This document shows, one piece after another, positions 1-64,000 of a stretch of DNA of 64,000 bases. A program made the translations under genes and the position numbers. Each line of letters starts with the position of its first letter. Position 1 is the first letter of the stretch. Source of the stretch: Bacteroidota bacterium. Lineage in GTDB: Bacteria; Bacteroidota; Bacteroidia; Flavobacteriales_D; Crocinitomicaceae. The DNA is taken from positions 248,001-312,000 of the forward strand of contig JASBTZ010000003.1 in the NCBI GenBank assembly GCA_030148165.1, read 5' to 3'. The notes under the pieces are model-generated. The model was not told where the DNA came from, made no database searches, and saw only the letters and a program-made list of their open reading frames with translations.

Positions 1-966
1 TACATTCCATGCATACTCCAGAAAGATTGCTGACTTATTCTCCTTCATGTGTGCTTTATCGAAGAGATCGACATAGAATTTTCCGAATTTGTTCCGCACA
101 AATAAAGGCACATTCTTATTGGTTGGAATCTCTGTTGTTCGATAATTCGTGCACTCTATCCTACCCTTCTTAGAGAATGCGTAAACAATCATGTCCTGAT
201 CACCTGTAGCATTAGCCATGCCTAAACGAATTGGTAACATGAATTTGTTTGAATTGAAACTTATCTGCAATGGTCGTAAACTTCTTGCCTTATTCATTTC
301 CGGATCGTCAATGTATTTCTTCACGTTCCCTACTCCGCTTAGCTTTTCCAGCTTTTCCACATCGACCTTGACAACGAAGAATTTCATGTTGTTCTTGATA
401 TACGGTTCCAGAACCTCTTCTGCCTGCGAAGGAATTTTATAGCCGTTTTCAACTAACCACGTCTTCAAACCATTTGATTTTTTCGCAGAAAGAATCAGAA
501 TATCGTATTCCTCTACTTCGTATTTAGCCTCGATGGTTACACCCAGATCCTTATCTCGTTTCTCTCCTTGAACTGAAGTAGACGCGACCTCTGACAACGT
601 CATAGTTCTGTCCAGTGACATTTCATAAAACATTTCCTGAGCACATGGATTACGGTCAAAATACTCTACTAATCGTGGCCCGGAATAGGCATCCAATTTA
701 TTAAATAAAGATGCTTCTGATATTCTGATATCATCACGTTCCAAAACCACCGGAACAGGCACTACCATAGCGAAGTCCTTCACGTCACCACTAAAGTCAT
801 TGGACATTGTAATAGTCGTTTTATCGCCATCACGTACCAAAATAACCTGAGATGATTTATTGAATAGTTTTGTATCTGCCTTTGCGACATAAAAGCCGCA
901 GAATGAAATTGCTGTCAAACTTATTAGACAAACGACTGCTGTTAGAAAATAAACTCTTCTTTTCAT
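1..966 (-). CDS. DUF2330 domain protein (3' end cut by window edge)
   Basis: 322 codons are visible from the ATG at 964-966 to the left edge, with no stop. The N-terminus MKRRVYFLTAVVCLI is a signal peptide or membrane anchor. It is followed by CGFYVAKADTKLFNKSSQVI and a segment with DFAMVVPVPV, both hallmarks of the DUF2330 family of secreted proteins of unknown function. The start lies one base after the stop of the RnfD-like gene, so the two are almost certainly co-transcribed and translationally coupled. The biochemical role is unknown. Pairing with an RnfD-like membrane protein suggests a shared envelope function, which is inference only. Confidence 0.85.
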   Translation of the reverse strand, partial: MKRRVYFLTAVVCLISLTAISFCGFYVAKADTKLFNKSSQVILVRDGDKTTITMSNDFSGDVKDFAMVVPVPVVLERDDIRISEASLFNKLDAYSGPRLVEYFDRNPCAQEMFYEMSLDRTMTLSEVASTSVQGEKRDKDLGVTIEAKYEVEEYDILILSAKKSNGLKTWLVENGYKIPSQAEEVLEPYIKNNMKFFVVKVDVEKLEKLSGVGNVKKYIDDPEMNKARSLRPLQISFNSNKFMLPIRLGMANATGDQDMIVYAFSKKGRIECTNYRTTEIPTNKNVPLFVRNKFGKFYVDLFDKAHMKENKSAIFLEYAWNV

Positions 967-967
967 A

Positions 968-1837
968 TTATTCAGATTTGATTAGATGTTTTTTGTTGAT
1001 CCATTCGAACTTCAACGAAGGATAGATTTTATCGAGAAATACCGTTACGGGTGTCATAAAGAAAAGTACCCAGATCGGTGCTGTATAGATTTGCATCCAG
1101 TTGGTCAAGATGAAAGTTGCTCCTGCCAATATCACAGACCATAGGATTCTTGCCTTTCTGGAATTCGGTATCGTCATCGGATCCGTTATCATGAAAAAGG
1201 CAAATAATAGAAAAGTCCCGCTGGAGAACTTGTGATATAATACATCCATGGTCCACCCCTGATACAATACCGTTCGAAAATACTCCATCGCGAAAAGCGC
1301 GATCAGGAAGGTTATGGTTGTTTCCAGTCGACCAATGCGCATCAGAACTACAGCTCCCAGGAAAGAAATGCCAAATAAGAAAATAGCACTACTTCCCCAT
1401 TGTCCGGGTGAGATCCAGGCGTCCTGAAACATGAGGATGGAAATAATGATTCCAAAATTTGCCGGGTTGAACAGGTGCTTGTTTTTAATACGGATCAAAA
1501 ACTTGCTCGATATGGCTAAAACACCTGCCAATCCCAGCGTTAACAACGACGTTGATTGTAGCAGGATCGTCAATCCTAAGGCTGTTATCAGACCACTTTT
1601 TAATCCGCGCATATCCGCAGAAACGATCTTCAGCCAAATAAACTGTGTTGTCAAACATGAACCAATTACCACGCCTACCTCTTCCCATCCGATGTTCCAA
1701 TCGAGCTCAACAATTCCATAGATAAGAAAGATTGAAAGATAGATGATCTGAAAGTGACGCGCATCCTTCAGAAAGGATCTCGTTTTATTTAAAATGTTTT
1801 CGACAGGCATGCTTCTAATAGATTCAACTTGACTCAT
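968..1837 (-). CDS. Orphan RnfD/NqrB-like membrane protein
   Basis: A 289-aa polytopic membrane protein with about nine hydrophobic segments. Residues 118-127 (KNKHLFNPAN) and 205-220 (SSGTFLLFAFFMITDP) match conserved segments of the RnfD/NqrB family, the membrane subunit of ion-pumping Rnf and Nqr electron-transport complexes. No other rnf or nqr gene is visible nearby. I do not see the SGAT-type threonine motif that carries covalent FMN in true RnfD/NqrB, so it may be a flavin-less or divergent paralogue. It is the first gene of a pair with the DUF2330 gene (1-base gap). The family call is firm; the function is not. Confidence 0.8.
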   Translation of the reverse strand: MSQVESIRSMPVENILNKTRSFLKDARHFQIIYLSIFLIYGIVELDWNIGWEEVGVVIGSCLTTQFIWLKIVSADMRGLKSGLITALGLTILLQSTSLLTLGLAGVLAISSKFLIRIKNKHLFNPANFGIIISILMFQDAWISPGQWGSSAIFLFGISFLGAVVLMRIGRLETTITFLIALFAMEYFRTVLYQGWTMDVLYHKFSSGTFLLFAFFMITDPMTIPNSRKARILWSVILAGATFILTNWMQIYTAPIWVLFFMTPVTVFLDKIYPSLKFEWINKKHLIKSE

Positions 1838-2057
1838 AATTCCATATTTGTATGTAATTGTACTTTGATACAGTCATTCTTTTAATGCGTTCAAAAAAAC
1901 ATTGAATTTCATTTAGTCTATTCCGGTTCGCCAGTCGATTTGTCCGATTCACCATGCTATTGGGTCAACTGACAAACATCCCCATTGAAAAGCACCATCT
2001 CTTTCATAACTTACTATCAGAACTATTAACAAACAACCATTAAAAAACAAAAAAGCT

Positions 2058-2537
2058 ATGTCACACATTAACAAAATATCATCGAGAATATCACGATCAA
2101 CAAGCCCCACAACAATTGTCTCGACATTTGTTTCAGGAATAACGATTAGCTTATTTATGATGGTCTTTTTTGGAGTAATGAAGGCTACGGGCTTTGGTGA
2201 AGTATTATACCTTCGAGCACTAAACTTCATCTTCTTGGGTGGCGGTATTTTCTTAACGCTTCGGCTTTTTGCCAATCAAAATCGCGATCACCATTTGAGC
2301 TATTTCAAGGGAATGTTAATTGGCTTATTAACAACCGTATTCGCTATCATTCCTTTTGCAATATTTTTGCTCATCTATTTAAATGCTGACGTGGCTTTTG
2401 TTGAATACATACAGCTGAATGCACCGTTTGGAGAATACCTTTCGGTAGGCACTATGACGGCAGTGGTTTCATTTGAAGGTCTAGTGTCTGGTATTGTGTT
2501 TACTTATGTTATATTACCATACTTTAAAAAAGAATAG
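2058..2537 (+). CDS. DUF4199-like membrane protein
   Basis: A 159-aa protein with four hydrophobic segments, at roughly residues 18-40, 50-67, 83-105 and 130-153, and a short basic C-terminus (ILPYFKKE). The arrangement resembles DUF4199, a small inner-membrane family widespread in Bacteroidota with no known function. The gene stands alone, ahead of a hairpin shared with the convergent gene. The ATG follows an A-rich stretch (aaaaaacaaaaaagct), as is usual for translation starts in this phylum. Confidence 0.65.
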   Translation: MSHINKISSRISRSTSPTTIVSTFVSGITISLFMMVFFGVMKATGFGEVLYLRALNFIFLGGGIFLTLRLFANQNRDHHLSYFKGMLIGLLTTVFAIIPFAIFLLIYLNADVAFVEYIQLNAPFGEYLSVGTMTAVVSFEGLVSGIVFTYVILPYFKKE

Positions 2538-2620
2538 CAAATAAAGTTGGAGGACACTTTACGAAGTGTTAGCTAGACAAAATGGAAAAACATAAGTAAA
2601 ACACAATCTACCAAAAAAAA

Positions 2621-2640
2621 GAGCCTCTGAAAAGAGGCTC
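2621..2640 (-). terminator. Rho-independent terminator, probably bidirectional
   Basis: An 8-bp perfect stem, GAGCCTCT/AGAGGCTC, with a GAAA loop. On the minus strand it is followed by eight Ts (plus-strand A run 2613-2620), just after the stop of the 2647-3297 gene. On the plus strand the T run is short (TTTCT), so it may also end the DUF4199-like transcript. Confidence 0.85.
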
Positions 2641-2646
2641 TTTCTA

Positions 2647-3297
2647 TTATTGCTTATCGCACCATTCGTTGTATTCTTTGAAGACGTCTTCCATGTTAAT
2701 GATCTTGTTATAACCTGACTCGCCCGCCTTAACTTTCTTATAGAGCTCTTTATGATCCTTGATATATGCCTTCATCTTGTTGGTAAAGTCTTTTTCAAAG
2801 AACTCTTCTGTAACCGCCATTTCATCACCATCCTTATAATACACATAGGTAGCCGGAAACTTTCGATTTCCATATTCTTCATCTGTTTCGTTCGGTCGCT
2901 GTTTCAATTGGTTATAACCAGGTGCACGATCGTACCACACATATTTCTTAATGCAATGTTGATCATCAACAATAAGGTTTCCTCTCATTTTTGTAACAGA
3001 TGCTCCTCCTGAAAAATTAATCACTTTGTAATGTTTATCAGCTACTTTGTACTCGCTCAAATCATCTGCGTCGTAAATTGTTCTCTTCGTATCGTCTTTC
3101 TTCTTGTAAAATATTACTTCTTCCTGAAGCTTGTAGCGACTTTGATACTTGATGTATCCTTCAGTCTTTCTACCATCTTTATCAACGACAAAGCCTTCGT
3201 AAAGTTCACCGTACTGATATTTATCTGTACTCCAATCCTGTGCAAAAGCTGAAGCACTTATCATAACGGCTACAGCTACTAATCCTTTCAATCCCAT
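2647..3297 (-). CDS. Secreted protein of unknown function
   Basis: I set the start at the ATG at 3295-3297, which gives a clean signal peptide (MGLKGLVAVAVMISASAFAQ, cleavage after AFA). A longer frame would begin with TTG and put polar residues in front of it. The mature part, about 200 aa, is rich in Lys, Asp and Tyr, with a repeated lysine/aspartate-rich beta pattern (EGYIKYQ, VIFYKKKDD). This resembles the many small periplasmic beta-rich proteins of Bacteroidota. I do not recognise the family. It stands alone and ends at a strong terminator. Confidence 0.7.
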   Translation of the reverse strand: MGLKGLVAVAVMISASAFAQDWSTDKYQYGELYEGFVVDKDGRKTEGYIKYQSRYKLQEEVIFYKKKDDTKRTIYDADDLSEYKVADKHYKVINFSGGASVTKMRGNLIVDDQHCIKKYVWYDRAPGYNQLKQRPNETDEEYGNRKFPATYVYYKDGDEMAVTEEFFEKDFTNKMKAYIKDHKELYKKVKAGESGYNKIINMEDVFKEYNEWCDKQ

Positions 3298-3401
3298 TAC
3301 TAAATTGTTTAATTGTTGTTCGGTATTCAAGATAAGAGATTATTTTGAAATGGTTACGATCCTTTAGCAAGCATTTTGTACATGCAGCACTTATTGAACA
3401 G

Positions 3402-4934
3402 TTATTCAACACACGAAGTAAGTTCAGAACCATGTTCACGCTTAAACATGATAAACTCTTCATCTTCAAATAGGACCCTCCATTCCTCATCCAACAGAAG
3501 TTCTTCATAACATGTAGTAACAGTTTCTACTCTTAAGGGATACGTATCGTCATTCTTGATCAGCGCGATATATTCTGCATCAGCAATTTTTGGGAATTTA
3601 TAGATGTTCTCTCTGAACGCTAAGTGAGATGTCAAATGCAGACTTGCACTAACTTTAGCGTCATCCGGAATTCGTTCGAGTTCTCGATAAATCTTTTTAT
3701 GATCATATTTGGAACGATACATCTCTGAACTGTAAAATTTGTATTTCGTATTCGTATACCACCCTATTAAGGAACGATTTTCGTTTTCCACTTTATAAAG
3801 AGTCATACTTAATGCTCCAATGCAGGCAAGACCGCCGAGAACAACGCTAACCTTGCGATACTTGATTTCGCTCAGTACGAAAAAGACCAGTATAGGTATA
3901 AGTGTTACGATCTCGATAGAATAGTAAGATTCTATGCCCCATCTGATATAGGAATCGTTGTACATTTTTTGGAAAATGATTGGAATCAATGCCAGCAAGT
4001 ATTTGGGTCGAAGCAACAATAAGATCCCGCCAGACACTAAATAAGTTGTATAAAACTCCAGCTTTACTCCATCAAACATGGGATCTCCGGAATGGTTTTT
4101 AAATAGCAGCCCTATACAATCAATAGGATGGGTGATCATATACTTGAGGGCCTCGAAAGGGGTACTCCCAAGAACCGCATAGTTAAACAAACTAAATGGA
4201 CGACCGGGATCTTCAATTGCAGGAATCAGAAACTTAAACGCAACCATAAAGTAGATTAATGAACCCAACGCAAAGCCAACCGCATAACGCATTTTGACTT
4301 TGTCATTTCGAAACATGAACATCAACATGATTGAAATAAATATCATCCACAACGGAATGCTCTCCCTGCCCAGGATCAAAAAAATAAACCAGAAAATTGC
4401 AAGCTTATAGTCTCCCTTGATAAAATGATACAAGAATACGGGAACAATGCTGGACAGAATGATCATCAGGTTGCAATCGGTAATAAATGAGCTATACCGA
4501 CCAAATAACACGAAATAAAGCAATAAGCCCATGTTGGCAAATATCTGTGAACTCGTATGGTACTTTATCAATTTATAACTCGCCCATCCTCCGTATAGGA
4601 TGAATGCACTTTGTATTATAAGCAAGGTATATGTTCCGAAAAGCCAGGATAATAACCAGTACAGGGGAATAAAGAAGAAAAATGTAAAAGAAAGGTGATC
4701 TTGAAGAAAGGTTTTGTTTTCTGCTAGCATAGCAGGGTTAACACTTACTCGAAAGTGTGCATAATCATAAAACGCAAAATTGTATGTAGTATAATCATTA
4801 TGAAAAGTTCGAAAAAAATAGTGATTGCAGATCGGTACAATTAAAATGATGAGACCGAAAATTAACAAAGTAGGTTTTAAATATGATCGTTCATTCAGAT
4901 GATTATAAAGAGATGTGATTAGGCGTCCTATCAT
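3402..4934 (-). CDS. DUF2079 family polytopic membrane protein
   Basis: A 510-aa protein with about ten membrane segments. Its N-terminal third has the DUF2079 layout: a soluble loop with NYTTYNFAFYDYAHF-like aromatic residues (about 45-60), then a DHLSFTFFFFIPLYWLL segment and a GRES motif (about 190). This family resembles GT-C glycosyltransferases structurally but has no proven substrate. A soluble C-terminal domain of about 110 residues follows the last helix. It is a single gene divergent from the methyltransferase at 5021. I saw no convincing promoter box upstream. Confidence 0.7.
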   Translation of the reverse strand: MIGRLITSLYNHLNERSYLKPTLLIFGLIILIVPICNHYFFRTFHNDYTTYNFAFYDYAHFRVSVNPAMLAENKTFLQDHLSFTFFFFIPLYWLLSWLFGTYTLLIIQSAFILYGGWASYKLIKYHTSSQIFANMGLLLYFVLFGRYSSFITDCNLMIILSSIVPVFLYHFIKGDYKLAIFWFIFLILGRESIPLWMIFISIMLMFMFRNDKVKMRYAVGFALGSLIYFMVAFKFLIPAIEDPGRPFSLFNYAVLGSTPFEALKYMITHPIDCIGLLFKNHSGDPMFDGVKLEFYTTYLVSGGILLLLRPKYLLALIPIIFQKMYNDSYIRWGIESYYSIEIVTLIPILVFFVLSEIKYRKVSVVLGGLACIGALSMTLYKVENENRSLIGWYTNTKYKFYSSEMYRSKYDHKKIYRELERIPDDAKVSASLHLTSHLAFRENIYKFPKIADAEYIALIKNDDTYPLRVETVTTCYEELLLDEEWRVLFEDEEFIMFKREHGSELTSCVE

Positions 4935-5008
4935 TGTACTACTCCATTATAAACGTTTACTTCATGTCAATAGGTTGGAATTGTGGTTAAACTAGCCTTA
5001 TCAATTAC

Positions 5009-5016
5009 TATCTTTA
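5009..5016 (+). promoter_or_regulatory. Near-consensus -7 box, leaderless spacing
   Basis: TATCTTTA matches TAnnTTTG at all but the last base. Four bases (ATCC) separate it from the ATG at 5021, the same spacing as at five perfect boxes elsewhere in the window. Confidence 0.4.
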
Positions 5017-5020
5017 ATCC

Positions 5021-5662
5021 ATGACTTGTCAACATTGTTGTGGAGCAGAAAGCTTTTTCGATCGGAAAAGTGCAAACCGCGATCTCAGGAGGTATTTGAA
5101 GAGGGGCCCTAATAAAACGACCCTATCACTATTATCACCATTAAAAGATGTCGCAGGTAAATCCCTTCTCGACATAGGAGGCGGCGTTGGGGTTATTCAG
5201 CATGCATTACTATTGAAAGGAGCTGTACAGACTACAGATGTGGACGCTTCATCATCCTATATTGCAATAGCTAGAGAACAGATGAAAACAAATAAAATGG
5301 AAGGAAAAATGACCTTCATTCACGGAGATTTCATTGATGTTCACGAGCGTTTGCAAAGACACCATATTGTAACATTGGAGCGTGTCGTTTGCTGTTATCC
5401 AGATGTTGACTCACTTATTAAGAATTCAACCGCAAAATCTACAGAGTATTATGGACTGGTTTATCCGATGGATAATTTCTTCTCGAAACTGATGATCAAA
5501 CTTATGGATGTCTACATGTGGATTCTTAGAAATCCATTCAGAAGCTTTGTGCACGATGAAGAAAAGATGGACAAATTAATTCAGGATCAAGGCTTTAATC
5601 GAATCCATTATGATCGGGTTTTTCCATGGAGAATAGCTGTTTATAAAAGATCATCCTCGTGA
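5021..5662 (+). CDS. SAM-dependent methyltransferase
   Basis: A 213-aa class I methyltransferase. Motif I is LLDIGGGVGV (about 49-58), with an acidic TTDVDAS loop after beta-2 and GDFID after beta-3. The N-terminus has a CQHCC cluster and FFDRKSANRDLRRY, an arrangement seen in a group of small-molecule methyltransferases related to magnesium-protoporphyrin O-methyltransferase. No porphyrin genes are near, so the substrate is unknown. It is a single gene with a probable leaderless start. Confidence 0.75.
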   Translation: MTCQHCCGAESFFDRKSANRDLRRYLKRGPNKTTLSLLSPLKDVAGKSLLDIGGGVGVIQHALLLKGAVQTTDVDASSSYIAIAREQMKTNKMEGKMTFIHGDFIDVHERLQRHHIVTLERVVCCYPDVDSLIKNSTAKSTEYYGLVYPMDNFFSKLMIKLMDVYMWILRNPFRSFVHDEEKMDKLIQDQGFNRIHYDRVFPWRIAVYKRSSS

Positions 5663-5761
5663 TCAGCCGAACATGGGAGCGCAATTGCCGATCGTCACAA
5701 TCATTTTCTAATTGGAGCTCAGATCCTTAATTTAGAAGTAATTAACCAATAATCAATAGTT

Positions 5762-6160
5762 ATGATTTTATTCCCACTAATATTAGTACTGTCATTCGGT
5801 CTACTTGTTATGTTAGCAGGTATTTCCGTATTAGCGCATTTCAAAAACAGAGACATGAGTAAGTTTCACAAAATCCTGTCTTACACCACTACTGCATTTG
5901 GATCGCTGATCGTATTTGCATGTCTGGTAGGATTTACGCTTGTTTGTTTCCATGGTCCGCGATTCGGACACGGAAAATGCAAAACGGAAATCTGCTATGG
6001 AAATAATCACGGCCACTGGAAAAAAGGTGGATGTCACAGTAAAGGCGATTGCAGCGGAGAAAAAAGCTGTAAGGTTCGTAAGAAAGTAAGCTGTGAAAGC
6101 GAAGGTCCAATGATGGAAAAGGAAATACACGTTGAGATCATTGAAGATGACGAGGATTAG
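5762..6160 (+). CDS. Small membrane protein with Cys/His-rich tail
   Basis: 132 aa. Two membrane segments (about 3-27 and 40-62) are followed by a C-terminal tail rich in Cys, His and Lys (FGHGKCKTEICYG, NNHGHWKKGGCHSKGDCSG, KSCKVRKK) and a final acidic stretch (EDDED). The tail holds seven cysteines and several histidines in spaced pairs, which looks suited to metal binding, but I know no matching family. It stands alone and ends in a clear terminator, which supports it being a real gene. The codon use looks ordinary for the window. Confidence 0.7.
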   Translation: MILFPLILVLSFGLLVMLAGISVLAHFKNRDMSKFHKILSYTTTAFGSLIVFACLVGFTLVCFHGPRFGHGKCKTEICYGNNHGHWKKGGCHSKGDCSGEKSCKVRKKVSCESEGPMMEKEIHVEIIEDDED

Positions 6161-6181
6161 ATTTCCGAAAGAACTTTTGAA

Positions 6182-6210
6182 AAGCTCTCCCTGATGGAGG
6201 GCTTTTTTTA
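6182..6210 (+). terminator. Rho-independent terminator
   Basis: The stem GCTCTCC/GGAGGGC (6185-6191 with 6197-6203, one G-T pair) has a five-base loop and is followed by seven Ts (6204-6210). It ends the Cys/His-rich membrane protein gene. Confidence 0.8.
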
Positions 6211-6352
6211 TGGCCAGAAGAATTACACTTTAAAGAGGTAGCTCAAGTTCACATATTCATTAATATTCCAATTTCCCAATAATTCTTAAAACAGAGATGT
6301 CATAGCAATAGCCTAATATGGAAGACGTTTTATCAGGACCAAAACGAACTCC

Positions 6353-7897
6353 ATGAATTTCAAAAATCCACTAGGGACACTACTCATTGCCACACTTCTA
6401 TTTACTGTACTCTTCTATAACAAAGCTCTTGGAATCAATTTATTGATCTACGAGATAGCAGTGGTTTTATACCTGTTACTAACAAAGCAATTGAAACTGA
6501 AAGGCCTCAATACCATTGTGATAACAAGCGCATTCTTATTGACAGGCATACTTACAGTAGTTCATCATTCACAATTGAGCTTTTTCGTTAACTTTCTTTC
6601 CTTTGTTGTGTTTATTGGAATGTTGAGTTCTCCGCAGATCAGGAATATCCTTCATGTTTTCTCTGCTGGATTTTTAAGCTTCTTTACTTCGCAAAAAGTA
6701 ATGTTAAGAGATAAATTAAGCATTACAACAGTCACGGGGAAAAATTTTGGGTTTAGGTTTAGACGATTCTGGCTGTTTTTTGCCCCATCAATGATTATCA
6801 TCTTTTTCATTACGCTCTATGGCTGGTCAAATCCCGAATTCGGTAATTTTATTCAGCACATTTTGGACTTTATAGGTGATAAGCTTTCGTGGTTTTTTAC
6901 TTATGTGGATTTTGCAGTTGTATTCACGATATTAACAGGGCTTCTGATAAGCAGTTTCGTCCTCATACGTGTGAGACATAAGAAAATTGAAGAAATTGAT
7001 GCCGGTCACAGTGACGAGATGATACGTGTTCGGAAAGAACATCATCAGAAGTTCAAGCTGACCGCTCTTAAGGAAGAGTACAAGGCGACCGTATTTATGT
7101 TCATCGGACTAAACATTGTTTTAATTGGATTAAATGTACTCGACATAGATCATGTTTGGCTTAATTTCCAATGGGAGGGACAATACCTGAAGCAGTTTGT
7201 ACATCGTGGAACTTACTTTCTCCTTCTTGCATTGGTCATTTCGATCATACTCGTAATGTATTGCTTTCGAGGCAATTTAAATTTCTATCCAAAGAACAGG
7301 CTTTTGAAAGTGCTTTGCTACATATGGCTCGCCCAGAACCTTATTTTGGCGATATCTGTGGGAATAAGAAACTGGTATTATATCGAGTTTTTTGCGTTGG
7401 CTTACAAGCGGATAATGATCGTATTCTTTCTTATCCTAACCATTTATGGACTTTATAGTGTTTATCGCAAGGTGAGTCAGACAAAATCAAATTATTATCT
7501 CATTAGGACAAATGCATATGCCTTGTTTTTAGTACTGATTTTATCGAGTATGTTTAATTGGGATCGCATTATTGCTCGGTACAATTTTCAGCATTCTGAC
7601 AATTCATTCGTTCATCTGAATTTTCTTTCGGAATTATCTGACACCTCTCTCCCCTTTCTTGATCTTCCCCTTTCCACCTTGGAACTGATAGACACGAAGC
7701 AATCAAGTAAATTCGGATATGATCTTCAATCCGAATCCTCTTTTAGTCTTTACAAGCGAATATATCTAACTCCAAATGATTATAAACGAAAGATAGCCAG
7801 GCGAAAAATGAGCTTTAAACAGCGTTGGGAGAAAAAAGGATGGCTGGAATGGAACTATTCCGAAGACCGCACCTATGACGAGCTTTTCAGTTATTAA
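6353..7897 (+). CDS. DUF4173/DUF4153-like polytopic membrane protein
   Basis: A 514-aa protein with about eleven hydrophobic segments. The region from about 270 to 440 (RGTYFLLLALVISIILVMY, then FFALAYKRIMIVFFL and SMFNWDRIIARYN) resembles the DUF4173 family of bacterial inner-membrane proteins, whose function is unknown. The last 75 residues are soluble and basic. It is a single gene, converging with the symporter gene with only 16 bases between their stops and no obvious terminator there. Confidence 0.65.
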   Translation: MNFKNPLGTLLIATLLFTVLFYNKALGINLLIYEIAVVLYLLLTKQLKLKGLNTIVITSAFLLTGILTVVHHSQLSFFVNFLSFVVFIGMLSSPQIRNILHVFSAGFLSFFTSQKVMLRDKLSITTVTGKNFGFRFRRFWLFFAPSMIIIFFITLYGWSNPEFGNFIQHILDFIGDKLSWFFTYVDFAVVFTILTGLLISSFVLIRVRHKKIEEIDAGHSDEMIRVRKEHHQKFKLTALKEEYKATVFMFIGLNIVLIGLNVLDIDHVWLNFQWEGQYLKQFVHRGTYFLLLALVISIILVMYCFRGNLNFYPKNRLLKVLCYIWLAQNLILAISVGIRNWYYIEFFALAYKRIMIVFFLILTIYGLYSVYRKVSQTKSNYYLIRTNAYALFLVLILSSMFNWDRIIARYNFQHSDNSFVHLNFLSELSDTSLPFLDLPLSTLELIDTKQSSKFGYDLQSESSFSLYKRIYLTPNDYKRKIARRKMSFKQRWEKKGWLEWNYSEDRTYDELFSY

Positions 7898-7913
7898 TAT
7901 GAAGGAGATATTT

Positions 7914-9236
7914 TTATTTCGGCACAGACCGTTTAATCCAGCGATCAAACACAACAGCTGCTGTTAAGTCACCCGTTACATTAATGGCTGTTCGAAACAT
8001 CCCCAGAATCCGATCAACTCCTATAACCAGCATAATGCCATCTGAAGGAATCCCTGCTGACTGCAAAACACTCGCTAGGATGATCACCCCGCCACCCGGT
8101 ATACCAGGGGTTCCGATAGAAGCACCGACAACCGTTAGCATAACTAATACGATGGACACCATGGACATTTCCATTCCGTAAGCTTGTGCAATAAAGAGTG
8201 TCGTGATGCATTGAAAAATTGCCGTTCCATCCATGTTAACGGTTGCGCCAATTGGTATGATAAAGTTGCTGACTCCCGGTGAAACATTCAGCTTGTCTTC
8301 AGCTGTTTTCAGTGATAATGGCATTACTGCGGCTGAACTTGTAGTAGAAAAAGCTAACAATTGAACATGTCCAATTTTCTTTAGAAACTGAAATGGATTC
8401 GTTCTACCCAGAGTTCCCACAACGATCATGTAAATAATCAACAGGATTAATAAACCGATGATCACCACCAGAAAATAATACGCGACGCTTGTGATAGAAG
8501 CAAAACCGATACTAGCCGTAAGTTGTGCCATCAATCCGAAAACAGCATATGGCACTATTTTCATTGCCCATTTGACTATCGTCATGCAGATTTCCTGAAT
8601 GGCTCCTATCACCATCATGATCGGCTTGAGTGTTTTTGATGTAAGCTTAGTTATGGCTACCCCGATTATAATCGTAAAAATCACGATGCTCAGCATTTCG
8701 CCAGACACCATCGCTTCAAGAGGGTTCGCCGGCAACAACTCTGAAATTGTCGTCGGTATCTCACCCAGCGACGGTAGTTTTCCTGAAAAGGATTCTCCGG
8801 CAACAGTAGATGAAGACATGAAGTCAGTGGAGCTCATCATGCTTCCAGGCTGCATCAGCAGTGCTAGAATAATTCCTACGATAATGGAAACTACCGTAGA
8901 AATCAGGAAGTAAACAAAAACGAGCAAGCCCATTTTTTTTAGTTCGCTATTTGAGTTACTTGAAATACCGCCGATAATCGAAGAAAAAATCAGCGGAATC
9001 ATGATCATTTGCACAAGCTTCATGAAGATCTTTCCCGGTAGTGCGAGCCAATTCCCAATAGTTTCAGCGTTTTTTGGTTCGACCAACGCTGCCTCCTCAC
9101 TCATAAGCATTCCAACCCCAACCCCGAGTGCAATTGCCACTAATACCTGAAGCCAAAGTCTGCGTTCGACTAGCTTCAAAAGGTAAATATGTAACGATCT
9201 TAACTTAAGGTGTTCGCCGCTTTGCTTCTCTTCCAT
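7914..9236 (-). CDS. Dicarboxylate/amino acid:cation symporter (DAACS)
   Basis: A 440-aa member of the glutamate/aspartate/C4-dicarboxylate symporter family that uses the Na+ or H+ gradient. The visible signatures are the serine-rich reentrant loop FSTTSSAAVM (about 296-305), NMDGT (334-338), GTPGIPGGG in the second hairpin, and the substrate-binding helix with D408 and RTAINVTGD (415-423). The length matches GltP/GltT-type proteins. The order of conserved motifs is complete, so it should be functional. Substrate choice (glutamate, aspartate or succinate) cannot be settled from the sequence. A perfect -7 box lies 4 nt before the ATG, so the mRNA is probably leaderless. Confidence 0.92.
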   Translation of the reverse strand: MEEKQSGEHLKLRSLHIYLLKLVERRLWLQVLVAIALGVGVGMLMSEEAALVEPKNAETIGNWLALPGKIFMKLVQMIMIPLIFSSIIGGISSNSNSELKKMGLLVFVYFLISTVVSIIVGIILALLMQPGSMMSSTDFMSSSTVAGESFSGKLPSLGEIPTTISELLPANPLEAMVSGEMLSIVIFTIIIGVAITKLTSKTLKPIMMVIGAIQEICMTIVKWAMKIVPYAVFGLMAQLTASIGFASITSVAYYFLVVIIGLLILLIIYMIVVGTLGRTNPFQFLKKIGHVQLLAFSTTSSAAVMPLSLKTAEDKLNVSPGVSNFIIPIGATVNMDGTAIFQCITTLFIAQAYGMEMSMVSIVLVMLTVVGASIGTPGIPGGGVIILASVLQSAGIPSDGIMLVIGVDRILGMFRTAINVTGDLTAAVVFDRWIKRSVPK

Positions 9237-9240
9237 GGAG

Positions 9241-9248
9241 CAAAGTTA
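9241..9248 (-). promoter_or_regulatory. Perfect -7 box, leaderless spacing (symporter)
   Basis: TAACTTTG on the minus strand, then CTCC, then the ATG at 9234-9236. A start site about 5 nt after the box would be the start codon itself. Confidence 0.6.
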
Positions 9249-9293
9249 TTTAATCGACACAACTAACAAACCCATATATGGATTTTTCCGTGA

Positions 9294-10559
9294 TTAACCC
9301 TGAGCCATTTCTTTCAATGCGTTCACAAATACGTCTAATTCCTCCGTCGTTGTGTAGACATTGGGGGTAATTCTCACACCGTTAACATTCGGTCGGTTAA
9401 CCGGAACACACCAAATGTTGTACTTGTTCATCAGATGACGTTCCATCTCAACACAATTATATCCATCCACCAGAACGTTTGCAATAGCACAGGATCGTTC
9501 CATATCCCAAGGTGTATTCACCGTTATTTTTGGATGATCTTTGACTTTGGTTGTCCAGTATTCTTTCAGGAATTTTAATCGTGCTTCTTTTCGTTCGGAA
9601 CCAATAATGTTATGATATTCGATTGCATTGGCAATGCCCAGGTCAACATGTACCGGCTTGGTCCCGGTATGATTGATCCTTTCAATGTCATCCTCTTCTA
9701 ATTCCCGCTCCGCGAATAATGGCCACAGATTCTTGATCTTATCCTTTTTGACGTAGAGAAATCCTGCTCCCAGCGGTGCACTCAACCATTTGTGTAGACT
9801 TGTTCCGTAATAATCACAATTGAGGTCGCTTAGTTTAAAGTCGAGGTGAGCAAATGCATGAGCTCCATCAACGCAAACCTCTACTCCATGCTTATGTGCC
9901 ATATCACAGATCTTTTTAACCGGCAATACGTGTCCATTGATATTGATCACGTGACTGATCATGATGAGTTTAGTCTTCTTCGTTATCTGATCTTCATATA
10001 GTTTAACCAATTCTTCATCGTTCGCCGGATTATTTGGAACGCTGACACGCTTGTTGACGATACCAAAGCGTTCTTCCATCAAACGGAAATGGTTCAACAT
10101 TGCACCATAGTCCTGTTCTGCCATGATTGCTTCATCACCTTTTTCCCAATGAATACCGCCTATAACCAGGTCGAGAGATTCTGTTGCATTTCGGGTGATG
10201 ACAATTTCGTTAAAATCACATCCTGCTATGTCTGCTAATTTCTGGCGAATGATCTTGTTATTCTTGACATTGAGTTTCCGCATATAATACGACGCATGAT
10301 AATTCACTTCCTTCACGTGATCCAGGTATGCATCCAGGGTATCTTCCGGCATCATACAATAGTATCCGTTCTCCAGATTGATATACTCCACTTTCAGTCG
10401 ATAAGACTTTCGGATAGATCTCCAGAAATCTTCATCAGAAGCTAACTGGCTTGGCGGAACATGGGCTACACCGTCCAATGTGGTAGCCAGTGCCTTCATC
10501 ATAGGTGTCATCGCAACAGTTGCAAGTGAGAACTGTTTGAGAAATGTCCGTTTATCCAT
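9294..10559 (-). CDS. Class V aminotransferase-fold PLP enzyme, exported
   Basis: A 421-aa fold-type I PLP enzyme of the cysteine desulfurase/isopenicillin-N-epimerase branch. VDGAHAFAH contains the PLP-ring Asp231 and His234, and YGTSLHKWL carries the Schiff-base Lys257. NATESLD (about 124-130) contacts the phosphate. The N-terminus (MDKRTFLKQFSLATVAMTP, then MMKALA) resembles a Tat signal with KR in place of RR and FLK after it, so it is probably exported with its cofactor. Close relatives are often annotated isopenicillin N epimerase, but no beta-lactam genes are here and the substrate is unknown. Confidence 0.82.
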   Translation of the reverse strand: MDKRTFLKQFSLATVAMTPMMKALATTLDGVAHVPPSQLASDEDFWRSIRKSYRLKVEYINLENGYYCMMPEDTLDAYLDHVKEVNYHASYYMRKLNVKNNKIIRQKLADIAGCDFNEIVITRNATESLDLVIGGIHWEKGDEAIMAEQDYGAMLNHFRLMEERFGIVNKRVSVPNNPANDEELVKLYEDQITKKTKLIMISHVININGHVLPVKKICDMAHKHGVEVCVDGAHAFAHLDFKLSDLNCDYYGTSLHKWLSAPLGAGFLYVKKDKIKNLWPLFAERELEEDDIERINHTGTKPVHVDLGIANAIEYHNIIGSERKEARLKFLKEYWTTKVKDHPKITVNTPWDMERSCAIANVLVDGYNCVEMERHLMNKYNIWCVPVNRPNVNGVRITPNVYTTTEELDVFVNALKEMAQG

Positions 10560-10731
10560 AACAGTGATTTTGAAAAGAAAAATATGGATTTATCCTTAAC
10601 TATTCCGTGATAATCTCAAATTATTCAGGAACCTATGTCATTTGTTATAAAAATGTTAAGTATTATTATATGCACTACTATGGCATGGAGGTTGTAAATC
10701 CGCAGCCAACAAACATTAAAATTATTACATC

Positions 10732-12306
10732 ATGAAAAAATCACTACTAACTGTCGGCATCTGTATGCTCGCCGTTACATCGTTTTCACAAAAAGACAAA
10801 GGAAAGAAAGTAGAATCGAAGTATCTATCACTCCCCTCTTACAACATCACTGAAACTGACCCTTCTACGGTAAGCGTTGAGTTTGCTATGCAAGACGGGT
10901 CTTTTGGAACAGAGAAGCTCAAGGATGCTAAATCGAAGTGTGTTCCAAAAGGAGGCAGTCTAAAAGATGTTGTTGAAGTAACCTCTTACTATTATGAGAT
11001 ACCATACACACAGGGAGAATCTTACGTAATAGCTAAGAGTGCCGATGGAAATGTCGTCTACGGAAATAAAACATCCGAAACAGGACAAAGTACACTGAGG
11101 TTCGGTTGGGACGAGAAAATGAGCCAGCCACAATGTGAGTATTTTATTTCTGACAAGCTCAAAAAAGATTGGGCATCACAAGGAAACAGCTTTAAAAGCA
11201 AAGAAGATAGTAAGTACGCGAATTCTGTTTTTAATGAAGCATCTCAGGAAGCAATGGCAAATGTTTACTTGTCATATATGCCTGAAGAGTTCGAAGTGTT
11301 TACAGGGAAGGGTAAAGCTTATGACTATACAGATCTGGATAACGCATTGGAAAAAGCTGTAGCAGCTTATGAAGCAATTGCCAAAAATGGTTTTAACGCT
11401 CATGATCTTGAACGACTTAAAGAATGCATCGCTGTATGGGAGAAAGAACTGGAGTCGAAAGACCTGGAAGATAAAAAGGCTAGAATCTCTGAAGATATCG
11501 CTAAAGGTCTTCATGAAAATTGCGCACGTGCATATCTTTACCTGTATGATTTTGAAAATGCAAAAGAGCATGCAAAAGAATTCCAGGAGCTGTTTGGCAA
11601 CTTCAGCAACAACCGATCCCAAGCATTTGATAAAGTAATGATCCGCATTCAGCTACAGAAAATAGCAGCAGGTAAAAATGAAGCGATCATGGATAACATC
11701 AGCAAGCTTCATGAAATGGCTTCCAGCGCTAAAACGAGTCCGGCAAAACGTCTTCCAAGTTCTGAGTTTGAGCGTGTAAGAAGTGATTACTATTCTTATG
11801 TTGGATCTCAGGCTAATGCTGTTTACGAAGAGAAAAAGAAAGAGGAAGAAGAAGCGATAGCCAGTGGAGAACTAAATCCATATGAGAAATATTATCAGCC
11901 GACTATGGTAGGTGGAGAAGGATTCCTTATGAACATGCCTCCTTCTGCTCTAAGTGGATTCCCTGAGTTAACAGAACTTCCAAAAGAAATGTGTGAATTT
12001 ACCGATGCGAAGCAGATCATTATCTTAAAGAATAACATTGAGACGATCCACCCGGACATCGCAAAACTGGAAAACCTCAAAAAGTTAGATCTGTCAGGTA
12101 ATAAATTAAAAACACTTCCCCCTGAAATAGGAAATCTTATCAATTTGGAAACATTAAAGCTTAGCGATAATCCTCTGGAAAGCTTACCGGACGAATTAGC
12201 GAACTGTTTAAGTTTGAAGACGATTGTCATTAAAGACACCAGTCTAAGCTCTGATCAGATCAAGAAGCTGGAAGGTTGGTTCCCGGATGCTAAGATCAAA
12301 TACTAG
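10732..12306 (+). CDS. Secreted leucine-rich repeat protein
   Basis: 524 aa. The signal peptide is MKKSLLTVGICMLAVTSFSQ. A long alpha-helical, lysine/glutamate-rich middle (about 180-380, with EEKKKEEEEA near 370) is followed by at least three leucine-rich repeats (about 415-510). The repeats include LENLKKLDLSGNKLKTLP and INLETLKLSDNPLESLP. Such repeats usually bind proteins. There is no T9SS sorting domain, so it is probably periplasmic or surface-associated by other means. The lipoprotein gene starts 5 bases after its stop, so the two form an operon. Confidence 0.75.
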   Translation: MKKSLLTVGICMLAVTSFSQKDKGKKVESKYLSLPSYNITETDPSTVSVEFAMQDGSFGTEKLKDAKSKCVPKGGSLKDVVEVTSYYYEIPYTQGESYVIAKSADGNVVYGNKTSETGQSTLRFGWDEKMSQPQCEYFISDKLKKDWASQGNSFKSKEDSKYANSVFNEASQEAMANVYLSYMPEEFEVFTGKGKAYDYTDLDNALEKAVAAYEAIAKNGFNAHDLERLKECIAVWEKELESKDLEDKKARISEDIAKGLHENCARAYLYLYDFENAKEHAKEFQELFGNFSNNRSQAFDKVMIRIQLQKIAAGKNEAIMDNISKLHEMASSAKTSPAKRLPSSEFERVRSDYYSYVGSQANAVYEEKKKEEEEAIASGELNPYEKYYQPTMVGGEGFLMNMPPSALSGFPELTELPKEMCEFTDAKQIIILKNNIETIHPDIAKLENLKKLDLSGNKLKTLPPEIGNLINLETLKLSDNPLESLPDELANCLSLKTIVIKDTSLSSDQIKKLEGWFPDAKIKY

Positions 12307-12311
12307 AAAAC

Positions 12312-12713
12312 ATGAAAGCAATTAAAATAACTTCTTTAGCTGTATTTGCCTTACTATTAGTTGCGGCATGTAAAAAGAAAAATCAACCGACTCCTCAGGA
12401 AATGCTTGAAGGTAAGTGGATTATTCAATCGCAGGAATGGTTAACATACACAGTTCCCGGAGATGGATCTTACCTTCAGTTCAATGCTTGTTCTTCAAGC
12501 TGTTCAGGAGTTGATTATAAAGCTTCGGACACTACATCAGGTACATTTACTTATGTGCTCAATGAAGAAGCGACACTGCTTACCATAACAGACAACTCAA
12601 GCGATGGCGGAAGCTGGGGAGCAGCATGGGATATTCTCGAATTAACAGAGAATGATCTTCGAATAACAGGCTCCACTCCATTCGGCAATGTGAAAGTTGA
12701 AATGACGAAATAG
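12312..12713 (+). CDS. Small lipoprotein, lipocalin-like
   Basis: 133 aa. A lipoprotein signal ends in LLVAAC, with Cys20 as the predicted lipidated residue. The mature protein starts KKKNQPTPQEMLEGKWIIQS and continues as alternating beta strands. This pattern (a GKW segment near the start of the barrel) is typical of the lipocalin-like small lipoproteins of Bacteroidota. It is the second gene of an operon with the leucine-rich repeat protein and ends at a terminator. The ligand is unknown. Confidence 0.7.
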   Translation: MKAIKITSLAVFALLLVAACKKKNQPTPQEMLEGKWIIQSQEWLTYTVPGDGSYLQFNACSSSCSGVDYKASDTTSGTFTYVLNEEATLLTITDNSSDGGSWGAAWDILELTENDLRITGSTPFGNVKVEMTK

Positions 12714-12732
12714 TGGTTTAAAGAAAGAAGAA

Positions 12733-12760
12733 GGTCGGTGTGAAAACATCGGCCTTTTTT
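12733..12760 (+). terminator. Rho-independent terminator
   Basis: An 8-bp stem, GGTCGGTG/CATCGGCC (with G-T pairs), has the loop TGAAAA and is followed by six Ts. It ends the LRR/lipoprotein operon, and its T run touches the stop of the convergent M28 gene. Confidence 0.8.
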
Positions 12761-14498
12761 AATTGGCGAAAATCATGCGCTTGGAGCTGATCACTTCACC
12801 ATCGATTACAAGTGAATAGGTATATACTCCTGTGGCTCCAAAACCATGTTCGTACAATACTTCGTTCAATTCACCATTCAATTCAATTGGAAGACTTTTC
12901 ACAAGTTCACCTGATAGTGATCTGATTTCAATCGCTCCATTCGTGTAATTCTCTGATTCGGGAACATAAACCGTTATGATCGTTGCCTCATCAAAAGGGT
13001 TAGGCTTGTTCTGTAACAGTTCGTACCCCGTAACATTTGCCTCAATATCCGGCACTTCCAACCAGGGCTCTATAATATAGGTTTCGTTTGTGAAGAGACT
13101 CTCAACCCCGCTGCTATCAACCGATGCAACACTAATATAAAACCATTGTCCCGGCGGTAATTGTACGGTACCAACCGTAGAATTAATCGTGTAAACCGTA
13201 TCCCAGTCATTCGTATTCGTTCTGAGTCCAATTCGATATTGTGGATATTGCATCTGATCCGTAATTGTCACCGTAATGGTGGAGTCAGAATAGGAAACCA
13301 GGTCATATTGAGGCATATTTGGTCCAATAGCTACCATAGCCGCTCCTACTCCATTGATGACGGAGTTTCTGCCTAAATAATTGAAATCAACAAAGAAGCT
13401 ATCCAGGTTACCATCACCAGTTGTATCTATTCCGAGAACATCTTCACTTGTATGCTGACGGTCTGTATAACCCACTCCATTCGATGCATCACCATGCTCG
13501 TTCATAGAGGTTGTACGCATAGAGGTGAAATCATCTTCGCGGAACGGAATGTGATCCCCTCCTCTTCCAACGCGATCTTCACCCGCCATGATGTGTATTG
13601 TCATTGGCACATCTACAATCGGCAATAACTCTTCTTTATACTCAAGTTTTGTAAAGCGCGCAAACTGCTTGTATTTCGAATTATTCCCGCCATAAGAGAA
13701 GAAACGTACGTTGGTACTGTCAATGTCGTTTAATCCTGGACAAGAAGGCGCTGAGGATGTTGCACCGCATATGATTCCACCGACCACATCATTGTTAAAT
13801 ACTGCTTTTACCGGAATGTTATTATCAACACAATACTGAGAGAATGCATTTGCACCGTATAGTCCTTGCTCTTCTCCAATTGTCAACATAAAGACGATCG
13901 TATTATCATAGGTGAATTGTGACATCACGCGTGCCAATTCCAACACCAATGCACTACCAGATCCGTTATCTTCCATTCCCTCAGCCAGACAGTTAATGTC
14001 ACATGGCGTGTCACAGCGGCTATCAATATGACCTTCAATAATGACAACCTCATGATTTGTAGCATCACTACCTGGCAACACAGCACATATGTTGCGATGC
14101 TGATTCATGGCACAAATGGTTTGGTCAAACTGAAGATATGTAACCAATAATCTATTTTCGTTCACTTCACTAAACTCCAGGAACTTGTCAAAGGCCCATC
14201 TTCTGGCCGCTCCAATTCCCGTTACATTAGAAACAGTATCCGCACCGGTATTTCTCGTACCAAAGTCATCCATGCGTTCCAGATAAGCGTGCAGTGAATC
14301 TGAATTAACACCATTTTGTATCCCCTGAACAATATTTATTTTATCATTGATCACATTCGTTGCCGCGTAATTGGCCGGTGTGAAATTGCCTTTGATAACG
14401 TTGTCGGCTTCTGGATTCGTAATAAGAATATTAGTTTGGGCGAAGAGTCCCTGAATAGCAAAAAGTATAAGTAGCGTAGATAGATATCTCATTTTCAA
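12759..14498 (-). CDS. Secreted M28 metallopeptidase with T9SS sorting domain
   Basis: A 579-aa protein with a signal peptide (MKMRYLSTLLILFAIQGLFA). The M28 zinc-peptidase domain has the full ligand set: H157 (GHIDS), D177 (EDNGSG), E209/E210 (GEEQGLYG), D237 (NNDVVG) and H316 (GGDHIP). A fibronectin-like region (about 400-480) follows, then a C-terminal type A T9SS sorting domain starting at LLQNKPNPFDEATI. It should be a secreted or cell-surface aminopeptidase feeding peptide uptake. The gene overlaps the upstream FMN reductase gene by 4 bases (ATGA type), which indicates coupled translation. Confidence 0.9.
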   Translation of the reverse strand: MKMRYLSTLLILFAIQGLFAQTNILITNPEADNVIKGNFTPANYAATNVINDKINIVQGIQNGVNSDSLHAYLERMDDFGTRNTGADTVSNVTGIGAARRWAFDKFLEFSEVNENRLLVTYLQFDQTICAMNQHRNICAVLPGSDATNHEVVIIEGHIDSRCDTPCDINCLAEGMEDNGSGSALVLELARVMSQFTYDNTIVFMLTIGEEQGLYGANAFSQYCVDNNIPVKAVFNNDVVGGIICGATSSAPSCPGLNDIDSTNVRFFSYGGNNSKYKQFARFTKLEYKEELLPIVDVPMTIHIMAGEDRVGRGGDHIPFREDDFTSMRTTSMNEHGDASNGVGYTDRQHTSEDVLGIDTTGDGNLDSFFVDFNYLGRNSVINGVGAAMVAIGPNMPQYDLVSYSDSTITVTITDQMQYPQYRIGLRTNTNDWDTVYTINSTVGTVQLPPGQWFYISVASVDSSGVESLFTNETYIIEPWLEVPDIEANVTGYELLQNKPNPFDEATIITVYVPESENYTNGAIEIRSLSGELVKSLPIELNGELNEVLYEHGFGATGVYTYSLVIDGEVISSKRMIFAN

Positions 14499-15028
14499 TT
14501 GATTTTGTCTTCTAATTTAGCCAGAAGATTGTTGATTTCCAATTGTGCTTCTTCGTCGAGTGATCCATTGTTATACCGTTCTTTAAAACTCCCGAACGCG
14601 TACGTACCTAAAATTTCAGCACCGAGCCTTGATAAAATACTTTCTGCGTGTCCCAAAGAGGATAATCCTCCCCTTTTACCCGGAGAACTGCTTAGAAGAA
14701 CCATCGGTTTATCATTAAATATGTCATTATCGATTCTTGATACCCAATCAATAACATTCTTAAATGCCACTGGAAGGGATCCGTTATGCTCTGGAGTTGA
14801 GATTATGAAAGCATCCGCCTTCTTAATTAAATCATTGAATTTATGAGCATCATCAGGGATGCCTATTTCTTTTTCATAATCAATACCATAAAGCGGAAGA
14901 TCAAAAGATCTGATCGAAATATTATCAACTTCGGCGAAGTCAACCATTCCTACTACACTATTTATTAACCTGGCATTGATAGATTGTTTGCTATTACTAC
15001 CAGCAAATGCTAAAATCTTTTTACTCAT
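14495..15028 (-). CDS. NADPH-dependent FMN reductase family protein
   Basis: A 177-aa flavodoxin-like oxidoreductase. The phosphate-binding loop is AGSNSKQSINARL (about 9-21), and PEHNGSLPVAFKNVIDWVSR (about 79-98) is the conserved flavin-binding segment of the family. It would reduce FMN, quinones or azo compounds with NAD(P)H; the physiological substrate is not clear. It is the first gene of an operon with the M28 peptidase. A near-consensus -7 box (TATATTTA) ends 4 nt before its ATG. Confidence 0.85.
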   Translation of the reverse strand: MSKKILAFAGSNSKQSINARLINSVVGMVDFAEVDNISIRSFDLPLYGIDYEKEIGIPDDAHKFNDLIKKADAFIISTPEHNGSLPVAFKNVIDWVSRIDNDIFNDKPMVLLSSSPGKRGGLSSLGHAESILSRLGAEILGTYAFGSFKERYNNGSLDEEAQLEINNLLAKLEDKIN

Positions 15029-15032
15029 ATAC

Positions 15033-15040
15033 TAAATATA
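15033..15040 (-). promoter_or_regulatory. Near-consensus -7 box, leaderless spacing (FMN reductase)
   Basis: TATATTTA on the minus strand, then GTAT, then the ATG at 15026-15028. It has one mismatch (last base) to TAnnTTTG. Confidence 0.4.
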
Positions 15041-15074
15041 CATAAATTTAATTACCCGGGTATTTATATCAAAT

Positions 15075-15101
15075 AAAAAATCCCCGAACAATGCCGGGGA
15101 T
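15075..15101 (-). terminator. Rho-independent terminator
   Basis: On the minus strand, ATCCCCG/CGGGGAT forms a 7-bp stem around an 8-base loop, then TTTTTT. It lies just downstream of the Cys-rich lipoprotein stop. Confidence 0.85.
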
Positions 15102-15124
15102 CAATATTTAAATCGTTTTTGAGA

Positions 15125-15496
15125 CTAGCCTTCAGACTCTTCTCCTCCTTCGCATTTTGCTTCTTCACCATCGCCGTGACCACACTTTCCTTCCTCACAC
15201 TTCATCTCTCCATCTTCTCCGTGTCCACATTTCCCCTCTTCGCATTTTCCTTCTTCACATTTACCTTCGCAGCACTTTCCTTCACAATCTTCTTTTGTGC
15301 AATCTTCTTTAGAACACTTCTTCTTGCAATCTTTTTCACAGTCCTTATCGCAATCTCCTTTGTGTTCGCAGTCATCACCGCAATCTTCTGTACATTCAGT
15401 CTTATCACCTTCCGCTGTATCTCCAGTAGCTTCTGAATTACAAGCAAATAGGAAAGCTGCGATCATTAAGGGGAAAATAAATTTTAACGTTTTCAT
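15125..15496 (-). CDS. Cys-rich lipoprotein with EGKC repeats
   Basis: 123 aa. A lipoprotein signal (MKTLKFIFPLMIAAFLFAC, Cys19 lipidated) precedes a low-complexity mature chain made almost only of Cys, Glu, Lys, Asp and Gly. The first half has Cys every 3-4 residues (CEDCGDDCEHKGDCDKDCE-like). The second half has five EGKC units plus EMKC, two of them in the form EGKCG followed by HG. EGKCG pentapeptides are the modified units of HvfA-type copper-binding RiPPs, but no DUF692/HvfB or HvfC gene is in view. Metal binding or buffering at the outer membrane is plausible. The gene has its own terminator. Confidence 0.75.
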   Translation of the reverse strand: MKTLKFIFPLMIAAFLFACNSEATGDTAEGDKTECTEDCGDDCEHKGDCDKDCEKDCKKKCSKEDCTKEDCEGKCCEGKCEEGKCEEGKCGHGEDGEMKCEEGKCGHGDGEEAKCEGGEESEG

Positions 15497-15589
15497 GTTC
15501 TTTTGTTTTTGATTAGATCCCTAAAATACGGAATTGTATTCACATGGTTTATCCGAAACAACGAATGATTGCTATTCATTTATCAACAA

Positions 15590-16066
15590 TTAAATCTGGA
15601 TTTTAGCTATCTCTTTGTGTATCTCATTGATTTTCATAACAGCAGCTGATCCATACCATGGATGAAGCTCCATAATTAATCTTCCGGCTTTGACCGCTGG
15701 ATCAGTTTTGGTTAACTCTTCAGCTTCTTCGACACTGTTAACTGCAAAAATATAGATCCCCTTGATGTCACCCTGATCCAGAAATGGTCCCGCGAGAACA
15801 AGCTGTCCTTCTTCTGCCATTCTTATTATGTTATCCAGGTGTGCCCGTTGCAAAGCTGCTGCTTCAGATGAGTCTTGATCCCTGTTGGGGCCGGCTTTTA
15901 GAAAAGCCATAACATACTGACGCATTCCATAATCATCGGCGCCAAGTTTCGCAGCTAAATCCGCATTATAGGTCATAGAGTCAGGCTGATTTTCGGATTG
16001 AGCGTGGGTTGGCAGTACAAAAAAGCCCAACACAATTAATATCACAAGTTTAATTCGTCTCTCCAT
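15590..16066 (-). CDS. Exported YciI-like protein
   Basis: 158 aa, with a signal peptide (MERRIKLVILIVLGFFVLPT, then HAQ). The mature part has the YCII-related ferredoxin-like fold: RAHLDNIIRMAEEGQLVLAG followed by PFLDQGDIKGIYIF and VEEAEELTKTDPAV. YciI relatives are small dimeric proteins of poorly known function. Export is unusual for the cytosolic prototype but is seen in Bacteroidota. The gene overlaps the end of the class IV aminotransferase gene by 25 bases, so it is the last gene of that operon. Confidence 0.8.
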   Translation of the reverse strand: MERRIKLVILIVLGFFVLPTHAQSENQPDSMTYNADLAAKLGADDYGMRQYVMAFLKAGPNRDQDSSEAAALQRAHLDNIIRMAEEGQLVLAGPFLDQGDIKGIYIFAVNSVEEAEELTKTDPAVKAGRLIMELHPWYGSAAVMKINEIHKEIAKIQI

Positions 16067-16896
16067 TTTTGATTCAGTAATTCGATGAATCTTCTTGATA
16101 CCACATTATTATAGCGCTTAGTTCGATAACCTTGTATCCACTGTACACCAAGAATTGCATTTGTATAGAATAGTTCGTCTGCTACTAACAGATTCTGAGG
16201 AAGCACATTACACTCATATACCTTGATGTTATTGGCCAGCGCAAGGTTGATAATCTGCATACGCATGGTTCCGGCGAGACACCCTTCTTCCAAACCGGGT
16301 GTATACAATACCCCGTTGCTCACAACAAACAGATTCGACGAAGTTCCTTCCAATATACCGCCATTATAATTTGTAATCAGATAATCGTCAAGACCTTTCT
16401 CTTTTGCCGTAATGGATGCAATGATATAAACGAGACCATTTTTGGTTTTAAAATTCGATAAAATCGATTTTGGCTTTTTGTGATCCATATAGATATCAAC
16501 CTCCAATCCTTTCACGTTCAATTCGTATAGATTGTTTTCCATCGGATAAACTTCAATGAAAAAGCTCACCTCGTTAGAATCAGGATGATAAGTACCACCA
16601 GCCACACGGTCAAGATGTAGTCTGCACCTGCCACCCTCTCTTATGCCGCTTTTATCGAGAAGGGCTATAATTCTCTCTTCAAAGAAGCTGACATCAAAAT
16701 AACTGGGAGGACGCATTTTGATTCTTTTCGCTCCTTCCAGTAATCGTTTAATATGATTATCCAGATTTACCGGTTTTCCGGCTATAATTCGAATAGACTC
16801 AAAAACTCCATCTCCATAGAGATATCCTCTATTCCCCGAATAGATAGACGGCTTTTCAGCCTCGATAATATCGTCGTTGTTATTTACGTATAGCAT
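16042..16896 (-). CDS. Class IV aminotransferase-fold PLP enzyme
   Basis: A 284-aa fold-type IV PLP enzyme, the family of branched-chain and D-amino-acid aminotransferases and aminodeoxychorismate lyase (PabC). Catalytic Lys150 lies in SNFKTKN. E183 lies in ILEGTSSNLF, the segment that binds the pyridine nitrogen. GYLYGDGVFESIR near the N-terminus is typical of the whole family. The length and the KTKN segment fit PabC-like lyases, which make p-aminobenzoate for folate, but a branched-chain or D-amino-acid role cannot be excluded. It is the middle gene of an operon, one base after the rhomboid gene. Confidence 0.82.
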   Translation of the reverse strand: MLYVNNNDDIIEAEKPSIYSGNRGYLYGDGVFESIRIIAGKPVNLDNHIKRLLEGAKRIKMRPPSYFDVSFFEERIIALLDKSGIREGGRCRLHLDRVAGGTYHPDSNEVSFFIEVYPMENNLYELNVKGLEVDIYMDHKKPKSILSNFKTKNGLVYIIASITAKEKGLDDYLITNYNGGILEGTSSNLFVVSNGVLYTPGLEEGCLAGTMRMQIINLALANNIKVYECNVLPQNLLVADELFYTNAILGVQWIQGYRTKRYNNVVSRRFIELLNQKWRDELNL

Positions 16897-16897
16897 C

Positions 16898-17548
16898 CTA
16901 GAAGAAATACCCTAAAAATTCTTTTCCCTTGTCAATATTTATGATTAATACATAGGCGATTCCAAATAAGGCTCCACCAATATGCGCATCATGTGCTATT
17001 CCTGTCCCCCCTCGTTTATCCGCAAACCATTCATATGCCAGATACAATGGACCAAAAATATACGCGGGTATATCAATAGGTATAAAGATGATCCGTAACG
17101 GCATTCCCGGGTTCCACATGATCGAAGCAAAAATGATTGCAGAAACTGCACCCGATGCTCCCAATGATCGGTACGAGGAATTGTCCTGATGTCTAATATA
17201 AGGAATTAAAGTCGCAAATAAAGCCCCTAAAACATAGATTGCAAGAAAATGAAATTGACCTTGAGCCTTTCCGTATGTTTCCTCTAATCCACAATCGAGT
17301 CCTCCCCAGTGAATACAATCAAATGAGAGGAAGTATTTACCGAGAAAATACAACGCGAACATGTTAAATGCGAGGTGCATGTAGTCAGCGTGAATCAAGG
17401 TATGCGTTAACAATCTTACCCCTTCTTTATTATGCTTAACCCTGTAAGGTATATACATGAAGCGTTCCAGTAGATTTCGATTATTGAATGCCGAAAGTGA
17501 TACCGCGACCGTGATAATTATTATTATTGTATGTACATTAATGCTCAC
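16898..17548 (-). CDS. Rhomboid intramembrane serine protease
   Basis: A 216-aa six-helix membrane protease. The catalytic Ser132 is in SLGASGAVSA and His189 in AHDAHIGGALFG. The oxyanion-associated Asn62 is in HLAFNMFALYF. The L1 loop is long and has Cys pairs (FDCIHWGGLDCG). It cleaves transmembrane substrates; the targets are unknown. The start is a GTG at 17546-17548, as no ATG is nearby. It is the first gene of the operon rhomboid - class IV aminotransferase - YciI-like. Confidence 0.88.
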   Translation of the reverse strand: MSINVHTIIIIITVAVSLSAFNNRNLLERFMYIPYRVKHNKEGVRLLTHTLIHADYMHLAFNMFALYFLGKYFLSFDCIHWGGLDCGLEETYGKAQGQFHFLAIYVLGALFATLIPYIRHQDNSSYRSLGASGAVSAIIFASIMWNPGMPLRIIFIPIDIPAYIFGPLYLAYEWFADKRGGTGIAHDAHIGGALFGIAYVLIINIDKGKEFLGYFF

Positions 17549-17564
17549 AACTTACGTTTATTGA

Positions 17565-17572
17565 CGAAAGTA
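17565..17572 (-). promoter_or_regulatory. -7 box variant for rhomboid operon
   Basis: TACTTTCG on the minus strand fits TAnnTTTG with one change (TTCG). It lies 16 nt before the GTG start. The same TTCG variant precedes two other genes in this window. Confidence 0.4.
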
Positions 17573-17591
17573 GTAATTCCTATACGATTTG

Positions 17592-19190
17592 ATGAGATCT
17601 TACCGCTATCTGTTTATATTGTTATTGCTCTTCTCTTGTAGTGAACCTTCGGTTGAAAAAGCCAAGGAACTCACATTTGAATACATGGATCTCCCAATAG
17701 ATCAAAAACTAAAGAAGGCAATGGATGAAGACTATTTGGCGAATCTAGGTCTTACTGAGAAGGAGATTGATTACGTTCAGGAATACTATTCCAATCGATC
17801 ATACAGTCCAAAATGGATAAATGACTCAACCTTAACTGACCTTGGAAAGAGGACAAAATGGCTTTATAAAAAGAGCCTGCAAATCGGAATACCAGAAAAT
17901 CGAATGCGTAATGTAGCTCACTTCAATTACATACAGGAAGAGATTAGTATAACAGTGAATGCAGCTTATGTCCTGTCAGACCTTCGCGATGGTTTTATGG
18001 ATTACGAAACTAAAAAATACAAAGAAGCTGCTCCGATTCCAGTCGACACGTTAGACTTAATGACTCAATTCGATCTTGCTACGGACTTGCGTATGCAATA
18101 CATTAAATTCGGACCGGCTGACACAACGTATGAAGTGCTCGCAAAAGGGCTTATGTGGTTTTATGACAGATACCCTGTCGACACGAATACCTTCGCAGTA
18201 GAATCCATTAAGTACGACTCCAGCGGTTGGATGGCTAAGACCCATGAAGCGCTACACAGTAAGGGATATTTGAGCGATACCGTGTCCGAAACAGACAGCC
18301 TAGGAATTGTCGAAGCACTCAAAGTATTTCAATCACATAATGGTTTAAAGCCCGATGGAGTTGTTGGTAAATTTACTTCCAGGTGTCTCAATGAATCGAG
18401 TAAACGTAAATTACTTCGGATTGCTTTGGCGATGGATAAGAATCGATCTGAAAGAACATATCCCGAGAAATATATTCGGATCAATATACCGGAGTATCGT
18501 TTGCGCTTCTATGCGGACGACACACTTCGTCGCACTCATAATCTGGTTGTTGGGAAATCGGAAACACCTACTCCTGAACTGGAAGCCAAGCTCAGTAAAT
18601 TGGTAGTTTACCCCTATTGGCGTGTTCCCTATTCCATTTCCAGCAAAGAAATCCTGCCTATACTAAAATGGAATGTCGGGCACCTTGCAAAAAACAACTA
18701 CCGTGTATACAAAGACACAACTGAGATTGATCCATACATAGTTAATTGGAAATCAATCCGTCAGAACGCTTTTCCATATAGGATTATCCAGGATCCAGGA
18801 CCTAAGAATAGCCTTGGCATTTTAAAGTTTGATTTCTACAATCCGCATTCGGTGTACTTCCATGATACCCCGGCTAAAGCACTTTTTGGAGTTGATGTAC
18901 GTGCATATTCACACGGTTGCATGCGGACTCAGGATCCGGTAGATCTTGCGAAAGAAATACTGTTTTATGATTCGATAAGTCCCCGAAAGGTGAATGTAAT
19001 GCGGCCGGATTCACTAGACAGTTTATTGAATGTCGGTGAACATTATGAGATTAAGCTTGTCGACAGAGTCCCCATCTACGTCGACTACGTAACAGTTGTC
19101 AGGGAAGGTCTTGATATGGTCGTGTATCACGATGTATATGGTCGTGACGAAGAATACATCAAAGTAATGACCGAAAATAAACCTGAATAA
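17592..19190 (+). CDS. L,D-transpeptidase (YcbB-type) lipoprotein
   Basis: 532 aa. A lipoprotein signal (MRSYRYLFILLLLFSC) puts it in the envelope. A peptidoglycan-binding domain (about 235-275, VEALKVFQSHNGLKPDGVVG) is followed by a YkuD catalytic domain with YSHGCMR, His441 and nucleophile Cys443. The architecture matches large YcbB/LdtD enzymes, which make 3-3 crosslinks in peptidoglycan or attach proteins to it. I chose the ATG at 17592 over the TTG just before it. It is divergent from the rhomboid operon. Confidence 0.9.
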   Translation: MRSYRYLFILLLLFSCSEPSVEKAKELTFEYMDLPIDQKLKKAMDEDYLANLGLTEKEIDYVQEYYSNRSYSPKWINDSTLTDLGKRTKWLYKKSLQIGIPENRMRNVAHFNYIQEEISITVNAAYVLSDLRDGFMDYETKKYKEAAPIPVDTLDLMTQFDLATDLRMQYIKFGPADTTYEVLAKGLMWFYDRYPVDTNTFAVESIKYDSSGWMAKTHEALHSKGYLSDTVSETDSLGIVEALKVFQSHNGLKPDGVVGKFTSRCLNESSKRKLLRIALAMDKNRSERTYPEKYIRINIPEYRLRFYADDTLRRTHNLVVGKSETPTPELEAKLSKLVVYPYWRVPYSISSKEILPILKWNVGHLAKNNYRVYKDTTEIDPYIVNWKSIRQNAFPYRIIQDPGPKNSLGILKFDFYNPHSVYFHDTPAKALFGVDVRAYSHGCMRTQDPVDLAKEILFYDSISPRKVNVMRPDSLDSLLNVGEHYEIKLVDRVPIYVDYVTVVREGLDMVVYHDVYGRDEEYIKVMTENKPE

Positions 19191-19191
19191 A

Positions 19192-19199
19192 TAACTTTG
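19192..19199 (+). promoter_or_regulatory. Perfect -7 box for rpe
   Basis: TAACTTTG lies 16 nt before the rpe ATG, overlapping the space after the L,D-transpeptidase stop. I see no clear -33 TTTG. Confidence 0.55.
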
Positions 19200-19215
19200 T
19201 AACAAACGAATAACT

Positions 19216-19866
19216 ATGTCTCATATAATTGCCCCTTCTGTTCTTTCTTGTGATTTCGCGAATGTCCAGCGAGATGTAGAAATGATCAATAATTCTGAGG
19301 CAGATTGGTTTCACATTGATGTCATGGACGGTGTATTTGTCCCGAATATTTCCTTTGGTTTTCCCGTAATTAAAGCAATAAAGAGGCATGCAAAGAAACC
19401 ACTCGACGTTCATTTAATGATAGAAGATCCGGATCGCTACGTAGAGGAATTTGCACAAGCAGGAGCTGATATTCTGACAGTTCATTACGAAGCCTGTCGT
19501 CATTTGCACAGGACGATACAGCTTATAAAAGACAATGGGATGCAAGCCGGCGTTGCTCTCAATCCACACACAAGCGTCGATTTATTGGAGAACGTTATTA
19601 TGGATCTCGATCTCGTGCTGATCATGTCTGTTAATCCGGGATTTGGTGGTCAAAAATTCATTGAGAACGCAGAATTGAAGGTTGAAGAAACCAAACACCT
19701 GATCGATCACCACGGCTCACACGCGAAGATTGAAGTAGACGGTGGTGTTAATCTCGACACCGGTAAACGCCTTTTATTGGCTGGCGCCGATGCTTTGGTA
19801 GCTGGAAGCTTTGTCTTCAAATCAGCCGATCCTACCAAGACTATCTCGGACCTCAAAAACCTGTAA
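19216..19866 (+). CDS. rpe: Ribulose-phosphate 3-epimerase
   Basis: A 216-aa TIM-barrel enzyme that interconverts D-ribulose 5-phosphate and D-xylulose 5-phosphate in the pentose phosphate pathway. The metal and acid/base residues are visible: His33 and Asp35 in HIDVMDG, His66 in DVHLMIEDP, and Asp175 in EVDGGVN. MSVNPGFGGQ is the phosphate-side loop signature. The length is that of the family. It has its own -7 box 16 nt upstream, and the DinB-like gene follows after 2 bases. Confidence 0.97.
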   Translation: MSHIIAPSVLSCDFANVQRDVEMINNSEADWFHIDVMDGVFVPNISFGFPVIKAIKRHAKKPLDVHLMIEDPDRYVEEFAQAGADILTVHYEACRHLHRTIQLIKDNGMQAGVALNPHTSVDLLENVIMDLDLVLIMSVNPGFGGQKFIENAELKVEETKHLIDHHGSHAKIEVDGGVNLDTGKRLLLAGADALVAGSFVFKSADPTKTISDLKNL

Positions 19867-19868
19867 AC

Positions 19869-20312
19869 TTGTTAAAAGAGTTTTTCCTCGATAAGTTCGA
19901 ATATGACTTCGAATGCAACAAGCGATGGATGAAAGTCCTCGATCAGCATTATGATGAGCTCAATGACTTCATCAAACGATCTTACTCCCACATACTAAAC
20001 GTTCATCATATCTGGATCGCTCGTCTGGAAGGAAAAGAACCTGAATCTTTTTCGTTCGACGTATTACCTACAAACTACTGGTCTAAACTGGCGAATCAAA
20101 ATTACTTGCAAACTGTTGAATATCTCGAAAATATAGACATCAAGGATCATATGAGCTATCACGATGAAGAAGGTGTTGTAATGGAAAAGGACGTGATTGA
20201 CGTACTGTATCACATTCTTAATCATAGCGTTCACCATCGCGCTCAGATATCACGAGAACTGAGACAATTGGGGATAGAGCCTCCGGCCTTTAATTTTATT
20301 GCCTTTCATTAA
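19869..20312 (+). CDS. DinB-like four-helix protein
   Basis: A 147-aa protein of the DinB/YfiT-like metal-binding superfamily. The histidine triad looks intact: the first His at 46/47 (HILNVHHIW), the other two at 119 and 123 in HILNHSVHHRAQ. Members include thiol S-transferases and hydrolases that use Zn or Ni; the reaction here is unknown. The start is TTG at 19869, two bases after the rpe stop, so coupling to rpe is likely. A bacillithiol pathway gene (bshA) occurs elsewhere in the window, but any link is speculative. Confidence 0.8.
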   Translation: MLKEFFLDKFEYDFECNKRWMKVLDQHYDELNDFIKRSYSHILNVHHIWIARLEGKEPESFSFDVLPTNYWSKLANQNYLQTVEYLENIDIKDHMSYHDEEGVVMEKDVIDVLYHILNHSVHHRAQISRELRQLGIEPPAFNFIAFH

Positions 20313-20325
20313 AGTTGGTAGGGTA

Positions 20326-20358
20326 TTTGAACGTGGTAACAAAAAGGTTGTATCTTCG
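20326..20358 (+). promoter_or_regulatory. Candidate promoter (-33 and -7 boxes)
   Basis: TTTG (20326-20329), a 21-base spacer, then TATCTTCG (20351-20358), 12 nt before the GTG start at 20371. This is the only site where I see both boxes at a reasonable spacing, though the -7 has one mismatch. Confidence 0.4.
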
Positions 20359-20370
20359 TTTATAATAAGC

Positions 20371-21471
20371 GTGAAGTCTCTTGTATTTTGCATATCACTT
20401 TTAATTGTTCCAGGCATTTACGGTCAGGACACGAACTCTTTGTCTTCCGTTGAGATAGAACTAGCTGCGCAATTAAACGAATTGAGAGCGGCAGAAAACA
20501 ACGAGGAAAAAGAGACACTCAACACAGCATTTAAAGACGAATTAAAGAAAGCACTTGAAATGGAAGGAGCGTTCTCCTACCCTTTTGAGCAGCTTAAAAC
20601 AATTGGATTTATTGACAGTCCGGATAAGAAGTTACGGATCATCAACTGGAATGTGGAGCAAGACGACTTTAGTCATAAGTATTATTGCTTCGTTATGCAT
20701 TACAACAAGAAATCCAAAGAATACCTCGTTACGGAACTGATCGACAATTCTTTCGGTATGCCTTCTAAACCTGAGGATATTCTTGCCGCGAATGAATGGT
20801 ACGGAGCATTATATTATAAGATCATTCCGGTAAAAAAGGGCTCCCGCATGCTTTACACTGTGCTTGGATGGGATTATTTCAATTCAATGAGTCAGGTTAA
20901 GCTAATTGATGTGCTCTATGTGAGTGGTACAACGATTAAACTTGGTAATCCGATCTTTAAAGTTGGTAATGAAACAAAAAAGCGTGTATTCTACGAACAT
21001 TCGAAGAAAGCCACGATGTACTTGAACTATGAAAGTGACCGCAAGCGAATAATGATGGATCATTTATCTCCAGAGAGTCCAAGCATGAAAAACTTTCGTT
21101 CATACTATGTTCCGGATTTGTCATACGATGCTTTCGTATATGAAAAGAAGAAATGGGTACTTCACGAAGATGTCATAGGAACCAACAAAGATTCAGGCGA
21201 GAAAAAGCAAGCCGTTTATGTCGGTGATAAGGACGGAAAAGTGAAAAAGAAGAATATCAAAGCTAACTGGGAAAATCCGGAAGATCCAAATGCACCAGCC
21301 GGCGGCTCTGAACATGTAGCCGTAACCCCTGAATCAGCAGAGAAATCTGATAAAAATAAAGAGAACACTAATGGCGAGCCTGGCACCAAGAAGAAAGACC
21401 GTAGGGACCCCTCTCAAATGTCTTCAACGCTTGGCAATAAGAAAAAGCGTTGGTGGCAGCGTAAAAAATAA
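20371..21471 (+). CDS. Secreted protein of unknown function
   Basis: 366 aa from the GTG at 20371. That start gives a good signal peptide (VKSLVFCISLLIVPGIYG, then QD) and lies just after a candidate promoter. A longer frame would begin inside the DinB-like gene. The mature protein has a helical N-terminal part, a beta-rich centre (about 90-260) and a long Lys/Glu/Pro-rich tail ending in KKKRWWQRKK. I do not recognise the family. Confidence 0.65.
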   Translation: MKSLVFCISLLIVPGIYGQDTNSLSSVEIELAAQLNELRAAENNEEKETLNTAFKDELKKALEMEGAFSYPFEQLKTIGFIDSPDKKLRIINWNVEQDDFSHKYYCFVMHYNKKSKEYLVTELIDNSFGMPSKPEDILAANEWYGALYYKIIPVKKGSRMLYTVLGWDYFNSMSQVKLIDVLYVSGTTIKLGNPIFKVGNETKKRVFYEHSKKATMYLNYESDRKRIMMDHLSPESPSMKNFRSYYVPDLSYDAFVYEKKKWVLHEDVIGTNKDSGEKKQAVYVGDKDGKVKKKNIKANWENPEDPNAPAGGSEHVAVTPESAEKSDKNKENTNGEPGTKKKDRRDPSQMSSTLGNKKKRWWQRKK

Positions 21472-21487
21472 GCGCAATATTCAACCT

Positions 21488-21503
21488 GAATATTTAAATA
21501 TTC
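21488..21503. repeat. 16-bp perfect palindrome
   Basis: GAATATTTAAATATTC is its own reverse complement, followed at once by GAATATC. It lies 17 bases after the stop of the preceding gene and about 85 bases before the universal stress gene. With no T run it is not a typical terminator; it could be an operator. Confidence 0.4.
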
Positions 21504-21589
21504 GAATATCATAAATCGATAATAATTTACGTTCTTTGTAGTCGAGAACTTATTTTTTATTCACTAAATTTAAGAACGAACCTCTTCTC

Positions 21590-22396
21590 ATGAAAAAGAA
21601 CCTTTACATCGTCCCCTATGATTTTACGCCTACAACAGACAAGGCTGTTGAGTATGCATTGTTTTTAGCTAAAACTGTACACACTGAGATTAAATTACTT
21701 CATTTAGCTTCAGATAAGGCCTCCGGACAACCCATGGTTGCCAAACTTAATGCTGTAAAATCAAAATTTAATGTCCCTATTGGCAGCGAGATCACTTCCA
21801 TGGTGAAGGTGGGAGATATATTTACAGATATCGGGCGTATTGCTAAAGAGGAACGGGCTCAACTTGTTATTATGGGAACACATGGCATCAAAGGAATGCA
21901 AAATATATTCGGTTCACATGCCATGAAAGTTATCACAAGCGCTGAATGTCCATTCCTGATCGTTCAGAAGGACACGAAGATTAAAGAGGTGAACAACATC
22001 ATTGTCCCTATCGACTTAACCAAAGAGAGCCTTCAAATTACCAACATTGCAGGTGACATGGCTAAGATATTATCAGCTAAACTATCTGTTGTAGCCGAAA
22101 AACAAACGGACGTCATTCTAAACACCCGTATTCAGAATCGAATATCTATTGTCAGCAAGCAATATGAAGAGCGCGATTTAGATGCTACGATCAATTTCGT
22201 TAAAAAGGGTGGTAAATATGGTAAGAAAGTAATGAGTTTCACTAAGCAGAATCAAGGTGATATGATCGCAATTGCTTATCATTCGGAGAGTCTGCTCCCT
22301 CAATTTGACAGCTTTGCTCAAACATTGATTACTAACAAGTTAGGATTGCCGGTTTTAATCGTTAATTCAAAGCTTGCTTCAGCTCTTTACTTCTAA
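21590..22396 (+). CDS. Universal stress protein, tandem domain
   Basis: 268 aa with two UspA-like domains. The first (1-125) has the nucleotide-binding signature MGTHGIKGMQNIFGSHAMKV (about 104-123), which fits an ATP-binding Usp. The second (about 137-265) starts IIVPIDLTKES and ends LPVLIVN but lacks the glycine motif, so it is probably a non-binding partner domain. It is involved in stress survival; the exact role is unknown. It forms an operon with the CvfB-like gene (3-base gap). Confidence 0.85.
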   Translation: MKKNLYIVPYDFTPTTDKAVEYALFLAKTVHTEIKLLHLASDKASGQPMVAKLNAVKSKFNVPIGSEITSMVKVGDIFTDIGRIAKEERAQLVIMGTHGIKGMQNIFGSHAMKVITSAECPFLIVQKDTKIKEVNNIIVPIDLTKESLQITNIAGDMAKILSAKLSVVAEKQTDVILNTRIQNRISIVSKQYEERDLDATINFVKKGGKYGKKVMSFTKQNQGDMIAIAYHSESLLPQFDSFAQTLITNKLGLPVLIVNSKLASALYF

Positions 22397-22399
22397 CAA

Positions 22400-23230
22400 A
22401 TGAAGTTAGGAGAATTCAATGAACTGACACTCGATCGTTTTACATCAGTCGGCGCTTATTTGCACGACGAAGAAGGAAATGATGTTCTACTTCCTAAGAA
22501 GTACCTGAGTGACGACCTCATGGAGGGGGAAACGATCAGCGTATTCGTATATCGGGATTCGGAAGACAGACTGGTAGCGACAACCGAGATTCCCAAAATC
22601 AGACTAAATGGATTCGCATATCTCTATATAAAGGATACTACTCCATTTGGAGCATTTGCAGACTGGGGCCTGGAAAAAGACCTGCTCATTCCTTTCAAAG
22701 AGCAGGGTGTCAAACTGGAAGAGGGAAAATCTTATTTCGTTTGTTTATTACTGGATGAATCAACCAATCGACTCTATGGTAGCACTAAGATTGATAAACA
22801 CCTTAAACCATGTAGTGAAGAACTGCCAGTGAATTCAAGGGTCGACCTACTGATTCTAAATCAGTCAGATTTGGGATACAAAGTAATTGTAAACGATCAG
22901 TATAGCGGGTTAATCTATCATAACGATGTCTCTAAAATCCTCAAACCGGGACAAGAAATGGACGGATACGTTTCCAAAGTTCGCGAAGATGGTAAACTGG
23001 ACATCCGACTCGAGGAAAGTGGATACGGTAAAATTGATGATGCGTCCTCCAGGCTGCTTTCGCTGCTTCAACGCAAAGGTCATCTACAGATCAATGATAA
23101 AAGTGATCCCGATGATATACGGGAAACCGTAGGAATGAGTAAAAAAACATTCAAACAAGCCGCAGGAGCTTTGTACAAGAAGAAATTAATTCGATTTACG
23201 GATAGCGGTATGGACTATATCGGAAACTAA
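22400..23230 (+). CDS. CvfB-like S1-domain RNA-binding protein
   Basis: 276 aa with the CvfB/YitL layout: three S1-type OB folds (about 1-65, 70-140 and 140-205, including TPFGAFADWGLEKDLLIP) and a C-terminal winged helix (about 215-276, MSKKTFKQAAGALYKKKLIR). Homologues bind RNA and affect virulence or stress gene expression in Firmicutes. The gene ends in a 4-base convergent overlap with the response regulator (CTAA shared by both stops), with no terminator between them. Confidence 0.88.
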   Translation: MKLGEFNELTLDRFTSVGAYLHDEEGNDVLLPKKYLSDDLMEGETISVFVYRDSEDRLVATTEIPKIRLNGFAYLYIKDTTPFGAFADWGLEKDLLIPFKEQGVKLEEGKSYFVCLLLDESTNRLYGSTKIDKHLKPCSEELPVNSRVDLLILNQSDLGYKVIVNDQYSGLIYHNDVSKILKPGQEMDGYVSKVREDGKLDIRLEESGYGKIDDASSRLLSLLQRKGHLQINDKSDPDDIRETVGMSKKTFKQAAGALYKKKLIRFTDSGMDYIGN

Positions 23231-23973
23231 AGCGAGAAGGTTTCTCTGAAACGAATAGCCTGACGTCTTGAAATTTCGATCTTCTCTCCATCCTTTAATT
23301 CCACCTGTAAGCCTCCATTAAACCAGTTTTCAATATTTTCGATCCACTCTAAATTGATAATAAACTTTCGGTTAGCTCGAAAGAAATAAGTTGGATCTAA
23401 GCGCTCTTCGAAGCTATTCAGTGATCTCAGGATCAATGGACGATTCGTGCCGAAATACACTTTTACATAGTTTCCGTCGGATTCCAGCATTCTCACATCT
23501 GCCAATTTGGTGAAGTAGCATTTTTCACCATCCTTTATAAATACTCTGTCTGTTATTGTAAGTGACCGATTTTTGCGTTCTACTTTCTGAACAACCGATG
23601 ATTCAAACTCGCTTTCACTTTCATGCTTCAACTTTTCAATGGTCTCATTGAGGCGAGCTATATCAACTGGTTTTAACAGGTAATCGATGGCATTTACCTC
23701 AAAAGCTTTAATGGCATATTCATCGTATGCTGTGACGAAAATGACATTGGGAATCTCATCCAGCTTTTTAAGCATTTCAAAACCAGTCATCCCCGGCATG
23801 TTCACATCTAAAAAGATCAGATCCGGATCGTGCTTTTTAATCAGTTCAATCCCTTCATCGCCATTCTGTGCCTCATCCACGATTGAGATCTCATTAAATT
23901 CTTTAAGAATTGATTTTAATTCTTCTCTGGCGAGACGCTCATCATCAATGATTATCGTTTTAAAATCTTTCAT
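23227..23973 (-). CDS. LytTR response regulator
   Basis: 248 aa. The receiver domain has IIDDERLAREEL, phosphoacceptor Asp56 in LIFLDVNMPG, TAYDEYAIKAF and Lys101 in LLKPV. The DNA-binding half is a LytTR domain (about 145-245, FFRANRKFIINLEWI, KIEISRRQA). It is the AlgR/LytR type and partners the sensor kinase encoded just upstream, with a 4-base overlap. The target genes are unknown; such pairs in Bacteroidota often regulate a neighbouring transport or envelope gene, but none is obvious here. Confidence 0.93.
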   Translation of the reverse strand: MKDFKTIIIDDERLAREELKSILKEFNEISIVDEAQNGDEGIELIKKHDPDLIFLDVNMPGMTGFEMLKKLDEIPNVIFVTAYDEYAIKAFEVNAIDYLLKPVDIARLNETIEKLKHESESEFESSVVQKVERKNRSLTITDRVFIKDGEKCYFTKLADVRMLESDGNYVKVYFGTNRPLILRSLNSFEERLDPTYFFRANRKFIINLEWIENIENWFNGGLQVELKDGEKIEISRRQAIRFRETFSL

Positions 23974-25004
23974 TTTTCAAATGTCATTTGTGCTACAACC
24001 TCTCCTCCTACATCATTCAACGTAAAGCTTGCACCTGCTCCGTATTGAAGCGCTAGCCTACGTCTTACATTTTGTATTCCAACCCCAAGATCGATAACTT
24101 TTTTTAAATTTCCTGTATTCCTTACCTCCACGATAGTCCGACCGTCTGACTGATACACAGCCACTTTAACCACCCCTCCATCTTTCAAATTTGAAATCCC
24201 GTGTTTGATTGCATTTTCGATCATCATTTGTAGTGAGAACGGCGGGACCTGCAGCGCTTCTAGTGAAGGCTCTATCTCCCACTCTATACTTAAACGATCT
24301 TCGAAACGAACCTTTTCCAGATCAAGATAACTTTTTGCGACCTGAAGTTCATCCGATAAGGAAACCAGGTTCTCCTTCCCCATTAACAAAGATTGTCTTA
24401 GCAGATTTGACAGAGTAGTAATAGACGTTTTCGCCTTCTTTGGGTCAATATCTACCAGCGCCCTAATGCTATTCAAGGAATTGAACAAAAAGTGTGGATT
24501 TAGTTGTGAACGCAGATTCTTTAATTCACTCTCTCGTTTGCTGGCAGCAAGCTCGAGATTTGATATCTCCTGATTCCTTGATTTTTGAAAGAGATGGAAG
24601 GTAAAATAAATCGCGTTCCAGAATAGAATAAGAATCATTATCGCGAAAACCTTTACAATCACGCTCGACACATCCGTAGGTCTTTCAGAATCAGCATGAA
24701 GGCCAGTAAAATAGTCTGCAATATAATCAACACCAGCAATAACCACCGAACAAATAAAGGATGATAGCATCAGCCAAGGCAAAAGCCTCGGAAGCTTGAG
24801 ATCAAGCCATCCTCGCTTAATAAAAACCAACCTTTGAATGTGCGTCGTAACGATTCCGGTAAAGATTAATACTAGAATATTGATCATGAATTTTTCAGTT
24901 ATATTCTCCGGATTATTGCTGTATACGGAAAAGATCACCAAACCGCAGTATGCTGTCCAGCCTCCGAACTGAGCTAACCAATAAAATCGTTTTGCGCTGA
25001 TCAC
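23970..25004 (-). CDS. LytS-type sensor histidine kinase
   Basis: 344 aa. Four membrane helices (about 10-28, 40-62, 75-98 and 113-137) are followed by a coiled-coil linker and the His_kinase (PF06580) segment LRSQLNPHFLFNSLNSIRAL with phospho-acceptor His171. The ATPase domain has MMIENAIKHG (N box) and the G box LGVGIQNVRRRL. No extracytoplasmic sensor domain of any size is present, so the signal is probably sensed in the membrane. The start is GTG at 25002-25004, directly after a perfect -7 box. Confidence 0.93.
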   Translation of the reverse strand: MISAKRFYWLAQFGGWTAYCGLVIFSVYSNNPENITEKFMINILVLIFTGIVTTHIQRLVFIKRGWLDLKLPRLLPWLMLSSFICSVVIAGVDYIADYFTGLHADSERPTDVSSVIVKVFAIMILILFWNAIYFTFHLFQKSRNQEISNLELAASKRESELKNLRSQLNPHFLFNSLNSIRALVDIDPKKAKTSITTLSNLLRQSLLMGKENLVSLSDELQVAKSYLDLEKVRFEDRLSIEWEIEPSLEALQVPPFSLQMMIENAIKHGISNLKDGGVVKVAVYQSDGRTIVEVRNTGNLKKVIDLGVGIQNVRRRLALQYGAGASFTLNDVGGEVVAQMTFEK

Positions 25005-25008
25005 ATTA

Positions 25009-25016
25009 CAAATCTA
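25009..25016 (-). promoter_or_regulatory. Perfect -7 box, leaderless spacing (lytS-lytR)
   Basis: TAGATTTG on the minus strand, then TAAT, then the GTG at 25002-25004. This predicts a leaderless mRNA beginning at the GTG. Confidence 0.6.
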
Positions 25017-25119
25017 GTCCTATAATTGTTCATTGCCACATTTTTTGGATAAAAGCATTCTTTTCAATGTTGCGAGGAATTATTCTAATTTGGAATGTTT
25101 TTTGAAGCTATCTAATGAC

Positions 25120-26025
25120 ATGAAATTCCTGATCTGCTTGTTATTTCTTTTGCCTTCGTATCTGAAGGCTCAGTCTTATATAGACAACCATTTCGGTGGT
25201 CAGATCAGCGTGATTTTTAATGTTGGAACACATTCATCCGGAATTGGCATAGGCGCCAAAGCTTATTACACGGATTACTTTTATCAATTCAATGTTGGTA
25301 GCTTGCTTTACCTCAATGAGCATGGTCTCGGAGGCAGACGACGATTTATTGAGAATAAAAGCTATGCGGGTATCGTGCTCGTAGGAGGAAAAAGAGAAAT
25401 GCCAATTGATTTTCAGTTCAATGGCCTAAATCACCAAACGGACAGAAATCTAGGAGTTGGTTTCAATTATATCTGGTATCACGATAATGCCGGGACTACT
25501 CAACGCTCTGGTGGTATGGCTATCCACATCAACAACATCTCCATCTATCATGAGAATGACGCATTTGCTGGTCAGGCAAAGGATCGGTTCAGGACCGCCC
25601 ACATCCTGTTTACCTATCGGGATGAAAACTTCCGTCTTGGAGCAGGAGTCAATATGTGGACCGGAGAAACCGGCAATAGTTACTGGCAACGTATACCACT
25701 CGAAAAATGTCCCAGTGGATTTCGTGTACTTGAAGACCTTCCCTTTGGTAAAACCTCACACGGGATTGCATACGGTGGTCTTTGGATAAACGGCCCTTTC
25801 AATCAAATACCTCATATAAAACTCGGAATAGATTCGGAAAACATTCGTCATGCTGTACAAAATAGATTAGTTCATGACCTTATTTTTCTACCAAAGAAAA
25901 TAGAAAGAAATACACCTCATTACCCAAGGCTTGATATCCACGGATGCCCCGTATTTGAAAGAAAAGAAGCGCGTCCATCAAGACCTTTTCTACAGTTGGG
26001 AATCAACGATGATTGGACGAACTAG
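25120..26025 (+). CDS. Secreted/outer-membrane protein of unknown function
   Basis: 302 aa from the ATG at 25120, which gives the signal peptide MKFLICLLFLLPSYLKAQ. Longer readings begin with TTG and lack a signal at the end. The mature chain alternates aromatic beta strands and ends with basic and Pro-rich residues. Its repeated strand pattern (YYTDYFYQFNVGSLLYL, FRLGAGVNMWTGETG) suggests a small outer-membrane barrel. I do not recognise the family. It stands alone between the sensor kinase gene and pyrG. Confidence 0.6.
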   Translation: MKFLICLLFLLPSYLKAQSYIDNHFGGQISVIFNVGTHSSGIGIGAKAYYTDYFYQFNVGSLLYLNEHGLGGRRRFIENKSYAGIVLVGGKREMPIDFQFNGLNHQTDRNLGVGFNYIWYHDNAGTTQRSGGMAIHINNISIYHENDAFAGQAKDRFRTAHILFTYRDENFRLGAGVNMWTGETGNSYWQRIPLEKCPSGFRVLEDLPFGKTSHGIAYGGLWINGPFNQIPHIKLGIDSENIRHAVQNRLVHDLIFLPKKIERNTPHYPRLDIHGCPVFERKEARPSRPFLQLGINDDWTN

Positions 26026-26087
26026 TCGATTGTTTAAAACAATTGCAAAAAATCCAAGAAATAATAAAGTTCGTTGATGGAATCTTG

Positions 26088-26095
26088 TAACTTTG
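26088..26095 (+). promoter_or_regulatory. Perfect -7 box for pyrG-yidC
   Basis: TAACTTTG lies 24 nt before the pyrG ATG. I see no convincing -33 box at normal spacing. Confidence 0.55.
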
Positions 26096-26116
26096 CATCC
26101 CGTAGTTACTAAGTAA

Positions 26117-27739
<1,623 letters not shown>

Positions 27740-27754
27740 AAATTAAGCAAAGGA

Positions 27755-29776
27755 ATGGATAGAAACACGGTCATCGGACTCGTTTTAATAGGACTTATAC
27801 TTTCAGTATTCACCATTTTTAGTCAGCCATCAGAAGAAGATCTGAAAAAGATGGAAGAGGAACAGCAAGCTGAACAACTCAAGGCTGAAGAAGAAAGTAA
27901 AGATGAGGAAGAAGTAAAGCAGGAATCAGACAAAGAAACAACACAGGATCTCGCATCTAACTGGGTTCTGAAATTGGACGAAGACGGCAAACCAGTTCCT
28001 GCCGACTCAGGCATGGTAGTATATACCGATCCTATCGCCGGCAAGGACACCATCATTGCAGAACAAATCAAGGAAGAAGTTGTTGAACAAGCTGAGACTG
28101 CAAGTGTCGAGCAGGAACCAGAGCAAGAGAAAGTTGAAGGAGAGATTATTACACTGGAAAACGAAAAGCTCATTATTAATTTCGATACCAAAGGTGGACA
28201 AATCGCAGGCGTCAGATTGAAAGAATATGAATCGTATGACGATTACGCTAAGAAAGATGGTAAAATAACGCCTATCACACTATTCAAGGAAGGAGACGCT
28301 TCCAATGGAATCATTCTTCCGATAAACGGTAAAAAGATCAATACTGCCGAGAAGCTTTTTGTCCTTAAGAAAGAATCAAACAACAAGCTTGTTTTCGAAC
28401 ACCAGGTTGAAAACGGAGGAACAGTAAAATTTGTCTATAGCCTCAAACCTGATGCTTACGATATTGACTATGATATCAAACTAAGTGGCTTTGACAGTAA
28501 ACTTAACACCAAGAACATAACATTCAACTGGGATGTAGCTTATCGTCGAACAGAGCGTCTTTTCAGTGAACAAAGACGGGTTTCAACTATTTGCTTCAAT
28601 TATTCAGAAGAAGACTTCAGCTATTTAAGCGAGATCACAGATGATAATGAAGATGCCGAAGATGATATCGACTGGATCAGTTATAAGCAAAGCTACTTTT
28701 CTTCATTCATTAAGCCCGAACTTCCGTTTGAGAAAGAAGGATCTTCATTTGAAGTGAAGACATACGGAGAGGATCATGAGCGGGTGGATAGCCATCTAAA
28801 AGATTTCAGCTCAACTCTTAACCTAAACATTAAGGATGGTGACAATGCAACAGTTCGCTTAAATTGGTTCTTCGGCCCCAATGAATATCAGACACTGCGT
28901 TCTTACGATTCAGGATATGAAAACGTACTGAATTATGGTTGGGGACTATTCCGATGGATTAACATATATGCGGTTCAACCGTTGTTTGCATTCCTCCAGT
29001 CTACCGGAATGAGCATCGGAATAGCAATCCTGTTATTGACCTTGATACTCAAGTTTGCTCTGATGCCAATTCAGTGGAAGATGTACACCTCGTCTGCTAA
29101 AATGAGGATATTGAAACCGGAAATCGAAGCGATCAACGAAAAGTATCCGGAAAAGGACGACGCAATGAAGAAGCAGATGGAAACCATGGCTTTGTACAGA
29201 GAGTCAGGAGCCAGTCCTTTCTCTGGCTGTGTGCCGATGCTGATTCAAATGCCGATCCTGCTTGCTGTATTCCGTTTCTTCCCGTCAACGTTTGACCTGC
29301 GTCAGCAATCATTCTTGTGGGCAGACGACCTGTCTTCATACGACTCCATCCTCGATTTCAACTTCGACATCTGGCTTTATGGAGATCACATCAGTTTGTT
29401 TACCTTATTGATGGCAGGAACAACATTGATCTATACGCACATCAACTCAGGGAACATGTCAACGCCTCAACAGCCTGGCATGCCGAACATGAAAATAATC
29501 ATGTACTTCTTCCCTATTATGATGATCTTCTTCTTTAATAATTACTCGTCTGGATTGAGTTATTATTACTTCATTTCTACATTGACTTCTATCCTCATCA
29601 TGGTGTTGATCAAGCGATACTTTGTTGATGAAGAAAAGCTAAAAGCTAAAATGGCTGCTAAAAAGGCTGTTAAAGGCCAGCAAACGAAGAAGAAGTCTAA
29701 GTTCCAGGAAAGACTTGAGCAAATGCAAAAAGCTCAGCTAGAACAAGCGAAACGCAATAAAGGAAAAAAGAAATAA
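27755..29776 (+). CDS. yidC: Membrane protein insertase YidC
   Basis: 673 aa. An N-terminal membrane segment (about 5-24) is followed by an acidic linker, a large periplasmic beta domain (about 130-380) and the YidC/Oxa1 core (about 400-640, five helices, AILLLTLILKFALMPIQ). A long basic C-terminal tail (KKSKFQERLEQMQKAQLEQA, then KRNKGKKK) should bind the ribosome. It inserts proteins into the inner membrane, alone or with SecYEG. The acidic Glu/Gln-rich linker is longer than usual but common in Bacteroidota. A strong terminator follows. Confidence 0.97.
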   Translation: MDRNTVIGLVLIGLILSVFTIFSQPSEEDLKKMEEEQQAEQLKAEEESKDEEEVKQESDKETTQDLASNWVLKLDEDGKPVPADSGMVVYTDPIAGKDTIIAEQIKEEVVEQAETASVEQEPEQEKVEGEIITLENEKLIINFDTKGGQIAGVRLKEYESYDDYAKKDGKITPITLFKEGDASNGIILPINGKKINTAEKLFVLKKESNNKLVFEHQVENGGTVKFVYSLKPDAYDIDYDIKLSGFDSKLNTKNITFNWDVAYRRTERLFSEQRRVSTICFNYSEEDFSYLSEITDDNEDAEDDIDWISYKQSYFSSFIKPELPFEKEGSSFEVKTYGEDHERVDSHLKDFSSTLNLNIKDGDNATVRLNWFFGPNEYQTLRSYDSGYENVLNYGWGLFRWINIYAVQPLFAFLQSTGMSIGIAILLLTLILKFALMPIQWKMYTSSAKMRILKPEIEAINEKYPEKDDAMKKQMETMALYRESGASPFSGCVPMLIQMPILLAVFRFFPSTFDLRQQSFLWADDLSSYDSILDFNFDIWLYGDHISLFTLLMAGTTLIYTHINSGNMSTPQQPGMPNMKIIMYFFPIMMIFFFNNYSSGLSYYYFISTLTSILIMVLIKRYFVDEEKLKAKMAAKKAVKGQQTKKKSKFQERLEQMQKAQLEQAKRNKGKKK

Positions 29777-29780
29777 GCTT

Positions 29781-29810
29781 AAGCCTCCACTCACCTGGAG
29801 GCTTTTTTTT
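29781..29810 (+). terminator. Rho-independent terminator of pyrG-yidC
   Basis: A 9-bp stem, AAGCCTCCA/TGGAGGCTT, has the loop CTCACC and is followed by eight Ts (29803-29810). Confidence 0.92.
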
Positions 29811-29811
29811 A

Positions 29812-31320
29812 TTAATTCAATATAATCTGACCCGAATAAATCTTATCGGAATCAAGATCTTTAATTCGATAGAAATATAAGCCCCCATTGAACTCAGAAA
29901 GATCCATAGATATTGAAATTCCTTTAAACTTCTTCTGAAGAATGACTGCCCCCATTGAATTGACTATATCAATGTGTGCTTCCTTAAACGATTCAAATTC
30001 GATGGTAATAGGTCCAGATGTCTGATTCGGATAGACAAGTATTTGTTCCTGTTCGTATTCTTCGATACTTCCAGTTTGATCTACACAACCTTCTTCAACG
30101 ATGAGAAAATAAGGATTAATCACAGGAGCCAGCGAAATAAAGTTGATACCAGTATTATTAGTTATTGACATTGGAGGACTAGTAATCGGTAAGTTCAAAT
30201 AATTTATTGGCGAAACCGGCTGGGTACATTCTCCGTCTATGAAATTTGAATCACTTCTATAAATACCGATGTGCTCAGTCAATGATTTGATTCCCCACAA
30301 GGGTCCATTGCCAACCAGATACAATCCATCATTATTCGCCTCGAGCACACAATTAAGAACCATTAATGTATTACCCACATTTACTATGTTACCTGCAGCA
30401 TCAATCTCGTAGAAATCGCTTCCTATCTGACTTTGATTACTAATGATAAGATTTCCATTCGATTGAATCATCAGGCGAATACGATCTTCAATAGGCATAT
30501 CCAAATACGCCAAGTACTCCACTCCTAATTGCACTGTTGCCTGAGAATCAATCATCAATAAAGCAATAGAACCACCGGAACCAAAGTATTTACTAAGCCC
30601 ATAAATCAGTCCATTACCTATAGAAAGATCCATAATCATATGTTGAGTATAGACTTGTGACCAATCAACGGTACCATTTGGCTGTAGTTTCATTAAAAAT
30701 GATTTTGAGCCGGAACCTGGCAGATTCGGCACGTAACCACATATATATATCGAACTATCCTGAGCCCCTTCTATGTCTGTTATGACATAAGTGTCATCGA
30801 GATTAACAATCGCTTCCCAGATCAGATTACCGTTGCCATCCAGTTTAACACAATTAACATTGTTGCTTAAGTCATTTGTCCAGGTAAACAACCAGTTAGC
30901 ATCAGCCGTCATGCTAATACTTGTCCGAAGGCAGTTCGTTTGACCACTAACAGAAAAAGATCGTGTCCACAGTGTGTCTCCATTGCTATCGAACTTAGCA
31001 CAAAGCGGATAACGAGTGGTAGAGCCAAAATCATAAATGGACCCGGCTAAAAGGAAAGTAGAATCAGTCTCGTTCTCTAGTTTGAAAACATTAACGGAAG
31101 GAAGCGTTTCAGACCAAAATAGGTTGCCAAGTGAATCTGTCCTAAAAATCAAGCCATCACTCTGATAGCGTCCTCCTACAACTATGTCTTTATCCGCATT
31201 AACAATGGCATCCTCAGACCAGATAGGAAAATCAGGTAAATATACTTTAGTCCACAAAGAGTCTTGAGACAGAGAAGAAAAACAAACGAGAGTTAGGGAG
31301 AAGGCAGCGATTATTTTCAT
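29812..31320 (-). CDS. Secreted T9SS cargo protein with repeat propeller-like region
   Basis: 502 aa. The signal peptide MKIIAAFSLTLVCFSSLSQ is followed by repeated blocks with DSNGDTLWTRSFS, DGNGNLIWEAIV and QPNGTVDWSQVY. This xDxxGxxxW pattern is found in secreted beta-propeller-like proteins. The end is a type A T9SS sorting domain (about 425-502, VYPNQTSGPITIEFESF, then GGLYFYRI). It would be exported to the cell surface or medium; binding partners are unknown. It stands alone. Confidence 0.8.
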   Translation of the reverse strand: MKIIAAFSLTLVCFSSLSQDSLWTKVYLPDFPIWSEDAIVNADKDIVVGGRYQSDGLIFRTDSLGNLFWSETLPSVNVFKLENETDSTFLLAGSIYDFGSTTRYPLCAKFDSNGDTLWTRSFSVSGQTNCLRTSISMTADANWLFTWTNDLSNNVNCVKLDGNGNLIWEAIVNLDDTYVITDIEGAQDSSIYICGYVPNLPGSGSKSFLMKLQPNGTVDWSQVYTQHMIMDLSIGNGLIYGLSKYFGSGGSIALLMIDSQATVQLGVEYLAYLDMPIEDRIRLMIQSNGNLIISNQSQIGSDFYEIDAAGNIVNVGNTLMVLNCVLEANNDGLYLVGNGPLWGIKSLTEHIGIYRSDSNFIDGECTQPVSPINYLNLPITSPPMSITNNTGINFISLAPVINPYFLIVEEGCVDQTGSIEEYEQEQILVYPNQTSGPITIEFESFKEAHIDIVNSMGAVILQKKFKGISISMDLSEFNGGLYFYRIKDLDSDKIYSGQIILN

Positions 31321-31469
31321 AAGTAATGGTTTTATTCATAGACGTATCCAAACGCTTGAGGGTTGAATCGCCATGCTTAATAACATCGATTTAAGGTGTA
31401 ATAATACCGTTCTAATAGGATGAACGGTTCAGAATCTGGCTTAAAATTTGCTATCTTAGCGTGCTTTTC

Positions 31470-31976
31470 ATGCGAGGATTTGTCGTCATATGTGCTTTGT
31501 TTTTTTCTCTGGGTATACACGCCCATGAATATTATTTTGCTTTTGCAGAAATCAAAGTAAACACCTTCTCGCAGAGAATGGAGGGCACTATCATGTGTAC
31601 AGAGCATGATCTTGAGCTAGGGCTTAAAGATGAAGGAGTCATGGTGAAAGAGTTAAGTATTTCCCTAGAAGATTCAACCATTTATGCTTTCCTTGAGAAT
31701 TATATCAACAATCACTTTCAAATCAAGACCAATAACTTTAAATCGAATTTTCGACTTGTTGGATATGAGTCATTTTTAAACGGTCAGATTTATTTATACA
31801 TCGAATCAAATCCGCTTCCCGACGAATACGAGAGTCTGGACGTACGATTTGACCTGTTAATGGATATTTTTAACGATCAGCAAAATAAGCTGACTATCTA
31901 CCATGAGGGTACGTCAACAACTACCCCGTTTATCAGAGGCGATGCCTCACAAATAATAGAAATAAAAAATGGTTAA
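31470..31976 (+). CDS. DUF6702-like exported protein
   Basis: 168 aa from the ATG at 31470 (signal peptide MRGFVVICALFFSLGIHA, then HEYYF). A GTG 9 bases upstream is possible but adds nothing. HEYYFAFAEIKVNTFSQRME fits the start of the DUF6702 family, which is typically found before an M1 metallopeptidase in Flavobacteriia, exactly as here. The stop overlaps the M1 gene start by 8 bases. It may act as a partner or chaperone of the peptidase, but its function is unknown. Confidence 0.78.
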   Translation: MRGFVVICALFFSLGIHAHEYYFAFAEIKVNTFSQRMEGTIMCTEHDLELGLKDEGVMVKELSISLEDSTIYAFLENYINNHFQIKTNNFKSNFRLVGYESFLNGQIYLYIESNPLPDEYESLDVRFDLLMDIFNDQQNKLTIYHEGTSTTTPFIRGDASQIIEIKNG

Positions 31977-34272
31977 AACTAAATCGATCATTATTGCTGC
32001 GGTATTAGGTCCAGCATTAGTCTTTGGGCAGGAAAAGTTTGCACAGCTTGGAGAAGAACTTCCTACACCAAATGAATACCGTAACGCAGCTGGTGCACCC
32101 GGACATAACTATTATCAACAGAAGGCTAATTACAAGATCAAAGTAACACTTGACGATAATCAGCAAACCATCAGTGGTGAAGAAACGATCACCTATATCA
32201 ATAACTCTCCGGATCGATTGGATTACCTGTGGATTCAATTAGATCAAAACGTACGAGCTCAGAATTCTGACTCCAAACTGATCAATGTTGAACGAATGGA
32301 AGATTTCCGATCTATTTCGGATGTCGAAAAGAAGCTGATGGAATTTGATGGTGGATTTAAAATAGAATCTATCACAAATACGAGTGGTAAGAAGATGAAG
32401 TATTTCATCAATAAGACCATGATGCGAGTTGATCTGGACAAACCATTATCATCTGGCAGCAGCGTGTCCTTCAATATTAAATGGTGGTATAACATCAATG
32501 ATCGTATGCAGATTGGCGGACGTTCCGGGTACGAATACTTTGAAGAGGACGACAATTATCTTTATACGATCGCACAGTGGTTTCCCCGTATGTGTGTTTA
32601 TAATGACGTGGAAGGATGGCAAAACAAGCAGTTTTTAGGTCGTGGTGAATTCACACTTCCATTTGGAGACTACGAAGTTTGGATTACCGTTCCATCTGAT
32701 CATATCGTAGGTGCAACAGGAGAACTTCAGAATTCAAACTCCGTATTAAGCTCTGAACAAAGAACAAGACTAAAGAACGCAGCAACTGCAGATGAACCGG
32801 TATTGATCGTTACGCAGGAGGAAGCTGAGGCAGCTGAAAAAGTGAAAGAGAAAGGCCTCAAGACCTGGGTATTTAAGGCAAGCAACGTAAGAGATTTCGC
32901 TTTTGCCAGCTCCAGGAAGTTTATGTGGGACGCCGTTGGACAAAAGGTTGGAGACAAGAATATCCTTTGCATGTCGTATTATCCGAAAGAAGGAAATCCA
33001 TTGTGGGAACGATATTCAACCAAGCTAGTAGCTCATACAATTAAAACATATTCAAAGTACACGGTTGCTTACCCTTATCCGGTAGCTATTTCAGTTCACT
33101 CTAAATGGATCGGAATGGAATATCCAATGATCTGCTTTAACGGTGGTCGACCGGAACCGGATGGAACTTATTCAGAACGCACGAAATATGGCATGTGGGG
33201 CGTGATAATTCATGAAGTAGGACATAACTTCTTCCCTATGATCATCAATTCAGATGAGCGTCAGTGGACCTGGATGGATGAAGGACTCAATACCTTTGTT
33301 CAATACCTGACGGAACAGGAATGGGAACGTGGCTACCCTTCCAGAAGAGGACCGGCGCATATGATCACCGATTACATGCGTGGTGACAAGAGTCACATCT
33401 CTCCTATTATGACGAATTCAGAATCTATCTGGCAGTTCGGAAATAACGCCTATGGAAAACCGGCCACAGCATTAAACATCTTGAGAGAAACAGTCATGGG
33501 CCGCGAATTATTTGATTACGCTTTCAAAACCTATTGCGAGCGTTGGGCGCTCAAGCATCCTACTCCTGCAGACTTCTTCCGTACAATGGAAGATGCGTCG
33601 GCTGTTGACCTGGATTGGTTCTGGAGAGCATGGTTCTTCACTACAGACCACGTAGACATTAGCATAGATGAAGTAAACTGGTATGAATTAAACACGATGA
33701 ATGCTGCTGTTGACTTCCCGGCTCAGAAGGAATTAGATGATCAACAAGATCAATTCATAGGGGATATTCGAAACAAAACAGAAATCAAGGAGACAGTTAA
33801 TGAACGTGATCAAAATATTGACGATTTCTATGCTAATCATGATCGCTACAAAGTTGATGCTTTACATGTCGCAGAGTATGAAGATTTCAAGAAAGGGTTA
33901 AGTGATGAACAATTGGAGTTATTAAATTCCGATAAACAGTTCTACGAAGTCAAATTCAGTAATATTGGCGGAATTCCGATGCCGATCATTGTTGAATTTA
34001 CTTTTGCGGATGATACGAAAGAACGCATCATGATTCCTGCAGAGATCTGGAGAAGAGATGAAACGCAGGTCTCACGTGTATTCATCTTCGACAAAGAAGT
34101 TTCTGAAGTTAGATTGGATCCAAATCTCGAAACAGCTGATACTGAGTTGAACAATAACTTCTGGCCACATCGCCGAGTTCAGACGCGTTACGATCTATAT
34201 AAGCAAAAGCAATCAAGGGAAAATCCGATGCAGCGTCAAATTCGTCTTGAAGAATTGAATGGGAAGAATTAA
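31969..34272 (+). CDS. M1 family metallopeptidase
   Basis: 767 aa, with a signal peptide ending VFGQ. The gluzincin motif is H415-E-V-G-H419 with Glu438 as third zinc ligand (HEVGH...WTWMDEGLNTF). The N-terminal half (about 50-330) is the M1 beta-sandwich domain with IKVTLDDNQQTISGEETITY. It lies in the envelope and should be an aminopeptidase for peptide use. The 8-base overlap with the DUF6702 gene indicates coupling. It converges with the 34269 gene through a 4-base TTAA overlap of the stops. Confidence 0.93.
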   Translation: MVKTKSIIIAAVLGPALVFGQEKFAQLGEELPTPNEYRNAAGAPGHNYYQQKANYKIKVTLDDNQQTISGEETITYINNSPDRLDYLWIQLDQNVRAQNSDSKLINVERMEDFRSISDVEKKLMEFDGGFKIESITNTSGKKMKYFINKTMMRVDLDKPLSSGSSVSFNIKWWYNINDRMQIGGRSGYEYFEEDDNYLYTIAQWFPRMCVYNDVEGWQNKQFLGRGEFTLPFGDYEVWITVPSDHIVGATGELQNSNSVLSSEQRTRLKNAATADEPVLIVTQEEAEAAEKVKEKGLKTWVFKASNVRDFAFASSRKFMWDAVGQKVGDKNILCMSYYPKEGNPLWERYSTKLVAHTIKTYSKYTVAYPYPVAISVHSKWIGMEYPMICFNGGRPEPDGTYSERTKYGMWGVIIHEVGHNFFPMIINSDERQWTWMDEGLNTFVQYLTEQEWERGYPSRRGPAHMITDYMRGDKSHISPIMTNSESIWQFGNNAYGKPATALNILRETVMGRELFDYAFKTYCERWALKHPTPADFFRTMEDASAVDLDWFWRAWFFTTDHVDISIDEVNWYELNTMNAAVDFPAQKELDDQQDQFIGDIRNKTEIKETVNERDQNIDDFYANHDRYKVDALHVAEYEDFKKGLSDEQLELLNSDKQFYEVKFSNIGGIPMPIIVEFTFADDTKERIMIPAEIWRRDETQVSRVFIFDKEVSEVRLDPNLETADTELNNNFWPHRRVQTRYDLYKQKQSRENPMQRQIRLEELNGKN

Positions 34273-35045
34273 TCCTCCTTTACTGGAGAAGGAATGGCTC
34301 CTTTCTTGATAAGCGTATAATGCTCAAACTTATCCTGAATAAAGGTAATAAGCTCCATTTCCGTTGCCGTCTTCAGGAAGTCTTCATCCATATTTAGAAA
34401 AGCGATAAAGGTCTCAAACTCTTCATCCGATAACTCTATAATTTCATAAGCGACATAATTGCGCAACAAATCTTTAAGGATCTTAACTTTGTTATCCTTG
34501 TATTCCTGCTCTGCTACCCATCTTTTAGATTGCTCCTTCTTATTAAATGCCTGATAAAGTGCTGTTATTGGACTTTCTAAAACATGTATACCGGTCGCTA
34601 TACGCGTCTCACGCATGGCTAAGGCTTCCCGTTCAGCTTTGATTTGTTCCAGTGTTTTCAATGGCCTTACTACAACCTCTTCGATCTCCTGCGCCTTCTT
34701 CTCCAAATAGAAGTGCCCTAAATATTGGCAATTTGAATCAGGAACAATAACCGTAGTTACCATAGGATAACCTCTTACCGATAAAGCAATTGAATCTCCT
34801 TCCTTTACATACACTGAGAATGAGCCATTCGGCTGACCAAAAATACCTTGTCCGGTTGATCTGTTCACAACCATTAGATTGTAAAAACTCTGTGGTCTTA
34901 AAGTGTCCTCAACTTTTCCCGTAAATAATACTTTCTCACATTTCTGTCCATAGGCAGAAACGAGAAACATGAAGGATACTATTGCAGTTAGACTTCTGAT
35001 AACAGCTAATCTACAAAAATAATACCCGATTATTAATTCATTCAC
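34269..35045 (-). CDS. CarboxypepD_reg-like exported protein
   Basis: About 250 aa. A hydrophobic N-terminus (LTAIVSFMFLVSAYGQ) leads to a CarboxypepD_reg-like beta-sandwich (about 35-120, FTGKVEDTLRPQSFYNLMVV), then a helical Lys/Glu-rich half. This fold is common in Bacteroidota surface and receptor-associated proteins. The start is uncertain: GTG at 35045 puts a long polar lead in front of the signal, and the only other in-frame option with the right spacing to a -7 box is TTA at 35007-35009, a codon not normally used to start. The true start is unsettled. Confidence 0.6.
   Translation of the reverse strand: MNELIIGYYFCRLAVIRSLTAIVSFMFLVSAYGQKCEKVLFTGKVEDTLRPQSFYNLMVVNRSTGQGIFGQPNGSFSVYVKEGDSIALSVRGYPMVTTVIVPDSNCQYLGHFYLEKKAQEIEEVVVRPLKTLEQIKAEREALAMRETRIATGIHVLESPITALYQAFNKKEQSKRWVAEQEYKDNKVKILKDLLRNYVAYEIIELSDEEFETFIAFLNMDEDFLKTATEMELITFIQDKFEHYTLIKKGAIPSPVKED
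35014..35021 (-). promoter_or_regulatory. Perfect -7 box inside putative 5' end
   Basis: TATTTTTG on the minus strand, then TAGA, then TTA in frame with the 34269 gene's signal peptide. It lies inside the coding region if the GTG at 35045 is the start. Confidence 0.3.
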
Positions 35046-35071
35046 GATAACAAATGTTAACGAACTAAGAG

Positions 35072-35083
35072 TTACATATGTAA
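35072..35083. promoter_or_regulatory. Candidate operator, copy 1
   Basis: The perfect palindrome TTACATATGTAA is followed by ATT. It repeats 33 bp downstream (about three helical turns) within the mnmA/34269 divergent region. It shares the 11-mer ACAWWTGTAAA with sites at the XRE regulator promoter. Confidence 0.55.
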
Positions 35084-35104
35084 ATTATTATGGGTTTTGT
35101 TTTG

Positions 35105-35116
35105 TTACATATGTAA
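35105..35116. promoter_or_regulatory. Candidate operator, copy 2
   Basis: A second perfect copy of TTACATATGTAA, next to the expected -33 region of the mnmA promoter. Bound protein here would be well placed to block RNA polymerase. Confidence 0.55.
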
Positions 35117-35142
35117 ATTGCTGTTGAATCTATATTAATACG

Positions 35143-35150
35143 TAATTTTG
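35143..35150 (+). promoter_or_regulatory. Perfect -7 box, leaderless spacing (mnmA)
   Basis: TAATTTTG, then CATC, then the mnmA ATG at 35155. The predicted start site is the A of the ATG. Confidence 0.6.
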
Positions 35151-35154
35151 CATC

Positions 35155-36333
35155 ATGAAACGCGTTGTCGTAGGGTTATCAGGAGGCGTAGACTCCAGTG
35201 TTACCGCATATTTATTGCAGCAGCAAGGGTATGAAGTCATTGCTATGTTTATGAAGAACTGGCACGATGAATCCGTTACACTCTCTGATGAATGCCCATG
35301 GATCGATGATTCTAATGACGCACTGCTGGTGGCTCAGGAACTGGGAATCCCCTTTCACGTAATAGATCTCAGTAAAGAATATAAAGAGCGTATAGTCGAC
35401 TACATGTTCAAAGAGTATGAGTCAGGTCGAACACCTAATCCTGATGTACTTTGTAATCGGGAGATCAAATTTGATGTCTTTCTAAAAGCAGCAATGGAGC
35501 TTGAAGCGGACTATGTTGCAACCGGTCATTATTGTAGGAAACGAACGAATGACGACGGTAGCTACAGCCTGCTATCAGGACAGGACAAGAATAAAGATCA
35601 ATCATATTTCCTTTGTCAACTGAATCAGGAACAATTAAGCAAAGCGCTCTTTCCTATCGGAGAGCTTCAGAAACAAGAAGTTCGACAGATCGCTGAAGAA
35701 GCCGGGATACATACTGCGGACAAGAAGGATTCACAAGGACTTTGTTTTGTTGGGAAGATTAGTCTTCCGGAGTTCTTGCAACAACAGCTCGCCGTTAAGA
35801 AAGGCGATGTCATTGAGATCCCTTCAGATCTACCTAGTTATTCTGCCTATAGCGATTTACAGCCCTCTGAGGCAGATATTGAAGCTTTGGCGTCGCCATT
35901 CACATACAAGCGTGAAGATGGAATTGTAGTAGCCGAACATCAGGGGGCACATTTTTACACGATTGGTCAGCGCAAAGGGCTGCATATCGGCGGAAGACCC
36001 AATCCTTCATTCGTGATCGGAACAGACGTTGAAAACAACATTGTGTACAGCGGCCAGACGGACGAACACCCAGGACTTCATCGTTGGGCACTTAAAATAC
36101 TGGGGCAGGACATACATTTTGTCAGCAAGCAATACACGATCGAAGAGCTCACGGATAGGGAATTAGATATACGTATTAGGTACCGTCAACCGTTGCAAAA
36201 AGGCCGCATCATTTTAAAAGATCAAGACCTCTACATCCTATTCAATAAGAAGCAACGTGGAATCACACCTGGGCAGTTTGCTGCTATTTACTTAAATGAG
36301 GAATTAGTTCTGTCAGGAGTTATAGATCAGTAG
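35155..36333 (+). CDS. mnmA: tRNA-specific 2-thiouridylase MnmA
   Basis: A 392-aa enzyme that thiolates U34 of tRNA Lys, Glu and Gln at the wobble position, using ATP and sulfur from a persulfide relay. The PP-loop SGGVDSSV (9-16) binds ATP. The catalytic cysteines are Cys100 (PDVLCNREI) and Cys197 (QGLCFVG). GQRKGLHIGG and the C-terminal beta-barrel are present. The length is somewhat above the 360-370 aa of many homologues. Two operator-like palindromes lie upstream, and the 3' end overlaps the XRE gene by 14 bases. Confidence 0.95.
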   Translation: MKRVVVGLSGGVDSSVTAYLLQQQGYEVIAMFMKNWHDESVTLSDECPWIDDSNDALLVAQELGIPFHVIDLSKEYKERIVDYMFKEYESGRTPNPDVLCNREIKFDVFLKAAMELEADYVATGHYCRKRTNDDGSYSLLSGQDKNKDQSYFLCQLNQEQLSKALFPIGELQKQEVRQIAEEAGIHTADKKDSQGLCFVGKISLPEFLQQQLAVKKGDVIEIPSDLPSYSAYSDLQPSEADIEALASPFTYKREDGIVVAEHQGAHFYTIGQRKGLHIGGRPNPSFVIGTDVENNIVYSGQTDEHPGLHRWALKILGQDIHFVSKQYTIEELTDRELDIRIRYRQPLQKGRIILKDQDLYILFNKKQRGITPGQFAAIYLNEELVLSGVIDQ

Positions 36334-36667
36334 GCTCAAATTCACGGAAAGTGCCATCCTTATAGAAGAAAACAATCTTTTCGATAGACTGACTATGTTG
36401 TGGACTTTTTGAATGCCTTGTAGTCTTTGTTACTTCCTGCTGTTCACCTCGGAACTCTCCCTCTCTCACTTCTCCGGTAATTAACCAGGATGCATTGACT
36501 TTAGGGAAATGCTGAATGATCTTACTTAAAAAATCTAGGCTAGGCTTGTTTCTCCCACTAAGCACGTGACTTAAGCTTGATCGCTGAACGCCAATCTTAT
36601 CGGCAAATTGCGACGGAGAAAGCTGATTTGCCTTCATTATGGTTTTGATTCGATCCGGGATTAACAT
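36320..36667 (-). CDS. XRE-family HTH regulator
   Basis: 115 aa. The N-terminal Cro/C1-type helix-turn-helix (about 1-60) includes LSPSQFADKIGVQRSSLSHV and SGRNKPSLDFL. The C-terminal part ends in SIEKIVFFYKDGTFREFEP, a tail seen in many Bacteroidota XRE proteins. I use the ATG at 36667; another in-frame ATG 12 bases upstream is also usable. The promoter holds two copies of the ACAWWTGTAAA element, one on top of the -7 box, so it probably represses itself. It converges with mnmA through a 14-base overlap. Confidence 0.8.
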   Translation of the reverse strand: MLIPDRIKTIMKANQLSPSQFADKIGVQRSSLSHVLSGRNKPSLDFLSKIIQHFPKVNASWLITGEVREGEFRGEQQEVTKTTRHSKSPQHSQSIEKIVFFYKDGTFREFEPTDL

Positions 36668-36676
36668 TTGTAAACA
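36664..36676. promoter_or_regulatory. Candidate operator, copy 3
   Basis: ACATTTGTAAACA overlaps the start codon of the XRE gene. It shares the ACAWWTGTAAA core with the palindromes at mnmA. Confidence 0.5.
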
Positions 36677-36688
36677 CATTAGTTCTAT

Positions 36689-36701
36689 ACAAATGTAAAC
36701 A
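36689..36701. promoter_or_regulatory. Candidate operator, copy 4, on the -7 box
   Basis: ACAAATGTAAACA contains the minus-strand -7 box TACATTTG (36690-36697) of the XRE gene. It lies 25 bp from copy 3 and is well placed for autorepression. Confidence 0.5.
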
Positions 36702-36721
36702 ATTATTGATCATAAGCCAAT

Positions 36722-36746
36722 AAAAAAAGGGTGACTCTCGTCACCC
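36722..36746 (-). terminator. Rho-independent terminator
   Basis: On the minus strand, GGGTGAC/GTCACCC forms a 7-bp stem with a GAGA loop, followed by seven Ts. It is about 30 bases past the stop of the 63-aa gene and supports that gene being real. Confidence 0.85.
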
Positions 36747-36775
36747 TCACGTATTATCAAACTAAACCTATGAAC

Positions 36776-36967
36776 TTAATTCCAATTAAAGAAGATAGAA
36801 GACTGCCCACTACTCTCCATCTCCTCTCCTATTCTTACTGTATCCATTAGTTTTGCTACCTGAAAAATAGATAGCTGACTTTTTGAGCCTCGTACTCTGT
36901 GCTGCTCTAATTTGAATTTTGCAGCTTTAATTCTGTTGTTGATCATATCGAAGTTTGTTAGTTGCAT
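36776..36967 (-). CDS. Small protein of unknown function
   Basis: 63 aa from the ATG at 36965-36967. It is basic and largely helical (MINNRIKAAKFKLEQHRVRG, then SIFQVAKLMDTVRIGEEM). A strong terminator 30 bases after the stop argues that it is transcribed. I do not recognise the family. An ATGTAAACA half-site (about 37049-37057) lies upstream, matching half of the operator element described nearby, so it may belong to the same regulon. Confidence 0.55.
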   Translation of the reverse strand: MQLTNFDMINNRIKAAKFKLEQHRVRGSKSQLSIFQVAKLMDTVRIGEEMESSGQSSIFFNWN

Positions 36968-37139
36968 CTTGTTCAATTAATAAATTACACAGCAAGATTT
37001 ACGCCGATACTTTCACTTGGTTACAAAAACTTAAAAAAAAATTAATTTATGTAAACAAAAACATTGAATCATTAGCTCAAATAACTCTTTATAATTAATT
37101 GTTATCCAGCTAATTTAATTTAATAATGAAAAATGTGAA

Positions 37140-37358
37140 TTATTTTTGGATTAATGGGTAGATCAATTCTTCCAATCCATTTATTTTGATCTCTAGCATT
37201 AGTTCCAGTTGTCTTCCCAGCTTCCCATTTGGAAACCCTTTTTGTTTATACCAAACCAGATATGGTTCTGGAAGTTTGATTAAAAGCACACCTTTATACT
37301 TGCCATAAGGCATTCTCATGTTTGCCAACTCTACGAGTTCGTGCTTCTTATCTCCCAC
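37140..37358 (-). CDS. DUF3820 family protein
   Basis: 72 aa. MRMPYGKYKGVLLIKLPEPY and GFPNGKLGRQLELMLEIKI are the core of DUF3820, a small family sometimes called a quorum-sensing regulated virulence factor, with no proven function. The start is GTG at 37356-37358, whose last base in reading order sits in the stop of pepD (TAGTG, one shared base). The coupling suggests it is translated together with pepD. It is the last gene of ettA-pepD-DUF3820. Confidence 0.8.
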   Translation of the reverse strand: MGDKKHELVELANMRMPYGKYKGVLLIKLPEPYLVWYKQKGFPNGKLGRQLELMLEIKINGLEELIYPLIQK

Positions 37359-38812
37359 TATTTCTCAGGTATAGCTTCTAATGTTTTTAGGAAGTACGAC
37401 CAAAATTTCTTCACTGAAGATATTTGTACTTTTTCATCCGGAGAGTGTGCACCACGAATATTAGGTCCAAATGACACTGTATCGACTCCCGGCATATGCT
37501 GCAGTAAGATTCCACATTCCAGACCAGCGTGACATGCCTTTATCTGTGGCTCCTCATTAAATTCTTTCTTGTATAAGTCGGCCATTAGATGTAGTATCGC
37601 AGAATCCATGTTCGGTTGCCATCCCGGGTAATCTCCCGTTTGAGACACTTCACACCCCATTAATTCGAATACTGCTCGAATGGTCTCCGCTACATCATCC
37701 TTTGAGCTTTCAACACTTGACCGCTGTAATGATTGTGTCGTAAACAATCCGTCTTTTACAATAACTCTCGCAAGACTGGAAGACGCTTCAACCAGATCTT
37801 CTATATCAGGACTCATTCTGAAAACGCCGTTATGGACAGCTCTCAAAGTCATTATGATTTTGTCCTGATCTTTTTCTGATACACATTTAGCTTCTGTTGA
37901 TGTTGGATTCAGCTCAAAGACTAGATTCGGCTCAATGGTTTTTAGCTCCTCCTTAAGTATTGTTGAAAGCATGCCGAACTCACTTGAAAGCTGCCCTTCA
38001 AAATCGTGATGTATTGCTATTACGCATTCAGCTTCTCTTGGAATCGCATTTCGCAATCCGCCGCCATCAAAGGAAACAAGACGAAAATTCACGTCCTTCC
38101 CTAAACTATACAACAGACGAATCATCAGTTTATTTGCATTACCTCTACCCTTGTCAATATCCATTCCCGAGTGACCACCCAAAAGTCCTCGTATATTGAT
38201 TTTGAACAAAGCAAAGTCAGCAGGCAGGTCTTCAAGTTCATAATGATACTTGGTATTGGTATCTATTCCTCCGGCACAACCAATCGACAGCTCATCGTCA
38301 TCTTCCGTGTCGAGATTAAGCAAGATCTCACCCGACAGCATTGACGGATCTAACTCTTTTGCCCCTGTCATTCCGGTTTCTTCATCAATCGTGAATAATG
38401 CTTCGATAGGCGGATGCGGAATTGAATCACTTTCCAAAAGCCCCATGATTGTGGCTACACCTATTCCATTGTCAGCACCAAGCGTGGTACCATTAGCTTT
38501 AACCCAGTCACCATCAATGATCATGTCAATCCCTTGCCTGGCGAAATCAAAATCTGTTGAAGCATTCTTTTGATGCACCATATCCAGATGAGATTGAAGG
38601 ATAACCGTTTTTCTATTCTCCATGCCCGCTGTAGCCGGCTTCTTAATCACCACGTTGCCAATCGCATCTTTGTGTGTTTCCAATCCGAGTCTGGCGCCGA
38701 AATCCAACATAAATTGAATAACCTGCTCTTCTTTTTTAGAGGCTCTTGGCACAGCGTTCAGTGCTGCAAAGTTTTTCCAAATCTCCTTTGGCTCTAGTGT
38801 TTCTACACTCAT
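37358..38812 (-). CDS. pepD: Cytosol non-specific dipeptidase (M20C)
   Basis: A 484-aa zinc aminoacyl-histidine dipeptidase. The metal ligands are visible: His75 and Asp77 in ILQSHLDMVH, Asp114 in LGADNGIG, Glu144-Glu145 in DEETGMTGA, and Asp168 in NLDTEDD. A His in the C-terminal lid segment (IRGAHSPDE) is also present. The length matches PepD (485 aa in E. coli). It cleaves dipeptides such as carnosine-like Xaa-His. It is the middle gene of a tight operon, one base after ettA. Confidence 0.95.
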   Translation of the reverse strand: MSVETLEPKEIWKNFAALNAVPRASKKEEQVIQFMLDFGARLGLETHKDAIGNVVIKKPATAGMENRKTVILQSHLDMVHQKNASTDFDFARQGIDMIIDGDWVKANGTTLGADNGIGVATIMGLLESDSIPHPPIEALFTIDEETGMTGAKELDPSMLSGEILLNLDTEDDDELSIGCAGGIDTNTKYHYELEDLPADFALFKINIRGLLGGHSGMDIDKGRGNANKLMIRLLYSLGKDVNFRLVSFDGGGLRNAIPREAECVIAIHHDFEGQLSSEFGMLSTILKEELKTIEPNLVFELNPTSTEAKCVSEKDQDKIIMTLRAVHNGVFRMSPDIEDLVEASSSLARVIVKDGLFTTQSLQRSSVESSKDDVAETIRAVFELMGCEVSQTGDYPGWQPNMDSAILHLMADLYKKEFNEEPQIKACHAGLECGILLQHMPGVDTVSFGPNIRGAHSPDEKVQISSVKKFWSYFLKTLEAIPEK

Positions 38813-38813
38813 C

Positions 38814-40502
38814 CTACTCTTTTATTAGTTTTCTATACTTCAATCGTTTAGGTCCTTCATCTCCCAATCTTTTCTTACGATTCTCTTCGTATTCAGAATA
38901 AGTCCCTTCGAACCAATAAACCTCTGAATTACCTTCAAATGCAAGAATGTGTGTACAAATCCTGTCCAGGAACCATCGATCATGCGAAATCACAACGGCA
39001 CATCCTGCAAAATTCTGTATTCCTTCTTCCAATGCTCTGAGTGTATTTATGTCGATGTCATTCGTTGGCTCATCCAATAACAGCACGTTTGCTTCTGTCT
39101 TTAGTGTCATTGCCAGATGTAGTCTATTTCGCTCTCCGCCTGACAGAACATTGATTTTTTTATTCTGATCAGCTCCGTTGAAATTAAATTTTGACAAGTA
39201 AGCTCTGGAATTGATCTTCTGTGAACCTACCTCCACATATTCCAAGCCATTCGACACAACTTCAAAAACAGACTTCTCCGGATCAATATCTTTGTGGGTC
39301 TGATCGACATAACCAATCTCCACCGTATCTCCAACCACAAACTCACCGGAATCAGGTTCCAATTCACCCATGATCATTTTAAATATTGTCGTCTTTCCCG
39401 CCCCGTTTGGACCAATGATACCAACGATTCCAGCAGGTGGTAAATTGAAGTTCAGATCATCGTATAACAGCTTATCGCCAAACGATTTCGAAACATGGAT
39501 CGCATCGATCACATTCGTACCCAAGCGAGGTCCATTCGGAATCGGAATCTCCAAAACAGCCTCTTTTTGCTTTTGATCCTCCGCCAACATTTTATCATAG
39601 TTTGTCAATCGAGCCTTGTTTTTGGCGTGTCGACCTTTAGGATTCATACGCACCCACTCAAGCTCTCGTCCAAGCATTTTCTGACGTTTGGACTCCTGCT
39701 TCTCTTCTTGCTGCAGACGCTTCTGTTTTTGTTCCAGCCAAGAAGAATAATTTCCTTTCCACGGAATACCTTCACCGCGATCAAGCTCAAGTATCCAACC
39801 TGCAACATTATCCAGGAAGTATCTATCATGCGTCACTGCAATCACTGTTCCTTTGTATTGTTGCAAGTGCTGCTCCAACCAATCAATTGATTCGGCATCG
39901 AGGTGGTTCGTTGGTTCATCCAGCAACAAGATGTCGGGATTTTGAAGTAACAACCTGGTCAATGCTACACGTCTACGCTCCCCTCCTGATAAGGATTCTA
40001 TTTTCTGATCGTCCGGTGGACAACGAAGTGCGTCCATTGCCCGATCCAGTTTCGAGTCCAGCTCCCAGGCATCTAAAGCATCTATCTTATCCTGCACTTC
40101 TCCTTGTCTAGCGATTAGCTTTTCCATTTTGTCAGGATCGTTCATCACCGCCTCATCCATGAAGGAGTTGTTGATATCTTCATATTCTTTCAGAACGTCG
40201 ACAGTTTCCTGAACACCTTCCATCACGATCTCTTTGACCGTTTTACTTTTGTCGAGTTCAGGTTCCTGCGGCAAGTACCCAACGGAATAACCGTCAGCGA
40301 ATACAACTTCCCCCTGATACGATTGATCAAGGCCCGCAATGATCTTCATTACCGTTGATTTTCCGGAACCATTCAACCCAATGATACCGATCTTCGCACC
40401 GTAGAAGAATGACAGGTAAATATCTTTTATTATTTGCTTGCCGGCCGGTGTTGATTTTGATACACCAACCATTGAAAAAATGATCTTCTTGTCTTCAGAC
40501 AT
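38814..40502 (-). CDS. ettA: Energy-dependent translational throttle protein EttA
   Basis: A 562-aa ABC-F protein with two ATPase domains and no membrane part. The first has GLNGSGKSTV, SLSGGERRRVAL and LLLDEPTNHLDAESI. The second has GPNGAGKTTI, LSGGERNRLHL and LLLDEPTNDIDI. The interdomain linker and arm (about 240-330) are the EttA type, with RMNPKGRHAKNKARL. It gates the first elongation step on the ribosome according to ATP/ADP. It is the first gene of the operon with pepD and DUF3820. An ACATATGTAAA element runs across its start codon. Confidence 0.96.
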   Translation of the reverse strand: MSEDKKIIFSMVGVSKSTPAGKQIIKDIYLSFFYGAKIGIIGLNGSGKSTVMKIIAGLDQSYQGEVVFADGYSVGYLPQEPELDKSKTVKEIVMEGVQETVDVLKEYEDINNSFMDEAVMNDPDKMEKLIARQGEVQDKIDALDAWELDSKLDRAMDALRCPPDDQKIESLSGGERRRVALTRLLLQNPDILLLDEPTNHLDAESIDWLEQHLQQYKGTVIAVTHDRYFLDNVAGWILELDRGEGIPWKGNYSSWLEQKQKRLQQEEKQESKRQKMLGRELEWVRMNPKGRHAKNKARLTNYDKMLAEDQKQKEAVLEIPIPNGPRLGTNVIDAIHVSKSFGDKLLYDDLNFNLPPAGIVGIIGPNGAGKTTIFKMIMGELEPDSGEFVVGDTVEIGYVDQTHKDIDPEKSVFEVVSNGLEYVEVGSQKINSRAYLSKFNFNGADQNKKINVLSGGERNRLHLAMTLKTEANVLLLDEPTNDIDINTLRALEEGIQNFAGCAVVISHDRWFLDRICTHILAFEGNSEVYWFEGTYSEYEENRKKRLGDEGPKRLKYRKLIKE

Positions 40503-40576
40503 ATGTAAATTTTAGAGAAAGCTAAAGTTAGAAAAACTTTCTGCTTCAATTATTTGAATGGTCGAAATTCTAATAT

Positions 40577-40604
40577 AAAAAAAGGAAGACCATTGGACTT
40601 CCTT
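40577..40604 (-). terminator. Rho-independent terminator
   Basis: On the minus strand, AAGGAAG/CTTCCTT forms a 7-bp stem around a 9-base loop, followed by a T run (plus-strand A run 40577-40583). It ends the DUF5362-like gene. Confidence 0.75.
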
Positions 40605-40625
40605 GCTAATTCGTTTCGAATTCTG

Positions 40626-41075
40626 TTAAAATCCGCCTGCTGCTCCGATAATCCCTAGAAATAGGAACATAATAATATAAATACCGATAATGACAATCGT
40701 CATAATACCAACGAACTTAAACATTAGTTCAAGATTTTTAAAACCTGAATCGATGTCTTTTACAGCGCCTTTCTCTAATCCATTAGTCACGTTGTTCGCA
40801 TACTTTAATAGAAATAAGCACGGAAAAAAGTAAACACCGGCCAACACGATATACATTACCCCGAAAACTCCCAATTGTGGACCTCCAAATCCACCCATCA
40901 TAGCTCCCATCACAATAACACCCAACGCTGCTATGACCATAATTCCAGTAAAAACAAATCCTATAATAGCTAAAAATTTTCCCCATTTGGCACCAGATAC
41001 AATTGCTCTCCTCGCTACATCACTGATAACTATTTCTGTTCCTGTTCCTGCTACATTATCTATAGATTCTTCCAT
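40626..41075 (-). CDS. DUF5362-like membrane protein
   Basis: 149 aa from the ATG at 41073-41075; an upstream in-frame start adds a Lys-rich lead. There are four hydrophobic segments (about 25-50, 60-85, 90-103 and 118-146), including the glycine-rich IVMGAMMGGFGGPQLGVFG. The layout fits DUF5362, small Bacteroidota membrane proteins of unknown function. It stands alone. Confidence 0.65.
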   Translation of the reverse strand: MEESIDNVAGTGTEIVISDVARRAIVSGAKWGKFLAIIGFVFTGIMVIAALGVIVMGAMMGGFGGPQLGVFGVMYIVLAGVYFFPCLFLLKYANNVTNGLEKGAVKDIDSGFKNLELMFKFVGIMTIVIIGIYIIMFLFLGIIGAAGGF

Positions 41076-41300
41076 TTTTTTTGTTTTAATAATTTTCGAA
41101 TTCATCAAAAAAGATCCTGCATTTCTTTATCGATCATTTCTTGTTGACATCTATCACATTGAGATGCCATTGGCTCCCTTTATGCAAGTGAAATAATCGA
41201 CAACAAATCAAAAACTGCTAAGAATCGAAGTCCATATCGCAGTAATCTTTAGGTCTTTATTTGGAATCTGATTTAATTTTATAAACTATATTATATAAAT

Positions 41301-41322
41301 AAGCCCCTAACATTAGGGGCTT
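41301..41322 (-). terminator. Hairpin, probable terminator
   Basis: AAGCCCCTA/TAGGGGCTT forms a perfect 9-bp stem with a 4-base loop in the space after the stop of the 41365 gene. The T run is broken (TTATTTATA), so its strength is uncertain. Confidence 0.65.
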
Positions 41323-41364
41323 ATAATAATATTTGACTCTTGCTGTAAAAAAGATATTAAAATC

Positions 41365-41874
41365 TTAGTTTACAAGGTGCTTTCTGTTAGCATTGTACAT
41401 AAGTACAAAGGCTAAATTAATAACAACAGCTATTACAACACTTGTCCATGCAGCAGCTTGTGCAGCACCATCTAAAGCACTTGACGCTTCGCTAAATGCT
41501 TGAGCGAATTCATCGTCCATACCTAAATCATTAGCGGTGTCAACAACGCTACTTACCGTAGAACCAAATGTAACCGCGTAATAAACGCTTGATACAACTG
41601 CTAAAATTGCTCCTCCAAGGTATAATTTGAAACCTTGTTTTTTGAGACCCCACATTTGAATTGCGCCAAACAAGCAAAGCACTGCAGCTAGTAGAGCTAA
41701 CACTTGTGGCACTATAGGCATTATTGGAAAGTAAGATGCTAAGGCAGCACTTCCGGCTAACCCCATTATTCCCCCTAGAACTCCAATTCCTGAGCCAATA
41801 AAGGTCAAAATACACAGCACTGTAAGAAACCCTGGTCTCTTAGCTGCTCCTGTTGATACATTTTCTTCAGACAT
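41365..41874 (-). CDS. Small four-helix membrane protein
   Basis: 169 aa. Four hydrophobic segments (about 18-46, 55-76, 84-105 and 140-160) are joined by short loops, with a polar loop NDLGMDDEFAQAFSEASSAL (about 114-133). Unannotated relatives of this type are common in Flavobacteriia, often beside the DUF5362 type as here. The function is unknown. It is a single gene with a hairpin downstream. Confidence 0.6.
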   Translation of the reverse strand: MSEENVSTGAAKRPGFLTVLCILTFIGSGIGVLGGIMGLAGSAALASYFPIMPIVPQVLALLAAVLCLFGAIQMWGLKKQGFKLYLGGAILAVVSSVYYAVTFGSTVSSVVDTANDLGMDDEFAQAFSEASSALDGAAQAAAWTSVVIAVVINLAFVLMYNANRKHLVN

Positions 41875-42015
41875 AATATTAGTTTTTAGTTATGACGGCT
41901 AATATATAAAATTCATTTTTTCAAAAAACAACAATCTTTAAAATTTAATAGAAAACATATTAACATTTATCTATGGATTTCTATAATTCAACGAATTTTC
42001 CGATCTTTACATTAG

Positions 42016-42642
42016 ATGAAATCGACCTTTAATATTATACTTCTCGTATTGATCGTAAGTCTTGCCGGGTGCAGAAAAGGCAGGCATGAATTTACGATAA
42101 AGGGTCAAATCAATGATTCAACTTTCGGTCAGCTTTTACTTAATTGTCAGATCTCTCTTTATGAAGTTGAAGCAGGTGCAGCCGATTCAATATTGATAGA
42201 TTCATTTACTTCGACTGATGGAACATATAGCTTTACCTTTGAGCGTAAAAGAATGGAGGAATACATCCTTTATGTCAACAAGACAGGATATTTCCCATTA
42301 GCTAAGCACATTCCTTTTGGTGATCTGACTACGAAAGAAGATAATATCTACAACTATGTCACCAATGCGAAATCCTGGGTTCAGCTTCATTTTGTCAACA
42401 TCAACCCACAACCCTTCGATCAGCTAAACTTCATCAAACAGGCGGGAAAAGTTGATTGCGCAGAGTGTTGCCCAACAACAGAGCAATATATCATAAATAC
42501 TCCCGACACAAGCATTTATTGCATCAACGATGGCAATACCACTTATTCGTTAGTTTGGTATGATCCTGTGAATGGAGTGAACGGTGTGGAATCGGTTGTG
42601 ACGGTCGCCTTTGATACCACTGAACTTTTGGTAACCTATTAA
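42016..42642 (+). CDS. Lipoprotein of unknown function
   Basis: 208 aa. A lipoprotein signal ends in SLAGC (Cys19). The first mature part (GQINDSTFGQLLLNCQISLY) looks like a carboxypeptidase-regulatory-like beta sandwich. A pair of Cys clusters near the end (DCAECCPTTEQYI, SIYCIND) could form disulfides. I do not recognise the family. Its stop is directly next to the stop of the convergent helicase gene, with no bases between them. Confidence 0.65.
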   Translation: MKSTFNIILLVLIVSLAGCRKGRHEFTIKGQINDSTFGQLLLNCQISLYEVEAGAADSILIDSFTSTDGTYSFTFERKRMEEYILYVNKTGYFPLAKHIPFGDLTTKEDNIYNYVTNAKSWVQLHFVNINPQPFDQLNFIKQAGKVDCAECCPTTEQYIINTPDTSIYCINDGNTTYSLVWYDPVNGVNGVESVVTVAFDTTELLVTY

Positions 42643-44154
42643 CTATTCGTCATCAAGCACTTCACGAAGACGTTGTCTTAACTGACGATTATATGTCTCC
42701 ATTACATACTTAAAGTAATTCGGCGTGCTTTTAGTTATACACTTGGTATAGTGCTTCAGGCGATGTTCTATATGACCTTGTATCTGCTCCATGATCTCCA
42801 GTGCATGAAAGAAATCTTCGGACGCATCCCGGATGGCAATAAAATGGTTTTCAAGAGACATGTTCACCGCTTCTTTACCTTTTTCACCATTGTCAATGCA
42901 GTCGTAATAAACATCTTTAATGTTGAATTCATCCAGGAAAGAGATGTTTAAAACTTCTTCCATTCCACGCGGAAACTCATAATCTACTTCAAATTCCATG
43001 TCTTCTGACTCACTCAGTCGTGACTCCAGAAAACGATCAGGGAACCGGAATGCATCTTGCCAATTGATATAATCCTGCCAAAGACCAAACCGGCGAACAT
43101 TATTTCCAAGATCAATTAATTTAAATCGATCCTTCTTAGGTAATTTACGTGATCCCCGTCCGATCATCTGGTGATACAGCGTTAAAGATCTCGTTGCCCT
43201 GTTCAAAATAATCGTTTCGACTGTTGGCTCATCAAAACCTGTTGTCAAGATTCCTACAGAAGTAAGTATTGCATCGGGCGTTTCTTTAAACCATCTTAAG
43301 ACGTCCTTCCGGTCTTTATCACTGAAGGTTGAATCCAGGTGTCGAATTTGATAACCTCGCTTCTTAAAAGTTTCCGCCACACGTATTGACGTGTCTATCC
43401 CTGAGTTGAATATCAACGTCTTGTCACCTACTGCAACCTCTTCATAAGCAAAAAGCAATTTCTCTTGCATGAAATAATTACCGTAAACTACATCGGATGA
43501 ACTTACCGTAAAATCCCCGTTAGATCCAATCTTCAGTCCGTGAAGATTTACATCGTACGTATAGGTGTCCGCATCAGCCAGGTATCCTCCTTCAATCAAG
43601 GACGATATACTCTCACCAACCACCAATTTGTTGTAATTATCGTTTAAGGGCAGAGCTTTGTTGCTACTCAATGGTGTAGCCGTTACCCCAAGAATATTAA
43701 TATTATCATAAAACTGGAATATTTTTCGGAAACTATTGTAATGGGCCTCGTCGACAATCACAAGTCCTACTCCTTCAATAAAGTTTTCGTCATCATTCAA
43801 GCGATTATTCAAGGTCTCCACCATTGCGATAAAGCATTGAAACTCATCTTGGTCCGGAATTTCTTTAACCTCGCTGTTGATTACCTTATTATTCACCCCA
43901 ATAGCTTGTAATTGCTTGGATGTTTGAATTGAAAGCTCAATTCGGTGAGTAAGGATCAATACCTTTTCCTTGAACTCTTCAATGTATTTTTTGGTGATTT
44001 CTGAGAAAATGACAGTCTTCCCTCCTCCTGTTGGCAATTGAAATAAAAGATTGAAATCCTTGCCGTTATCTCTTATTTCATCAAGTATCAGATTAACTGT
44101 ATTTTCTTGAAAAGGATAGAGGACTTTTGCTTCGTATAACTCAGTATCGATCAT
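42643..44154 (-). CDS. DEAD/DEAH-box superfamily 2 helicase
   Basis: 503 aa. Walker A is LPTGGGKTV (40-48, Lys46), Walker B is VDEAH (134-138), motif III is GVTATP, and motif VI is QMIGRGSRKLPK. The helicase core takes up the first 370 residues. The remaining 130 (YECID, helical) match no nuclease domain I know. It resembles SSL2/type I restriction-like helicases, but no methylase or nuclease gene is near, so a restriction or defence role is unsupported. A perfect -7 box lies 25 nt upstream of the start. Confidence 0.85.
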   Translation of the reverse strand: MIDTELYEAKVLYPFQENTVNLILDEIRDNGKDFNLLFQLPTGGGKTVIFSEITKKYIEEFKEKVLILTHRIELSIQTSKQLQAIGVNNKVINSEVKEIPDQDEFQCFIAMVETLNNRLNDDENFIEGVGLVIVDEAHYNSFRKIFQFYDNINILGVTATPLSSNKALPLNDNYNKLVVGESISSLIEGGYLADADTYTYDVNLHGLKIGSNGDFTVSSSDVVYGNYFMQEKLLFAYEEVAVGDKTLIFNSGIDTSIRVAETFKKRGYQIRHLDSTFSDKDRKDVLRWFKETPDAILTSVGILTTGFDEPTVETIILNRATRSLTLYHQMIGRGSRKLPKKDRFKLIDLGNNVRRFGLWQDYINWQDAFRFPDRFLESRLSESEDMEFEVDYEFPRGMEEVLNISFLDEFNIKDVYYDCIDNGEKGKEAVNMSLENHFIAIRDASEDFFHALEIMEQIQGHIEHRLKHYTKCITKSTPNYFKYVMETYNRQLRQRLREVLDDE

Positions 44155-44179
44155 AGGGTGATTTACAAAATCAAGGCTA

Positions 44180-44187
44180 CAAAATTA
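44180..44187 (-). promoter_or_regulatory. Perfect -7 box for the helicase
   Basis: TAATTTTG on the minus strand, 25 nt before the ATG at 44152-44154. Confidence 0.5.
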
Positions 44188-44261
44188 CTGTTCTTTTAAC
44201 GAAAAGACAAATAAAGCGTGATGGAATGCTGAGAATGTTTATTGAAATCCTAAATACTATT

Positions 44262-44280
44262 ATTGATAAAATTTATCAAT
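44262..44280. promoter_or_regulatory. Fur/PerR-like box upstream of trxB
   Basis: ATTGATAAAATTTATCAAT is a perfect 9-1-9 inverted repeat. Its 7-1-7 core TGATAAA-A-TTTATCA differs from the Fur consensus TGATAAT-N-ATTATCA at one base per half. It lies about 20 bases upstream of the trxB -7 box, over the expected -33 region, as a repressor site would. Confidence 0.6.
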
Positions 44281-44299
44281 GTCAATTTAGCTGAAGTGT

Positions 44300-44307
44300 T
44301 ATTTTTG
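44300..44307 (+). promoter_or_regulatory. Perfect -7 box for trxB
   Basis: TATTTTTG lies 29 nt before the trxB ATG, just downstream of the Fur/PerR-like dyad. Confidence 0.6.
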
Positions 44308-44336
44308 TTTTCACATAAATCAAAGACAATAAAGAA

Positions 44337-45287
44337 ATGAGTGAAGTTGAAAGAATAAAGTGCCTGATCATTGGATCTGGTCCCGCGGGTTACACTGCCG
44401 CTATTTACGCGGCACGTGCAGATATGCAGCCTGTCATGTATCAGGGAATGCAACCTGGCGGTCAGCTAACAACAACGAACGAAGTAGAAAATTTTCCGGG
44501 TTATCCTGATGGTGTAACCGGTCCTGAAATGATGATTCAGCTTGAACAACAGGCAAAGCGATTTGACACGGATGTTCGTTTTGGCTTCATTACAAAAGTT
44601 GATTTTTCAGGAGATGTTCACAAATGCTGGGCTGATGACGGCAAAGAGATCCATGCAGACACGGTTATTATTTCAACCGGTGCTTCCGCTAAATACTTAG
44701 GACTCGAAAGTGAGCAGTTTTATTTAAGTAATGGTGGAGGTGTTTCAGCTTGCGCTGTGTGTGACGGGTTTTTCTATCGGGGCCAGGAAACCGTGATCGT
44801 TGGCGCCGGTGACTCTGCTTGTGAAGAAGCTCATTACCTCTCTAAACTGTGTACTAAGGTCACCATGCTCGTACGAAGAGATGAGTTCAGAGCGTCCAAG
44901 ATCATGGAAGAACGCGTAAAGAATACACCAAATATTGAAATTCTATACAATACGGAAGCTGAAGAAGTGCTTGGTGACGGTCAGGTGGTTGAAGGAGTTC
45001 GTGCGAAAAACAATAAGACAGGTGAAGAGATGGTTATCCCTTGTACAGGTTTCTTTGTGGCAATAGGACATAAACCAAACACAGATATTTTTAAAGATTA
45101 TATCAACCTGGATGAAACAGGTTATATCAAGTATGAAAAGCCCGGGACTTCCTTAACGAACGTACCGGGAGTATTTGTTGCTGGTGATGCAGCTGACAAA
45201 ACATACCGACAAGCTGTCACAGCGGCGGGAACAGGTTGTATGGCAGCCTTGGATGCTGAACGTTTTTTGTCTGCTAAAGGACATTAA
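44337..45287 (+). CDS. trxB: Thioredoxin-disulfide reductase
   Basis: A 316-aa low-molecular-weight FAD/NADPH enzyme that reduces thioredoxin. The FAD loop is IIGSGPAGYTAA (10-21), the redox disulfide is Cys139-Ala-Val-Cys142 followed by Asp, the NADPH loop is IVGAGDSACEEA, and GVFVAGDAADKTYRQ is the second FAD motif. The length matches E. coli TrxB (321 aa). A dyad resembling a Fur/PerR box sits above its -7 element, suggesting peroxide or iron control. A terminator follows. Confidence 0.97.
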   Translation: MSEVERIKCLIIGSGPAGYTAAIYAARADMQPVMYQGMQPGGQLTTTNEVENFPGYPDGVTGPEMMIQLEQQAKRFDTDVRFGFITKVDFSGDVHKCWADDGKEIHADTVIISTGASAKYLGLESEQFYLSNGGGVSACAVCDGFFYRGQETVIVGAGDSACEEAHYLSKLCTKVTMLVRRDEFRASKIMEERVKNTPNIEILYNTEAEEVLGDGQVVEGVRAKNNKTGEEMVIPCTGFFVAIGHKPNTDIFKDYINLDETGYIKYEKPGTSLTNVPGVFVAGDAADKTYRQAVTAAGTGCMAALDAERFLSAKGH

Positions 45288-45306
45288 GATTTTGATTGAT
45301 TCAAAT

Positions 45307-45334
45307 AAAAGGGAGGCAAATGCTTCCCTTTTTT
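45307..45334. terminator. Bidirectional rho-independent terminator
   Basis: GGGAGGC/GCTTCCC (one G-T pair) has an AAAT loop, flanked by AAAA on the left and six Ts on the right. It serves the convergent trxB and DUF4328 genes. Confidence 0.85.
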
Positions 45335-45336
45335 AA

Positions 45337-46047
45337 TTAAATCCCAGTATCCAGAAGGTCAGAGTTATTGTCTGTCACTTCCGCAGAACGAACATTCTCA
45401 AGTTTCGGAAGCATTAATTCCATCTCGTGATAATTTTTAATCATTTTAATAGCGAGATAAGCAGCTGCCAGCGTGATAATAGAACCAACCATTGAGATAA
45501 TCGTTCCCACTAAAGCTGTATCTATATCTTCTTCCATACGAGTTCCAACCCTATTAACAACGCTAGCAGTGATCCATGACGCCCACCACCAGCCTTTTAC
45601 AGCGTGAATTGCAGGCTTTGATTCTATCATATTTGCCTTGATCAACAGGTTTTCTGTTTTCTCATGAAGATCTGTAGCTATCTGATAAGGACCGAATAAA
45701 TTAAAAATTGGCACAAACCATGCCCCTGCCGCCCATCCTTCAGAATATCTGAGCCCTGCTGATCCCTTTAGCTGGTGAAGGTTATAGTAAGCGCGACGAA
45801 ACCACATAATAAAAAAAACAGCGCATATAATAATCAATATCAAATACAACAATGCTGTTATTATAACTACTAAATCATACGTAGCAAGATCTTCCATGCT
45901 GAACATGTATCCAGATTCAAAATCACTCAGAATTTTAAAGGTCCAAATCTCGATCATTAACATAAGGACTCCCCCACCCATAATAAGATACAGCAGAGTA
46001 ATGGCGAGCTTACTTCGCTCGGTATTTGATTTTAATTTAGCGATCAT
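45337..46047 (-). CDS. DUF4328 membrane protein
   Basis: 236 aa. Five hydrophobic segments include the DUF4328 signatures FIMWFRRAYYNLHQL (about 80-94) and RYSEGWAAGAWFVPIFNLFG followed by PYQIATDLHE. It is an inner-membrane family of unknown function. It starts 3 bases after the pcm stop, so it is the second gene of that operon. Confidence 0.8.
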   Translation of the reverse strand: MIAKLKSNTERSKLAITLLYLIMGGGVLMLMIEIWTFKILSDFESGYMFSMEDLATYDLVVIITALLYLILIIICAVFFIMWFRRAYYNLHQLKGSAGLRYSEGWAAGAWFVPIFNLFGPYQIATDLHEKTENLLIKANMIESKPAIHAVKGWWWASWITASVVNRVGTRMEEDIDTALVGTIISMVGSIITLAAAYLAIKMIKNYHEMELMLPKLENVRSAEVTDNNSDLLDTGI

Positions 46048-46050
46048 AAT

Positions 46051-46695
46051 TTATTTGACTTTGTTTTCGAGCATTGGCACGAACTTAAATATACCAAATT
46101 CCTCCTCTTCTACGTCTCCGTTCTCAAGTTTTGTCAAACGCTTCATAAGCTGCTCCGCTCCTTCTCCAATAGGTATAACTAATACACCCCCTACTTTTAA
46201 CTGGTCAACGAGAGCCTGAGGAACATTTGGCGCTCCACATGTAACAAGAATCTTATCAAATGGAGCAAACGAAGGCAGTCCCTTATACCCATCACCAAAG
46301 CTTAATCTTGCATTATAGCCAAGTTCTCTTAGAATGTTCTTCGCCTTTAAGTGAAGCTCTTTGTGTCGCTCTACTGAAAACACCTTTGCTCCTAGCTCAC
46401 ACAAAATAGAAGTCTGAAATCCAGAACCGGAGCCTATTTCAAGCACCTTATCTCCTTTCTTCAAATCGAGCAGCTCTGTCTGAAAAGCTACGGTAAATGG
46501 ATGGCTTATCGTCTGACCGGAACCAATCTGAAACGCCATATTCGTGTAGGCTTGCTCCTGAAAAACGATGTCTAAGAAATAATGTCTTGGAACTATATTA
46601 AAGGCATCAAGCACCTGATGATCTTTGATCCCCTTCTCTCGCAACTCGTTAATCAGTTGCTTTCTCATTCCTTTATGCTTGAATGTATCCTTCAC
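46051..46695 (-). CDS. pcm: Protein-L-isoaspartate O-methyltransferase
   Basis: A 214-aa SAM-dependent enzyme that repairs isoaspartyl damage in proteins. QTISHPFTVAFQ is the family signature, and VLEIGSGSGFQTSIL (about 78-92) binds SAM. The start is GTG at 46693-46695, which keeps the KDTFKHKGMRKQL lead that looks conserved in Bacteroidota homologues; an ATG 27 bases downstream is the alternative. A perfect -7 box ends 4 nt before the GTG, so the mRNA is probably leaderless. It is operonic with DUF4328. Confidence 0.93.
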   Translation of the reverse strand: MKDTFKHKGMRKQLINELREKGIKDHQVLDAFNIVPRHYFLDIVFQEQAYTNMAFQIGSGQTISHPFTVAFQTELLDLKKGDKVLEIGSGSGFQTSILCELGAKVFSVERHKELHLKAKNILRELGYNARLSFGDGYKGLPSFAPFDKILVTCGAPNVPQALVDQLKVGGVLVIPIGEGAEQLMKRLTKLENGDVEEEEFGIFKFVPMLENKVK

Positions 46696-46699
46696 ACAG

Positions 46700-46707
46700 C
46701 AAATTTA
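46700..46707 (-). promoter_or_regulatory. Perfect -7 box, leaderless spacing (pcm)
   Basis: TAAATTTG on the minus strand, then CTGT, then the GTG at 46693-46695. Confidence 0.6.
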
Positions 46708-46803
46708 TGAGATTAAGATGTATATCGTTCAGTATTTTGCGAACAGAACACTGTTGAATAATCTTCTTCCGGCACAAATACAGAAAGACATGCACAGATT
46801 AAT

Positions 46804-46811
46804 TATATTTG
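46804..46811 (+). promoter_or_regulatory. Perfect -7 box for acyl-CoA carboxylase operon
   Basis: TATATTTG lies 28 nt before the carboxylase ATG at 46840. Confidence 0.5.
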
Positions 46812-46839
46812 GCAGACCTAAATTAAGACAGGTAAAGCT

Positions 46840-48483
46840 ATGGCGATATCAAAAAAACAGTTAGAATTCAATAAGAATGAAGATGAAATGAGACTAAAGA
46901 TCTCAGCTATGGAAAAAGAGCTGGCGAAGATCCGTCTCGGTGGAGGAAAGAAACGCATTGAAAAGCACCATTCAAAAGGTAAGCTAACTGCAAGAGAAAG
47001 AATAGACTTGCTTCTCGACCCTAAATCTGAACGCATTGAACTGGGTGCCTTTGCTGGGTATGACATGTATGAAGAGCATGGTGGATGTCCTGCCGGAGGT
47101 GTTGTTATTGTTATCGGCTACGTTTCAGGAAAGCAATGCATTGTCGTTGCAAACGATGCTACCGTTAAAGCCGGAGCATGGTTTCCAATTACGGGAAAAA
47201 AGAATCTGAGAGCTCAGGAAATAGCCATGGAAAACAAGCTGCCGATTATTTATCTGGTTGACTCCGCAGGAGTATTCCTGCCAATGCAGGACGAGATTTT
47301 CCCGGACAAAGAACACTTTGGACGAATATTCAGAAATAATGCTGTTATGAGTTCGATGGGAATTATTCAAATTGCAGCCGTAATGGGGAGTTGTGTTGCA
47401 GGTGGAGCCTATTTACCTATCATGTCTGATGAATCACTGATCGTCAATAAAACGGGAACCATTTTCCTTGCGGGATCATATTTGGTAAGGGCTGCAATTG
47501 GTGAGTCTATTGACAATGAAACCTTAGGAGGAGCGACAACGCATACAGAAATATCAGGGGTATGCGACTACAACTCTGAAAGCGATGAAGAATGTCTGAA
47601 GACAATTCGCGATTTGGTTGACAAGATAGGACACTCAGAAAATGCAGGCTTCGACAGGAAAGAAGCGGTTGCTCCTGCTCTGAAACCGAAAGACGCTTAT
47701 GGTATCTTGCCATCTGACAGATCTAAACCTTATAACGCAAAGGAACTCTTAAAGACCATTGTAGACAAAGGTTCTTTAACCGAATACAAGGCCAACTATG
47801 GAAAAACAATCGTATGTGCTTATGCGAGAATCGATGGATGGAGCGTTGGTATCGTAGCGAATCAGCGTGAAATAGTTAAAAATGCCAAAGGTGAAATGCA
47901 ATTTGGAGGAGTGATATACTCTGATTCTGCCGATAAGGCCGCCCGTTTTATCATGAATTGTAATCAAAAGAATATTCCATTGGTATTTATTCAGGATGTA
48001 AGCGGATTCATGGTTGGATCAAAAAGTGAGCACGGTGGCATCATCAAAGATGGAGCAAAAATGGTTAACGCAATGGCGAACTCGGTAGTTCCTAAATTCA
48101 CGATAGTAATCGGAAATTCTTATGGTGCTGGTAATTATGCGATGTGTGGAAAAGCTTATGATCCGAGACTGATAGTAGGCTGGCCAACTGCTGAAATTGC
48201 TGTGATGGGCGGTGCTTCTGCCGCAAAGACATTGCTTCAAATTGAAATTGCATCACTTAAAGCTAAAGGGGAAGAAATCAAGTCTGAGGATGAAGCGAAG
48301 CTATTCAATACAATTAAGGACCGTTACGACTCGCAGATATCACCTTATTATGCAGCGAGCCGACTATGGATTGATGCTATCATTGATCCGGCTGAAACAC
48401 GCAAAGTTATTTCAATGGGAATCGAAATGGCAAATCATAAGAAGGCAGAGAAACCTTACAACGTTGGAGTTATACAAACATAA
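46840..48483 (+). CDS. Acyl-CoA carboxylase, beta (carboxyltransferase) subunit
   Basis: 547 aa with two crotonase-like carboxyltransferase halves. KGKLTARERIDLLLDP opens the first half. IFLAGSYLVRAAIGE and IQDVSGFMVGSKSEHGGIIK are acyl-CoA and biotin site segments, and NSYGAGNYAMCGKAY lies in the second half. The length and these segments fit methylcrotonyl-CoA carboxylase-type beta subunits more than the propionyl type. The biotin carboxylase and carrier subunits are not in the window. Two genes follow closely (2-base and 1-base junctions). Confidence 0.92.
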   Translation: MAISKKQLEFNKNEDEMRLKISAMEKELAKIRLGGGKKRIEKHHSKGKLTARERIDLLLDPKSERIELGAFAGYDMYEEHGGCPAGGVVIVIGYVSGKQCIVVANDATVKAGAWFPITGKKNLRAQEIAMENKLPIIYLVDSAGVFLPMQDEIFPDKEHFGRIFRNNAVMSSMGIIQIAAVMGSCVAGGAYLPIMSDESLIVNKTGTIFLAGSYLVRAAIGESIDNETLGGATTHTEISGVCDYNSESDEECLKTIRDLVDKIGHSENAGFDRKEAVAPALKPKDAYGILPSDRSKPYNAKELLKTIVDKGSLTEYKANYGKTIVCAYARIDGWSVGIVANQREIVKNAKGEMQFGGVIYSDSADKAARFIMNCNQKNIPLVFIQDVSGFMVGSKSEHGGIIKDGAKMVNAMANSVVPKFTIVIGNSYGAGNYAMCGKAYDPRLIVGWPTAEIAVMGGASAAKTLLQIEIASLKAKGEEIKSEDEAKLFNTIKDRYDSQISPYYAASRLWIDAIIDPAETRKVISMGIEMANHKKAEKPYNVGVIQT

Positions 48484-48485
48484 TT

Positions 48486-48953
48486 ATGGATAATATGCAT
48501 TTAAACTGGCAGATAAAGCACTATGGTGATCTGACAACTAACGAATTTCATGATATTATTGCATTGCGACTGAATGCATTCGTTGTTGAACAAAACTGCG
48601 CCTATCTGGACCTGGATGGGAAGGATAAAAAATCCTATCATGTGATATGTCGTAACGGAAAGGGAGATGTGGTGGCTACAGCAAGAATACTCCCTCCCGG
48701 TCTGTCCTATAAAGATGAATGTGCTATTGGTAGAGTGGTAATTGACGAATCCATACGAGGCAAAGGAATTGGACATGAACTGATGGATAAATCAGTGGAT
48801 TTCGCCAAAGTGGAATTTGGTGGAGCACCGATTAAGATTTCCGCTCAAAAACATTTAGAGAATTATTACAACCAACATCAATTTAAATCAACGGGTAACG
48901 AATACCTTGAAGATGGAATTCCGCACGTTGAAATGATCTTAAACATTAACTAA
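48486..48953 (+). CDS. GNAT family N-acetyltransferase (ElaA-like)
   Basis: A 155-aa GNAT-fold protein. Motif A is SIRGKGIGHELMDKSV (about 95-110), the acetyl-CoA pyrophosphate loop. EFHDIIALRLNAFVVEQNCA near the N-terminus and the overall size match ElaA. The substrate is unknown. It is the middle gene of the operon carboxylase - GNAT - M13 peptidase, and its stop overlaps the next ATG by one base (TAATG). Confidence 0.87.
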   Translation: MDNMHLNWQIKHYGDLTTNEFHDIIALRLNAFVVEQNCAYLDLDGKDKKSYHVICRNGKGDVVATARILPPGLSYKDECAIGRVVIDESIRGKGIGHELMDKSVDFAKVEFGGAPIKISAQKHLENYYNQHQFKSTGNEYLEDGIPHVEMILNIN

Positions 48954-51004
48954 TGAAGTATCTATACCTGAGTCTTGTTGTCGTTTCAATCACACTAGCA
49001 TGTGAAACTGCCAAGGAGATGATCGAAGAAACAACTTCGTCATCTGAATTTAAATATGAAACCATCGATATTGCCTACATGGACACTTCTGTGAGACCGC
49101 AGGATGACTTTTTTATGTATGCCAATGGAACCTGGGTCAAAGAAAACCCTGTACCTTCAACTGAATCTGTTTGGGGCAGTTTTAACGAACTGGATCAAGC
49201 GAACAAGAAGAAACTCACCGTGATTCTTGAAGAGGCTATGAAATCGAACGCTGAACGTGGAAGCATGAATCAGATTCTCGGTGATTATTATGCTTCGTAT
49301 ATTAACATGGACTTGCGTAATGAACGAGGCCTCTCTCCTATTGAGCCAATGCTGGCGCGTATTGATAAGATCTACAGCAAAGATCAAATTGTTGGGGAAG
49401 TTTCTACTCTGCACCGACAAGGTGTTGGCACTTTATTTCGATTTGGAATTGGACAAGACCAGAAAAACGTCGACAAAAACGTTATTTATTTGAGTCAGGG
49501 CGGCATCGGCTTGCCCAACAAGGACTATTATCTAAAAGAAGAGAAAAAAGATATTCGAGAGCAATATGTTGGTCATATGACAGACATGTTTGCATTGACA
49601 GGAATCGAAGGCGAGCAGACGGAATTGATGGCTAAGCAAGTGATGGAATTCGAAACCAAAATTGCTAAATATATGATGTCGCCCGCTGAAAGACGGGATC
49701 CGGATAAAACATATAATAAGTATAGCCGCCCGGACATCATTCGCCTTTTCGAAGCTTTCAATTTTGATTCATACCTCAATGCATCGGGAGTCAGTTCGTT
49801 CGACTCTCTTATAGTTGGACAACCAGACCATGTAATCAATATTGTGCGCCTGATCAATGATACTGATCTGGATGATTGGAAAGCTTATCTAAAGTGGTGC
49901 GTCATCAACAATTATGCTCCTCACTTAGATGATAATTTTATCAAGGCACATTTTAAGTTTTATGGCGTTGTATTGCGTGGAAAAAAAGAAATGAAGCCCA
50001 TTAATGAGCGAGCAATCAATGAAATAACGGGATCGCGCTTTTCAGAATTACTTGGTAAAGCCTTCGTAGAAAAGTACTATTCCGAAGAGTCACAACAGCG
50101 AGTGAATAAAATGGTTGATGATCTGCTTGCTGTGTTTGAAGAGCGAATCAAGTCACTAGACTGGATGTCTGATGACACCAAAAAAGAAGCGCTCAATAAG
50201 CTGCAGTCAATAGGAAGAAAACTCGGCTACCCTAGCAAGTGGGAAGATTTCAGTGATTTGAAATTCACCAGAGAAGACTATTTTGACAATCTTATGATGA
50301 CTGAGCGCTTTGCTTATCAGAAGAACATTGAAAAGCTGGATGAGCCGGTAGATCGTGAAAAATGGGGAATGCCCGCTCACTTGGTTAACGCATACTATCA
50401 CCCACTATTAAATGAAATCGCTTTTCCTGCTGGAATTATGCAACCTCCATTCTTTTCAGACAAATACGAGGATGCTGTGAATTATGGGAGAATGGGAATG
50501 GTCATTGGGCATGAATTCACTCACGGATTCGATGATAAAGGATCTAAATACGCTGCTGATGGTTCACTATCTAACTGGTGGACCGAAGAAGATCGAAAAT
50601 TATTCGAAGGAAGGACAAAGATACTTGGTAATACATTTGAAGGATTTTGTCCGGTAGAAGGACATTGTGTAAATCCTGAACTGACAATGGGCGAGAACAT
50701 TGCAGACCTCGGGGGTCTTACTCTTGCATACTATGCATATCAGAGGACTGATGAGTATAAGTCAGGAGTTAGCCGCCATGGATTTACACCTTCACAACGG
50801 TTTTTCCTGGCATACGCGCAATTATGGAAGATTAATTTTACAGAAGCAGAATTAAAGAACAGACTCGCGAACGATCCACACTCACCAGGGATGTTCCGTG
50901 TAAATGGTCCGTTAATGAATTGTCCTGAATTCTTCAAGACCTTTAACATCCAGGAGGATGACCCAATGCGGAATGAAGAAGGTAAAGTAGCCAGGATCTG
51001 GTAA
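48953..51004 (+). CDS. M13 family metallopeptidase, lipoprotein
   Basis: A 683-aa neprilysin/PepO-type zinc endopeptidase. A lipoprotein signal ends in TLAC (Cys17). The zinc motif is H520-E-F-T-H524 and the third ligand is Glu581 in GENIADLGG, with Asp585. Other signatures are VNAYYHPLLNEIAFPAGI and the C-terminal ARIW end, a typical M13 terminus. It is anchored in the envelope, facing the periplasm or outside, and degrades oligopeptides. It is the last gene of the operon and a strong terminator follows. Confidence 0.95.
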   Translation: MKYLYLSLVVVSITLACETAKEMIEETTSSSEFKYETIDIAYMDTSVRPQDDFFMYANGTWVKENPVPSTESVWGSFNELDQANKKKLTVILEEAMKSNAERGSMNQILGDYYASYINMDLRNERGLSPIEPMLARIDKIYSKDQIVGEVSTLHRQGVGTLFRFGIGQDQKNVDKNVIYLSQGGIGLPNKDYYLKEEKKDIREQYVGHMTDMFALTGIEGEQTELMAKQVMEFETKIAKYMMSPAERRDPDKTYNKYSRPDIIRLFEAFNFDSYLNASGVSSFDSLIVGQPDHVINIVRLINDTDLDDWKAYLKWCVINNYAPHLDDNFIKAHFKFYGVVLRGKKEMKPINERAINEITGSRFSELLGKAFVEKYYSEESQQRVNKMVDDLLAVFEERIKSLDWMSDDTKKEALNKLQSIGRKLGYPSKWEDFSDLKFTREDYFDNLMMTERFAYQKNIEKLDEPVDREKWGMPAHLVNAYYHPLLNEIAFPAGIMQPPFFSDKYEDAVNYGRMGMVIGHEFTHGFDDKGSKYAADGSLSNWWTEEDRKLFEGRTKILGNTFEGFCPVEGHCVNPELTMGENIADLGGLTLAYYAYQRTDEYKSGVSRHGFTPSQRFFLAYAQLWKINFTEAELKNRLANDPHSPGMFRVNGPLMNCPEFFKTFNIQEDDPMRNEEGKVARIW

Positions 51005-51011
51005 GAACATT

Positions 51012-51038
51012 AAAAAAGGGGGCATTTGCCCCCTTTTT
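51012..51038. terminator. Bidirectional rho-independent terminator
   Basis: GGGGGC/GCCCCC with an ATTT loop, preceded by six As and followed by five Ts. It ends the M13 operon and, on the minus strand, the 48-aa gene. Confidence 0.92.
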
Positions 51039-51040
51039 AT

Positions 51041-51187
51041 TTAATTTAAGTGAATTAGTACTTTTTTCTTTTTTACCTCCTTCACTTCAAGTGATTTGCT
51101 GTAGTTTAATATAGCATTGATCACGTTTTCAGAGGGTTTAACATTTTGCTCCCGGTCGGGAGTAACTTCAGAGTATTTATGTAACAT
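51041..51187 (-). CDS. Small conserved-looking protein
   Basis: 48 aa from the ATG at 51185-51187. The core VKPSENVINAILNYSKSLEV resembles short proteins of Flavobacteriia that I know only as uncharacterised, with a PSE...ILNYSKSL pattern and a basic C-terminus ending in LN. It has a terminator right after its stop. The longer reading back to 51232 adds a Lys/His-rich lead without support. The function is unknown. Confidence 0.6.
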   Translation of the reverse strand: MLHKYSEVTPDREQNVKPSENVINAILNYSKSLEVKEVKKKKVLIHLN

Positions 51188-51262
51188 AGGCACATTGTGT
51201 TTGTGTTTAATTACTATTGAAACGTTACACATTTCAAAATATTTTACTCAAATAGAAATTTG

Positions 51263-53341
51263 TTAATAGCTTCCGTAGAATCTTCGAATGAACCACTCGC
51301 CGCCCAGGCAAAGAATCAGGACAATAAAAATCCAAATTAAGTCGATCAAATCACTAAATGACGACTCTTCGTAAACAAGATTAACGATGTCTTTTCTCTT
51401 TGATAAATCATTTAAAAGATTCTTGTAGTTTTTTAACTGATGAAAAGCACCATTCGATTTTACGGCTAATTGATTTAACGTGTTGAAATTTGCTGAAACG
51501 GATTTCATCTCGAGCGAAATACTTTCTACCATGAATTTTCCACTTTTAGCGTATTTCTTTCCTGCATATTCCGTTTCTGCCCTCCATGTATATACTCCTG
51601 CGTTCAATTTCCCCAGATTCAAACGGTAGTCTTTTGAGTTCTTGGAAAAGGCATAATCAAAACGTTCACCCGCTTCATTTTGCAGAGTCAATGAAATATC
51701 CGGTTCTGTAACTAGTTCCAAAGAAGAGTTGTAGAATTCCGCATTGATCAATACATCCTGAATTTCATTGTATCGATTTTGGAGAATGATCCTTAAAGGC
51801 TCCTTATTGTTTCTCACAATTAGGTATTGACCGATTTTCTGAATCAATTCGTTGAATCCTTTATTCTCCTTTTTATTGACATATTCGGATAGCTTCCATT
51901 TCCATATCCCCTCCCCGATAAAAACAGCACTCTTGCCGCTAGAAGACTTGGAAAAAAGTAATATGGGATCAGGTTTGACAACGGAGCCGATCTTCTGTGT
52001 CACCAACGCCTCACCTCCCGAATCAATATCTCCAAATGGAACCAAGATCGGTGGAGCTTTTATGAGCATCTTACGGACATCTTCCGATAACTCGAAAAGC
52101 TGAAAATTGCTCTGTAGGTTAGCTTGAACTTCATCAGTCCTGTTTCCAACAGGAAGTTTCAGATTTAATCCAATCGTCTCTATATCTGAGCGACTTGTTC
52201 TATTGTCAATGAAATACCAGATTGGAATGCGCTTGGACTGAAGATCTCGCACTATTCCTTTACTTCCTGATGAATTCAAACCATATAATATCACCAGTTC
52301 GACGTCCTCTAATGAACGGTCCCAGTCAGTAATTAAATGTGATTCAACCGTTAGTTTATCGTTTTTATCAAACACACTCTTTACAGCACTTACATCCGGA
52401 TGAGGCGCATTAGCCAGAAGCAGTACCTTACTTCTTGTATCGATTACCTCCACATAAAAATGCTCTTTGTTGTTAATAAATGTAATCTCACCATTAACTT
52501 CTTCCAGGAGAACAGTATATCTGTTATAACCGATAGTATTTGCTGACAATAAGAACTGTACGGACTTTGACGAAATATATTCGTCTTCATAAGTCACCGT
52601 CTTTGACGCAACCGTGTTTGACCCTTGAAGTATGGACACTTTTACCGTCTTACCACCAAATTTCTTAGCCTCAAGTTCAATATCGACCGGAAACTCATTT
52701 CCTAAGAATGTAATCGAATTCGATGCGACATTTCTGATCAACTGATCTTTCTTGGTCAATGTATCACCCACTGCTAAAGAAAAAACCGGAGTCAAACTGA
52801 TTTTTTCCGCTGTATAGACCGGGTTTACACCATCGTTGTAATTTCCATCACTGATGAGCGTTATTCCTCCTACATTCCTGTTGTAATATTGATTATACAC
52901 ATGATCAAAGCCCAGATTGATGTTCGTGACCTTGCCGTTGAAATCCAAAATCGAATCCTGCAGTTCACCATCGAAATAAAGCGTCTTTAATTCAAAGCGA
53001 TCCTTAAATTGTGCCCCGAGTTCATCTCGATACGCATCAATCAGGTTCTTCACTTCTCCGCTATCTCGATAATTCATCATCGAAGATGAATTGTCAATCA
53101 ATGTGAGAAATACGGGCTTTTCTGTACGAGATTCTTTCGATTCGAATAATATGCCAAAGAGAAGGATTAAAAGAATGAAGATGCTGATCGCTCGCAACCC
53201 GGTAAGCAAGGATTTAAGCCTTCCTGACAATTCACGAACCTGCTTTTGATTTCTATAATAGAAATATGCGATACTGAGTGCGACAAGAGCTGCCGGAACT
53301 ATAAACCAGAGTGATATATCCGAAAATATCTTCAACAACAC
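51263..53341 (-). CDS. VWA-like membrane protein
   Basis: 692 aa. Two N-terminal membrane helices (about 8-29 and 50-66) are followed by a von Willebrand A-like domain with MIDAS motif D83-N-S85-S-S87 (TLIDNSSSMM). Large Ig-like and glutamine-amidotransferase-like regions follow, then a final C-terminal helix (LIDLIWIFIVLILCLGGEW). It resembles BatA-like proteins of Bacteroidota found near aerotolerance loci, but no MoxR gene is here. The start is GTG at 53339-53341; a -7-like box (TATTTTCG) overlaps it, so a start at a nearby TTG is also possible. Confidence 0.72.
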   Translation of the reverse strand: MLLKIFSDISLWFIVPAALVALSIAYFYYRNQKQVRELSGRLKSLLTGLRAISIFILLILLFGILFESKESRTEKPVFLTLIDNSSSMMNYRDSGEVKNLIDAYRDELGAQFKDRFELKTLYFDGELQDSILDFNGKVTNINLGFDHVYNQYYNRNVGGITLISDGNYNDGVNPVYTAEKISLTPVFSLAVGDTLTKKDQLIRNVASNSITFLGNEFPVDIELEAKKFGGKTVKVSILQGSNTVASKTVTYEDEYISSKSVQFLLSANTIGYNRYTVLLEEVNGEITFINNKEHFYVEVIDTRSKVLLLANAPHPDVSAVKSVFDKNDKLTVESHLITDWDRSLEDVELVILYGLNSSGSKGIVRDLQSKRIPIWYFIDNRTSRSDIETIGLNLKLPVGNRTDEVQANLQSNFQLFELSEDVRKMLIKAPPILVPFGDIDSGGEALVTQKIGSVVKPDPILLFSKSSSGKSAVFIGEGIWKWKLSEYVNKKENKGFNELIQKIGQYLIVRNNKEPLRIILQNRYNEIQDVLINAEFYNSSLELVTEPDISLTLQNEAGERFDYAFSKNSKDYRLNLGKLNAGVYTWRAETEYAGKKYAKSGKFMVESISLEMKSVSANFNTLNQLAVKSNGAFHQLKNYKNLLNDLSKRKDIVNLVYEESSFSDLIDLIWIFIVLILCLGGEWFIRRFYGSY

Positions 53342-53388
53342 GAAAATAGCAATCTCTTTCGGTAAAAGGAGATTAAATCTATCTCAAG

Positions 53389-54375
53389 CTATTTCTTTTC
53401 TTCGAAGTTTGCGAGGCTATGCGAGATTCCTAATCCCAAAACTGATTTGAACTGTGTTCTTGGACCAACATTTCCTTCAGCATCCTCGATCATGATATCG
53501 TGATCGTACTTTAACGTGAAATTCAGACTAGCCGAGCACCAGCTGTTCACCTTAAATGTCATTAATACATCCGCATTAACATCCACATTCTCTGGTCGAT
53601 CCAGATAATTGGTGAATAAATCCATGGTTGCGGCTACGTGAATATTCTTAAACAGTTCCTTTTTAAATTTCATTTTGAAATAGGCACCAAACTCATCTCT
53701 TCGGCGCTCGCCTTTCTTCAGCAATTGACCCGTTGTTAAATCGTATTCAGCTGCCTCAACCCCAAACGCCCCTTCATTCGCCAGTGTTTCATCATTCACA
53801 TAAGTTATTTTAGCTGCCAGTGGAGAAACTAGCATGGAGAAATTATCATTCGGCATATAATCGATTCCGAGACCAAAATTGAGGTAGCCGGGTGCCATAA
53901 AGGTAGAAACACGTGCACTGTCATTCGGATTTTGAAATCCATCCAGGAATTGTGTTTTAAAGGCCCCATTAATCGTCAGAAATAAATTCTTCTTTGGATT
54001 AATTGCCCGACTAAACTTCGTTGCTAATTCAATACGGTCATCCGTTTTCTGCAAGACCTCGTCACCACTTCCCTTCCCAATAAACTGCAATCCACCAAGT
54101 GCAGCTCCCAGATCATTCGTCCATTTGAATTTCTTACATGTATAAACAGCTGAAGATTCGCTGAAGACAATTAATGTCACATTGTTTCTACCTCCTGCGT
54201 TCCAATTCACAAATGAAGATTGGCTACCATTTAATCCAAAATTCGTGCTTTTCCTCCAGGCACTTACAATCGTATCGGTTGTTTCGATAGAGTCACTAAC
54301 AACCACGCTGTCAGCCTCCTGTGAAAAAGTGCTATAACTTATTAGTAACGCTAGTACAAATACGTAGTTCTTCAT
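53389..54375 (-). CDS. DUF3078 family protein
   Basis: About 328 aa. The signal peptide is MKNYVFVLALLISYSTFSQ, from the ATG at 54373-54375; an ATG 6 bases upstream is also possible. STNFGLNGSQSSFVNWNAGG followed by RNNVTL is the DUF3078 core, which repeats across an outer-membrane beta-barrel-like protein. Family members are Bacteroidota-specific and uncharacterised. A perfect -7 box (54396-54403) lies about 20 nt upstream. Confidence 0.85.
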   Translation of the reverse strand: MKNYVFVLALLISYSTFSQEADSVVVSDSIETTDTIVSAWRKSTNFGLNGSQSSFVNWNAGGRNNVTLIVFSESSAVYTCKKFKWTNDLGAALGGLQFIGKGSGDEVLQKTDDRIELATKFSRAINPKKNLFLTINGAFKTQFLDGFQNPNDSARVSTFMAPGYLNFGLGIDYMPNDNFSMLVSPLAAKITYVNDETLANEGAFGVEAAEYDLTTGQLLKKGERRRDEFGAYFKMKFKKELFKNIHVAATMDLFTNYLDRPENVDVNADVLMTFKVNSWCSASLNFTLKYDHDIMIEDAEGNVGPRTQFKSVLGLGISHSLANFEEKK

Positions 54376-54395
54376 AATCATGATAATTGATGACT

Positions 54396-54403
54396 CAAAA
54401 TTA
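54396..54403 (-). promoter_or_regulatory. Perfect -7 box for DUF3078 gene
   Basis: TAATTTTG on the minus strand, 14 nt before the more distal of the two candidate ATGs (54379-54381). Confidence 0.5.
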
Positions 54404-54501
54404 ATGAAGGCTTTGTTCAGTCTGAGTAGGATGTAAAATTATTATACACTGATGCACTGTTAACAAATACAGTGAACGCTGGATAAAAGTTAATAAATTG
54501 C

Positions 54502-54509
54502 TATTTTCG
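54502..54509 (+). promoter_or_regulatory. -7 box variant for thiolase
   Basis: TATTTTCG (TTCG variant) lies 18 nt before the ATG at 54528. It excludes the upstream ATT/TTG readings of that frame as starts. Confidence 0.4.
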
Positions 54510-54527
54510 TCTCGAAAAATCAACGCA

Positions 54528-55706
54528 ATGAGTAAAGAAGTATATATAATATCAGCCGTTAGAACTCCTATGGGAAGTTTCGGTGGAAGTCTTTCGACTG
54601 TGCCTGCTCCAAAATTAGGAGCTGCTGCAATAAAAGGCGCATTAGAGAAGGCAGGAATTGACGCCAGTGTAGTAAACGAAGTGTTTATGGGGAATGTTCT
54701 TCAGGCTGGACTTGGACAAGCACCTGCGCGTCAGGCAGCTATGTTTGCCGGAATTAATGAAAATGTACCTTGTACAACTGTTAATAAGGTATGTGCCTCT
54801 GGAATGAAAGCATTGAGTATTGCCGCTCAAACAATCCTAAGTGGAGACAATGATGTGGTTGTAGCTGGTGGTATGGAAAACATGAGTTTGGTTCCACATT
54901 ATTACAATGCCCGTGTTGCGACCAAACTAGGTGATGTTAAAATGAAAGACGGTATGGTGCTTGACGGTTTAACGGATGTTTACAATCAGGTGCATATGGG
55001 AGTTTGTGCTGATAAATGTGCTACTGAAAACAATATTTCAAGAGAGGATCAGGACAATTTTGCAATCGAGTCGTACAAGAGAGCAGCAAGAGCCTGGGAA
55101 GAAGGTAAATTTGATAATGAGATCGTACCGGTAGAAGTACCTCAGCGTCGTGGTGATGCCATCATTGTTGATAAGGATGAGGAATTCACCAATGTCAAAC
55201 TTGATAAAATTCCAGCGCTTAGAGCAGTTTTTACACCAGAAGGAACGGTTACTGCAGCGAACGCTTCTACATTGAACGATGGTGCATCTGCACTCATACT
55301 TATGAGTAAAGAAAAAGCGGAAGAATTAGGAGTATCTCCTATTGCAAAGATTATTGGCTATGGTGATGCAGCTCATGATCCTGAATGGTTTACCACCGCA
55401 CCTGCAAAAGCTGTTCCGGTAGCACTAAACAAAGCAGGTCTTTCAACAAGTGATATTGATTACTGGGAGCTTAACCAGGCATTCTCTGTTGTAGGAATTG
55501 TGAATACCCAAAAACTTGGACTTGATCCTGCGAAAGTAGATGTAAACGGTGGTGCAGTAGCACTTGGTCACCCACTTGGAAACAGTGGGTCAAGAATCAT
55601 CGTGACCTTGATCAACGTTTTGAAACAAAACAATGGTAAATATGGAGCAGCCGGTATCTGTAACGGTGGCGGTGGAGCTTCTGCAATGGTGATTGAAAAC
55701 GTATAG
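54528..55706 (+). CDS. Acetyl-CoA C-acyltransferase (thiolase)
   Basis: 392 aa. The acylated nucleophile Cys89 is in NKVCASGMKAL. The C-terminal active site has GGAVALGHPLGNSGSR (His) and CNGGGGASAM (second Cys). The length is typical of biosynthetic/degradative thiolase II. It condenses or cleaves acetyl-CoA and acetoacetyl-CoA; the direction cannot be told from sequence. It is a single gene with its own terminator. Confidence 0.95.
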   Translation: MSKEVYIISAVRTPMGSFGGSLSTVPAPKLGAAAIKGALEKAGIDASVVNEVFMGNVLQAGLGQAPARQAAMFAGINENVPCTTVNKVCASGMKALSIAAQTILSGDNDVVVAGGMENMSLVPHYYNARVATKLGDVKMKDGMVLDGLTDVYNQVHMGVCADKCATENNISREDQDNFAIESYKRAARAWEEGKFDNEIVPVEVPQRRGDAIIVDKDEEFTNVKLDKIPALRAVFTPEGTVTAANASTLNDGASALILMSKEKAEELGVSPIAKIIGYGDAAHDPEWFTTAPAKAVPVALNKAGLSTSDIDYWELNQAFSVVGIVNTQKLGLDPAKVDVNGGAVALGHPLGNSGSRIIVTLINVLKQNNGKYGAAGICNGGGGASAMVIENV

Positions 55707-55725
55707 ATTTCCAACAAAGAGATAT

Positions 55726-55754
55726 AAAGGTCGTTCAAGGAACGGCCTTTTTTT
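55726..55754 (+). terminator. Rho-independent terminator of thiolase
   Basis: An 11-bp stem, AAAGGTCGTTC/GAACGGCCTTT (one G-T pair), has a 3-base loop and a seven-T run. The run meets the stop of the convergent bshA gene. Confidence 0.9.
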
Positions 55755-56880
55755 ATGCCTCAACAGTCAGGGATTCATACAATGCTTCATATCTAGCTAC
55801 AACTGGTTCAATATTAAATTTGAGCGCTTGCTCCCGGGCTCCTTTTTTCAAAGCCTCGTTTAATTCAGGATCATTAAATATCCTGATCGCATTCTTTGCC
55901 ATCCCTTTGACGTCACCTACGTTTGAAAGGAATCCGGTCTTACCTTCAATATTAACTTCGGGTAAACCTCCGGTATTAGTTGAAATAACAGGCACTCCCG
56001 CAGCCATTGCTTCCAGTGCGGCCAATCCAAAACTCTCAGTTGCAGATGGTAACAAGAATAAGTCTGAAATATCGAGAACATCACTCGTGTCTCGAATCTT
56101 TCCAACGAATGTAATTCTGTGACATAGATCCAACGTACGACACTTCTCTTCAAGTTTGTTCCGCTCTGGTCCGTCACCCACAAGTATTAGTCGGGAAGGA
56201 ATTTCTTTGTTGACCAAATCAAACACATCGATCACGTCGCCTACCCTTTTTACTTTTCTGAAGTTTGATATATGACAAATGATTGGTTCGTTGTTCTGAG
56301 TATAACGATCCCGCAATTCACTTGCATTGGGACAAGGATCGTGTATCTGCACAAAATTTGGAATCACTTCAATCTCACGTGTCGTATTGAAATGTTTGTA
56401 CGTGTCCTTCTTCAAAGACTCCGAAACAGCAGTAACTGCGTCAGATTCATTAATACAAAAAGTAATAACCGGTTCAAACGAAGAGTCTTTTCCTACTAAT
56501 GTTATATCTGTACCATGCAAGGTTGTCACAACCGGAATGCTAATACCCTGTGACTTGAGAATTTGCTTTGCCATGTACGCAGCAGAGGCATGAGGAATAG
56601 CATAGTGAACGTGCAATATATTTAAACCCTCATATTTAACAACATCCACCATCTTGCTGGCAAGGACTGTCTCATAGGGTTCATAATCGAACAAGGGGTA
56701 ATCTGATACGCGAACTTCGTGGTAAAACACATTTCCTGTAAATCCGGCCAAACGCACCGGTTGTGAATAGGTAATAAAGTGTACTTCGTGGCCCTTTTTT
56801 GCCAGATACTTACCTAATTCTGTTGCTACAACCCCACTTCCTCCATAAGTAGGATAAAGTACTATCCCAATCTTCATCAT
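55753..56880 (-). CDS. bshA: Bacillithiol biosynthesis glycosyltransferase BshA
   Basis: 375 aa from the ATG at 56878-56880; another ATG follows at once. A longer reading starts at TTG and adds a polar lead. MKIGIVLYPTYGGSGVVATE, followed by LGKYLAKKGHEVHFITYSQP, matches BshA, which joins GlcNAc to L-malate as the first step of bacillithiol synthesis. VTTLHGTDIT and NFRKVKRVGDVIDVF are further hallmarks, and ESFGLAALEAM is the GT4 nucleotide-sugar motif. It is the last gene of the GH3/serine hydrolase - PAP2 - bshA operon. Confidence 0.94.
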   Translation of the reverse strand: MMKIGIVLYPTYGGSGVVATELGKYLAKKGHEVHFITYSQPVRLAGFTGNVFYHEVRVSDYPLFDYEPYETVLASKMVDVVKYEGLNILHVHYAIPHASAAYMAKQILKSQGISIPVVTTLHGTDITLVGKDSSFEPVITFCINESDAVTAVSESLKKDTYKHFNTTREIEVIPNFVQIHDPCPNASELRDRYTQNNEPIICHISNFRKVKRVGDVIDVFDLVNKEIPSRLILVGDGPERNKLEEKCRTLDLCHRITFVGKIRDTSDVLDISDLFLLPSATESFGLAALEAMAAGVPVISTNTGGLPEVNIEGKTGFLSNVGDVKGMAKNAIRIFNDPELNEALKKGAREQALKFNIEPVVARYEALYESLTVEA

Positions 56881-56913
56881 AACATTTTGTTCTTCTAAAT
56901 TACTCAAATAATA

Positions 56914-57516
56914 CTAGGAACTCCCGTCGATCGGCAACATATACTTAACGAATCTTGCAATCGCAAAAGATACCGGAATTGCTGCAAGTAGGTCGATAGA
57001 ATAATGAATATGCTGAACCAGAATGAGATACGAGAGTGCAACAGCCGCTATGATGAAGTAAATCCTATACCTCGACAAGAAGGCTATCAACAAGACTGTG
57101 GCCAGGTGACCACTGAAAAACAGGTCTGTCGTAATGTTTCCGTCGTAAATCAGACCGTTGAGAAATGGATCTTCCAAGCGCACAATCCCCTCGGGTTCGT
57201 TCAAAGGAAGTAAAGTCATTGAAATGATTCTAAGTATGAGCAAGATGGAATAACCATACATCAGATGCGTCACATAAGTGATCTTACGAATATGCAGAAA
57301 GAGATAACTAAGTAAGGAGCCATAGGTGAGAATAAATATATAAAGTGAGACATCTCCAGGCTTAATCCAACGTAAAATAGGGTCATCAAATGCAATACCG
57401 CCTTCCGCCTCTATCTTATCCTGATGATAACGCAAAAAATAAGTCATCACGATCGCCATCAGAAATAGAATCACTGCTGCAATAATCAAATGCGTGATCG
57501 CCTTGTTCTTTGTCAT
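56914..57516 (-). CDS. PAP2-like/sphingomyelin synthase-like phosphatase
   Basis: A 200-aa membrane protein with six hydrophobic segments. FFSGHLATVLL (His137) and QHIHYSIDLLAAI (His171, Asp175) are the catalytic triad motifs of the SMS-like PAP2 branch (PAP2_C), which works on lipid headgroups or phosphates. The substrate is unknown. It overlaps the GH3 gene by 4 bases (ATGA) and precedes bshA in the operon. Confidence 0.8.
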   Translation of the reverse strand: MTKNKAITHLIIAAVILFLMAIVMTYFLRYHQDKIEAEGGIAFDDPILRWIKPGDVSLYIFILTYGSLLSYLFLHIRKITYVTHLMYGYSILLILRIISMTLLPLNEPEGIVRLEDPFLNGLIYDGNITTDLFFSGHLATVLLIAFLSRYRIYFIIAAVALSYLILVQHIHYSIDLLAAIPVSFAIARFVKYMLPIDGSS

Positions 57517-60458
57517 TTTTTTGCTGACTTCAGAGCCTGATATATTACTTCTTGTATATCGGTTCTAATATTCATTCGGATGATCTTCCAGTTTTCAGCA
57601 TCCGGATACACCCGGTTCGAAAGAAATACATAATTGACTTTATATTCAGGATCCGCCCAGGCAAGGGTTCCGGTAAACCCGGAATGACCATAGCTGCTTT
57701 TTGAAACCAGGCTACACGCCGGACCACCCGTTCCTGTCACCACGGGTTTATCAAACCCTGCTCCTCTCCTATTATTCGGACAGAATTGGCATGAGGTATA
57801 TTGATCGACAATTGAAGCGTCAATGTATCGTTCTCCTCCATATTCTCCTTTATTCAAAAGCATCTGCATAATGGCTGCCAAATCGCTGGCATTCGCAAAT
57901 AATCCTGCGTGACCACCAACACCGCCCATCATGGCTGCTCCCTGGTCATGAACATATCCGTGAATTTGCTGCTTTCTGAAGATTGTATCATTCTCTGTCG
58001 GAGGTATGTCTTTCAGCGTAAACCGTTCCATGGGATTATAACACATGTAATGCAAGCCCATTGGTTTATAAAATTCATCCTCCACATATTCGCTTAACGA
58101 CTTACCCGTTTGCTTCTCGATGATCTTCTTAACAAAGTAGTATCCAACATCCGAATATTTGTATTTGCGAGTCTTTAAAGGGGTTTTAAGTATCTGACGA
58201 TACATCGTATCAACGTAATGATTCATAATAAACAGATCCGATGCTACCTGTATACCGAATTGGTCAGAAGGACCTTTATGATAAATGCGCTCATTGAGAT
58301 CTCCATCAACCAGTGTCTTTGTATAGAATGGAATCCATGGTTGCAGTCCTGCCTGATGTGCCATCATGTCTTTTAAGCGAATGCTTCGATAGGGTGTATT
58401 CGCTGTTTCTTCACTTAAATAGCTTTCTAAACGCGTATTCAGATCGAATTTATCCTGACTATTCAAACGCATGAGTGAAATTGTTGATGCCGCAATCTTT
58501 GTAATTGAAGCAATATCATATACATCCTTATTACTTACCAGTCGCTTTTTATCGTATGTATGGTATCCAAATGACTTTCGATAAATTACTTTACCTTCAA
58601 TTGCCACAACAATCTGGCATCCCGGAAATGCTCCTGATTGGATTCCTTTTTCAACGATAGAATCGATTTCGGCCAGTTTAGCGCGACTAATGCCTAATTC
58701 CTCCGGTTGTGATTCTTTGAGTCTTCCTGCCCACGGAACCTGAATACCAATACCTCTTTTAAATTCAGAATTGATGGAGATTGGAAGCTTTCCTACAGAA
58801 GCAAAAGCACCCATTATGAATTGTCCGGAACGACTCAAGGCATAATCATTGTTTTCATAAGCAATGACGATGGACTTTAGTTTCCCCTCGTTGAACTCTC
58901 CTTTACCTAAAGCCAAAGGATTTCCATGAACCAGAAGAATATTCTTACTTGATTCGGGCAGTGCATTAACCCACGTACGCCATCCTTTGGGCATTCCGAA
59001 ATCATTTCGGGTAAGGACCGTTGTTGCATGCAACGAAGTAATGATCATATCGTAGCCACTGAGCCTGGCACCTATTTTACTTCTCGCTTCCGCGACTGAA
59101 TAAAAATGCTCATGTTCAATATGAGCAATTTGTTCCATTGATTTTGCCAATGTGTCCGCATTGGGACCGATACTAACGTGAAGGATCTTTTGATCAAAGC
59201 GTTTAATGGGTAACAGATCATCTTCATTCTTCACTACTGTTATCGCCTTTTCGTACAACAATCGTTTTGTCAGTCGAACTTCCTCGTCATCGAAGGACTT
59301 GTATTTCTTCGGTGCAATGACTGTATTATACTTTGCTAAGAGAATTTTGCGACATCGGCTATCAATTTCATATTGCGTAATTTCTCCATCTTTTACTTTC
59401 TTTTCGATAGCATCGATGGCTCCTTTCACTGTTTCCGGAAGTAAGAGTATGTCGATTCCTGCCTCAAATGCTTTCACAACAGCCTCCACCTTCCCATAGC
59501 GATCTGCCACCGCTTTCATACGTAAGGCATCACTTACGATTAATCCTTCAAAGCCAAGTTTTTCCCTCAGATAATCCTGGATCATCGGTTTCGATAAACT
59601 GCTGGGAGTCCCACTTGGATCCAGTGCCGGGACATTGAGGTGGCCGATCATTACAGAAGATGTCTTTGCTCTGATTCCAGCTCGGAAAGGATAAAAATCA
59701 ATCGCTTCAATATGCTCCAATGAATTGTTGACTACCGGAAGATCATAATGTGAATCCACATCCGTATCTCCGTGTCCTGGAAAATGTTTAATGCTGGTTA
59801 ATACGCCCTGAGATTCCATTCCTTTGACCGTAGCAGCAACATGCTCAGCTACCTCTTTAGGATTCTCTCCAAAAGAACGAAAGCCGATTACCGGATTCTT
59901 TGGATTGTTATTGACATCCGCGACCGGAGCGAAATTCATGTGTATTCCAATTTCCCGACATTCTTCGGCGATCATCATACCAATGCGTTCGGTCAAAACC
60001 GGATCATCAGCTGCACCAATCGTGTAATTGTACGGGAATCGCTCCTCTCCGAAAAGACGCATGTCCACCCCCCACTCTGCGTCCATTGCTATTAACAGTG
60101 GCGTTTTTGCATGACTCTGAAAACGATCAATGGTTTCGATCATCTTATCGCGTTGTCCCTGAAAGTAGATAAGTCCACCAACTTTGTCGCGAATAACGAG
60201 TGTGTCGACCTCGTTCAGATGGGCTTCCGATTTATTGGAGTAAGCTGCTACCATGAAAAACTGACCGATCTTTTCCCTAAGAGTCAATTTGGCCAATTCT
60301 GCCTCCACCCACTCATTTTTGACCTCTGCTTTTTTTTCTTTGACCGTTACCATTGACTTTCCGGAAGATGGCTCTTCAATGCTGCCGTAGGACCAGACAT
60401 AAAGTGAGACGGCCATAAGGCCAAATACAATTGATATAGATGAAAAATAACGCTTCAC
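57513..60458 (-). CDS. GH3 glycosidase fused to serine hydrolase
   Basis: 981 aa. A signal/anchor (about 1-24) is followed by a GH3 domain (about 50-560) of NagZ type with KHFPGHGDTDVDSH (224-237) and nucleophile Asp310 (VSDAL). A beta-lactamase/serine hydrolase domain (about 590-981) has S651-I-T-K654, Tyr768-Ser-Asp770 and HSGFTG (925-930). All catalytic motifs are intact. The fusion is known in Bacteroidota and would act on muropeptides or cell-wall sugars in the periplasm. The start is GTG at 60456-60458, directly after a perfect -7 box, so it is probably leaderless. It is the first gene of the operon. Confidence 0.9.
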   Translation of the reverse strand: MKRYFSSISIVFGLMAVSLYVWSYGSIEEPSSGKSMVTVKEKKAEVKNEWVEAELAKLTLREKIGQFFMVAAYSNKSEAHLNEVDTLVIRDKVGGLIYFQGQRDKMIETIDRFQSHAKTPLLIAMDAEWGVDMRLFGEERFPYNYTIGAADDPVLTERIGMMIAEECREIGIHMNFAPVADVNNNPKNPVIGFRSFGENPKEVAEHVAATVKGMESQGVLTSIKHFPGHGDTDVDSHYDLPVVNNSLEHIEAIDFYPFRAGIRAKTSSVMIGHLNVPALDPSGTPSSLSKPMIQDYLREKLGFEGLIVSDALRMKAVADRYGKVEAVVKAFEAGIDILLLPETVKGAIDAIEKKVKDGEITQYEIDSRCRKILLAKYNTVIAPKKYKSFDDEEVRLTKRLLYEKAITVVKNEDDLLPIKRFDQKILHVSIGPNADTLAKSMEQIAHIEHEHFYSVAEARSKIGARLSGYDMIITSLHATTVLTRNDFGMPKGWRTWVNALPESSKNILLVHGNPLALGKGEFNEGKLKSIVIAYENNDYALSRSGQFIMGAFASVGKLPISINSEFKRGIGIQVPWAGRLKESQPEELGISRAKLAEIDSIVEKGIQSGAFPGCQIVVAIEGKVIYRKSFGYHTYDKKRLVSNKDVYDIASITKIAASTISLMRLNSQDKFDLNTRLESYLSEETANTPYRSIRLKDMMAHQAGLQPWIPFYTKTLVDGDLNERIYHKGPSDQFGIQVASDLFIMNHYVDTMYRQILKTPLKTRKYKYSDVGYYFVKKIIEKQTGKSLSEYVEDEFYKPMGLHYMCYNPMERFTLKDIPPTENDTIFRKQQIHGYVHDQGAAMMGGVGGHAGLFANASDLAAIMQMLLNKGEYGGERYIDASIVDQYTSCQFCPNNRRGAGFDKPVVTGTGGPACSLVSKSSYGHSGFTGTLAWADPEYKVNYVFLSNRVYPDAENWKIIRMNIRTDIQEVIYQALKSAKK

Positions 60459-60462
60459 ACTT

Positions 60463-60470
60463 CAAAAATA
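60463..60470 (-). promoter_or_regulatory. Perfect -7 box, leaderless spacing (GH3 operon)
   Basis: TATTTTTG on the minus strand, then AAGT, then the GTG at 60456-60458. Confidence 0.6.
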
Positions 60471-60621
60471 AAACAACAAAAAGGATGATCTTTTTAAGAT
60501 ACAATAAGTTATTCACACATTAGTTACAAAAACTTATCCAAGTTGAATCTGACGCATTGACAGCAGAATAAACAAGGCATATTTTTTGATCAATCAATGC
60601 GCAAAAGCCGTTTAAAAATTC

Positions 60622-60629
60622 TAAATTTG
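60622..60629 (+). promoter_or_regulatory. Perfect -7 box for mutL operon
   Basis: TAAATTTG lies 6 nt before the ATG at 60636, which shows that the frame's upstream ATG (60597) is not the start. Confidence 0.55.
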
Positions 60630-60635
60630 TTTGAC

Positions 60636-60959
60636 ATGAAGATCCGATTTTTCAATAAAGCAATTCCGCATCGTCGTTTCGAATACCAGCCCATGTATTA
60701 CAATGAGCGTAAAGAGCGACTGGATATTAAAAAAGCACATTACGAAAAGATTAATGACGGCTCTATTACCGATAACGAGAGACGGGAACACTTGAGAGAC
60801 AACTTGAGAGATCAGTGGTCTGCCAGTCATGTTCGTTCACAACACAATAGAAGCTCTAACATCCGTATCCTGCTATTAATCGGATTGATTCTGGCACTGG
60901 GTTATTTTATTTTCAACGGTGTTGATCAGGTAGACACAATCGTAACGAAGCTCTGGTAG
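60636..60959 (+). CDS. Small single-pass membrane protein upstream of mutL
   Basis: 107 aa from the ATG at 60636. A soluble, basic N-terminal part (MKIRFFNKAIPHRRFEYQPM, then YYNERKERL) is followed by one C-terminal membrane helix (about 78-98, ILLLIGLILALGYFIFNG). Similar proteins sit next to mutL in Flavobacteriia and are often misannotated as riboflavin synthase. The mutL gene starts 8 bases after the stop, so the two are co-transcribed. The function is unknown. Confidence 0.7.
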   Translation: MKIRFFNKAIPHRRFEYQPMYYNERKERLDIKKAHYEKINDGSITDNERREHLRDNLRDQWSASHVRSQHNRSSNIRILLLIGLILALGYFIFNGVDQVDTIVTKLW

Positions 60960-60967
60960 GAAAAGGC

Positions 60968-62797
60968 ATGAGTGATCTGATACAATTACTTCCTGACAAC
61001 ATAGCCAATCAAATAGCAGCCGGTGAGGTTATTCAACGACCTGCGTCTGTTATCAAAGAACTCATGGAGAACGCTATCGATGCGAATGCCACGGAGATCA
61101 TCGTAAACATTAAAGATTCCGGCAAGACCTTAATTCAGGTTATCGACAATGGTCAAGGAATGAGTAAGGCTGATGCTCAACTTTGTTTTGAGCGACATGC
61201 GACGAGTAAAGTTCGGAAAGCGGATGATCTCTTTGCCCTTCAGACAAAAGGATTTCGTGGAGAAGCCCTGGCATCCATAGCAGCTATTGCACATGTCAAT
61301 CTGAAAACTAAACGGGAAGCAGATGAACTAGGAACCACGGTTACCATTGAAGGAAGTAAGATTATTGATACCGCTGAAGATATTCATCCGAAAGGAAGCA
61401 CATTCGACATCAAGAACTTATTTTACAATGTCCCAGCCAGAAGGAATTTCCTCAAATCTGACAACGTTGAATTTAACCATATACACGAGGAATTTTTAAG
61501 AGTTTCCCTGGCTCATCCCGATATCCGATTCGCACTTTATCATAACGATAAACAGCTGTACGACCTGCGTGAAGCCGTTCTGCGAAAAAGAATCGTTTCA
61601 ATTCTGGGAGCCAAAACGAATGATCGTTTGGTGCCAATTGAAGTTGAAACCGATATTGTAAAGATTCACGGTTTTGTTGTAAAACCTGAGTTCGCGAAGA
61701 AATCAAGGGGTGACCAATACTTCTTCGTTAACAATCGTTTTTTTAAGTCGAGTTATTTCAATCATTCGGTAACCAAAGCTTTTGAGGGATTATTGAAAGA
61801 CAGGGCGTTTCCTGGATACTTCCTTTATTTTGAAATAGATCCCGGAAAAATAGACGTAAATGTTCATCCGACTAAGACCGAGATAAAATTCGAGGAAGAA
61901 AAATACATCTACTCGATCCTTTTAAGCTCTATACGCCAGGCGCTCGGTAAATACAACATAGCACCTAGTCTGGATTTCGAGAGAGAAACGAGCTTTGACG
62001 TCCCGGAAGAAGTAAAGAAACAACCTATTTCAGAACCAGAAATCAAGGTTAACAAGGATTTTAACCCATTCAGCAGCGGTGCTTCATCGGGCGGAAACAA
62101 ACAGAAATCATTCACGGGAGCAATCAACAAAGAGGGCTTTGGCGATATTCAACCTAAAAAAGAAGACTGGGCAAACTTTTACTCCATTGAAGAAGAAAGT
62201 GAGGCGGAACAAAGCTCGCTTGATCTGGAATCCGAACTAAATTCCGGTGCAAATTACCTTTTTAAGGAGCCTTATTTATTTGTTCCTTCGAAGTCCGGCA
62301 TTATGGTCATCCATACATCTCGAGCTATTGAACGTATTGTTTATGATCAATCGATTAATTCATTTGTTTCCAGCCCAATACCTTCTCAAAAACTTTTGTT
62401 CCCGATGAGTCTGGAAGTTTCTGTTCAGGACGCTAACGCCTGGTCGGATAACATGTCCATTCTCAGACAAGTTGGTTTTGACGGAACATGTGAAAATGGT
62501 GAGCTGGAATTATCTGCTGCGCCCGCAGTCGTTGAAGAGGAAAATATTGTGGGAACTGTAGAAAGGGTTCTAATGACCATTGCTCATAGCGAGATTGATA
62601 AAGGAGAAATAGCACATGAACTGATCCTGTCTATTTCTGTTGCAGCTTCGCTTAAGAAGATTGATCTTCGTGGCAAAGAAAGTCAGGAACAACTGATAAA
62701 CGATCTCTTTCAGTGTGAGGACCACAGTTTTTCGCCTAGAAAGAAAAAAATCATAACTACCATCACAAGCGATGAGTTAATAAAGAAATTTGAATAA
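60968..62797 (+). CDS. mutL: DNA mismatch repair protein MutL
   Basis: 609 aa. The N-terminal GHKL ATPase has general base Glu31 and Asn35 in KELMENAIDANAT, DNGQGM and GFRGEALASIA, all intact. The C-terminal dimerisation domain is present, but the endonuclease motif is degenerate: IHTSRAIERI (about 450-459) stands where the DQHA(X)2E(X)4E metal motif would be. The later ACR and C/GRPT motifs are also missing or altered (CEDHSFSP near 584). It may work without nicking activity, as in bacteria that use MutH or other routes. The next gene starts 2 bases on. Confidence 0.96.
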   Translation: MSDLIQLLPDNIANQIAAGEVIQRPASVIKELMENAIDANATEIIVNIKDSGKTLIQVIDNGQGMSKADAQLCFERHATSKVRKADDLFALQTKGFRGEALASIAAIAHVNLKTKREADELGTTVTIEGSKIIDTAEDIHPKGSTFDIKNLFYNVPARRNFLKSDNVEFNHIHEEFLRVSLAHPDIRFALYHNDKQLYDLREAVLRKRIVSILGAKTNDRLVPIEVETDIVKIHGFVVKPEFAKKSRGDQYFFVNNRFFKSSYFNHSVTKAFEGLLKDRAFPGYFLYFEIDPGKIDVNVHPTKTEIKFEEEKYIYSILLSSIRQALGKYNIAPSLDFERETSFDVPEEVKKQPISEPEIKVNKDFNPFSSGASSGGNKQKSFTGAINKEGFGDIQPKKEDWANFYSIEEESEAEQSSLDLESELNSGANYLFKEPYLFVPSKSGIMVIHTSRAIERIVYDQSINSFVSSPIPSQKLLFPMSLEVSVQDANAWSDNMSILRQVGFDGTCENGELELSAAPAVVEEENIVGTVERVLMTIAHSEIDKGEIAHELILSISVAASLKKIDLRGKESQEQLINDLFQCEDHSFSPRKKKIITTITSDELIKKFE

Positions 62798-62799
62798 GT

Positions 62800-63561
62800 A
62801 TGTTAAGGAATTTACCGCAGGTAACTAAGAATCTACTACTTCTCAATATCACGGTTTACATCATGGCCATGGTACTTGTTTCCAATCAGATTCCCCTTGG
62901 CGCTGAGCTAGGAAGTCACTATGTCAATTCGATGTTCTTTAAGCCATACCAGATTGTTTCGCACATGTTTATGCACAGCTTGAGTGACCCATTTCATATT
63001 TTCATGAACATGTTTCTGCTGGTCATGTTTGGTGGTCATTTGGAACGAGTCTGGGGAGCAAAACGCTATTTTATTTTCTATATATCTTGCGGATTAGGAG
63101 CTTTCGTAATGTACAATTCAATAGGTGTTTGGCAGTTGTACAATGTGAAAAATGAATTAATTAGTCAAGGAGTTGATCTTCAATATTGGAATAGTTATAT
63201 CAATGATATTCATCAGCAAACACTATACCTGGAAAGATATCGCTTGCCAAATTTGCCAACAGATGCATTGACTGACTATATGAGTTTGAATATAGCTCAA
63301 ATGGCAGGTGCATCGGGTGCTATTTTCGGGTTACTAGCAGGATTTGCTATGCTTTTCCCTAATACACAACTATTTTTAATTTTCATTCCGATCCCCATTA
63401 AAGCAAAATATTTAATTGGAGTCTATTTACTATATGAAGTTTACAATAGTATTATCAATATTTCTGATGGAATCGCCCATCTCGCCCATGTCGGTGGTGC
63501 AGTTGTAGGAATCATTTTTATATTAGTCTGGCGAAAAAGGGATCGAAGTAATTTTTTCTAG
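62800..63561 (+). CDS. Rhomboid intramembrane serine protease
   Basis: A 253-aa rhomboid. HIFMNMFLLVMFGGHLERVW has the Asn in helix 2, AGASGAIFGLLAG holds the catalytic Ser, and HLAHVGGAVVG holds the catalytic His. A polar loop of about 40 residues (about 110-160) lies before the Ser helix. It is second in the mutL operon (2-base gap) and is followed by a further rhomboid gene after 4 bases. The substrates are unknown. Confidence 0.93.
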   Translation: MLRNLPQVTKNLLLLNITVYIMAMVLVSNQIPLGAELGSHYVNSMFFKPYQIVSHMFMHSLSDPFHIFMNMFLLVMFGGHLERVWGAKRYFIFYISCGLGAFVMYNSIGVWQLYNVKNELISQGVDLQYWNSYINDIHQQTLYLERYRLPNLPTDALTDYMSLNIAQMAGASGAIFGLLAGFAMLFPNTQLFLIFIPIPIKAKYLIGVYLLYEVYNSIINISDGIAHLAHVGGAVVGIIFILVWRKRDRSNFF

Positions 63562-63565
63562 GTAA

Positions 63566-64000
63566 ATGCAGGGACAACGAAGTATTCTTGATGATCTGAA
63601 ACACCAGTTTAAACATGGTGGTGCTACGATTAGATTGATCTTTATCAATGTGATCATATTTCTGGGGATCACGGTCTTTTTGGTTTTTGGTCGACTAGCA
63701 GGTGCTGAGCCAAGTGTTCAATCATATGTAGATGCTGTGTTTACATTAGACACCTCTATCAAAGGATTCATAACACATCCATGGGGGTTGATCACAAGTG
63801 TATTCGCGCATTTTAGTATCATGCATATACTGTTCAATATGGTGTTCCTGTACTTCTCCGGAAGGATCTTTGAACAGTTATTTGATAACCGAAGATTGAT
63901 TCACACTTATGTTCTGGGAGGAATTGGAGGTGGATTATTCGAGATTCTTGCTCATGTATTGTTTCCTGCCTTACAAGAAACGAGCGTGGTAATCGTAGGT
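63566..64000 (+). CDS. Rhomboid family protein (3' end cut by window edge)
   Basis: 145 codons are visible from the ATG at 63566, 4 bases after the stop of the previous rhomboid gene. FSIMHILFNMVFLYFSG matches rhomboid helix 2 with the conserved Asn, and the window ends at VVIVG, where the GASG serine motif would follow. It is the second of a tandem pair; its own catalytic residues lie beyond the window, so activity cannot be judged. Confidence 0.85.
   Translation, partial: MQGQRSILDDLKHQFKHGGATIRLIFINVIIFLGITVFLVFGRLAGAEPSVQSYVDAVFTLDTSIKGFITHPWGLITSVFAHFSIMHILFNMVFLYFSGRIFEQLFDNRRLIHTYVLGGIGGGLFEILAHVLFPALQETSVVIVG

Follow-up and report, generated by a model that had tools for sequence, protein, structure and literature searches.

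Judging by its sequence, the small lipoprotein encoded at 15125..15496 (minus strand) of the window, the stretch of 64,000 nucleotides analysed here, falls in a second class of EGKC-repeat proteins that is linked to a GMC flavoprotein. EGKC repeats serve annotation as a sign of copper peptides made by the MNIO iron enzymes (NCBI models NF050137 and NF050188). In our sample of Bacteroidia, 10 of the 29 genomes with EGKC-repeat proteins were without MNIO, and 9 of those 10 carried one GMC flavoprotein. We see an even chance that the window protein is an extracytoplasmic, thiolate-rich lipoprotein of this MNIO-independent class, whose thiols likely bind a soft metal, and that the GMC flavoprotein and its small partner GLDH3 act on these thiols or exchange electrons with them.

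The lipoprotein and its gene

The gene encodes 123 amino acids from an ATG start. An earlier note on this DNA, made from the letters alone, had called the product a lipoprotein, and this prediction holds: residues 1–18 form a putative signal peptide (15443..15496, minus strand; by eye) and the lipobox LFAC occupies residues 16–19, with Cys19 as the lipid-bearing residue. Export and lipidation, as this prediction implies, would leave a membrane-anchored, acidic and probably unstructured product with ~17 thiols outside the cytoplasm. An inverted repeat that resembles a terminator lies behind the gene (15075..15101, minus strand; by eye); read in the direction of the gene it is ATCCCCGGCATTGTTCGGGGAT, and a stretch of T comes after it.

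The mature chain of 105 residues, counted from Cys19, contains 18 cysteines including the lipid-bearing one. A Cys module (residues 35–71; 15284..15394, minus strand) has cysteines at positions 35, 39, 43, 49, 53, 57, 61, 66 and 71, at a spacing of four to six residues. It is followed by an EGKC module (residues 72–115; 15152..15283, minus strand) with five EGKC units, two of which are EGKCG, plus one EMKC and one EAKC. The repeats described in the earlier note were thus found as stated, and composition does not explain them, since none of 100,000 shuffles of the chain contained more than three EGKC.

According to Pfam, the flanking genes encode an FMN reductase, a YCII-domain protein, an aminotransferase of class IV and an M28 peptidase. 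The window protein itself matched no Pfam family above cut-off. Its N-terminal, Cys-rich part resembles lipoproteins in two genomes of the same genus (G099 and G138; genes at L004 1471-1785 and L007 1339-1740). These two genomes have neither GMC nor MNIO, and their Cys-rich relatives of the window protein contain no EGKC.

Such an anatomy would suit a plain metal-thiolate buffer, in which unmodified thiols bind a soft metal (Cu(I), Zn or a similar ion) in the manner of an outer metallothionein, and the association with GMC stems from a common regulon or lifestyle without direct contact. The density of cysteines, their Cys-x3-Cys spacing and their acidic neighbours are in line with this explanation. 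So are the two relatives of the same genus, as they indicate that thiol-rich lipoproteins of this type occur where all these enzymes are missing. However, no known metal-handling gene was present among the genes flanking the window gene.

Relation to HvfA and the oxazolins

The earlier note had likened the protein to HvfA, had pointed out that no DUF692 gene lies in the window, and had suggested that the protein might be a substrate of an HvfB enzyme encoded elsewhere. We ran the genome-wide search for DUF692 and DUF2063 that it proposed. PF05114 (DUF692/MNIO) had no matches in the window or in the whole genome (3.5 Mb, 18 contigs, 98.8% complete), and PF09836 (DUF2063) had none in the whole genome either. 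In 14 control genomes, the same searches gave matches to PF05114 in two and to PF09836 in one. The observation on the window was therefore correct, while the idea of a distant HvfB fails, because both domains are absent from a genome that is 98.8% complete. An oxazolin fed by an MNIO elsewhere in this genome was rejected on the same grounds.

The likeness to HvfA survives in part. The EGKC(G) repeats are present, although only two of the five EGKC units have the full EGKCG that is repeated in the HvfA/oxazolin family, and the window protein had no match at E<=1 to the NCBI models NF050137 and NF050188. With no DUF692/MNIO, no DUF2063 and no match to the HvfA models, we do not file the window protein as an oxazolin.

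The models themselves separate the proteins incompletely. Of six MNIO-linked proteins, all except L015 passed NF050137 (L010, L019, L036, L040 and L041). Two of six proteins from GMC genomes passed it as well (L089 and L091, but not the paralogue of the window protein described below, L014, L013 or the window protein). Hence, the repeat alone cannot tell the two classes apart. None of these 12 proteins matched the full-length model NF050188, which therefore does not discriminate here. L089 (5723-6085) and L091 (5859-6158) are EGKC proteins encoded beside GMC in MNIO-free genomes, and annotation would label both as HvfA-family metallophores.

It is highly improbable, in our estimate, that the window protein is an oxazolin precursor whose MNIO gene lies at another site or in a part of the genome that the assembly lacks. 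The EGKCG units would be consistent with this, and lipidated oxazolins do exist, as NedA illustrates (PMC12636315). Moreover, 67 of 2583 Buf_EGKCG genomes lack MNIO in a published survey, the part of which used here suggests that precursors unlinked to MNIO are possibly unmodified, or modified from another locus (PMC12452194). Against this stand the absence of PF05114 and PF09836, the lack of a match to the HvfA models, and the absence from the window protein of an LG.GAE.R-type motif between signal peptide and repeats. In addition, the EGKC genomes G038, G052 and G147 of the same genus are also without PF05114.

MNIO-linked and GMC-linked proteins

The LG.GAE.R-type motif (LGSGAELR-like), which was chosen after inspection of the data, occurred in 18 of the 19 MNIO-linked proteins of the class sample (L017, L019-L024, L029, L030 and L034-L042), but was absent from all 20 EGKC proteins that GMC genomes encode and from the EGKC protein of genome G470. 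Possibly, MNIO or its partner recognises this motif. Lipoboxes showed the reverse distribution. They were found in 16 of the 20 EGKC proteins of GMC genomes (all except L080, L082, L086 and L089), whereas among the 19 MNIO-linked proteins the search flagged only L037. This lipobox sits in an apparently over-long N-terminus, so that by inspection none of the 19 is a lipoprotein. The window protein shares two features of the GMC-linked class, a GMC of the clade in its genome and a lipobox.

One genome holds both systems (that of L014, G153, with the coordinates of G141). Its MNIO-DUF2063 cluster (L015 952-3049) lies on a different contig from the GMC operon (L014 4585-7279) and has a precursor with IGSGGQIR and DAKCGEKGKS repeats, and the GMC operon has its own EGKC lipoprotein.

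Co-occurrence with the GMC flavoprotein

Protein searches with the low-complexity window protein as query missed relatives such as the operon lipoprotein of G052, and therefore a DNA pattern was used for the survey. The exact pattern EGKCEEGKC was found in five stretches of a collection of 85k genomes, from which the window's own genome was possibly left out. One of these (L010) comes from a gammaproteobacterium, where the gene adjoins DUF692 and DUF2063, and two (L011 and L012) belong to Fluviicola sp. XM-24bin1. The remaining two, L013 from a Bacteroidia MAG and L014 from a Flavobacteriales MAG, both show the gene order lipoprotein-GLDH3-GMC.

In a class sample of 395 genomes of Bacteroidia, the pattern KC[GED]EGKC, which misses variants such as CDGGE and CEGDSK, occurred in 31 genomes, PF05114 in 37 and GMC (E<=1e-100) in 11; the three surveys cover the same genomes as far as listed. 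Matches in G284 and G446 (and in G135 of the family sample) fell outside any EGKC frame and were not counted, which leaves 29 genomes with genuine KC[G/E/D]EGKC proteins. MNIO was present in 19 of these, at no more than 230 bp between the pattern and PF05114, and GMC in nine. None had both, and one had neither (G470, a genome 77% complete with the EGKC protein on a contig of 3.6 kb).

Among the 358 MNIO-negative genomes of the class sample, GMC was found in 9 of the 10 EGKC genomes versus 2 of the 348 others (Fisher p = 2.3e-15, or 5e-14 when G284 and G446 are counted), although genomes of one taxonomic family are not independent. Counted by family, GMC was present in six of the seven families with MNIO-free EGKC genomes, versus 6 of 78 families overall (p = 3e-8). 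Of the two GMC genomes without the EGKC pattern, G011 has, upstream of GLDH3, a CEEGACEAGACEGG lipoprotein; in G312 (82% complete) there was none. When 395 genomes sampled across the phylum, the window's own included, were searched, GMC turned up only in that genome and, as a 35% relative, in G742; the clade thus seems confined to Bacteroidia.

Mutual exclusion of MNIO and GMC was considered and dropped. PF05114 was absent from all 11 GMC genomes of the class sample, but the probability of this by chance is 0.33. Furthermore, within the window's taxonomic family PF05114 was found in 6 of 19 further GMC genomes versus 3 of 20 without GMC, and hence the two systems are not mutually exclusive.

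A second EGKC lipoprotein and a conserved operon

Protein search revealed a paralogue of the window protein on the same contig, 1.17 Mb away. It has 106 amino acids, seven EGKC and the lipobox LNSC, and the EGKC module of the window protein is 78% identical to it over 42 residues (G000:C14:1434720-1434842). The window gene is thus remote from GMC, whereas the paralogue lies in an operon in which it is followed by GLDH3 and the GMC flavoprotein. GLDH3 is a gluconate-2-dehydrogenase-subunit-3-like protein (PF13618, E 6e-11); its sequence contains SRKNF and, resembling a lipobox, LQSC. The GMC gene (G000:C14:1435493-1437175) encodes the domains PF05199 (E 5e-21) and PF00732 (E 6e-10), as expected of a GMC dehydrogenase of the FAD-GDH/FDH type.

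Within the window's family, GMC was found in 21 of 150 genomes. A lipoprotein lay upstream of GLDH3-GMC in all 21, and in 20 of them it had at least two cysteines beyond the lipid-bearing one. These lipoproteins carry Cys repeats with a period of five or six, in words such as KCEEGK, CEGDSK, CDGGE, CEDGA and CDGAEG; those of G020 and G097 have only two further cysteines. In G147, the operon lipoprotein (L138 about 4430-4790, plus strand) has the lipid-bearing cysteine only, and Met/Glu-rich stretches instead of the repeats. EGKC proteins occurred in 6 of the 21 GMC genomes of the family versus none of the 58 GMC-negative genomes tested (48 + 10, with 71 others outside the count; p = 2e-4).

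Outside the family, an EGKC gene adjoined GLDH3-GMC in four of nine GMC genomes of the class sample (G322, G399, G409 and G445) and in the genome of L013. The orientation of the genes varied there between same strand, convergent and divergent, but their adjacency was kept. Overall, a lipoprotein adjoined the GMC pair in 26 of 31 GMC genomes. In G213 and G250, two genomes of one taxonomic family (L107 and L108), GMC lacks a recognisable GLDH3 and lies beside a lipoprotein-like gene of 344 to 345 amino acids.

A plain thiolate buffer, the explanation raised above for the window protein, leaves this conserved operon unexplained, as it does the association of EGKC proteins that lack MNIO with a single GMC family. 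We therefore regard a plain buffer as a real possibility, but on the doubtful side.

Several genomes encode EGKC proteins besides the one in the operon. The window protein is one of these; G409 has two such lipoproteins, G399 has one additional protein, and G039 has an additional lipoprotein that mixes a Cys module with EGKC units like the window protein. In three genomes of the same genus (G038, G052 and G147), a membrane H+-pyrophosphatase (PF03030; L011 28-2460, L168 1-1572 and L173 1462-3021) ends like the window protein: its C-terminal tail contains 17 to 21 cysteines, the latter number in G147, and two or three EGKC. This terminus probably faces the periplasm.

The GMC flavoprotein

By sequence, the closest solved structures are a glucose dehydrogenase (6a2u, E 4e-44) and a fructose dehydrogenase (7w2j, E 2e-38). 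In the glucose dehydrogenase of Burkholderia, Cys212, Cys218 and Cys222 bind a 3Fe-4S cluster, His476 and Asn519 are the likely catalytic pair, and the small subunit has been named a hitchhiker protein, according to the part of the structural report used here (PMC6719666). C210, C216 and C221 of our GMC align with the three cluster ligands, the last spacing being one residue longer. In contrast, the catalytic pair is replaced in the alignment by Gln495 and Thr537. We aligned 30 sequences from the 31 GMC genomes, leaving out the split gene of G105. All 30 kept a GGCR stretch and the three cluster cysteines, and all 30 had Q, M, V or I at the position of His476 and T, P or Q at that of Asn519. 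The loss of this pair makes the alcohol-oxidising chemistry usual for GMC proteins unlikely in the clade. The catalytic His is kept in the 35% relative of G742. An AlphaFold2 model of the L014 GMC (aligned with the L013 GMC) had a mean pLDDT of 28 and was set aside.

Our GMC opens directly at its FAD-binding motif, so that no signal peptide is seen. By analogy with the glucose dehydrogenase of Burkholderia, it may be exported with GLDH3 as its hitchhiker protein, and lipoprotein and GMC-GLDH3 would then meet in the same extracytoplasmic compartment.

The Cys-repeat lipoprotein might act as electron acceptor or donor for GMC-GLDH3, in place of the c-type cytochrome subunit of the glucose and fructose dehydrogenases. 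The alignment of the three cysteines with the 3Fe-4S ligands fits such a role, and reading the loci by eye we noticed no gene for a cytochrome subunit beside the pair. Yet the lipoproteins beside the pair have two (G020, G097) or zero (G147) repeat cysteines in some genomes, and we know of no metal centre for EGKC-type repeats. Such a role of the lipoprotein as electron partner is very unlikely in our judgement.

How the GMC flavoprotein may act

We return to the reading of the window protein as a member of an EGKC class that is independent of MNIO and functionally tied to GMC and its GLDH3 'hitchhiker', encoded 1.17 Mb away. Its thiols would most likely take up soft metals, for instance Cu(I), and the GMC flavoprotein may oxidise or modify these thiols, or exchange electrons with them. 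More specifically, GMC-GLDH3 might stand beside MNIO as an unrelated enzyme that oxidises the cysteines of EGKC lipoproteins, or modifies them in another way, outside the cytoplasm after export, a convergent and MNIO-independent route to Cys-based metal ligands with several substrates per genome. The proposed substrates are the operon lipoprotein, the window lipoprotein and, in relatives, the tail of the pyrophosphatase. We regard this more specific proposal as unlikely.

Some observations count against an action of GMC on the window protein. The window gene does not lie beside GMC, and its link runs through the shared genome and the likeness to the operon lipoprotein. The loss of the repeat cysteines from the operon lipoprotein of G147 stands against a strict substrate relation, although the EGKC tail of the pyrophosphatase carries cysteines in that genome. 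EGKC genes lie away from the GMC locus in four genomes (G170, G213, G250 and G282), and G312 has GMC without the EGKC pattern.

The pairing of EGKC proteins with GMC nevertheless suggests that such lipoproteins may be made or used by another route. If GMC acts on the cysteines, the enzymes behind peptide metal ligands would gain a new class. If it does not, the pairing would still point to a definite partner, open to testing, for proteins that present-day models would mistake for oxazolins.

Comparison with known systems

EGKCG peptides with MNIO have already been published (PMC13097082), and so has a lipidated one, NedA (PMC12636315). In open-access papers we found no report of a pairing between EGKC or Cys-rich lipoproteins and GMC/GLDH3, and the bufferin survey never mentions GMC (PMC12452194).

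HvfA or oxazolin (Buf_EGKCG) and the fontiphorin FonA are exported proteins with EGKC(G) repeats that have been proposed as extracytoplasmic copper ligands (PMC12452194, PMC13097082). The window protein resembles them in its repeated EGKC(G). However, they are modified by MNIO and a DUF2063 partner, genes that its own genome lacks, and MNIO-linked precursors of Bacteroidia have the LG.GAE.R motif, whereas the window protein has neither this motif nor a match to the HvfA models.

NedA of Neisseria dentiae is a lipidated oxazolin with a lipoprotein signal and EGKCG (PMC12636315), and in both respects the window protein is similar. NedA is accompanied, however, by NedB (an MNIO) and NedC, with a shift of -4 Da per EGKCG, while the window's genome is without such enzymes. 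The bufferins Buf1 and Buf2 are extracytoplasmic Cys proteins to which copper buffering is ascribed, and ~16% of Buf2 are predicted lipoproteins (PMC12452194). Their Cys patterns differ from that of the window protein, and both depend on MNIO.

Conversely, GMC-GLDH3 finds its closest parallel in the gamma-alpha complex of the FAD-glucose dehydrogenase of Burkholderia cepacia (6a2u) and in fructose dehydrogenase (7w2j), with which it has in common a related GMC subunit, three aligned 3Fe-4S cysteines and a small partner. It departs from both in the replacement of His476 (Q/M/V/I) and Asn519 (T/P/Q), and in the Cys-repeat lipoprotein that lies beside the pair.
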